From: a virus
Direction: 5' to 3' (one strand)
IMG/VR virus record: IMGVR_UViG_3300043395_000613
Span: 1-27,351 of that record
Length of the DNA stretch: 27,351 nucleotides
Shown here: positions 1-27,351 of the stretch, piece by piece
Numbering within the stretch: position 1 is the first letter of the stretch
Layout of the letters: every line of letters begins with the position of its first letter
The notes under the pieces: generated by a model
What the model saw: the letters and a program-made list of their open reading frames with translations, nothing else
The model's database searches: none
What the model was told of the DNA's origin: nothing
Program-made: the position numbers and the translations under genes

Positions 1-2
1 AG

Positions 3-893
3 CTCAAGTGGGCCGTTCTGACGAACGCTAAGGCGTACCAACCCGAAGGTATTACTACCTCAAAAGAACTGCTCACAGAGGCTCTCAGGAAGCCTGAGAC
101 AGGGGCTGAATGGCCCTGGCCCTCCCTTACCAAACTAACCTATGGTCGACACCCCGGATTGTACTGCGTAGGTGCAGGCGTTGGCGTAGGCAAGACGGAG
201 TTTTTCCATGAGCTCGTCCACCATATCGCCGGCGTTGAGCGAAGACCTGTGGGTGTCTTCCTCCTCGAGGAGGCACCTGCGAGAACTGTTAAAATCCTCG
301 GGGGTAAGCAGCTTAACGTGCCTGTCCATAGACCTGATGTGGAATTCAATGGAGAGGAGTTACTCCGAGCTATCGGACAACTATCTGATCCACGAGAACT
401 TCTTTACGTGTTCGACCACAAGGGATCCAGAGACTGGGATTCTATTTACACTCAGGCTAAATATCTCGCCGCTGTACATGGTGTACGAGATATCATCATC
501 GACCCTCTCACAGCTATTATCTCCCACGAAGAGAACACCGACCGAGCCCTCCACAAACTGATGGACGACATGTCTCGTCTAGCTCAGTCCCCGTATAACT
601 GCACCGTGTACTTCTCCTCTCACTTGAATGAGCCCCCTCGAGACCGTCGCCCCCACGAGGAAGGGGGGAGAGTACACGAGTCGCAGTTCGCAGGCTCCCG
701 CGCTATGATCCGCTTCAGTAACTACGTGCTAGGCCTGGAGCGAAACAAGCAGGACCCTGATCCTATCCTCCGTAATACTACCACTGTACGTGTACTCAAA
801 GATCGGGACTTCGGTACCGCATCGGGTGAAACTTTTGAGATCTTCTACGATCAAACCACGGGCAGGTACCTCGAAGAGAACAAGGAGTTCTGA
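3..893 (+). CDS. Replicative DNA helicase, DnaB/T7 gp4-like C-terminal domain (5' end outside window)
   Basis: The frame is open from the window edge, so the true N-terminus is missing. A TTG at 159 lies only about 12 codons before the Walker A motif and is not a credible start. A P-loop of the form GAGVGVGKTEF is encoded from about 171, and a Walker B strand (DIIIDPLTAI) from about 489. A conserved Ser-Ser-His (YFSSH) and Arg-rich segment follow, as expected of a RecA-fold hexameric helicase of the DnaB/T7 gp4 family. It would unwind the fork 5'-3' ahead of the polymerase encoded 730 bp downstream. Whether a primase domain is fused upstream, as in T7 gp4, cannot be seen. The gene ends in TGATG, overlapping the next start, with AAGGAG just before it. 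Confidence 0.9.
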   Translation, partial: LKWAVLTNAKAYQPEGITTSKELLTEALRKPETGAEWPWPSLTKLTYGRHPGLYCVGAGVGVGKTEFFHELVHHIAGVERRPVGVFLLEEAPARTVKILGGKQLNVPVHRPDVEFNGEELLRAIGQLSDPRELLYVFDHKGSRDWDSIYTQAKYLAAVHGVRDIIIDPLTAIISHEENTDRALHKLMDDMSRLAQSPYNCTVYFSSHLNEPPRDRRPHEEGGRVHESQFAGSRAMIRFSNYVLGLERNKQDPDPILRNTTTVRVLKDRDFGTASGETFEIFYDQTTGRYLEENKEF

Positions 894-1096
894 TGATTTA
901 TACATGGCAACGTACTGATACAGGCGAGATCGTAGACGTGGAGCGTAAGCTGGCTGACTACAAGGTACCACCTGATACAGTACATGACTGGGTACGCGTG
1001 ATCAGCGTGTCATCTACCCCGTTCCAACATCTCCGACATGCTGGCGTATTCGCAGATGATAACGGGAACTTCGCACCGTGGTCGAGGAACATGTGA
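893..1096 (+). CDS. Small protein resembling an FmdB-type ribbon without cysteines
   Basis: 67 aa. The ATG overlaps the helicase stop (TGATG), and AAGGAG ends 5 bases upstream, so translation is probably coupled. The N-terminus reads MIYTWQRTDTGEIVDVERK and continues with ADYKVPPD and WVRVIS. This is the layout of small FmdB-type zinc-ribbon proteins (start MPxYxYxC, a hydrophobic strand and a final RxI strand), but the metal-binding cysteines are absent. Family membership is therefore inferred from overall pattern only. Function is unknown. Its place between helicase and polymerase suggests a replication-arm accessory role. It overlaps the next gene by one base. Confidence 0.75.
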   Translation: MIYTWQRTDTGEIVDVERKLADYKVPPDTVHDWVRVISVSSTPFQHLRHAGVFADDNGNFAPWSRNM

Positions 1097-1356
1097 TGGG
1101 CCGGAAGAAGAAACCTTACAAGCTACTATGTGCACAGGCCGGAGCAAACAATGTCATTGAACATGATTGTCCTGACTGTATGGAATCTTGGGATGTATGG
1201 AAAGATGATGGTCCGATGGAACTTTGTCCGTATTGCGGGTCTAATCAAATCCACACTAGGAATGCACCGACGGAGTACTGGGTTCACATGTTCACAGAAC
1301 CAAAGCATCCAGTAGGCGCTGACATCTTCGATCAATACGGGAGCCCAGGGTACTGA
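1096..1356 (+). CDS. Small zinc-ribbon protein (86 aa)
   Basis: The ATG at 1096 shares its A with the previous stop (TGATG), with GAGGA 7 bases upstream. This is preferred to the in-frame GTG at 1078, which would lie inside the previous gene. The basic start MGRKKKPYK is followed by a CPDC pair and a CPYC pair about 20 residues apart, a classic treble or ribbon Zn knuckle; the CPYCGSNQ segment resembles transcription-factor-like ribbons. The tail is rich in aromatic and acidic residues. It probably binds nucleic acid or a protein partner, but no specific function is recognised. It overlaps the following gene by one base. Confidence 0.8.
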   Translation: MGRKKKPYKLLCAQAGANNVIEHDCPDCMESWDVWKDDGPMELCPYCGSNQIHTRNAPTEYWVHMFTEPKHPVGADIFDQYGSPGY

Positions 1357-1481
1357 TGTCTTATAAATTCACAATGAAATGTCTCGAGTGTCCTGGGTAT
1401 TACTGGTACCACACGTACCCGCCGTACGGTACATGTTATGCATGCGGGTCTAATAAGACCCTAGTAAGGGATCTTCGATGA
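1356..1481 (+). CDS. Very small zinc-ribbon protein (41 aa)
   Basis: This 41-codon ORF starts with an ATG sharing its A with the preceding TGA (TGATG); CAGGG lies 5 bases upstream. The product has MKCLECPGYYWYH, then CYACGSNKT, giving two CxxC knuckles about 14 residues apart with Tyr-rich sequence between them. That is enough to fold around a single Zn ion. The stop overlaps the start of the next ORF (ATGA at 1478). Real coding is supported by the Cys pairs, the SD and the unbroken stop-start chain on both sides. The function is unknown; it is the second of two adjacent Zn-ribbon genes. Confidence 0.7.
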   Translation: MSYKFTMKCLECPGYYWYHTYPPYGTCYACGSNKTLVRDLR

Positions 1482-1657
1482 CGGAGCAACCCATGTTCAC
1501 AGACTCAGGCAGGGATGGTGCTCGTAGATCCAAGGAGCCTAGGCCTAGACATAACTGGCATTACAAGATGGATCACGAGACGTACATAACTAAACATCAT
1601 CCTGACTGGGTACCATACGATGGCACATTCGAGATTACTGTTCGACATCGAGACTAA
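1478..1657 (+). CDS. Small hypothetical protein overlapping the polymerase start (59 aa)
   Basis: The ATG overlaps the previous stop (ATGA), with AAGGG 7 bases upstream. The product is polar, basic and rich in His and Arg (for example RRSKEPRPRHNWHYKMDHE), with no recognised domain. Its last 12 codons overlap the first 38 bases of the DNA polymerase gene in a different frame. It fills the otherwise non-coding gap between 1481 and 1620, and its initiation signals match its neighbours. Translation through it would carry ribosomes to the polymerase start, which has only a weak SD of its own. Function unknown. Confidence 0.6.
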   Translation: MTEQPMFTDSGRDGARRSKEPRPRHNWHYKMDHETYITKHHPDWVPYDGTFEITVRHRD

Positions 1658-3416
1658 CAGTATCGACTTCGATACTGATGTGTACTGGCTCGATCAGGTG
1701 CAGACAGTACTATGCATGGTGGTCAAGGACCTGGATACTGGGAACACGTACCAGTTCTATGATACCCATGATCTGCGTATCCTCGGTACGCAAGGACTTC
1801 AACAAGGACTTAAACTACTGGAGCAAGCAGATGAATGGGTCGGACATAACATCATTGCATTCGACATCCCCGTCTTGGAAAAGCTTTTTGGAATCAAGAG
1901 AGCTCCTCGCATTCTTGACACTCTTGTCTTATCTCGACTTCTCTACACGGATAGATCGGGAGGACATTCTCTCGAATCTTTTGGAGAAAGACTGGGCCTC
2001 CCTAAGCTCGACTCTCCTGGATTTGGAGCATTCACTCCAGGTCTGCTTACATATTGTACACGAGATGTCGAACTCAATGCAAGAGTCCTCGCTCTCCTAG
2101 AGCAGGAGGTAAAGGGCGGTGATTGGGGATCCTCTATTGAACTCGAGCACAAGATCGCCGACATCATGTTCCGACAGGAACGATTGGGAATGGCGTTCAA
2201 CCTTCAGCAGGCTATTGAGTACACATCCACATGGGCTGACGAGATCGCCGAGATCGACGTACGTCTGGGGACCATGGTCGGTCCTCGCATTGCAGCTTGG
2301 GTTGAAGCCAAGAAGCCCTTTAACATCAACGGATCTATTAACGCCAAGGTTAAACAGTGGGCGGATACTGTTGGACTTGATACCTCTCTGATCGCTGGCC
2401 CATTCCAGTTCATTAAGATCGAACCGTACGATTTCGAAAGCAAGAACCAACAGAAAGATATTCTATTGAGGCTAGGATGGAAGCCCGTAAATCTTACAGC
2501 ACAAGGATTCCCTCAGCTCGACGAGAGCATTCTGAATGTAGGGGAGGTGGGCTCGCTTCTCATGCGGCGGAACGTCTTAAGCCACAGGAGATCTCAAGTC
2601 CAAGGGTGGATCGACCGATGCGACAGTCAAGGTCGAGTCCATGGTGGCGCGAATCCGTGTGGTACGAACACGCACAGGATGCGGCACAAGGTGATAGTGA
2701 ACGTCCCGAAAGTTCGTGTCGAGTTAGGCAAGGAGATGAGGGGGCTATTCGTAGCTGCACCTGGGAAGATCTTAGCTGGGTATGATGCGAAGCAATTAGA
2801 ACTCAGGATACTAGCACATTACATTGGAGACCAAGACTATGTCGAACGAGTCACAACAACAGACAAATCCCGAGATGCCCACGTTCTCGCCGCAGCTGCA
2901 GCTGGATCTGGAGATCGAGATCTTGGAAAGAATATTAACTACGCTCTCATCTATGGGGCAGGTGATCGCCGCTTGGGATCACTGGTCGGTGGAGGATCTG
3001 AAGGCGGGGAACGAATACGTGCTGAACTATATCGAAGCATACCGGGCCTTGAAAGACTCATTCGAGCAGCTAAAACAGCAGCTCAACGAGGGCATCTCAT
3101 CGGACTCGATGGACGAAAGTTCTACATCCGAGGAGTAGTATCCCCTCTGAATACCTTGATTCAAGGTGGCGGTAGCATCTACATGAAAAGAGTTACCGCT
3201 ATGCTTGACTCGCTCGGCGGCGAACTCCCAGGGTGGAACAAGGTCTTAGATATGCACGACGAAGCGCAGTGGGAAATCCCAGACACCGAGTACGATAAGC
3301 TCTGTTTCAAAGATAAAGTCGAATACGCGTTTCAGAAAGCTAACGAATACTACAACCTCAGATGCCCACAAGAACCGGATGTTAAGTTCGGATACACATG
3401 GGCGGAGACACACTGA
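1620..3416 (+). CDS. DNA polymerase, family A, T7 gp5-like with 3'-5' exonuclease
   Basis: 598 aa. Exonuclease motifs: FDIETN at the N-terminus (Asp9, Glu11), HNIIAFDIPVL (Asp82) and YCTRDVEL (Asp149). Polymerase motif A is YDAKQLELRILAHY (Asp389). Motif B is RDLGKNINYALIYGAG (Arg433, Lys437, Tyr441). Motif C is MHDEAQ (Asp547). Tyr at the motif B position corresponds to T7 Tyr526, typical of dideoxy-sensitive enzymes. The protein is about 106 residues shorter than T7 gp5 (704 aa). The gap between exo III and motif A is 240 residues against about 301 in T7, so the thioredoxin-binding loop is probably absent. It should replicate the phage genome with the upstream helicase. The first 38 bases overlap the preceding ORF; the stop overlaps the next start (TGATG). 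Confidence 0.96.
   Translation: MAHSRLLFDIETNSIDFDTDVYWLDQVQTVLCMVVKDLDTGNTYQFYDTHDLRILGTQGLQQGLKLLEQADEWVGHNIIAFDIPVLEKLFGIKRAPRILDTLVLSRLLYTDRSGGHSLESFGERLGLPKLDSPGFGAFTPGLLTYCTRDVELNARVLALLEQEVKGGDWGSSIELEHKIADIMFRQERLGMAFNLQQAIEYTSTWADEIAEIDVRLGTMVGPRIAAWVEAKKPFNINGSINAKVKQWADTVGLDTSLIAGPFQFIKIEPYDFESKNQQKDILLRLGWKPVNLTAQGFPQLDESILNVGEVGSLLMRRNVLSHRRSQVQGWIDRCDSQGRVHGGANPCGTNTHRMRHKVIVNVPKVRVELGKEMRGLFVAAPGKILAGYDAKQLELRILAHYIGDQDYVERVTTTDKSRDAHVLAAAAAGSGDRDLGKNINYALIYGAGDRRLGSLVGGGSEGGERIRAELYRSIPGLERLIRAAKTAAQRGHLIGLDGRKFYIRGVVSPLNTLIQGGGSIYMKRVTAMLDSLGGELPGWNKVLDMHDEAQWEIPDTEYDKLCFKDKVEYAFQKANEYYNLRCPQEPDVKFGYTWAETH
2839..3138 (+). CDS. Candidate overprinted gene nested in DNA polymerase (99 aa, acidic, helical)
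   Basis: This ORF lies wholly inside the polymerase gene in the +1 frame. The ATG at 2839 is preceded by GGAG (2826-2829) with a 9-base spacer, a better ribosome site than the polymerase itself has. The product starts MSNESQQQTNPEMPTF, has a long helical middle (ILERILTTLSSMGQVIAAW; YRALKDSFEQLKQQ) and ends in an acidic Ser/Glu tail. It lacks Cys and is not Arg-rich, unlike most shadow ORFs here. Against it: other long shadow ORFs occur in the same frame of this gene (for example 1678-2100), and its high GC3 is expected because its third codon position is the polymerase first position. Treat as a hypothesis. Confidence 0.27.
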   Translation: MSNESQQQTNPEMPTFSPQLQLDLEIEILERILTTLSSMGQVIAAWDHWSVEDLKAGNEYVLNYIEAYRALKDSFEQLKQQLNEGISSDSMDESSTSEE

Positions 3417-3583
3417 TGAATAATGTAACAATGCTAAGGGGCACCGAGAACTTCAAACTTCCCCCACACTATACTAAATATGAAATCTATGTCGCAGAAG
3501 GATACGAATCCGAATTCGAAGCCGAACTATCTGACAAAGAAAGCTGGACGTGGTGCTCGAAAACCAAAGTTGAAGTCATCTGA
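3416..3583 (+). CDS. Small hypothetical protein after DNA polymerase (55 aa)
   Basis: The ATG at 3416 shares its A with the polymerase stop (TGATG), and GGAG (3404-3407) lies 8 bases upstream, an ideal site. An in-frame ATG at 3398 lies inside the polymerase and is less likely. The product (MNNVTMLRGTENFKLPPHY then EIYVAEGYESEFEAEL) is acidic, without Cys pairs or a membrane segment. No family is recognised. The last 104 bases overlap the basic ORF at 3480-3716 in another frame, so one of the two may be spurious; this one has the better start signals. Confidence 0.6.
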   Translation: MNNVTMLRGTENFKLPPHYTKYEIYVAEGYESEFEAELSDKESWTWCSKTKVEVI

Positions 3584-3716
3584 GGAATGGAAGCCACGTA
3601 AGAATGCAGGCCGTCCATCCAAGATACACGAACCTGAAAATACTAAGCGAACTAAGTGGAGATACAAAGATGAACAAGATTATCGAGAAGAACTTTTCCA
3701 TCCAGATGCCGTATAA
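3480..3716 (+). CDS. Possible Lys/Arg-rich small protein overlapping both neighbours (78 aa)
   Basis: A strongly basic ORF: SQKDTNPNSKPNYLTKKAGR, then RKPKLKSS and RKNAGRPSKI, then an acidic-aromatic C-terminal third. The GRP core recalls an AT-hook, but the flanking Arg of a true hook is missing. It fills the gap between the stop at 3583 and the start at 3670, which favours it. However, no Shine-Dalgarno is seen before either candidate ATG (3480, 3489), and it overlaps the upstream gene by 104 bases and the downstream gene by 47. If real, it is probably a DNA- or RNA-binding peptide, by charge only. It could also be a shadow. Confidence 0.35.
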   Translation: MKSMSQKDTNPNSKPNYLTKKAGRGARKPKLKSSEEWKPRKNAGRPSKIHEPENTKRTKWRYKDEQDYREELFHPDAV

Positions 3717-3891
3717 CTGGGTCGATGAGAACCCGACCGATTCCCGATACTTCAACACAATTGAAGAGGCGGTTGCGTACTTCAAAGATGAATTAACTAA
3801 TTGGGATGAAGCTGTGATCGTACAGAAGGTAGCGATTGTACGTGACGCAGATAAGCCGCTTTCCCGCAACGTACGTTGGGAGCTTGTATAA
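3670..3891 (+). CDS. Small hypothetical protein upstream of the SSB-like gene (73 aa)
   Basis: ATG at 3670 is chosen over the longer in-frame start at 3604 because GGAG (3658-3661) sits exactly 8 bases before it. The product reads MNKIIEKNFSIQMPYNW, then a central FNTIEEAVAYFKDE helix and a strand VIVQKVAIVRDADK. It looks like a small alpha/beta protein, with no known family recognised. The stop TAA overlaps the next ATG (TAATG), so it is probably co-translated with the SSB-like gene. Confidence 0.7.
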   Translation: MNKIIEKNFSIQMPYNWVDENPTDSRYFNTIEEAVAYFKDELTNWDEAVIVQKVAIVRDADKPLSRNVRWELV

Positions 3892-4481
3892 TGTCTGAGT
3901 TCAATCCAAATGCAAAGGGATCTTCTGGAGAGCGAGAGGTCATTCCTGCTGGAACTCATGCCGCACGTTGTGTACGCGTTGTGGAGATTGGGAAGCAGTA
4001 CTCCAAGCAGTACGATAACGAGAGCAATAAGGTTGTCATTGTACTCGCACTTCCTCACGTACTTGTCACTGTTGGGAACGAAGAGAAGCAAGCGTTCATT
4101 AGCAATCCCTTCGGAATTACTATTAGTAACAATGATCGGTCCAGTATGAAACAGTACACTCGTGCACTGGATCCCACTGGTGAGGCTAAGAACCTCGGTG
4201 ACTTCCTGAACAAGACGTGTCAGGTACTGGTTACCCATCGTACCCGTGAGGATAAGACGTATGCTCGACTTGATAGTATCGCTCCAATCCTACCTGGATT
4301 CCCTGTCCCCGAACTCGATACCGAACCGTTCTGGTTCCGATGGAATCAGCCTGATCCTAAGCTCTGGGAGAAACTCCCTGACTTCCAGAAGCAGCTGATC
4401 AAGGAAGCAACGAACTACCCGGGATCGTACGTAGAGGAGATGGTGCGTGAACTCGAAGGCGCAAGCGACGTACCGATGTAA
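3891..4481 (+). CDS. Probable single-stranded DNA-binding / replication accessory protein (196 aa)
   Basis: ATG at 3891 overlaps the previous stop (TAATG), with GGGAG just upstream; the in-frame TTG at 3876 is inside the neighbour. The N-terminal part has the pattern REVIPAGTHAARCVRVVEIG, followed by strands and NPFGITISNN. This beginning (IPAG, then a ligand-like beta strand) is common in phage proteins annotated as ssDNA-binding or DUF669-type. A C-terminal helical part ends in acidic residues and DVPM. Its place between polymerase and exonuclease fits an SSB role like T7 gp2.5. No OB-fold signature can be proven by eye, so the name is inferred from context and pattern. The 3' end overlaps the tiny Zn-ribbon ORF. 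Confidence 0.5.
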   Translation: MSEFNPNAKGSSGEREVIPAGTHAARCVRVVEIGKQYSKQYDNESNKVVIVLALPHVLVTVGNEEKQAFISNPFGITISNNDRSSMKQYTRALDPTGEAKNLGDFLNKTCQVLVTHRTREDKTYARLDSIAPILPGFPVPELDTEPFWFRWNQPDPKLWEKLPDFQKQLIKEATNYPGSYVEEMVRELEGASDVPM

Positions 4482-4581
4482 GCTATGTGGTAACGAGTGG
4501 GTATCCGAAAGGGTACCTACTCGGTGCCCGTACTGCCACGAATGGGGGCCGTATATCTTTGAACGAGTACGGTTCGAATGA
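4447..4581 (+). CDS. Very small zinc-ribbon protein, GTG start (44 aa)
   Basis: The GTG at 4447 is preceded by AGAGGAG with a 7-base spacer, among the best SD sites in the arm. The product has CKLCGNEW, then RCPYCHEWG: two CxxC pairs about 15 residues apart, with aromatic residues around them, a one-metal rubredoxin or ribbon knuckle. It begins inside the last 35 bases of the SSB-like gene and ends by overlapping the next ATG (ATGA at 4578). Cys spacing and SD together make it a likely real gene. It is the third mini Zn ribbon in this arm; its function is unknown. Confidence 0.68.
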   Translation: MNSKAQATYRCKLCGNEWVSERVPTRCPYCHEWGPYIFERVRFE

Positions 4582-4589
4582 GATATAAT
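4559..4589 (+). promoter_or_regulatory. Weak sigma70-like promoter candidate
   Basis: TTGAAC (4559-4564) and a perfect TATAAT (4584-4589) are 19 bases apart, upstream of the exonuclease gene. The TATAAT lies within GAGATATAATCTC, a small inverted repeat. The -35 match is only 4 of 6 and the spacer is longer than optimal, so this is a low-confidence call that could be chance. Confidence 0.2.
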
Positions 4590-4790
4590 CTCGGGTACTA
4601 CGTAGAGAAAGCGGAACTCGTTCTGTTCTTCCTGATAACATTCCCAGCGTGGGTGGTACTGTATGCATGCACTAGTAGACGCGGACATCTTCCTGTACGA
4701 GATGGGATCAGCGAAGGACGACGAGGGGAATCCCCTGGCGTGGAACCTAGTACAGTCGAGACTCGAAGAGAAGATCGAGAACATCCTTGA
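4578..4790 (+). CDS. Possible small membrane protein overlapping the exonuclease gene (70 aa)
   Basis: The ATG overlaps the stop of the Zn-ribbon ORF (ATGA). A single hydrophobic segment of about 19 residues (LVLFFLITFPAWVVLYA) lies at about residues 14-32, after a short N-terminal stretch with Lys and Glu. A charged, Arg-rich tail follows. The last 128 bases overlap the exonuclease in another frame, and the tail has the look of shadow coding. The first half fills the gap 4582-4662. It may be a genuine one-pass membrane peptide, or non-coding leader before the exonuclease. No family is recognised. Confidence 0.33.
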   Translation: MRYNLGYYVEKAELVLFFLITFPAWVVLYACTSRRGHLPVRDGISEGRRGESPGVEPSTVETRREDREHP

Positions 4791-5400
4791 CGCTGTCGAA
4801 GCAGAGACATGGCAAGGGTACATCACTGGCAAAGGGAATTTTCGTGAAGAGATATCAACCATTAAGCCTTACAAAGGCAACCGTAATCGAGGGGATCGGC
4901 CATTCTGGTACGAAGCCGTACGCCTTTATCTCATTCAAGAACGAGATGTCATCCTCGTTCAGGGGATGGAAGCAGACGATGCTATCGCTATGGAACACGG
5001 CGAGGGTACAGTTGTTTGTTCTCGTGACAAAGATCTGCGCCAAATTCCTGGATGGAATTACTCTTGGCCTAACTACGGACAAGAGCCAAAGGTACCGAGT
5101 TATATCGATGACGTATCAGCGAACCGGTTCTTCTATTCTCAGCTTCTTACTGGGGATTCTACCGATAACATCCTCGGACTCTATGGTGTTGGCCCTAAGT
5201 CTGCAGCAGTTCAACGAGTTAACGAATGCACAGAGGAACTCGACATGTTCCTCGAGGTCAAAGAGCAGTACGAACTAAGGTTCGGTAACCACTGGAAGAT
5301 GTTCTTGGAGGAGAACGGAGCCTTACTATATCTCCTCAGACATAAGGAGGATAGTTGGAGTGCGAAGATGTCAAGACTGTGGGAGATATCTCACCGCTAG
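4663..5400 (+). CDS. 5'-3' exonuclease, FEN/PIN-like (T7 gp6-like)
   Basis: 245 aa. Acidic metal-site motifs of the FEN superfamily are in order: LVDADIFLYE (Asp6, Asp8), YKGNR (70-74), GMEADDAIAME (Glu103, Asp105, Asp106) and CSRDKDLRQIPG (Asp122, Asp124). The helix-hairpin segment LLTGDSTDNILG with GVGPKSA (161-181) follows. The enzyme should remove RNA primers and degrade host DNA from 5' ends, as T7 gp6 does; T7 gp6 is somewhat longer (about 300 aa). The start ATG has only a GGGTGG-type upstream signal, so translation may depend on upstream coupling. The stop TAG overlaps a GTG start of the next gene (TAGTG). Confidence 0.93.
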   Translation: MHALVDADIFLYEMGSAKDDEGNPLAWNLVQSRLEEKIENILDAVEAETWQGYITGKGNFREEISTIKPYKGNRNRGDRPFWYEAVRLYLIQERDVILVQGMEADDAIAMEHGEGTVVCSRDKDLRQIPGWNYSWPNYGQEPKVPSYIDDVSANRFFYSQLLTGDSTDNILGLYGVGPKSAAVQRVNECTEELDMFLEVKEQYELRFGNHWKMFLEENGALLYLLRHKEDSWSAKMSRLWEISHR

Positions 5401-5804
5401 TGAGTACTGGTACTGTGAATGGTGCAGAGCTCACGAAGATAACAGCGAAGGAGATCCCCCAGATCAGGGCGAAACTCCTGAAGAGGCAGAAAGGGAAGTG
5501 CCCGATATGTGCCCGTACTATTGTTGACCCGGTATTAGATCATGATCACAGTACAGGTGCAGTCAGAGATGCCCTATGCCGTAACTGTAATCGGTTCGAG
5601 GGGAAGGTACTACAGTGGGCGAAGACGGTACCGTGCGATAATGTTACACTTGTACGTAGGCTGGGAGCATATTGGCTTCGACATTCAGAGAATAAGCACG
5701 GGTATCTTCACCCTAACAAAATAACCAAACGTAAACGGAGAAAGAAGAATGCAGGTAGAACAACTCGAACAAGTTCAAGAAGTAATCGAGATGTTGATGG
5801 CTGA
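5400..5804 (+). CDS. Endonuclease VII-like HNH recombination nuclease
   Basis: 134 aa from the GTG at 5400 (TAGTG overlap). An in-frame TTG at 5355 has AGGAGG only 4 bases upstream, so the longer form cannot be excluded. The core has CPIC (Cys34, Cys37), LDHDHSTG (Asp47 to His50), and CRNCNRFEG (Cys60, Cys63, Asn64). The spacing follows T4 endonuclease VII, where two CxxC pairs hold Zn and the DH and N residues form the His-Me catalytic site. It should resolve Holliday junctions and branched replication intermediates before packaging. The C-terminus is a basic tail (KITKRKRRKK) that overlaps the next gene by 56 bases. Confidence 0.92.
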   Translation: MSTGTVNGAELTKITAKEIPQIRAKLLKRQKGKCPICARTIVDPVLDHDHSTGAVRDALCRNCNRFEGKVLQWAKTVPCDNVTLVRRLGAYWLRHSENKHGYLHPNKITKRKRRKKNAGRTTRTSSRSNRDVDG

Positions 5805-6006
5805 GGTAGGCCTTGACAACATCCCGGCCGAGCTCGAGGTAGATCTCGAGGCCGCACTTAGCAAGATCAACGAGGCAATCGAAGGAGCACAGAATGGCAA
5901 CGAAGAAGAAGGAACCGACCCTGCGATGGGTGTACGAGAGGGCACCGTGGTACGCCCCGTGGCGAGTGAGCTTGAGCCTGCAGGAATGGAGCGCATCGCA
6001 GAATAA
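5749..6006 (+). CDS. Small acidic coiled-coil protein (85 aa)
   Basis: GGAG at 5737-5740 lies 8 bases before the ATG. The first 50 residues are acidic and helical with heptad-like spacing (QVEQLEQVQEVIEML, then VDLEAALSKINEAIEG). The C-terminal third (TDPAMGVREGTVVRPVAS) looks unstructured and overlaps the next ORF by 113 bases in another frame. No family is recognised. It may be a dimeric adaptor or inhibitor, though nothing in the sequence decides this. It starts inside the basic tail of the endonuclease gene. Confidence 0.7.
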   Translation: MQVEQLEQVQEVIEMLMAEVGLDNIPAELEVDLEAALSKINEAIEGAQNGNEEEGTDPAMGVREGTVVRPVASELEPAGMERIAE

Positions 6007-6043
6007 GTACATCGACGTACCTATCGAGGTACTAGAACTGTGA
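5894..6043 (+). CDS. Small Trp/Tyr-rich basic protein (49 aa)
   Basis: A strong SD (AAGGAG, 5882-5887) lies 6 bases before the ATG. The product starts MATKKKEPTLRWVYERAPWY, continues APWRVSLSLQEWSASQNKY and ends in a hydrophobic strand. It is rich in Trp and Tyr and has a basic N-terminus. The stop (TGA 6041-6043) overlaps the GTG start of the endolysin gene (GTGA), so it is probably coupled to endolysin translation. No family is recognised. Confidence 0.68.
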   Translation: MATKKKEPTLRWVYERAPWYAPWRVSLSLQEWSASQNKYIDVPIEVLEL

Positions 6044-6408
6044 TCGGCTGGGAGGACATCGTCCACTTCAATGAGTCCGAGTTCCGGTGCAAGCACTGCG
6101 GTGACTGCGCTATGGATATGGAGTTCGTATCGAAGCTAGATGGCCTCAGGGATCGTATTGGTACGCCTGTGGTAGTAACCTCAGGGTACCGGTGCCCAGC
6201 CCATAACGCAGCTGTGAGCTCTACAGGGGACCATGGACCTCATACTACAGGCAAGGCTGCGGATATCCAAGTGAAGCCTGAGAAGATGCGAGATCTTATT
6301 GACATCGCAGTGGAACTCTTCCCTGGTATTGGGCTCCAATTGAAAGGAGATCACGGATCTCGGTACATCCACGTAGACGATCTTACTCGTCGAGCCTGGA
6401 CGTACTAG
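6040..6408 (+). CDS. M15-family peptidase endolysin (L,D- or D-Ala-type)
   Basis: 122 aa from GTG at 6040, overlapping the preceding stop. The M15 core is clear: VVVTSGYRCPAHN, then GPHTTGKAADIQV with zinc ligands His68 and Asp75, and RYIHVDD with the third ligand His111 and a following catalytic-type acid. An N-terminal CKHCGDC knuckle is common in small phage M15 peptidases. There is no signal peptide or separate cell-wall-binding domain, so release needs a holin. The enzyme cleaves peptide stems of peptidoglycan in the periplasm at lysis. It lies at the end of the replication arm rather than next to the holin, which is on the opposite strand beyond the terminator. Confidence 0.93.
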   Translation: MIGWEDIVHFNESEFRCKHCGDCAMDMEFVSKLDGLRDRIGTPVVVTSGYRCPAHNAAVSSTGDHGPHTTGKAADIQVKPEKMRDLIDIAVELFPGIGLQLKGDHGSRYIHVDDLTRRAWTY

Positions 6409-6511
6409 TGAAGGTAATCTACCAGATTCTAAGAACAGATGGAAACTCAGGAGCATCACATTCAAAGGCATAGCTGAGGCTATGGCCGAACAGTTCGGGG
6501 GAGACGCATAA
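6408..6511 (+). pseudogene. Short ORF apparently interrupted by a frame change (about 34 aa if joined)
   Basis: A GTG at 6408 overlaps the endolysin stop (TAGTG) and encodes MKVIYQILRTDGN before stopping at 6471-6473. A second frame, open from about 6440 to the TAA at 6509-6511, encodes WKLRSITFKGIAEAMAEQF and a short tail, with no start of its own except a late ATG. Joined by a -1 shift near 6438-6446 they would give one plausible small alpha/beta protein. No classic X-XXY-YYZ slippery heptamer is present. This could be a decayed gene, a sequencing indel, or chance. Confidence 0.3.
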
Positions 6512-6592
6512 CCAACCTTAGACCGTGTCCCCTAGCACGCTCTGGTGCGCTCCCCCAGTTTACGCCGACGGGCAGCTCAAACGCCGCCCAAT

Positions 6593-6631
6593 AAAAAACC
6601 CCGGAAGGCTTATCACCAACCGGGGTTTTTT
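6593..6631. terminator. Bidirectional Rho-independent terminator between convergent arms
   Basis: A perfect 12-bp inverted repeat: six A, CCCC, GG at 6593-6604, and CC, GGGG, six T at 6620-6631, with a 15-base loop. The GC stem is followed by a U run in either direction, so it can stop both the rightward replication transcript and the leftward late transcript. It sits in the only sizeable gap (6512-6674) between the arms. The rest of that gap shows only weak short hairpins and no ORF. Confidence 0.92.
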
Positions 6632-6633
6632 AC

Positions 6634-6656
6634 GTCTGGATGGAGCCGATCCAGAC
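6634..6656. other. Hairpin downstream of the main terminator
   Basis: GTCTGGAT (6634-6641) pairs with ATCCAGAC (6649-6656) around a 7-base loop. There is no T or A run beside it, so it is not a stand-alone terminator. It may protect 3' ends or assist termination of read-through transcripts. Confidence 0.5.
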
Positions 6657-6659
6657 TAT

Positions 6660-6686
6660 ACTAGCTCCGCCGTGCTAGTTCTTTTT
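6660..6686 (+). terminator. Possible backup terminator for rightward transcription
   Basis: ACTAGC (6660-6665) pairs with GCTAGT (6674-6679) around an 8-base loop, followed on the + strand by TCTTTTT. The 6-bp stem is short but the U run is good. It overlaps the last codons of the leftward holin gene, so it would act only on transcripts that pass the main terminator. Confidence 0.4.
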
Positions 6687-7103
6687 GAAGGCCTTGATCG
6701 CGTCAGCGATAGCAGGGAGAGAGTTCTCTACTGACCTACCTACCACGTACCCGCCGATCATAACCTTGATGATTTCCATAAGCTGGAGCTCTACAGCTTC
6801 AGATATCCCAGGGGCTGTGTACCCTAGCCACTTCGCTACCACTAGAGCAACGAACGTCAGAGCTGTAACAGGCCGCCAGTTCTTGGTGATTATGCTTTCG
6901 CTGTTAGCTTCTGCTACAATTACGGCACTCTGCGCTTCAACCAGTTTCCCCTCGTACTCGAGAACCTTGGAAGAGAGGTTAGCTTCTACCTCGTACAGCT
7001 TAGCGCTTAGCTCGTTCGCCTTATCCTTATCTGTTACTACCTCACTGATCATCTCTGATACAGGGGATATCAGCTCTTTGATCCATGTCAGAGGTGAACT
7101 CAC
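6675..7103 (-). CDS. Holin, GTA-type 3TM family-like
   Basis: 142 aa from a GTG start whose codon overlaps the previous stop (GTGA); AGAGGG lies about 7 bases upstream. The N-terminal half is a charged helix (TDKDKANELSAKLYEVEANL). It is followed by the motif ANSESIITKNWRPVTALTF leading into hydrophobic segments at about 79-95 and 105-125. An amphipathic helix with SES, then NWRP, then the membrane segments is typical of the 3TM holins of gene-transfer agents and many phages (GTA_holin_3TM). It would form inner-membrane holes that release the M15 endolysin encoded convergently 300 bp away. It is the last gene of the late operon. Confidence 0.82.
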   Translation of the reverse strand: MSSPLTWIKELISPVSEMISEVVTDKDKANELSAKLYEVEANLSSKVLEYEGKLVEAQSAVIVAEANSESIITKNWRPVTALTFVALVVAKWLGYTAPGISEAVELQLMEIIKVMIGGYVVGRSVENSLPAIADAIKAFKKN

Positions 7104-7315
7104 TGCGCAACCCTCTCTAGCGTCACAGATGTTAGTACCTGAGTGTACTGTTCAGTTCCCGCTTGCACCTGGAGCCTACGTAGTACCGGTCGTACCCCCG
7201 ATGTATCTACCTCGAAGGGTAACCAGCCCGCGCTAAGGAGTTTCTCCTTTCGGATAGCAGCTTGCCGCCTGTTAAGAAGAAGACAATCGTCTCCATTCAC
7301 AAATAGTATGTTCAT
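7100..7315 (-). CDS. Small hypothetical protein between tail fibre and holin (71 aa)
   Basis: The ATG overlaps the tail fibre stop (TAATG) and the TGA overlaps the holin GTG. The product starts MNILFVNGDDCLLLNRRQAA, then a Lys-rich helix, and reads like a small cytosolic alpha/beta protein. There is no signal sequence, lipobox or convincing membrane helix, so a spanin role is not supported. The position between fibre and holin hints at lysis or late assembly, but no family is recognised. GCAGGAT just upstream may serve as a weak SD. Confidence 0.7.
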   Translation of the reverse strand: MNILFVNGDDCLLLNRRQAAIRKEKLLSAGWLPFEVDTSGVRPVLRRLQVQAGTEQYTQVLTSVTLERVAQ

Positions 7316-9006
7316 TATCCTGCCTTGTACTCCATGTAGCTACCTTGAACAAGGTTCACTGCGTTAGCGTCTGATGTATTCTGTGCCCATTGGAACGAGA
7401 ACGTACCCGATGCGTTAGTTTTTAGAGTTAGTTCGAACCTCACAAAGCCTCTGCCCGTGGAGGTTGATGTTACTGACTTCGAGGCGGGGAAGGCGGTGCC
7501 TCCGCCGAGAACCCATGTAACGGAGGAAGTGTTACCTAATACGGTTTCTCCAATATGCCATGAACATTCAGTGATAGTGCCTGTGTAGTTAAACATGTAC
7601 TTGAAGTCGGGCGTAGCGTTAGCAGTAGAGAATACAGCTAGCCCCCTGATTACGTACTGAGTGCTACCCGCCGCACTGAACTGCATCACGGAGTCGTTAG
7701 CTAGCGTGTTATCGCTGGTCTTAGCAGAACTGCTGGTCTTAATCAGCTGAGTGAATCCGCCCCCAGATGCCGCTTGGAACGAGGGGGCAGAGCTAGCTCC
7801 GTTGCTAGTGAGCACTTCGCCGGAGGCACCGAGCGCTAGCTCGGTAACAGCTCCAGACCCATTAGAGTAGAATACCTTCCAGTTCCCAGGCGTAACCAAA
7901 GCGAACGTGCCAAGGCCTAGCGTAGTACGCTGTGCCGCTGCGTCTGCGTCGTCTATCAAGGCCCTGCCTGCTGCAGTACAGGTGATCTCTTCGACATCCC
8001 CAGCGCCCGCTGTGCTGCGTCCTAGGAGCTTATCTGTAGCGGATACGTTCTGGATCTTAGCGTACGTAACTGCATCGTTATCGATGGTCCACGTAGCCCC
8101 GGAAGCGGAGACAGTGATGTCCCCCTTGTCCCCATCAGTTAAGCTTCCGCTTGGCTGAGAGTACCACCCCTTAGTACCACTGCCGTTCGTCCCGTACAAC
8201 ATCGTGTTGCCAGGAGAGGCAGAGTCCCCACTGAGTTTGATACCCGAGGCATCAGAGGTAATAGACATCTGACTGATAACAGCAGCGCTAACTTGTTGCC
8301 CAGTCAGGGACATATCTACTGTGGTACTATCAGCTACAGTAACGGCATCATGTAGTACATCGTACGTACTACCAGCTTGCCTAGCTTTGAACTTACCGCT
8401 AGTACTATTGTACCACACATCCCCATTAACGGGGGATGCTAGATCTCCTGCGGCAGGGGAGATATTAACTCGACGAGTTACCTTAACTCCGTCAGCCTCT
8501 GTGCTCATGACTTCTGTATCATTCTCACTTAGAATGATAGAGTCCCCAGCGGTTGTAGTATTAAGTACTACATCCCCGACGTAACTCTCGAATAGCATCT
8601 GATCAATCGCATGATTCTGATAGAATGCGCTAGCAGTACTTGCTGCCTTGTTGAATACGAACGAGTCGCCTGTCGGGCTATATAACTCTACTGATGCGTA
8701 CTCAACTAAGTCAGTCTCAGTTACCTTGATGCGTCGTTCATCGATGTCGACAGAGTCGGCATTAGTGGTAACTACAGCAGTACTCCCATCATATAGAGTA
8801 TCAGCTGGCACAGCGACATTCGTCTTGGATCCAGTATCAGAAGCGGTAATACCCGAGCCAGTGAAGTTCAACGTATCCCGTTGAGTAAGGGCTACCCCTT
8901 CCTCTTGGATCTCATGCCCAGACCCAGTACCTGTGGTTGTACTCGGGGGGGCGTACATCATGCCAGCCCTGATCAACCGAGAGTTCTGCGGTTTACGGCG
9001 TTTCAT
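7315..9006 (-). CDS. Tail fibre protein with modular stalk
   Basis: 563 aa, Ser/Thr/Gly/Ala-rich and mostly beta. The basic start MKRRKPQNSRLIRAGMMYAP is followed by EEGVALTQRDTLNFTGSGIT, a segment frequent near phage fibre N-termini. At about 292-366 is a stalk module beginning GDKGDITVSASGATWTID and ending RTTLGLG, shared widely among phage fibres. Residues about 430-563 form a separate beta-rich tip domain ending VQGSYMEYKAG. It should trimerise and contact the host receptor. No gp17 connection domain is obvious by eye. The start overlaps the upstream stop (ATGA). GTAC is very dense in the middle of this gene (9 in about 420 bases). Confidence 0.87.
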   Translation of the reverse strand: MKRRKPQNSRLIRAGMMYAPPSTTTGTGSGHEIQEEGVALTQRDTLNFTGSGITASDTGSKTNVAVPADTLYDGSTAVVTTNADSVDIDERRIKVTETDLVEYASVELYSPTGDSFVFNKAASTASAFYQNHAIDQMLFESYVGDVVLNTTTAGDSIILSENDTEVMSTEADGVKVTRRVNISPAAGDLASPVNGDVWYNSTSGKFKARQAGSTYDVLHDAVTVADSTTVDMSLTGQQVSAAVISQMSITSDASGIKLSGDSASPGNTMLYGTNGSGTKGWYSQPSGSLTDGDKGDITVSASGATWTIDNDAVTYAKIQNVSATDKLLGRSTAGAGDVEEITCTAAGRALIDDADAAAQRTTLGLGTFALVTPGNWKVFYSNGSGAVTELALGASGEVLTSNGASSAPSFQAASGGGFTQLIKTSSSAKTSDNTLANDSVMQFSAAGSTQYVIRGLAVFSTANATPDFKYMFNYTGTITECSWHIGETVLGNTSSVTWVLGGGTAFPASKSVTSTSTGRGFVRFELTLKTNASGTFSFQWAQNTSDANAVNLVQGSYMEYKAG

Positions 9007-10442
9007 CTACGTCGTCCTACGTACTTCAAGAAGTCTCCCGACTCGTACTTGAACTCTCTATTATTATCTTCATAGATGTTAAGGATGACCCTACTAAGAT
9101 CTTCCATAGTCAGATCTGCTTGGGAGGCATCGGAGACCAGTTGTTTAAACGCGCCTTGATCCTGAATAACAGCCTCTTGAAGTCTAGCTTTAAGAACTCT
9201 ATCTTCTGGCAAGAGCTCAATAACTTTATCTACATTGTCTTTGTAGTTATTCGAATCAGAAAAGAACTCGTCAATCTGATCTACTTTAGTACTCATATTG
9301 TACTTCGCAGATGAGTTCCTTTGGGCCTTCATGATAATGCCGTGTGCGACCTGATTCGCCACATCCCCACGATGTTTAACTTCGTCGAGCATGTTATCTA
9401 CTTCGGTTACTAAGCGCTTATCCTGATCAAAGAGGGCTGGGTTATCTTGTGTAGCAAGGGCGTTGAAATCTCCCTTGAAGGGAGACTTGAACCTATTTAA
9501 TTTTTCTTCGCTTGGAAGAAAATCGTACGTTATTTCTAAGTCGTCCGTGAATCCCCAAGGAAAATCGAAGTATTCAGGATTTCCAATAGAATCTCTATAT
9601 GCTTTATCTACCGTCTTAACTAAATCATTAAGATTATTTTGGATTACGTACTCTACAGCGTTTGGGTCGTTATAGGCCCTAGAGAGAATTGCCCGAGCCC
9701 AATCCTCCTTTGATACAACCTTAGAGTTCATCTTATAGTACGGGACGAAATATGAGTCTTCACCGATCTTATACCAAGGTTCAACTGCTCCGCCGGCTGG
9801 GAATCTGTTCCGAACTCGCAGTACTGGAATCTTTTCTATTCCCAGCTCTTTAGCGGCGACCGCCCTGTTGAGACCCTCCTGACCGAAGCCTTCCCTTGAG
9901 TAATCTAGGTAAGGAATATCCATGTTCCCCTTGTTAAGGAATGTCTGAACTAGATCGTTATCTAAAGGCCTAGTAGAAAGAACATTCTCTCTTGTGGAAT
10001 GAAGGAGCTTTGATGCCTCATCTATGTATTGATCCGGGGTCATGTCGACAACTTCATGGGTAAGATCAAACTTTTGACTTCTTATTCCCAAATCGTCATC
10101 GTAGTTAGAACGACCAGTCTTAAAATCACTAGAGAAAAATGATCCTTCTACGTGTCGTCTTGCAATTTTAGAAATTGTTTGCCAATCTCCAACCTCTTTA
10201 GCTTGACGGGCAAGAGGAATGCGGAGATTATTTCCACGTATTCTCCGCAAAACAACGAGATCTCGAGCAAGCTGCTCAGTTTCTGCTTGCGGAAGTCCTG
10301 TCTCTTTCATCTGTCGAAGCGTTGCAGCATTATTAAGTTGCAATCTATTAACCGACTCAACAGCTGCTCTTTTCTGCTCAGCTAAAACTCTTGTTTCAGG
10401 GCTGAACAACAACTCCCTAACGTACTTAAGATAGTTAGCCAT
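9003..10442 (-). CDS. Virion-arm protein with ParB-like stretch, AT-rich (479 aa)
   Basis: Coded in the late operon with stop-start overlaps on both sides (TAATG at 10442, ATGA at 9003-9006). The N-terminal 100 residues are helical and basic. Residues 132-213 hold DMTPDQYIDEASKLL, then MDIPYLDYSREGFGQEGLN and RAVAAKELGIEKIPVLRV. The last part follows the ParB/sulfiredoxin-like pattern G-x-H-R-x-x-A, LG-I-x-x-VPV, with Asn in place of the usual His. The C-terminal half is charged and helical. The place after the internal virion proteins and before the fibre suggests an ejected or structural protein; this is inferred. Base composition is much more AT-rich than the neighbours (two sample lines about 33% GC). 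Confidence 0.75.
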   Translation of the reverse strand: MANYLKYVRELLFSPETRVLAEQKRAAVESVNRLQLNNAATLRQMKETGLPQAETEQLARDLVVLRRIRGNNLRIPLARQAKEVGDWQTISKIARRHVEGSFFSSDFKTGRSNYDDDLGIRSQKFDLTHEVVDMTPDQYIDEASKLLHSTRENVLSTRPLDNDLVQTFLNKGNMDIPYLDYSREGFGQEGLNRAVAAKELGIEKIPVLRVRNRFPAGGAVEPWYKIGEDSYFVPYYKMNSKVVSKEDWARAILSRAYNDPNAVEYVIQNNLNDLVKTVDKAYRDSIGNPEYFDFPWGFTDDLEITYDFLPSEEKLNRFKSPFKGDFNALATQDNPALFDQDKRLVTEVDNMLDEVKHRGDVANQVAHGIIMKAQRNSSAKYNMSTKVDQIDEFFSDSNNYKDNVDKVIELLPEDRVLKARLQEAVIQDQGAFKQLVSDASQADLTMEDLSRVILNIYEDNNREFKYESGDFLKYVGRRR

Positions 10443-12391
10443 TAGAATGTAATTCTATTCAAGTCAAGGGTATTAACTCCAAGACTATCTTGGCGTTGAC
10501 GCATTTGAGCTTCAAGATAATCAGGAGTTCTCCCTTGCTCAATCATAACTTTAGCCATTTCCGCTCTGTCAAAGTTTGTATACAGTCCAAGAGATTGATA
10601 CACATCAATTGCTTGCTTGATCCTGGGGGCAATAGCATTTAACTTCTCTGCCACAGCGATAGCGCGGGAGTTCCCAGCCTGATCTGGCATCGGACGGAAG
10701 ACGGGGAGACCGTCTTGAGTGTAATTTATATTCATGCTATCCTGAAGTACGTTCTCAAAGCTAGCAAGAGCTGGTATGCGAGGGCCAAGCGAGTCGCGCA
10801 CGATACCATTTGCCTGCTGTATCACAGTACTTAGATACGTATCCATAGCATCAGTAAGGTGTGCACGAACAGCAGGGTCAGCTCTGGTCAGACGTTCACG
10901 AACAGCAGGATCTGCCATGATAGGCAGTTGGTTGTGGTACAGTCGAGCAAGATCTTGATTGCTAGGATCGTACGCCCCGAAGAAGTTATCAAGGGCTTTA
11001 CTGAATTCTGCATCAGTGATGTTCGGATTCACTGCCATGTCACGGAATCCCTGAGTGTTCTCTCTGACATACCCATCGGCTTTTGTCGGATCCCTGACTA
11101 CCTGAGCCATGCCGGCTTGCGCTTCAGCTTGACTAAGGGATGCACTAGCAGCCACACGAAGCGTGCCTATCAATCGACGGCCGTACTCGGTGCTACCTGC
11201 AGCTTCAGCCATGGTATTTGGAGCATCCTTCAGTACTTGAAGGACAGCCCTAGTTTGCCGGAGTTCGGGGTTCCTGCTAAACAATTCCATCGTGGCCAGA
11301 GCATTAGCTTGCTCTTCGCCAGCTTTAAGCGTATCAGCATTCCCCTTGGTTGAAAACGCCAGCCGAGTGGAATCATACATGATCTTAAGCGGAGCGATCA
11401 TGGTGTCATAGTCTGCCTGAGTGATATCGGGGTGGTTCCCAATGCCACGAATGCCGAGGTTAGTATTAACCCACCATTGATCAAGCTTCTCGGTCGCTTG
11501 CTGTTGTTGCTCAGGCGTCATCCGAGAGATATCTGTTACTCCGAGTTCGTTCAGGATTTGAGTTCTCGCCTGATTGAACATCCCCATAACGCCGGGGACC
11601 ACGTTCCTCATGACACCATCTACGTACTCCCAGCGTCCACCTACAATATTTCGCAGGTTTGTTAGAGTACTATCTTTATCTTGGTCCACTTGGGCATCAA
11701 GTACCTGCTTATCTCGCAGGAAAGCGCTAGCACGTTCTACATCTTGGAAGTGCTTCATAACAAGAGCAGAGCGCTGTTCGAACGGGAGACGAGGATCGAT
11801 CCCCAAGCTCATGCTCGTATCGTCGACAGTCTTCATGAAGCTCGCACGACGATCTTCTACTTGAGTTTCAACTGTAGCTAGGTCTTGCTGAGCGCCACGC
11901 CCCATGCTAGTTTTATACAGGGTCAGGAGTTCTGGCCCAATCATGGGGTTCCGTGCGATCTGTTCCCGTACTGCTGCAGTTCTCCGAAGAACATTCAATG
12001 CTGCTCGAGGGCGTTGGATATCCGCATTCAGGAACTTCAAGTTATCCGTTTGCCCTTGAATCAGAGCATCCAGTTCTTGATCATTAGGCTTGTACCCAAG
12101 AACAGAACTAAGAGCTTGGACCGCTTGCTCCCTCGAAATATCTAACTGCTCGACAGCTGCCCGAGAGAGTGCCATCTTGCCCGACTTCTCGTCCACGTAC
12201 CGCTGCATCGCTAATTGATTAGCAGCAGAGCTAGAGCCAGATCCATTCAGACCGAGCCTAGACTCGAATGCATTCGCTGCATCCCTAGCGAACCCAGTTA
12301 TACTACGGTCGTACCCATCTTGGTACATCCCGATGTACGGGTTCATCTGTACAGGAGTTACATCTGGGGATTCTGGTCTATACGTTGCCAT
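10442..12391 (-). CDS. Internal virion protein, T7 gp15-like by position (649 aa)
   Basis: A long helical, Ala/Gln/Arg-rich protein (starts MATYRPESPDVTPVQMNPY) with no transmembrane segment. Its size, composition and place among T7-type internal proteins suggest the gp15 class, which forms the ejectosome core with gp14 and gp16. Homology cannot be shown by eye. A short internal near-repeat, ADPAVRERLTRADPAVRAHL, lies in the C-terminal third. The start overlaps the end of the giant protein gene by 34 bases. In T7 the equivalent gene precedes gene 16; here it follows the giant gene. Confidence 0.65.
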   Translation of the reverse strand: MATYRPESPDVTPVQMNPYIGMYQDGYDRSITGFARDAANAFESRLGLNGSGSSSAANQLAMQRYVDEKSGKMALSRAAVEQLDISREQAVQALSSVLGYKPNDQELDALIQGQTDNLKFLNADIQRPRAALNVLRRTAAVREQIARNPMIGPELLTLYKTSMGRGAQQDLATVETQVEDRRASFMKTVDDTSMSLGIDPRLPFEQRSALVMKHFQDVERASAFLRDKQVLDAQVDQDKDSTLTNLRNIVGGRWEYVDGVMRNVVPGVMGMFNQARTQILNELGVTDISRMTPEQQQQATEKLDQWWVNTNLGIRGIGNHPDITQADYDTMIAPLKIMYDSTRLAFSTKGNADTLKAGEEQANALATMELFSRNPELRQTRAVLQVLKDAPNTMAEAAGSTEYGRRLIGTLRVAASASLSQAEAQAGMAQVVRDPTKADGYVRENTQGFRDMAVNPNITDAEFSKALDNFFGAYDPSNQDLARLYHNQLPIMADPAVRERLTRADPAVRAHLTDAMDTYLSTVIQQANGIVRDSLGPRIPALASFENVLQDSMNINYTQDGLPVFRPMPDQAGNSRAIAVAEKLNAIAPRIKQAIDVYQSLGLYTNFDRAEMAKVMIEQGRTPDYLEAQMRQRQDSLGVNTLDLNRITF

Positions 12392-15300
12392 TGATTCATC
12401 TCTTCAAGGAATTTAATTGTTTCTTCTTTAGTGGAGAACTCGGGGCCGGAGCGGATTCGGTTAATGAATTCTGGGTCTCTGATGTCCGGGATATAAGCGG
12501 CATACCCAGAGATAACCGCATTAATGAATTGAGTCTCAAGCCCATCTTTTGTTACATCATTAAGGATCAAATCCCGAACTCTGTTAAAGAACCGACGATG
12601 TTCGTCATCAGACAGGGCGTCGCTGAGCATCTGAGCATTGAGTTCAACTAGGCGAGTACCCTCCACAGGATCGAGTTTCCCTTCTCCGAGAAGTTCAGCA
12701 TGCGCTTTCAAGAACTTGTAGAAGTTCGCAGCCTCTGCATCGATCTCGGCTCCGAGTTTATCTTGTTTCGGGTTCCCGATCAGACCTTTGATTTGGATAA
12801 GTTCATCTTGGAGCCATCGGTTACTATGAGCATTCAATCCCATAGTGCCGAGAGCCATCGCTTCTCCAGTGGTAACTTCAGCCCCGACATCACCTGTCGC
12901 TGCAACGTACCTGTTCAGCTCGAGGGCTACACGCCCACGCATGAAGTTCCCATAGATCGGGAAGAACGTCTTCATCCACTCGTTAGCCACAACGATCCCC
13001 TTCTCGGGTCCTGAGATAGGCTCAAACGGGGTACCTAGTGCAGCCGTGGTGAACTTCCAAGCTTCGTATACATCCTTGCCAAGGGCGTAACTCGGGCCTA
13101 ACCCGAACTCGAGAGAAGTCTTGTCTTCGAGTACAATGCCCGTAAGGAATGCTGCTATCGGGTTACCGGTACCAAAGACTTGGTTCCTGCCGCTGATTCC
13201 GGAGAACGGAGCAGCGTTGCCGGAGAACTCGATATCGGCCATCTGTTCGCCGTCTTGATTCCAAGCTTCGAACAGCATGTTCAGGAGAGTACCAGTGATG
13301 CCTTCCCGAATAGAGCGGTCCACTTCGGGAGGAGTATCAACACCTGTAGTTTCTTGAAACTTGTCCCACATCTGGCCTACGCCATACGCTCCGGTACCGA
13401 ACAGGGCGAACTGTTGCCATGCGATCCTAGCTTTCTCTGCATCTGAGAACGCTTTGTTAGAAAGCTTGCCGATAGTCCTCTTATACGCAGTATTGGTTTT
13501 ATCTCCGAGGAGCTTGAACTCGTTCGGTAGAAGCGTTTGCATGCTCTTAACAGCATGCGCTTGGAACTGGAAGATCAGACCGAGAATTCCTTTTTGGAAC
13601 TGCATCGCTCCAGTCTTGTTCATGTTGTACGAAACTACCCGAGCTTCTCCAAAAATCTTCTCTATATTCCCAGGCTCTGCCCATTTGTGTGCGATCTTAG
13701 GATTGTTCTTCATCCATTTGTTTCGCACAGCAAGGAACGCGCCCATGAGTTGGAACTGTTCGCCTGCGTCAAAGCCAATTCGACGGGCGTATTTCCTGAA
13801 CGTGTTAAAAGTATTAACAGCCCCCTGATACACTGGCGCCTTGCCAACTACTCGGTCCACATTAGCGAAGATTGCGTACATGTGAGAATCCACTGACGCA
13901 GGCAGACCGTGTCGTTGATAGATATCAATGAACTTAGTGTATTCCGCCTCGGAGACGCCCATCAACTTGGCGCCTTGCTTCAAGCCGAATTGCTCCCATT
14001 GATCTGTGTTTCGCCACATCGTGCCGTAGATCAGGCCGAGGTAGTCATTCATCCCCTGCTTGGATAGGAAGTATTTCGCTCCGTGGTCTAAGCCAAGATA
14101 GATCGACATCTGCATGGCCTGAAGGGGAAGCTGTCTAAGCGGGTTAAAGATGATACGAACAGTGAAGTTCGCACCCTTGGCAGCATTGATCAGGTTCCGA
14201 TGACGGTTCCTCATCACACCTTCTGCTAATTGATTCAGCCATACGTTATCATATCTGCTTAGATAATTAGACAGATTGATAGCAGTACTACGGCTAACAG
14301 CACTGAACATCGTTTCATCGATGCCAGCGATGTGCGTGATATGACGCTGGAACGCGACAGCCTCTTGGTACGCCCGTTCCGAATTCGGAGTAACTTCAGT
14401 TGGGCGACGGATCTGACTGGTTTCAAGAGGCATCTGCCCATTGACTCCAAAATCCTTTCCGTATTTCTTATCCCAGTTAGCTTTGAGCTTATCGACAAGG
14501 GGGTCAATTGTGCCAGCTCGAGCTGCACGGGCGCGAGCTGCTGCCATACTATCCGATACAGACTTCAGACGACGCTTACCGTTAAGGCCTTTAACCTCTA
14601 CGCCACGGTGCGATGTGAAGAGTTGGCCAGAGTTCTCAAGGTACTCAAGAGAGGTTCTATTTGCGTATTCGATATCCCGTTGAAGTTCTTTAGCTTCGGT
14701 AACCATGTACTTCAGAACTTGATCGTCCCTTTCAGGGAGAGGGAGACCAAGATCTTCATATACTGAATTCTTATTTGCTTCGTACTCAAGGTCTAGGCGT
14801 GCCTTATCCCTAAGAGCCTCTCCTTTTGTGGCGTACATCCGAACAGCCTTAAGACCCTTGACTCTTACACCATTCACAAGGCTATTGTATTCTACTTTTA
14901 AGATATACGGGGCATCATATATCCGAGATATGTACCCAGGTATATCACGAATAACTTCATCAGGGAGTTTCTTGAATTCTACGCCTTTGCCCTCTTTGTA
15001 CAATACGAACTTCGTCCACTCCTTTCCAACCTTGACAGGTTTCTGGAGCTCGATGATTTTAATATTGCCCGGGTTTGCATCAATAAGTTTGGAGATCTCG
15101 TCGATGTCCGTCTTAACCATTCTGTTAAGTTCGGAGTCGTAGATTCTACTTACATTTGCTTCGATGTCTTTGTCGAAGTAATCTTTCCCGCGTACCTTCA
15201 GATCGGAAATAGAAACTTGTTTTCCAAGTTGATCCGCCATCTCTTGGAATTGTCCGCGAGGCAGAACTACATGCTTCCATCCGTCAGCTACGAGCTGTGA

Positions 15301-17343
15301 TCTCGTTCTATCATTCAGAAGTCGGCGAACTAATTGCTGGTGTCGTACTGCAGAGCGGTACCCTGCGATAAGATCGTCGACATTCTTTTCATCTTTCCAG
15401 ATATCAGCAAGATCTTCGGTAGTGAACCACTTAGTTTCGCGATCACCTTGATCAAGTACGCTGATTACCTTCTGTTGGTCTTTCGCCCAGAGTTTAGTAA
15501 GAGGCTTGAGAGTCTGGTTAAGGGCTTTGATCTTAGCTGATTCAAGATCGGAAGCGATGTTTCCAGCACTAGTAAGCCAGCCAAGGAAAGTCGCACTCTT
15601 ATCCACCCACGCAGCAGCTTTCCCCACAAGAGAGTTCTCATGGAAAATCCCAGTGTTAGCGAGAGCTGCCCTGTGATCTAGCATCTCGACTACATCAAGT
15701 TGTACTACGAAATCGCCTTCCTCCGGGTCGAACCAGCCTTCCTTCTTTGCCTGCTCTACTGGTACGTATTCATCAGTCTCAAGCTTTCTAGCAAGGATTC
15801 TAGTCGTAGCTGGGTCGTACTCGTGGAAAGACTTAGCAGTATCCTCTGCAAGTTGGAACGTGCTGTACCCGTGAGTCGTAGTATCGGAGATGAACATCCT
15901 ACCAACGTATCCGCCAGGTATGAAGCTAACTTCCATCCTAGAGTGGATAGCATTTGGGGTAGTTTGTCGAAGCGTATCTTCTACGAGATTAACATGACTC
16001 TTGATTTCCTCATCAGTGAAGAATCCAAGGTTCCCTTTATAATCTACAACAGTATCATTGATATCGTTCAGATCAGCAAACGGGCGAGACGTGCTGCCCT
16101 CTTGCTTAGGCATGATATCATCTGCGGTGATCTGTTCGCGCGTAGTTCCTACTGCCTCTGCAGCCTTCCCAGTCTCATCCTCAACTGCGGCTTTCAGAAG
16201 TCGTTGCCCTTCGCGAGGAGCCACACGAACTACTGCTGATGCGGTACTTCCGCTCGGTCGGATCTCGTTCAGGTTATCAATGTACTCATATACTTTACGA
16301 ACAGCATCGTAAACCCAAATACCCTTCTGATCTGTAGGATTAGGCCTCTTCTTGAACGGTTGAGAGCCAAGCCCGCTAGCCGCCTCTTGAGCTTTCGCGT
16401 CAAAAGCTTTAGCGATTGGACTCTTAAATGCTTTTCTAGCCAGCCCCATTAAGCCGTCTCCAACGGCCCCGACCACGGGGAGAACATCGAGAACGCTGAA
16501 GATGTTCTCTATAGTACGCTCCCAGTTCCCGGGAGTGAGATCATCTGTGAGCGTACTCATCAGATCGTACTTCTGGTACTGGTTATTAGAAGTCAGAAGA
16601 TTATTTTCATCGATAGCTTTAGCAAGCTTCTTAATAGCCACGTCTCGCTCGTCGGGAGAAAGAGTATTCAGGTACCCTTTAAACCGAACGACAAGATCGC
16701 CACCGCCTCCCATAGGATACGGAAAGTACTCATTCCAAGATACAAACCCTGGGAATGCTTCGTCAATAACTTCGGCGATGTTCCAGGTACGACCGGGAAT
16801 GAACGCAGACGCTGTTAGATCAAGAACCTGACGAACAGGGCCGCCATCCATGGTCAGGAACTGCGCTCCATTAATAGGAGCTCGCTCTGCTTGTACTATC
16901 TTATCGTACTTCGAAGCGATCATGTTCTGGATCTGCTCAGCATTTGCCGAGTCAGTGCTAGCCTCAACGGCGGCCTTACGTTGAACAAGGTCTGTCAACG
17001 TCGGCATAGGGATAACTTCCATTTGGAGAGCAGTTTCCCTCATGAGTTCTACCTTTTGCTGAGAAGGTACAGATCTGTCGGCCGCAAGATTCTCTGCCTG
17101 AGCGCGGAGTTGATCCGCCTGCTCCCGCATGGAATCAAGCAAGATACTCTGAACTGTATCAGATTTACCAGTTGTGCGAAGTTCTTGAAATGCAGCAGCA
17201 GATTGCTGCTCTCCTGCCAGGAGTCCGACCTTTGCCGCCGCCCGCATAGCCTCCATGTCGGTGGCAGGGAGTACGGGGTTCTCTCTCTGAAAGAGGTAGC
17301 TGTAATCCGGCTTCGGTTTCTGCAGATCTTCAAAAATATTCAT
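12358..17343 (-). CDS. Giant internal/ejected virion protein, T7 gp16-like by position (1661 aa)
   Basis: The largest gene in the window, larger than T7 gp16 (1318 aa). The N-terminus is helical (MNIFEDLQKPKPDYSYLFQR). A hydrophobic patch (IENIFSVLDVLPVVGAVG) lies near residue 290. A long charged middle follows, then a C-terminal third with MNKTGAMQFQKGILGLIFQF and QAHAVKSMQTLLPN, a segment type seen in large podovirus internal proteins. No lytic transglycosylase signature (Glu-Ser with GLxQ/GLMQ) is seen, unlike T7 gp16. It probably forms the periplasm-to-cytoplasm DNA channel during ejection; this is inferred from position and size. Confidence 0.72.
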   Translation of the reverse strand: MNIFEDLQKPKPDYSYLFQRENPVLPATDMEAMRAAAKVGLLAGEQQSAAAFQELRTTGKSDTVQSILLDSMREQADQLRAQAENLAADRSVPSQQKVELMRETALQMEVIPMPTLTDLVQRKAAVEASTDSANAEQIQNMIASKYDKIVQAERAPINGAQFLTMDGGPVRQVLDLTASAFIPGRTWNIAEVIDEAFPGFVSWNEYFPYPMGGGGDLVVRFKGYLNTLSPDERDVAIKKLAKAIDENNLLTSNNQYQKYDLMSTLTDDLTPGNWERTIENIFSVLDVLPVVGAVGDGLMGLARKAFKSPIAKAFDAKAQEAASGLGSQPFKKRPNPTDQKGIWVYDAVRKVYEYIDNLNEIRPSGSTASAVVRVAPREGQRLLKAAVEDETGKAAEAVGTTREQITADDIMPKQEGSTSRPFADLNDINDTVVDYKGNLGFFTDEEIKSHVNLVEDTLRQTTPNAIHSRMEVSFIPGGYVGRMFISDTTTHGYSTFQLAEDTAKSFHEYDPATTRILARKLETDEYVPVEQAKKEGWFDPEEGDFVVQLDVVEMLDHRAALANTGIFHENSLVGKAAAWVDKSATFLGWLTSAGNIASDLESAKIKALNQTLKPLTKLWAKDQQKVISVLDQGDRETKWFTTEDLADIWKDEKNVDDLIAGYRSAVRHQQLVRRLLNDRTRSQLVADGWKHVVLPRGQFQEMADQLGKQVSISDLKVRGKDYFDKDIEANVSRIYDSELNRMVKTDIDEISKLIDANPGNIKIIELQKPVKVGKEWTKFVLYKEGKGVEFKKLPDEVIRDIPGYISRIYDAPYILKVEYNSLVNGVRVKGLKAVRMYATKGEALRDKARLDLEYEANKNSVYEDLGLPLPERDDQVLKYMVTEAKELQRDIEYANRTSLEYLENSGQLFTSHRGVEVKGLNGKRRLKSVSDSMAAARARAARAGTIDPLVDKLKANWDKKYGKDFGVNGQMPLETSQIRRPTEVTPNSERAYQEAVAFQRHITHIAGIDETMFSAVSRSTAINLSNYLSRYDNVWLNQLAEGVMRNRHRNLINAAKGANFTVRIIFNPLRQLPLQAMQMSIYLGLDHGAKYFLSKQGMNDYLGLIYGTMWRNTDQWEQFGLKQGAKLMGVSEAEYTKFIDIYQRHGLPASVDSHMYAIFANVDRVVGKAPVYQGAVNTFNTFRKYARRIGFDAGEQFQLMGAFLAVRNKWMKNNPKIAHKWAEPGNIEKIFGEARVVSYNMNKTGAMQFQKGILGLIFQFQAHAVKSMQTLLPNEFKLLGDKTNTAYKRTIGKLSNKAFSDAEKARIAWQQFALFGTGAYGVGQMWDKFQETTGVDTPPEVDRSIREGITGTLLNMLFEAWNQDGEQMADIEFSGNAAPFSGISGRNQVFGTGNPIAAFLTGIVLEDKTSLEFGLGPSYALGKDVYEAWKFTTAALGTPFEPISGPEKGIVVANEWMKTFFPIYGNFMRGRVALELNRYVAATGDVGAEVTTGEAMALGTMGLNAHSNRWLQDELIQIKGLIGNPKQDKLGAEIDAEAANFYKFLKAHAELLGEGKLDPVEGTRLVELNAQMLSDALSDDEHRRFFNRVRDLILNDVTKDGLETQFINAVISGYAAYIPDIRDPEFINRIRSGPEFSTKEETIKFLEEMNQWQRIDQNPQM

Positions 17344-17353
17344 GTACTAACTC

Positions 17354-17965
17354 TTAGAACGGAGACATCTGAGGCTGACCAAAAAGGAGCACCTTCGGTC
17401 GCATAGCCGGAGCATTCATAGGCGCCGGGGATTGCATCGCCGGGCCACCCATCGCCTTATTCCATTCGTACATCTGCGCATTCATTTGCCTTTGGAATGC
17501 ATTATCTTGCGCCGCAGCTTGTTGCTGATCGTAGAATCGATTAGAAGCGAATCCTGCGAACTGTGAGCCTATGCTAGCAATGCTACTGTACGTATTCCAC
17601 TGCCCTGCAGTCTTAGCCCCTTCAGACAAAGCTCGGTTGATGCCGAAGTCTCCAGCTAATTGAGTATTAGCTGCACCGATATTAGCTGCGGTCTGTGTTG
17701 CCAAAGCTCCCGTAGAGCCTGCGAGGGATGAACTAGATCCAACCCCCATTGATTCGGTAGATTGAATCATCTCAGCCCTGATACGTCTCTGCTGGGCTAC
17801 AGCAAGGCGCGCTCTCCGTTGATTCTCGAGAGAAGCTTGTCGGTTCTGCATTCGACGCGCTTTTTCTTGCGCATCATTCTGCTTTTTTGTAGCGTACGCA
17901 CTAGTACCGGCACTGACTGCTGCTAGTACTAACGCCGCTATCGCGGCCCAGGATGCTGGTTCCAT
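17354..17965 (-). CDS. Internal virion protein, T7 gp14-like (203 aa)
   Basis: 203 aa against 196 in T7 gp14. The N-terminus has one hydrophobic helix (WAAIAALVLAAVSAGTSAYA), then a basic helix rich in Arg and Gln (QNRQASLENQRRARLAV), then Ala/Ser/Gly-rich and Gln-rich segments, a Pro/Met-rich region and a short C-terminus. This layout is the familiar gp14-like pattern of podoviruses: a small membrane-inserting internal protein that forms the outer-membrane pore on ejection. The gene lies just after the tail tubular B genes, as in T7. It starts 3 bases after the previous stop. Confidence 0.75.
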   Translation of the reverse strand: MEPASWAAIAALVLAAVSAGTSAYATKKQNDAQEKARRMQNRQASLENQRRARLAVAQQRRIRAEMIQSTESMGVGSSSSLAGSTGALATQTAANIGAANTQLAGDFGINRALSEGAKTAGQWNTYSSIASIGSQFAGFASNRFYDQQQAAAQDNAFQRQMNAQMYEWNKAMGGPAMQSPAPMNAPAMRPKVLLFGQPQMSPF

Positions 17966-17968
17966 ATC

Positions 17969-19681
17969 TTATGCTGCCACTATCATTGTGTAAGGAATCG
18001 CCCACCCGAGGAGGTGGAAATCTTTCCCGGTTTCAGATTCGAATCTTAGAGAGACAGCTCTCCCCTTCCCTCGAACCTGGTTAATTGTTTGTACTACTTC
18101 GTATCCGTAGTTATAAGTATCCTCGCCAGCAGGGATCCAGTTCCGCTGCAGACGGTACACTTGTTGTACCTCAGACCACCGACCAGATCCTGAATCGTCT
18201 GACCATTGCCACTTAGCGCGCATCAGACAGGACGAAGGATAATCGAACTCGAGTTCACCGAACTCATTCGTGGTCGTGTTCTGTTCGGTACGTTTAAAGA
18301 ACGTATAGATCGTATTGGTTTCTTTCTCAGAGATCAGATCGCCAGCTAGATCGTGACCAGTTTCAATGTATGAATCGTAGTCTACGCCGCCAGTTTCTTC
18401 TACCCAGTCAAGGAGATCGTTGCTCTTGTACTCTGAGAACGTGTACTTGTACGTACCATCCTCTTGTTCCACGAACGTCAGGAACTTCGCCTTCACCTCT
18501 GCAGTAACAGGAGTACGGAGAGTCACAGTGACTTGAGTTCCGCTATCAGTGACAGGAACATCGGAGTCTACCAGATCTTCTTCAGTAACATCCAAACTCT
18601 TAGCGGACTTCTTAAGCATCGCCGAGATAAACGGGTACCCGACAGCAGTATCCATCGAGTACGTAAAGAATGCTTGGAGGGCGATATCGAAGATCAATGC
18701 AGAATCGTACCGGTACCGCCACGTCTCGCCATCGAAGTCCGGATCACTATTGTAGAACCAGAAGATCCTCTTGGTTTCAGAATCGTAGAATGCACGAGCA
18801 TGCTCTCTCGAGACAGGGGGGATATCTAGGTAGTACGTAAGAATTGTGCTCTCAGCGAGATTCTGTGCGTACAGATTCCCGGTGACCTTGTCAGGAGTAA
18901 GAACGTAGATCCCGCCATTGCTCCAGTAGAACACGGCGTTCTCTGCTTCTATCGCAGTATCATCACCGATGCAGCCTACACTAGTCACTTTTCTGATCTC
19001 TTGCGAGGTAGCAGAGAATCCTTCGTCAGCTGAACCAGAGATACTCCATACACCATTGCTAGCGAGCACTAGGATCTCTACGCCCACTGGCAGGAGCCTC
19101 TTAGCTTTGGAGATCCCGACGATGTCGAGGTATCCGCCATCAGTTGCTACGAGTTCGTTGATATCCTCGGCAGTGGGATCCGCATCTTGATAACACCGAT
19201 CTGCTCTAGAAATATCAGTCAACACTTGTGAGTAATACACTTCGCCCGTAGGCATCAGGTACCACACACGTCCTGCGTAGAACTCTACGGAGATTGGACG
19301 TATATCTATCTTATCTCTCGAGGGCTTGTAGACGTTGTCGATATTCGAAGCGATCTGTCGATTCCTATCGAACGCCGGAAGAATGAAATGTCCTTTAGCT
19401 GCAGGCGTATTGCCAAAGATACTCTTCCTTAGTTCCCACGGAGAATACACGTTCAGAGCTTGCGGATCAGTGGCGGCTGACATCCTGGCGTAGTACATGA
19501 TGTCCGCATTCGAAGGGTACCATCCATTGATGGTCTTCGTGTACGTTACAGGATCGCCCTCGAAGAGACCGTTGTCGCCATCGATCTTGTTAGGAAGGGA
19601 GCACCGAGTAGGCCACCCCTGGTTCCTGAGGTTATAGTTATGTGCGGCGGTTAGAGATGTAGGTCTAGTATCAACAGCCAT
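17969..19681 (-). CDS. Tail tubular protein B (nozzle), C-terminal part, T7 gp12-like
   Basis: 570 aa, beta-rich, rich in Tyr and Trp. An early segment (LTAAHNYNLRNQGWPTRC) is typical of podovirus nozzle proteins where the platform leads into the propeller. Motifs such as VEFYAGRVWYLMPTGEVYYS and VLASNGVWSISGSADEGFSA recall the repeating blades of the gp12 beta-propeller. Together with the 225-aa gene before it the total is 795 residues, against 794 for T7 gp12. The ATG starts 2 bases after the TAA of that gene, in a different frame. It would build the tail tip that opens at infection. Confidence 0.83.
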   Translation of the reverse strand: MAVDTRPTSLTAAHNYNLRNQGWPTRCSLPNKIDGDNGLFEGDPVTYTKTINGWYPSNADIMYYARMSAATDPQALNVYSPWELRKSIFGNTPAAKGHFILPAFDRNRQIASNIDNVYKPSRDKIDIRPISVEFYAGRVWYLMPTGEVYYSQVLTDISRADRCYQDADPTAEDINELVATDGGYLDIVGISKAKRLLPVGVEILVLASNGVWSISGSADEGFSATSQEIRKVTSVGCIGDDTAIEAENAVFYWSNGGIYVLTPDKVTGNLYAQNLAESTILTYYLDIPPVSREHARAFYDSETKRIFWFYNSDPDFDGETWRYRYDSALIFDIALQAFFTYSMDTAVGYPFISAMLKKSAKSLDVTEEDLVDSDVPVTDSGTQVTVTLRTPVTAEVKAKFLTFVEQEDGTYKYTFSEYKSNDLLDWVEETGGVDYDSYIETGHDLAGDLISEKETNTIYTFFKRTEQNTTTNEFGELEFDYPSSCLMRAKWQWSDDSGSGRWSEVQQVYRLQRNWIPAGEDTYNYGYEVVQTINQVRGKGRAVSLRFESETGKDFHLLGWAIPYTMIVAA

Positions 19682-19683
19682 TC

Positions 19684-20361
19684 TTACAGTCCGTAGATGA
19701 TGAACGCGCCGAAGTCTGGAATTTCCCCGGGACTCAAGACATCGTAATAGTTATTTTCCGGGTTCAACGGAGCGGGAGGTGTGATCTCGTCGCCGAATAC
19801 AATCGGGCTATCTTCGTCTTCAGGGATACCATCGAGGTCCCTGATCTTCAGCGTGAGCTTCACGCCTTGAAACAGGCCCGTATCCTGATCGTACTGGATG
19901 TACGCAGGAGAGATCCCACGACTGACGATAAAGAGTTTCCCCTTACCAGCAGCTGCGCTGATAGGCGAGGTATGATCGTATGTGTCGCTGATACGTAGAG
20001 GAGTAAGATCGATCTTACCAAGGTACGTACCAGAGATAGAATCACTTCCAAGTTTGTGGAAGTACAAGTAATGTCCGACTTGCAGTACAAGGAAGTTCAA
20101 CGAGTCATCACCTTGTACCGATTCCCACTTGTGGTTCGTGATAGCGTACGTACTGATCTGCTCTTCCGTGAAGGAGTTCGAGCTCATCTCGTACGATGTC
20201 TCGTACTCTAATCCACGCCGACGACGGAGACTACCGTCTCGGTACAGATCTACGTTCTGGATTTCCTTAGCGGTATTTTCAGGATACGAAAGCGGAGAAG
20301 CCTCAGTATTGAGGCCTCCCACAAAGGTGATAACATTCTTTCTTGTAGCTTGCCGGGGCAT
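19684..20361 (-). CDS. Tail tubular protein B (nozzle), N-terminal part, T7 gp12-like
   Basis: 225 aa. The N-terminus ITFVGGLNTEASPLSYPENT and NVDLYRDGSLRRRRGLEYE is the hallmark opening of gp12-type nozzle proteins (GG-plus-pattern, then a Gly-Ser-Leu-plus-Arg-Arg-Gly turn). It ends DFGAFIIYGL and stops 2 bases before the larger nozzle gene. The two parts would normally be one polypeptide. Here each has its own stop or start, so either the protein is assembled from two chains or a frame break exists. Confidence 0.83.
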   Translation of the reverse strand: MPRQATRKNVITFVGGLNTEASPLSYPENTAKEIQNVDLYRDGSLRRRRGLEYETSYEMSSNSFTEEQISTYAITNHKWESVQGDDSLNFLVLQVGHYLYFHKLGSDSISGTYLGKIDLTPLRISDTYDHTSPISAAAGKGKLFIVSRGISPAYIQYDQDTGLFQGVKLTLKIRDLDGIPEDEDSPIVFGDEITPPAPLNPENNYYDVLSPGEIPDFGAFIIYGL

Positions 20362-20363
20362 TA

Positions 20364-20840
20364 TTAACCCTTCTGATCCCAGAGTTCATGGAGGTACGTG
20401 CGAGCTGCTACCTCCGCTTTGTCGTACGTGGTGAACCAGCCCTCGAGTCGAGAAGGGAGACGGCCGCCGTTAACGCCAGAGCTGAGCTCGTACCCAACTC
20501 CATCGCGTCGCTTGATGACAGCGATTTCCATTCCACCCGGAGTCTTACCGATGGTGGTCTTCTTCCACTCTTGATCTTCAGTAAAGAAGTCCTGACCGAT
20601 GAAGCCACCGTCCTCACGCGGGACGCGCTCAATCGGGAGCTCTTGCTCGGTAGGTTCGCGGAAGATCACCTTCGTTTCGCCGATTGTGATTTCTTCCTGG
20701 GCGGGGGCCTCTTCACCGGAGGCTTCTTCTTCTTTGGGAAGAAAATCATATTCCACCTCAGTATCTTGCGAGAGAATCTCGGATACTTCCTCGGGTTCCA
20801 TCTTCACTTCGGGGGTAATATTGAGGTCTTGGTTTTCCAT
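20364..20840 (-). CDS. Hypothetical protein between tail tubular A and B (158 aa)
   Basis: ATG at 20840 (MENQDLNITPEVKME) is preferred to a longer in-frame TTG/ATG form reaching 20912, because AAGGAG and AAGG signals lie just before it. The first half is very acidic (EEVSEILSQDTEVEYDFLPK; EEEASGEEAPAQEE). The second half is a compact basic/aromatic domain (GGMEIAVIKRRDGVGYELS; GWFTTYDKAEVAARTYLHEL). It overlaps the 3' end of tail tubular A by 83 bases. No family is recognised; an acidic assembly factor or minor virion protein is possible. Confidence 0.72.
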   Translation of the reverse strand: MENQDLNITPEVKMEPEEVSEILSQDTEVEYDFLPKEEEASGEEAPAQEEITIGETKVIFREPTEQELPIERVPREDGGFIGQDFFTEDQEWKKTTIGKTPGGMEIAVIKRRDGVGYELSSGVNGGRLPSRLEGWFTTYDKAEVAARTYLHELWDQKG

Positions 20841-21582
20841 AATGTGCCTTGCTCCTTGGTTCGCTAATTTTACGAGCTTCGTTCCGAAGGCGGGACATCC
20901 CGCGGGATGCACGTTGCTCGTCCTTAACAGATTGTCCTTGCTTCCAGTAAGTGAATGCGGCGGCAGTTACTTCTGCAAGGAATGTGCTGAACATCTGATC
21001 CGGGATATCCGGAACAAATGTATCACTCTCCGTCCACGTAGGGATCTGCTTCACTAGGGTGAGAGACTTCGCAGAGAGAAGAGTATCGCTGATCTCCGAA
21101 TCGTACGAATCGAATACGATGTACGAATCATCAAAGGTGGTCCAGTACGTGGGAGCTTCGTCGTTAATGATGAACAACGGAGTCCCGTTAAGATCCTCAA
21201 CAACTTCTACGTTATCATCATCCGTGTTACGGATGTGAACCAACGTAAGGAAATCGTACGGATCAAGGTACTTCACCTGTCGGAATTGCCGACGAGTATC
21301 ATCAGTTGTAGTACACTCGTACTTGATGTCGTCGATACGTACTACATCCTCAGGGATCTGTAGGTAATTCGGGTAATCGATACCCGGGCCTGCATCGAGA
21401 GGAAGGAGGCGCATCAGGTGCGGCCAATCCTCACGATCTAGGAGTTCGTAGTACACCACACGAGCTTCGTCTGCGATCTGCCGGGATTCGACAGTATCGG
21501 ATATACTATTCACCGAATCATGGTTCATAGCATCCAGTGTGCGTTGTACGATCTCGAGAAGAGACATCCTGTTCCGGGCCAT
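20758..21582 (-). CDS. Tail tubular protein A (gatekeeper), T7 gp11-like
   Basis: 274 aa from ATG at 21582 (MARNRMSLLEIVQRTLDAMN), 2 bases after the previous stop; a longer start at 21612 would run into the upstream gene. Features of the gp11 class are an early helix with DEARVVYYELLDREDWPHLM, then PDVxRIDD-like and beta segments, and a C-terminal helix with TYWKQGQSVKDEQRASRG. It is longer than T7 gp11 (196 aa). It should form the 12-fold adaptor ring between portal and nozzle. The last 83 bases overlap the next gene. Confidence 0.82.
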   Translation of the reverse strand: MARNRMSLLEIVQRTLDAMNHDSVNSISDTVESRQIADEARVVYYELLDREDWPHLMRLLPLDAGPGIDYPNYLQIPEDVVRIDDIKYECTTTDDTRRQFRQVKYLDPYDFLTLVHIRNTDDDNVEVVEDLNGTPLFIINDEAPTYWTTFDDSYIVFDSYDSEISDTLLSAKSLTLVKQIPTWTESDTFVPDIPDQMFSTFLAEVTAAAFTYWKQGQSVKDEQRASRGMSRLRNEARKISEPRSKAHYGKPRPQYYPRSEDGTRGSIRDSLARY

Positions 21583-21584
21583 GA

Positions 21585-22079
21585 TTACGCCTTCGTGAAG
21601 ATCAGAGTGCAATACGCATTAGCTGCAGTACTGGTAGCGCCGTCAGATACGATCTTGACGTAGTCCCCAGCAGATACAGCGTTATTGTTCGTGATAGTAA
21701 CCGAGTCAACATCTCCAGCAGCAGAGCCACTATACGCTATAGTGAGCGTGCTCGGGGTAGTGCTTACGCCATTAATAGATACAGTAAGTACAGTATCCGC
21801 AGTGGCAATAGCCTGATCGATTACAGAATATACAGTAGTGATGGTGCCATCAAATGGGGCAACCACATAAGCTGCATTAGTACCTCCGATATCGGTGATC
21901 TTTGCCGTCAGTGCGTACGTACGCCCAGAGATCTCAGACTCAGTCAGATACCGAAGTTCACCCTCTCCAGCATCAGTGCTCGAGGGAGTGACGACCTTGC
22001 CGGCGTCGCTAGTACCAGCAGTGTCGATGTGCTTGTTCTCGTGAAGAGAAGCGCCAGTCAAGGTAGAATGTTCAGCCAT
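21585..22079 (-). CDS. Head decoration/fibre-like structural protein (164 aa)
   Basis: Thr/Ser/Ala/Gly-rich, almost entirely beta-prone, no Lys-rich regions. An N-terminal tail (MAEHSTLTGASLHENKH) is followed by SGRTYALTAKITDIGG and a beta domain beginning AAYVVAPFDGTITTVYS and ending TSTAANAYCTLIFTKA. This type of tail plus jelly-roll-like domain is found in phage capsid spike or decoration proteins. It lies after the capsid genes and the structured spacer at 22080-22164. The start has TTGAGA upstream. Confidence 0.65.
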   Translation of the reverse strand: MAEHSTLTGASLHENKHIDTAGTSDAGKVVTPSSTDAGEGELRYLTESEISGRTYALTAKITDIGGTNAAYVVAPFDGTITTVYSVIDQAIATADTVLTVSINGVSTTPSTLTIAYSGSAAGDVDSVTITNNNAVSAGDYVKIVSDGATSTAANAYCTLIFTKA

Positions 22080-22097
22080 ATTTAATTCTCAATGAAT

Positions 22098-22175
22098 GGT
22101 CGGGGGCCGACCCTGAAGTCCGAGGCAGCTAAGCTGCGACCCCCGTTTGACCACTAGTACGCTATTACAGCGTAC
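22098..22175 (-). other. Cluster of stem-loops after the capsid genes
   Basis: Three hairpins lie in or beside the 85-base gap: GGTCGG/CCGACC (22098-22103 with 22107-22112), GCAGC/GCTGC (22125-22129 with 22133-22137), and GTACGCT/AGCGTAC (22157-22163 with 22169-22175), which spans the stop codon of the upstream gene. An alternative outer stem pairs CGGGGG with CCCCCG (22101-22106, 22140-22145). No U run follows on the leftward transcript, so a Rho-independent terminator is not supported. An RNA-processing or mRNA-stability element is possible, at the place where T7 has its late terminator. Confidence 0.5.
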
Positions 22176-22731
22176 CTACGATGGAGTCGAGCGGTTCAGT
22201 CGGAATGCTGTCCGGCGTCGGCTTCAGGTACCATACCGTCAGCTGTGCCAGGCCAGAGTCCCAAGCGCCCGTATCGAGGTCCACGTTGATGTACCCATCG
22301 GACGAGCCGATGTGGTCGACGCCATTCACGAGGGCGCCACCGTACGTACCCACGTCACCCTCAACTACTTGAGGAGCCGTGAGCTGGCCCGACGCTTCCG
22401 TCAGACCTGCGAACAGACCATCAACGTCAATCGCAGTGCCGGCGCTGTTAACGAGACCAATGGTCATCGTCGGGTTAGCGTCTGCGTCTGCGAACGTCGA
22501 GAGTACGTTCAGGGTAGCTTTCGTGATGTACGAACCAGCAGGGATCGCTGCGTCTTTGGAAATACGAGCCGTGCCCGAAGCCAGAGGCATCTGGGCATAG
22601 TTGATTTCCATAACAACCATCTCTTCGTTACCAGTGGTACGAACAGTGGCAGCGTTCTTGCTCTGCGAGTTCCGACGGCCGAAACCAACGCTGAGGCCAT
22701 CGTTATTAGTCCACGTTGCTGCACGTGCCAT
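22165..22731 (-). CDS. Structural protein next to the capsid gene (188 aa)
   Basis: TAGGAGG lies shortly before the ATG, a near-perfect SD in the leftward direction, suggesting high expression. The protein is beta-rich (MARAATWTNNDGLSVGFGRR; GSYITKATLNVLSTFADADA), with few charges and a Pro-rich end. It directly follows the major capsid gene, 12 bases away. A decoration or minor head protein is the likely role, inferred from position and expression signal. Confidence 0.68.
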   Translation of the reverse strand: MARAATWTNNDGLSVGFGRRNSQSKNAATVRTTGNEEMVVMEINYAQMPLASGTARISKDAAIPAGSYITKATLNVLSTFADADANPTMTIGLVNSAGTAIDVDGLFAGLTEASGQLTAPQVVEGDVGTYGGALVNGVDHIGSSDGYINVDLDTGAWDSGLAQLTVWYLKPTPDSIPTEPLDSIVGTL

Positions 22732-22743
22732 AATAGCCTCCTA

Positions 22744-23712
22744 TTAGCTCAGAGTGGTGCCAGAAACCATGCATACCAGGTTCTCCGGACGATACAGCGC
22801 AAGGCCGAAACGTGCGGACATCTGGTGGTACTCGGTCTCTTTGTCATCATCCCGCCACGATTTGATCGTGGGACGCCGACGCCATGCGCCGATGAACGGC
22901 AGGTTCTGGCGATCCGATGCGGAGAAGAAGACGTTAACGACGTTGCCAATCGCGCCAGCGGTCGTGTTACCTTGGTAGTCCGTCAGAGACGATTCTGCCG
23001 CGGTGAGCACGTCGAGGTAGTTCGAGGTGTACAGATCCACGCCGTAGATGTTACGGATGAAGCGGTACCCAGAACCGATACCCGAAGTGATGATACCTTC
23101 GTACATCGGGTTCTCGCTGGTTACGACTTGCGAGCTGATGTTCGTGTTGAATTCAAACGACGGGTCGACGATACCGATGATACCGTTGTTGCCAGCGTTT
23201 GCTTTCTTCAGAGCATAGTTCACGTATGCAAGGTCTTGGATGGTAATGACGCTCGACGAACCGTTCGCCGTGAAGCGGTGGTATGCGCCGTTAATCGTGT
23301 TACCGTTGTTCGAGGTTTGTTCTGCTTGCAGATGGAGAACGCGAGTTTCCAGGTATTCCTGGAATGCACGAGTCATCCGATCAGGCAGCGTGGCCAGAAC
23401 CTGCGGAGCCATGAAGTCATCTTCCAGGAAGACGTCAGTGAACGGTACTTTGATACCAACGTATTCGTTGATATTAAATACGAACTGACCCGAATCCGGA
23501 CGACGATCAGGCAGGCTGGTTGCTTCAGCCATCTGGTCAATCGTGAGTTCACCAACCGAGTTGATCTTGTAGTTCGCCCCGTCGGTGAAGTCGCCGATGT
23601 AGTTGACCCACTGCTCAGCAAAAACATCATCCCGCAGAACTTCTTTCAACGTGGTGTTGAAGATTTCGTTCCGCTTAAAATGATTGTCACCCCATGTGCT
23701 ATCAAGTGCCAT
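22744..23712 (-). CDS. Major capsid protein
   Basis: 322 aa (T7 gp10A is 345). It starts MALDSTWGDNHFKRNEIFN, then FAEQWVNYIGDFTDGANYKI, consistent with the N-arm and P-domain entry of HK97-fold capsids of podoviruses. Further features are LPDRMTRAFQEYLETRVL (spine-like helix) and a C-terminal part with WRRRPTIKSW and ending CMVSGTTLS. The place directly after the scaffold gene supports the call. AAGGAAA precedes the ATG. The gene avoids TTA, CTA and TCA codons, as expected of a highly expressed gene, which leaves a very long open frame on the opposite strand. Confidence 0.9.
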   Translation of the reverse strand: MALDSTWGDNHFKRNEIFNTTLKEVLRDDVFAEQWVNYIGDFTDGANYKINSVGELTIDQMAEATSLPDRRPDSGQFVFNINEYVGIKVPFTDVFLEDDFMAPQVLATLPDRMTRAFQEYLETRVLHLQAEQTSNNGNTINGAYHRFTANGSSSVITIQDLAYVNYALKKANAGNNGIIGIVDPSFEFNTNISSQVVTSENPMYEGIITSGIGSGYRFIRNIYGVDLYTSNYLDVLTAAESSLTDYQGNTTAGAIGNVVNVFFSASDRQNLPFIGAWRRRPTIKSWRDDDKETEYHQMSARFGLALYRPENLVCMVSGTTLS

Positions 23713-23723
23713 GGTTTATTTCC

Positions 23724-24488
23724 TTATTTATTGCTGAAAGAAGATCCTTGTTTCTCCATCTTAGTAAGAATGTGGATACGGTACTGACGTTGGAACTCCG
23801 GATCTTCCCACATCCGCTTCGCTTCGCGCCCTTCCGGGGTGTTACGGAAACGTAGTGTGTTGATCTTGGAGTACATCGCATCAGTATCGCCCGCACCCCT
23901 GAGAGGAGATACGACGGATCCTGTGGTAGGTGCCGCAGAAGTAGTACCACGAGTAGATACAAGCTCCATGAAAGCGTCCGGGGACGTCTTCGCAAGATCT
24001 TCCATCTTCTCAATCGGAAGGTTCAACTCTTGTGCACGTCGAGTAACGTACTCAGAGTACCCATCTCCATGCCTCTGACGAAGCATCTCGATAGATTTAT
24101 TCCAATTCTGGACCTGCACTGTTGCCTGTTGAGCAGCAGTAAGATCACGGAATACTTCTTCTTTGAGCGTTTTAATTAGGCGTTCTTGATCGAACTGCGG
24201 GGCTGTCGGCCCAGGCTGATTCGGATCTTGTTGCCTCATAACATCAAGGAGGTCATCGATGCTCCTAGCTTGAGCAAGCTCGGCTTGCATCCGCTCGAGT
24301 TCTGCCCGCATCTGAGCCGTCTCGGACTCGAGAGTCCTGATGTGGTCCTGTGCGTGCCGGTTCTGATTAAGAACCTTTTCGATATCGTCCTTGGTGAAAG
24401 TAGCTGTGTCCGTGCTGGTACCTTGGTCAGATCCAAACGTCATGCTACCTATTCCCGGGGTCACCGGGGTCCGATTGTCATCGGTCAT
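23724..24488 (-). CDS. Capsid scaffolding protein, T7 gp9-like
   Basis: 254 aa, acidic and helical. A disordered N-terminus rich in Thr, Gly and Asp is followed by a coiled coil at about 35-80 (RTLESETAQMRAELERMQAE). Next come a Gln/Pro linker (QQDPNQPGPTAPQFD) and a C-terminal helical region with basic residues (EGREAKRMWEDPEFQRQYRI), the usual capsid-binding end of scaffolds. It lies between portal and capsid genes, as in T7. GAGGAG is about 10 bases before the ATG. Confidence 0.85.
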   Translation of the reverse strand: MTDDNRTPVTPGIGSMTFGSDQGTSTDTATFTKDDIEKVLNQNRHAQDHIRTLESETAQMRAELERMQAELAQARSIDDLLDVMRQQDPNQPGPTAPQFDQERLIKTLKEEVFRDLTAAQQATVQVQNWNKSIEMLRQRHGDGYSEYVTRRAQELNLPIEKMEDLAKTSPDAFMELVSTRGTTSAAPTTGSVVSPLRGAGDTDAMYSKINTLRFRNTPEGREAKRMWEDPEFQRQYRIHILTKMEKQGSSFSNK

Positions 24489-24495
24489 AAAAAGA

Positions 24496-24738
24496 TTACT
24501 CCTCGAGGATCATATGAAGGACTTGTCGGTAGCCTCGTCTCTCACCGACTTCCTTGAGATAAAACGGAAGAGCATCATGCGATTGATCAAGTTGCTCTTC
24601 TGCCCTATAAGACCTTTCAATTTCTTCACGCAGGAACTTCCGCAGACACTTAGCAAGGAGGGAGCCTCTGATCTCAGCTCCAAGTTGCTTCATTTGATCT
24701 TCATCAAGATCCTTAATAAGTGCTACGGGGAATTTCAT
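24496..24738 (-). CDS. Small hypothetical head-region protein (80 aa)
   Basis: The ATG overlaps the portal stop (ATGA), with no strong SD of its own, so it is probably coupled to portal translation. The product is helical and charged (MKFPVALIKDLDEDQMKQLG; CLRKFLREEIERSYRAEEQL), ending in a basic-hydrophobic segment. No family is recognised. The location between portal and scaffold suggests a minor head assembly or structural factor. Confidence 0.7.
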   Translation of the reverse strand: MKFPVALIKDLDEDQMKQLGAEIRGSLLAKCLRKFLREEIERSYRAEEQLDQSHDALPFYLKEVGERRGYRQVLHMILEE

Positions 24739-26504
24739 ACCATTTGATCCGGCGGTACAGCTGCTTGTTCAGCTGCTAGTTGTTCTTGTGCTACAGATTG
24801 GAGTCTGGCAAGCTCAAGTTCCTCTTCGAGTCGACCGTACTTCCGGAAGATCTCAAGGCGCTTGAACCCAAGGAGATCTTCCCACGCACGAGCAAGGTTC
24901 TCTGCGGGGAAATGCTGCATCAGCATCGGATCTTGGATCATTGCTTGACTGAACTGCATCAGGTTCTGTACTAATGTAGCTTGACGTGCGAAATGTCGAG
25001 CCCCAATGGGGATCAACGTGCCATTCGACATCAAATCAGCATTAGTAATACGCAGGAATTCAGTAACCCCGTAATCGTCATCAAGGATGCGTACGATATC
25101 AGTACCATCGAGATTAATACGGGCAACTTCCACCTCCGCGTTAATAAGTTTCTCCATGAATGCAGATTCGAAGTACGTGATCTTGTTCTGGAAGATCCTC
25201 GAAGCCGCATTCTGAAGCGAGCTGACCTCGAATGCGGTCTTCTCGCCAGGGGTACGGATGCCCATCGCCTCGCGGGGGGCGCCTGCGTACTCTTCCATCT
25301 GCTGTTCTTTCCGTTGGATCTGGAAATCAGCATTCATTACCGTAGTATCGGGCGCTAAGTACCGTACATCGCCGCCAATACTCGGGTCATTCACGTAATA
25401 ATCCACGGCAGAGCCACGGATCTTGATGTCTACGTCCCCTTTGATCACTCGATCAGGGTCAATCATCTGATCGAACGCATCAGCTCGAGCATTCTCGAGA
25501 TGATCGATGAGGTACTGCATCCCAACTAGGTTATCAAGCGGGCCCATCGCCCACAGATTGTCCGGACGGAGCCGCCAACCTACTTGATAGATATGCGGAC
25601 GACCAGACCACGTGTTCAAGGGCTGGTTCCTGATCACGTACTGCCGATCTGCGATAGTGATTACGTGGTTCTTGTACCAAACGCCTTCACTGGTATCGTA
25701 GATATCGCCATAGAACTCAAGGATCTCGACGTACCCAGACTTGAAGTACACAGAAGCCGAGCCAAAGCCATCGTACTGCATCTGGATATGCTTATTGATC
25801 TCTGTATCCGTGTAATTCCTAAGGGATTCACGGTGCTTCGTGAGAGTATCAATTACATCCGCAGAGTACCCAAGGCTAGGGTTCTCTTCTAGGTCTCGGT
25901 GGAGCTCTCCAAGAGTTTTGATCGAGCGTGTGATCTTTGGCGAATGTATGAAATCAGTTGCCAAAGGATTAAAAACAATATCATCTGGGGAAATTCTATA
26001 AACTTTCGGACCAACATATCCGGGGATAACTTCTCCAGTTTCCGGATTCTGATGGAATTCGCTAACGTACGTAACACCTGCGAAGGCGTTACCGTAAATG
26101 ATCCAGTCATTAACGAGTTCCTGCATAACATTCTGGAACCCATTAAGACGATGTTTCGTATTGATATAAGCAAGGACTGCTTGCTTCTTGTCGAACTGCT
26201 CTGCTTGTGGGTCATGCCCCTCGAACTTCAGCCAGTCTTCATGTGGGAACAGAGCGCTGGTGTAGTTCGCAGAGAGGTTATCAAAGATCTGAGAGATCTT
26301 CGGGATGTGTGTACTATGGCTATGCGGGTTCACTACGTTCGTAGTTTCATGAGTACTAGTAGCATACACGTACTTCTTGTTCTCTTCTACCCGTGCTCGC
26401 CACTCAGAGCGTGCGCCATTCCAAGTATTCCAGAGGCCAGCGATCTCAGTCGCAATCGGCTGTTCCGGAATAAGATCAAAGTCTACTGTATTTGCACCGC
26501 TCAT
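24735..26504 (-). CDS. Portal protein (head-tail connector), T7 gp8-like
   Basis: 589 aa (T7 gp8 536). Characteristic segments are WNTWNGARSEWRARVEENKK near the start, SALFPHEDWLKFEGHD, then NDWIIYGNAFAGVTYV and YRISPDDIVFNPLATDF, all of which match the podovirus portal layout. The C-terminal third has the stretch YAGAPREAMGIRTPGEKTAF, close to the gp8-family APREAxGxRTPGEKT signature. It ends in a long helical, Glu/Gln/Ala-rich tail. Twelve copies form the packaging vertex that works with the terminase encoded just upstream. Both ends overlap neighbours by ATGA. Confidence 0.94.
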   Translation of the reverse strand: MSGANTVDFDLIPEQPIATEIAGLWNTWNGARSEWRARVEENKKYVYATSTHETTNVVNPHSHSTHIPKISQIFDNLSANYTSALFPHEDWLKFEGHDPQAEQFDKKQAVLAYINTKHRLNGFQNVMQELVNDWIIYGNAFAGVTYVSEFHQNPETGEVIPGYVGPKVYRISPDDIVFNPLATDFIHSPKITRSIKTLGELHRDLEENPSLGYSADVIDTLTKHRESLRNYTDTEINKHIQMQYDGFGSASVYFKSGYVEILEFYGDIYDTSEGVWYKNHVITIADRQYVIRNQPLNTWSGRPHIYQVGWRLRPDNLWAMGPLDNLVGMQYLIDHLENARADAFDQMIDPDRVIKGDVDIKIRGSAVDYYVNDPSIGGDVRYLAPDTTVMNADFQIQRKEQQMEEYAGAPREAMGIRTPGEKTAFEVSSLQNAASRIFQNKITYFESAFMEKLINAEVEVARINLDGTDIVRILDDDYGVTEFLRITNADLMSNGTLIPIGARHFARQATLVQNLMQFSQAMIQDPMLMQHFPAENLARAWEDLLGFKRLEIFRKYGRLEEELELARLQSVAQEQLAAEQAAVPPDQMV

Positions 26505-26782
26505 AGGATATGTATGTTCTTAATGATTTGAATTATGGTATAGAGTCCACCGACGACAGATCCGAAAGCTAGAAGATACATCTGGTTCTTCTTTGTGACT
26601 AGCGTAGCCTCATCTACTTTCTCAAGGATCTTATCCATTTTGACATCGACGTCCTTGACATCCTGCCTGACATCTTTCACATCTTGATGAAGTCTGTTCG
26701 ATTTGCTATCCAGTACTGCCACATCTATTTCGATCTTCTCTACTCGTCGGATGATATCCGAATGGGTAGGGGATTCGTTCAT
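26501..26782 (-). CDS. Small coiled-coil membrane protein, XhlA-like (93 aa)
   Basis: The N-terminal 60 residues form a charged helix with a repeated KDV pattern (DVKDVRQDVKDVDVKMDKI), followed by one hydrophobic helix at about 69-88 (MYLLAFGSVVGGLYTIIQII) and a short basic end. This coiled coil plus C-terminal membrane anchor matches XhlA-type haemolysin/holin-associated proteins, and a spanin or membrane-tethered virion role is also possible. It lies between terminase and portal genes, an unexpected place for a lysis gene. Both ends overlap neighbours by ATGA. Confidence 0.7.
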   Translation of the reverse strand: MNESPTHSDIIRRVEKIEIDVAVLDSKSNRLHQDVKDVRQDVKDVDVKMDKILEKVDEATLVTKKNQMYLLAFGSVVGGLYTIIQIIKNIHIL

Positions 26783-27351
26783 CTGATTCTCACTCTGCCA
26801 CCGAATCGCCCAACCACCACGTTAGAGCGTTCGTTCAGTTGGTCGTAGTCCACCGAGCGTCCTGCTGATGGAGGTTTAGCTATGCTTACGGCGGCACATA
26901 GAGCATCTTTGAGGTCGTCGTGTCGAGGCTTAGCCGACATCAGTTCTTCTTCGAGGGTCGGGACCAATCCTCCGGAGAAGTGTAGTACACTTTTGCTGTG
27001 GTACCTCGGTTCGAGGACTGCTGCCCAGTTCTCCACCTTACTACCTGTTCTGCTATTCTTGGCGCGTCTAACCACAGTAAGAGTGATTCCGTTTCTACGG
27101 ACATGATTCTCAACTTCCTGTGCAACAAGAGATCCTGCCGCATTCGTCTCGACAATGAGCTGGCGGAAGAACCATCGTTGATGCAACGCTTCGATGCGTT
27201 CGTAGTAAGTGAGGAAGTCGCTCGTTCGAAAACGATCAAGGTCCAGAATATAAATGTAGCCATCGGAATCAATACCGATAACAGCGATAGCTGTATAATC
27301 AGCCCGCTCGCTCTCAGACCACGCCACATCCATTGCGGCGTAGACGTTGAG
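26779..27351 (-). CDS. Terminase large subunit, C-terminal nuclease part (5' end outside window)
   Basis: Open to the right edge, so the ATPase part is missing; the apparent ATG at 27333 is an internal Met. The RNase H-like nuclease signature is complete: AAMDVAWSESERADYTAIAV (first Asp), RQLIVETNAAG (Glu), and KPRHDDLKDALCAAVSIA (final Asp pair), as in phage TerL proteins. It cuts concatemers and, with the portal encoded downstream, packages DNA. The tail is basic (VGRFGGRVRIR). The stop overlaps the next ATG (ATGA). Confidence 0.92.
   Translation of the reverse strand, partial: LNVYAAMDVAWSESERADYTAIAVIGIDSDGYIYILDLDRFRTSDFLTYYERIEALHQRWFFRQLIVETNAAGSLVAQEVENHVRRNGITLTVVRRAKNSRTGSKVENWAAVLEPRYHSKSVLHFSGGLVPTLEEELMSAKPRHDDLKDALCAAVSIAKPPSAGRSVDYDQLNERSNVVVGRFGGRVRIR

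Follow-up and report, generated by a model that had tools for sequence, protein, structure and literature searches.

The DNA polymerase gene studied here very probably holds a second gene within its coding sequence: the 99-codon open reading frame at positions 2839-3138 (ORF O), lying in the +1 frame of the polymerase, would be a real overprinted gene, translated and kept by selection. To judge from sequence comparison, it would also be an old gene, retained for long in the window phage and across a broad spectrum of its water-borne relatives. An initial annotation had put forward the overprinted-gene interpretation from the letters of the window; it gains support from the relatives, namely from the openness of the frame, from synonymous constraint and from a start codon with its own Shine-Dalgarno (SD) sequence. 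The deciding evidence comes from these relatives and not from the window sequence.

The window, i.e. the whole analysed stretch of DNA, is a virus record of 27,351 bases, possibly a fragment. Its polymerase gene has a primase/helicase gene as upstream neighbour and an exonuclease gene downstream. The features relevant here are the following:

1620..3416, + strand: family A DNA polymerase of T7-like type, 598 aa, within which the overprint lies; Pfam DNA_pol_A 6e-27, PHROG 17 1.7e-108
1831..2100, + strand: candidate ORF A, 89 aa, weakest of the three ORFs; +1 frame, ATG at 1831, GGAG at 1820-1823
2477..2785, + strand: candidate ORF B, 102 aa; polymerase +2 frame, common to the window, L001 and L002 only
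2826..2829, + strand: Shine-Dalgarno sequence GGAG, 9-base spacer to the ATG at 2839; within polymerase Gly-Asp codons
2839..3138, + strand: ORF O, 99 aa, ATG to TAG, polymerase +1 frame; two-helix hairpin predicted
2890..3105, + strand: two helices predicted in the ORF O product, residues 18-45 and 51-89; AlphaFold2, pLDDT at least 90 for 50 of the 99 residues

Coordinates and frame of ORF O agree with the initial annotation, and its GGAG with a 9-base spacer before the ATG was located as described there. The product, with 13 Glu, 13 Ser, 2 Arg and no Cys, indeed lacks an excess of Cys and Arg. A TTG at 2824 is in frame with ORF O, and its use as start would give a product of 104 aa.

Two viral contigs, L001 and L002 (70% and 49% polymerase identity), are the closest relatives; a search of the phage collection at DNA level gave no relative of the polymerase gene. 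Positions in the family are given as residue numbers of the window polymerase, counted from 0 (idx), and expected values come from permutations in which synonymous codons were swapped within each gene, preserving protein and codon usage. In a set of 89 genes, from which hits spanning fewer than 450 residues or containing in-frame stops had been left out, the +1 frame is open over idx 406-504 in 50 genes, compared with 0.6 expected, and contains 121 stops instead of 491. Among 164 distinct polymerase genes, remaining after removal of exact duplicates and of the repeat loci L006, L085, L099, L100 and L107, it is open over idx 412-492 in 138 (2.6 expected), with 102 stops against 709. Because the contigs share ancestry and are not independent, 64 representatives with less than 80% identity were used to lessen this effect (L094 was dropped); 45 of them are open versus 0.95 expected, with 78 stops versus 270. 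These three sets provide the unselected counts, while representatives picked as open have zero stop counts partly by construction.

The depletion of stops is limited to the +1 frame and to approximately 2835-3110; it has sharp edges and involves many separate sites. Six other combinations of region and frame in the 89 genes have observed-to-expected stop ratios of 0.93 to 1.19, and stops in the ORF O region of 17 closed representatives are at normal level. Weaker +1 depletions in the 89 genes, at 2025-2189 and 2250-2369, are faint in open representatives (0.86-1.00). In the early-branching L003, L008 and L009, openness alone is weak (P 0.04-0.10).

Codon choice follows the same stop rule. Leu, Ile and Val codons of the NTA type are rare in the region before G, where they would create TAG in the +1 frame (6% versus 38% elsewhere), and before A (7% versus 23%), but are unchanged before C (48% versus 47%) and before T (32% versus 32%). 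As A-ending codons are rare solely in +1-stop contexts, a regional codon preference would not fit. NTG codons make up 5% in the region and 17% elsewhere before A, and 20% and 17% before G; they are also lower before C (8% versus 18%) and T (12% versus 30%), for which the stop rule gives no explanation.

Reduced synonymous variation, named in the initial annotation as an expected mark of overprinting, is present in deep sampling: in 31 non-overlapping pairs of open genes, 570 synonymous differences were counted at conserved residues of idx 406-500 against 803 expected (ratio 0.71), compared with ratios of 1.08 and 1.03 in the flanks and 1.19 in closed genes (two pairs). Codon position 3 accounts for 60% of substitutions inside the region and 70% outside it (47 pairs). 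The reduction is absent in the pair of window and L001 alone, which was rejected as diagnostic of synonymous constraint: 55 of 83 codons at conserved residues are identical in ORF O, equal to 40 of 61 downstream, the upstream stretch (2101-2838) giving 60 of 149.

The start signal is likewise retained. L001 shares the ATG of the window and has AGGAG 9 bases before it; its product of 100 aa is 59% identical to that of ORF O over residues 1-99, and its stop falls at the corresponding position although 3 bases are inserted close to the end; L002 has AGGG at the site of the window GGAG. In open genes the ATG is usually found at idx 408, otherwise at 412 or 420, and at 406 in the window clade, nearly always with its own SD. 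An ATG with SD is present within idx 400-421 in 39 of 45 open representatives versus 11.5 after permutation (maximum 21 in 100 permutations), the permutation being the control for a listing of start sites that favoured SD-bearing ATGs; in closed representatives the figure is 1 of 17, with 1.6 expected. At idx 408, T is the third base in 31 of the 36 codons that could supply the ATG (21.7 expected). The boundaries drift in the family, starts covering idx 402-420 and stops idx 492-520. The conservation of ATG, SD and stop anticipated for a real gene is therefore complete in L001 and common as a start with SD, but no fixed ATG or stop codon exists family-wide.

The product predicted from ORF O is a two-helix hairpin. 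AlphaFold2 models this fold both for the window member (pLDDT 80 on average, pTM 0.61) and for a distant subfamily whose alignment left out the window clade (pLDDT 84.6, pTM 0.64), in accord with the helical protein suggested initially. The window member is acidic, as also suggested, with a pI of 4.1; this does not apply to all relatives (median 5.2, range 4.1-9.9). GRAVY is -0.62 in the window member and has a median of -0.57, and overall hydropathy does not indicate a hydrophobic membrane segment of the phage lysis protein type (E or L).

Searches for relatives of this product yielded no functional family. The window product matches no PHROG profile at E 0.1, and its best Pfam match (0.013) is below the cut-off of that family; 28 family members gave scattered weak profile matches, the commonest in five of them. 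Sequence profile search of PDB and fold searches of PDB and viral structures found no informative relative. Small helical hairpins in PDB (HP0062, EsxA/EsxB, de novo bundles) have the same two-helix arrangement, with Z of 10.5 and below, but the arrangement is common, with Foldseek E at least 0.4, and gives no evidence of kinship with the ORF O product. WXG100/Esx-like hairpins reach Z of about 9-10 against the ORF O model, the level of any helical hairpin. Kinship based on the two-helix arrangement was rejected since the arrangement is too common.

Whether selection acts on this product or on something else in the region has to be weighed against several alternatives. Translation of the +1 frame might itself matter, for example by tuning elongation of the polymerase or the stability of its mRNA, irrespective of what is made. 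This is improbable, though less so than the other alternatives. It agrees with the drift of start and stop positions and with isolated changes at codon position 1 of the polymerase, of which 51 of 85 inside the region and 139 of 225 outside are synonymous in the +1 frame (Fisher p 0.79, no enrichment); this test shows no sign of purifying selection on the ORF O protein. Against it stands third-base choice that is unrelated to stops and yields Leu at some columns and Ser at others, also Glu or Asp, so that Leu or Ser, and Glu, are placed at set sites of the hairpin. The choice between T and C in NTY codons is column-specific inside the region (mean z2 10.9, with |z| above 3 at 8 of 20 columns) compared with a mean z2 of 1.6 and |z| above 3 at 0 of 113 columns outside it, and GGA is the main Gly codon at seven columns inside, with GGT leading at most columns outside. 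Conservation of amino acids over permutation was dropped as frame-specific proof: inside the region it rises in the +2 frame too (z up to 15), a control that also rises once stops are excluded. Off-frame conservation reflects general third-base constraint as well.

An element acting at the nucleotide level, such as an RNA structure, a regulatory site or a packaging signal, could limit codon choice without any second protein, and both the synonymous constraint and the conservation in the two off-frames would fit it. We consider it very unlikely: the avoidance of codons obeys the stop rule of a single frame, neither a start codon with SD at the 5' edge nor the joint loss of start and open frame would be expected, and no Rfam family is matched. 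Ribosomal frameshifting from the polymerase into its +1 frame, giving a truncated fusion, is hardly credible either. ORF O does lie in the +1 frame of a gene that starts upstream, but the independent ATG with SD is conserved, the two move together among lineages, and 53 of the 89 genes have a +1 stop at idx 401, which would leave a space of a few codons for the shift.

Chance remained a real alternative in the initial annotation. Taken by itself, the openness of ORF O in the window sequence is only moderately unusual: it arises in 0.6-0.7% of gene-wide synonymous shuffles (a value that, like the strict-permutation values for ORF A and ORF B, does not draw on the codon-usage background in which one gene, ssb with 192 codons, was read in the wrong frame), in 0.4% of cases under a genome-derived context model and in 3% under the strictest shuffle, in which the gene-wide count of stop-making choices is held fixed. 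The frame was also said to have a tendency to stay open in the polymerase; two stretches of the window gene, 1831-2098 and 2839-3135, are indeed free of +1 stops, but the gene as a whole has 23 against 25.5 expected, and between the stretches there is an excess (17 versus 10.6). That ORF O is a shadow of polymerase amino acids and codon usage would agree with these window-alone probabilities (0.004-0.03), which are not decisive as several frames and regions were inspected, but is extremely doubtful at the family level, where permutations that preserve the protein and the codon usage of each gene fall so far short of the openness seen in the 164 genes, other frames and flanks are close to expectation, and codon context and start-signal counts refute it as well.

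The reading of ORF O as an overprinted gene would imply the following scheme. The SD, which forms part of polymerase codons (window: GGAGAC; elsewhere mostly AAGGAG or GAGGA), would set the ribosome on the +1 ATG, and translation would thus occur by independent internal initiation on polymerase mRNA. Because ORF O sits on this mRNA, its product would probably be made whenever the polymerase message is made. The model points to a helical hairpin of about 80-110 residues, a soluble protein that might act by binding a partner protein; an accessory factor working through protein-protein contact is the most likely role. Any one specific function would be a doubtful assignment, and roles in host takeover or counter-defence and in regulation of the replication machinery appear about equally likely.

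Openness follows the phylogeny of the polymerase. The alignment of relatives comprised 96 genes from ORFs longer than 1300 bases, and the polymerase tree was rooted at midpoint for drawing only. Among the 64 representatives the open state changes 5 times on the tree, compared with 16.6 changes with shuffled labels. The pattern fits a single origin followed by losses as well as it fits two origins. The frame is open in three cultured phages of Pelagibacter, HTVC103P, HTVC104P and HTVC115P, and closed in T7, SIO1, HTVC142P, LUZ100 and CRP-804. In pelagiphages of the HTVC103P type, the +1 frame of polA is open at the same place as in the window, and HTVC103P has an ATG with AAGGA, although the polymerase is only about 33% identical to that of the window; the ORF is unannotated, the polymerase being the sole feature listed over the region in the three records. 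T7 gene 5 likewise encodes a family A polymerase, belonging to the same broad family and 25% identical to that of the window, but has stops in the +1 frame and no gene annotated inside.

Three closed genes, L053, L127 and L146, are nested among open ones and look like true losses. They contain 3, 6 and 8 stops in the +1 frame (5.7, 5.6 and 6.4 expected); L127 and L146 are without the ATG and L053 is without the SD. They represent natural knock-outs for comparison. Since the frame is closed in T7 and other relatives and has been lost in nested lineages, ORF O would not be essential to polymerase activity, and the several losses favour an accessory role.

The search of the 89 genes also led to ORF B, which was noticed because 4 genes are open in the +2 frame at idx 286-387 compared with 0.4 expected. 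The window, L001 and L002, 49-70% identical, share its ATG and nearly the same stop. Inside ORF B, codons ending in T in stop contexts number 0 of 21, 0 of 21 and 0 of 20, respectively, compared with 33 of 105, 33 of 104 and 56 of 133 in the same contexts outside it; with wider limits, 2 of 65 such codons end in T in the three genes pooled. Strict permutation gives P of 0.002, 0.0012 and 0.0012, and similarity of the products between relatives is weakly above permutation (z 3.4, 1.4 and 0.9). The ATG of ORF A is common to the same three sequences and is preceded by the identical GGAGCAAGCAG; the frame is open in all of them (P 0.07, 0.009 and 0.09 for the window, L001 and L002). In 1828-2100 the window and L001 have 58 of 79 conserved codons identical, which recent exchange could explain instead. 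The wider polymerase set contains no sign of ORF A or ORF B; both may be genes and are candidates resting on three sequences.

Small viruses provide well-known cases of overprinting. Gene E within D of phiX174 and gene L of MS2 are overprinted phage genes for membrane lysis proteins of small single-stranded phages; like ORF O, they are complete second genes in another frame of an essential gene and have their own start, whereas the ORF O product is hydrophilic, predicted to be helical, and encoded within the DNA polymerase gene of a tailed phage. No report of an overlapping gene in a phage DNA polymerase was found in the open-licence literature. The chances are roughly even that two things hold together: that ORF O represents an undescribed overprinted family in the catalytic domain of family A polymerases, spread across a large and ancient diversity of T7-like tailed phages including those of SAR11 in the ocean, and that the window clade carries three overprints (about 1831-2100, 2477-2785 and 2839-3138). 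If so, nearly half of the replicative polymerase gene in the window clade would code twice. A long overprint in the most constrained part of a replicative polymerase, in relatives approximately 30-40% identical, would be surprising; gene lists of widespread marine phages would miss one protein, and polymerase sequences used in phage classification would be shaped by a second one. The cultured carriers (HTVC103P, 104P and 115P) and the three losses make both the existence and the role of ORF O directly testable.

The HTVC103P-type group comprises 146 related marine metagenome genomes according to PMC8528129, in which the term "overlap" occurs 0 times; from this group size, the ORF O gene may be common in the ocean. 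In LUZ100 (L103, OP329100), a terminator, T10, is annotated at 13028-13127, inside the polymerase gene and near the end of the region homologous to ORF O, although this phage lacks the open frame.
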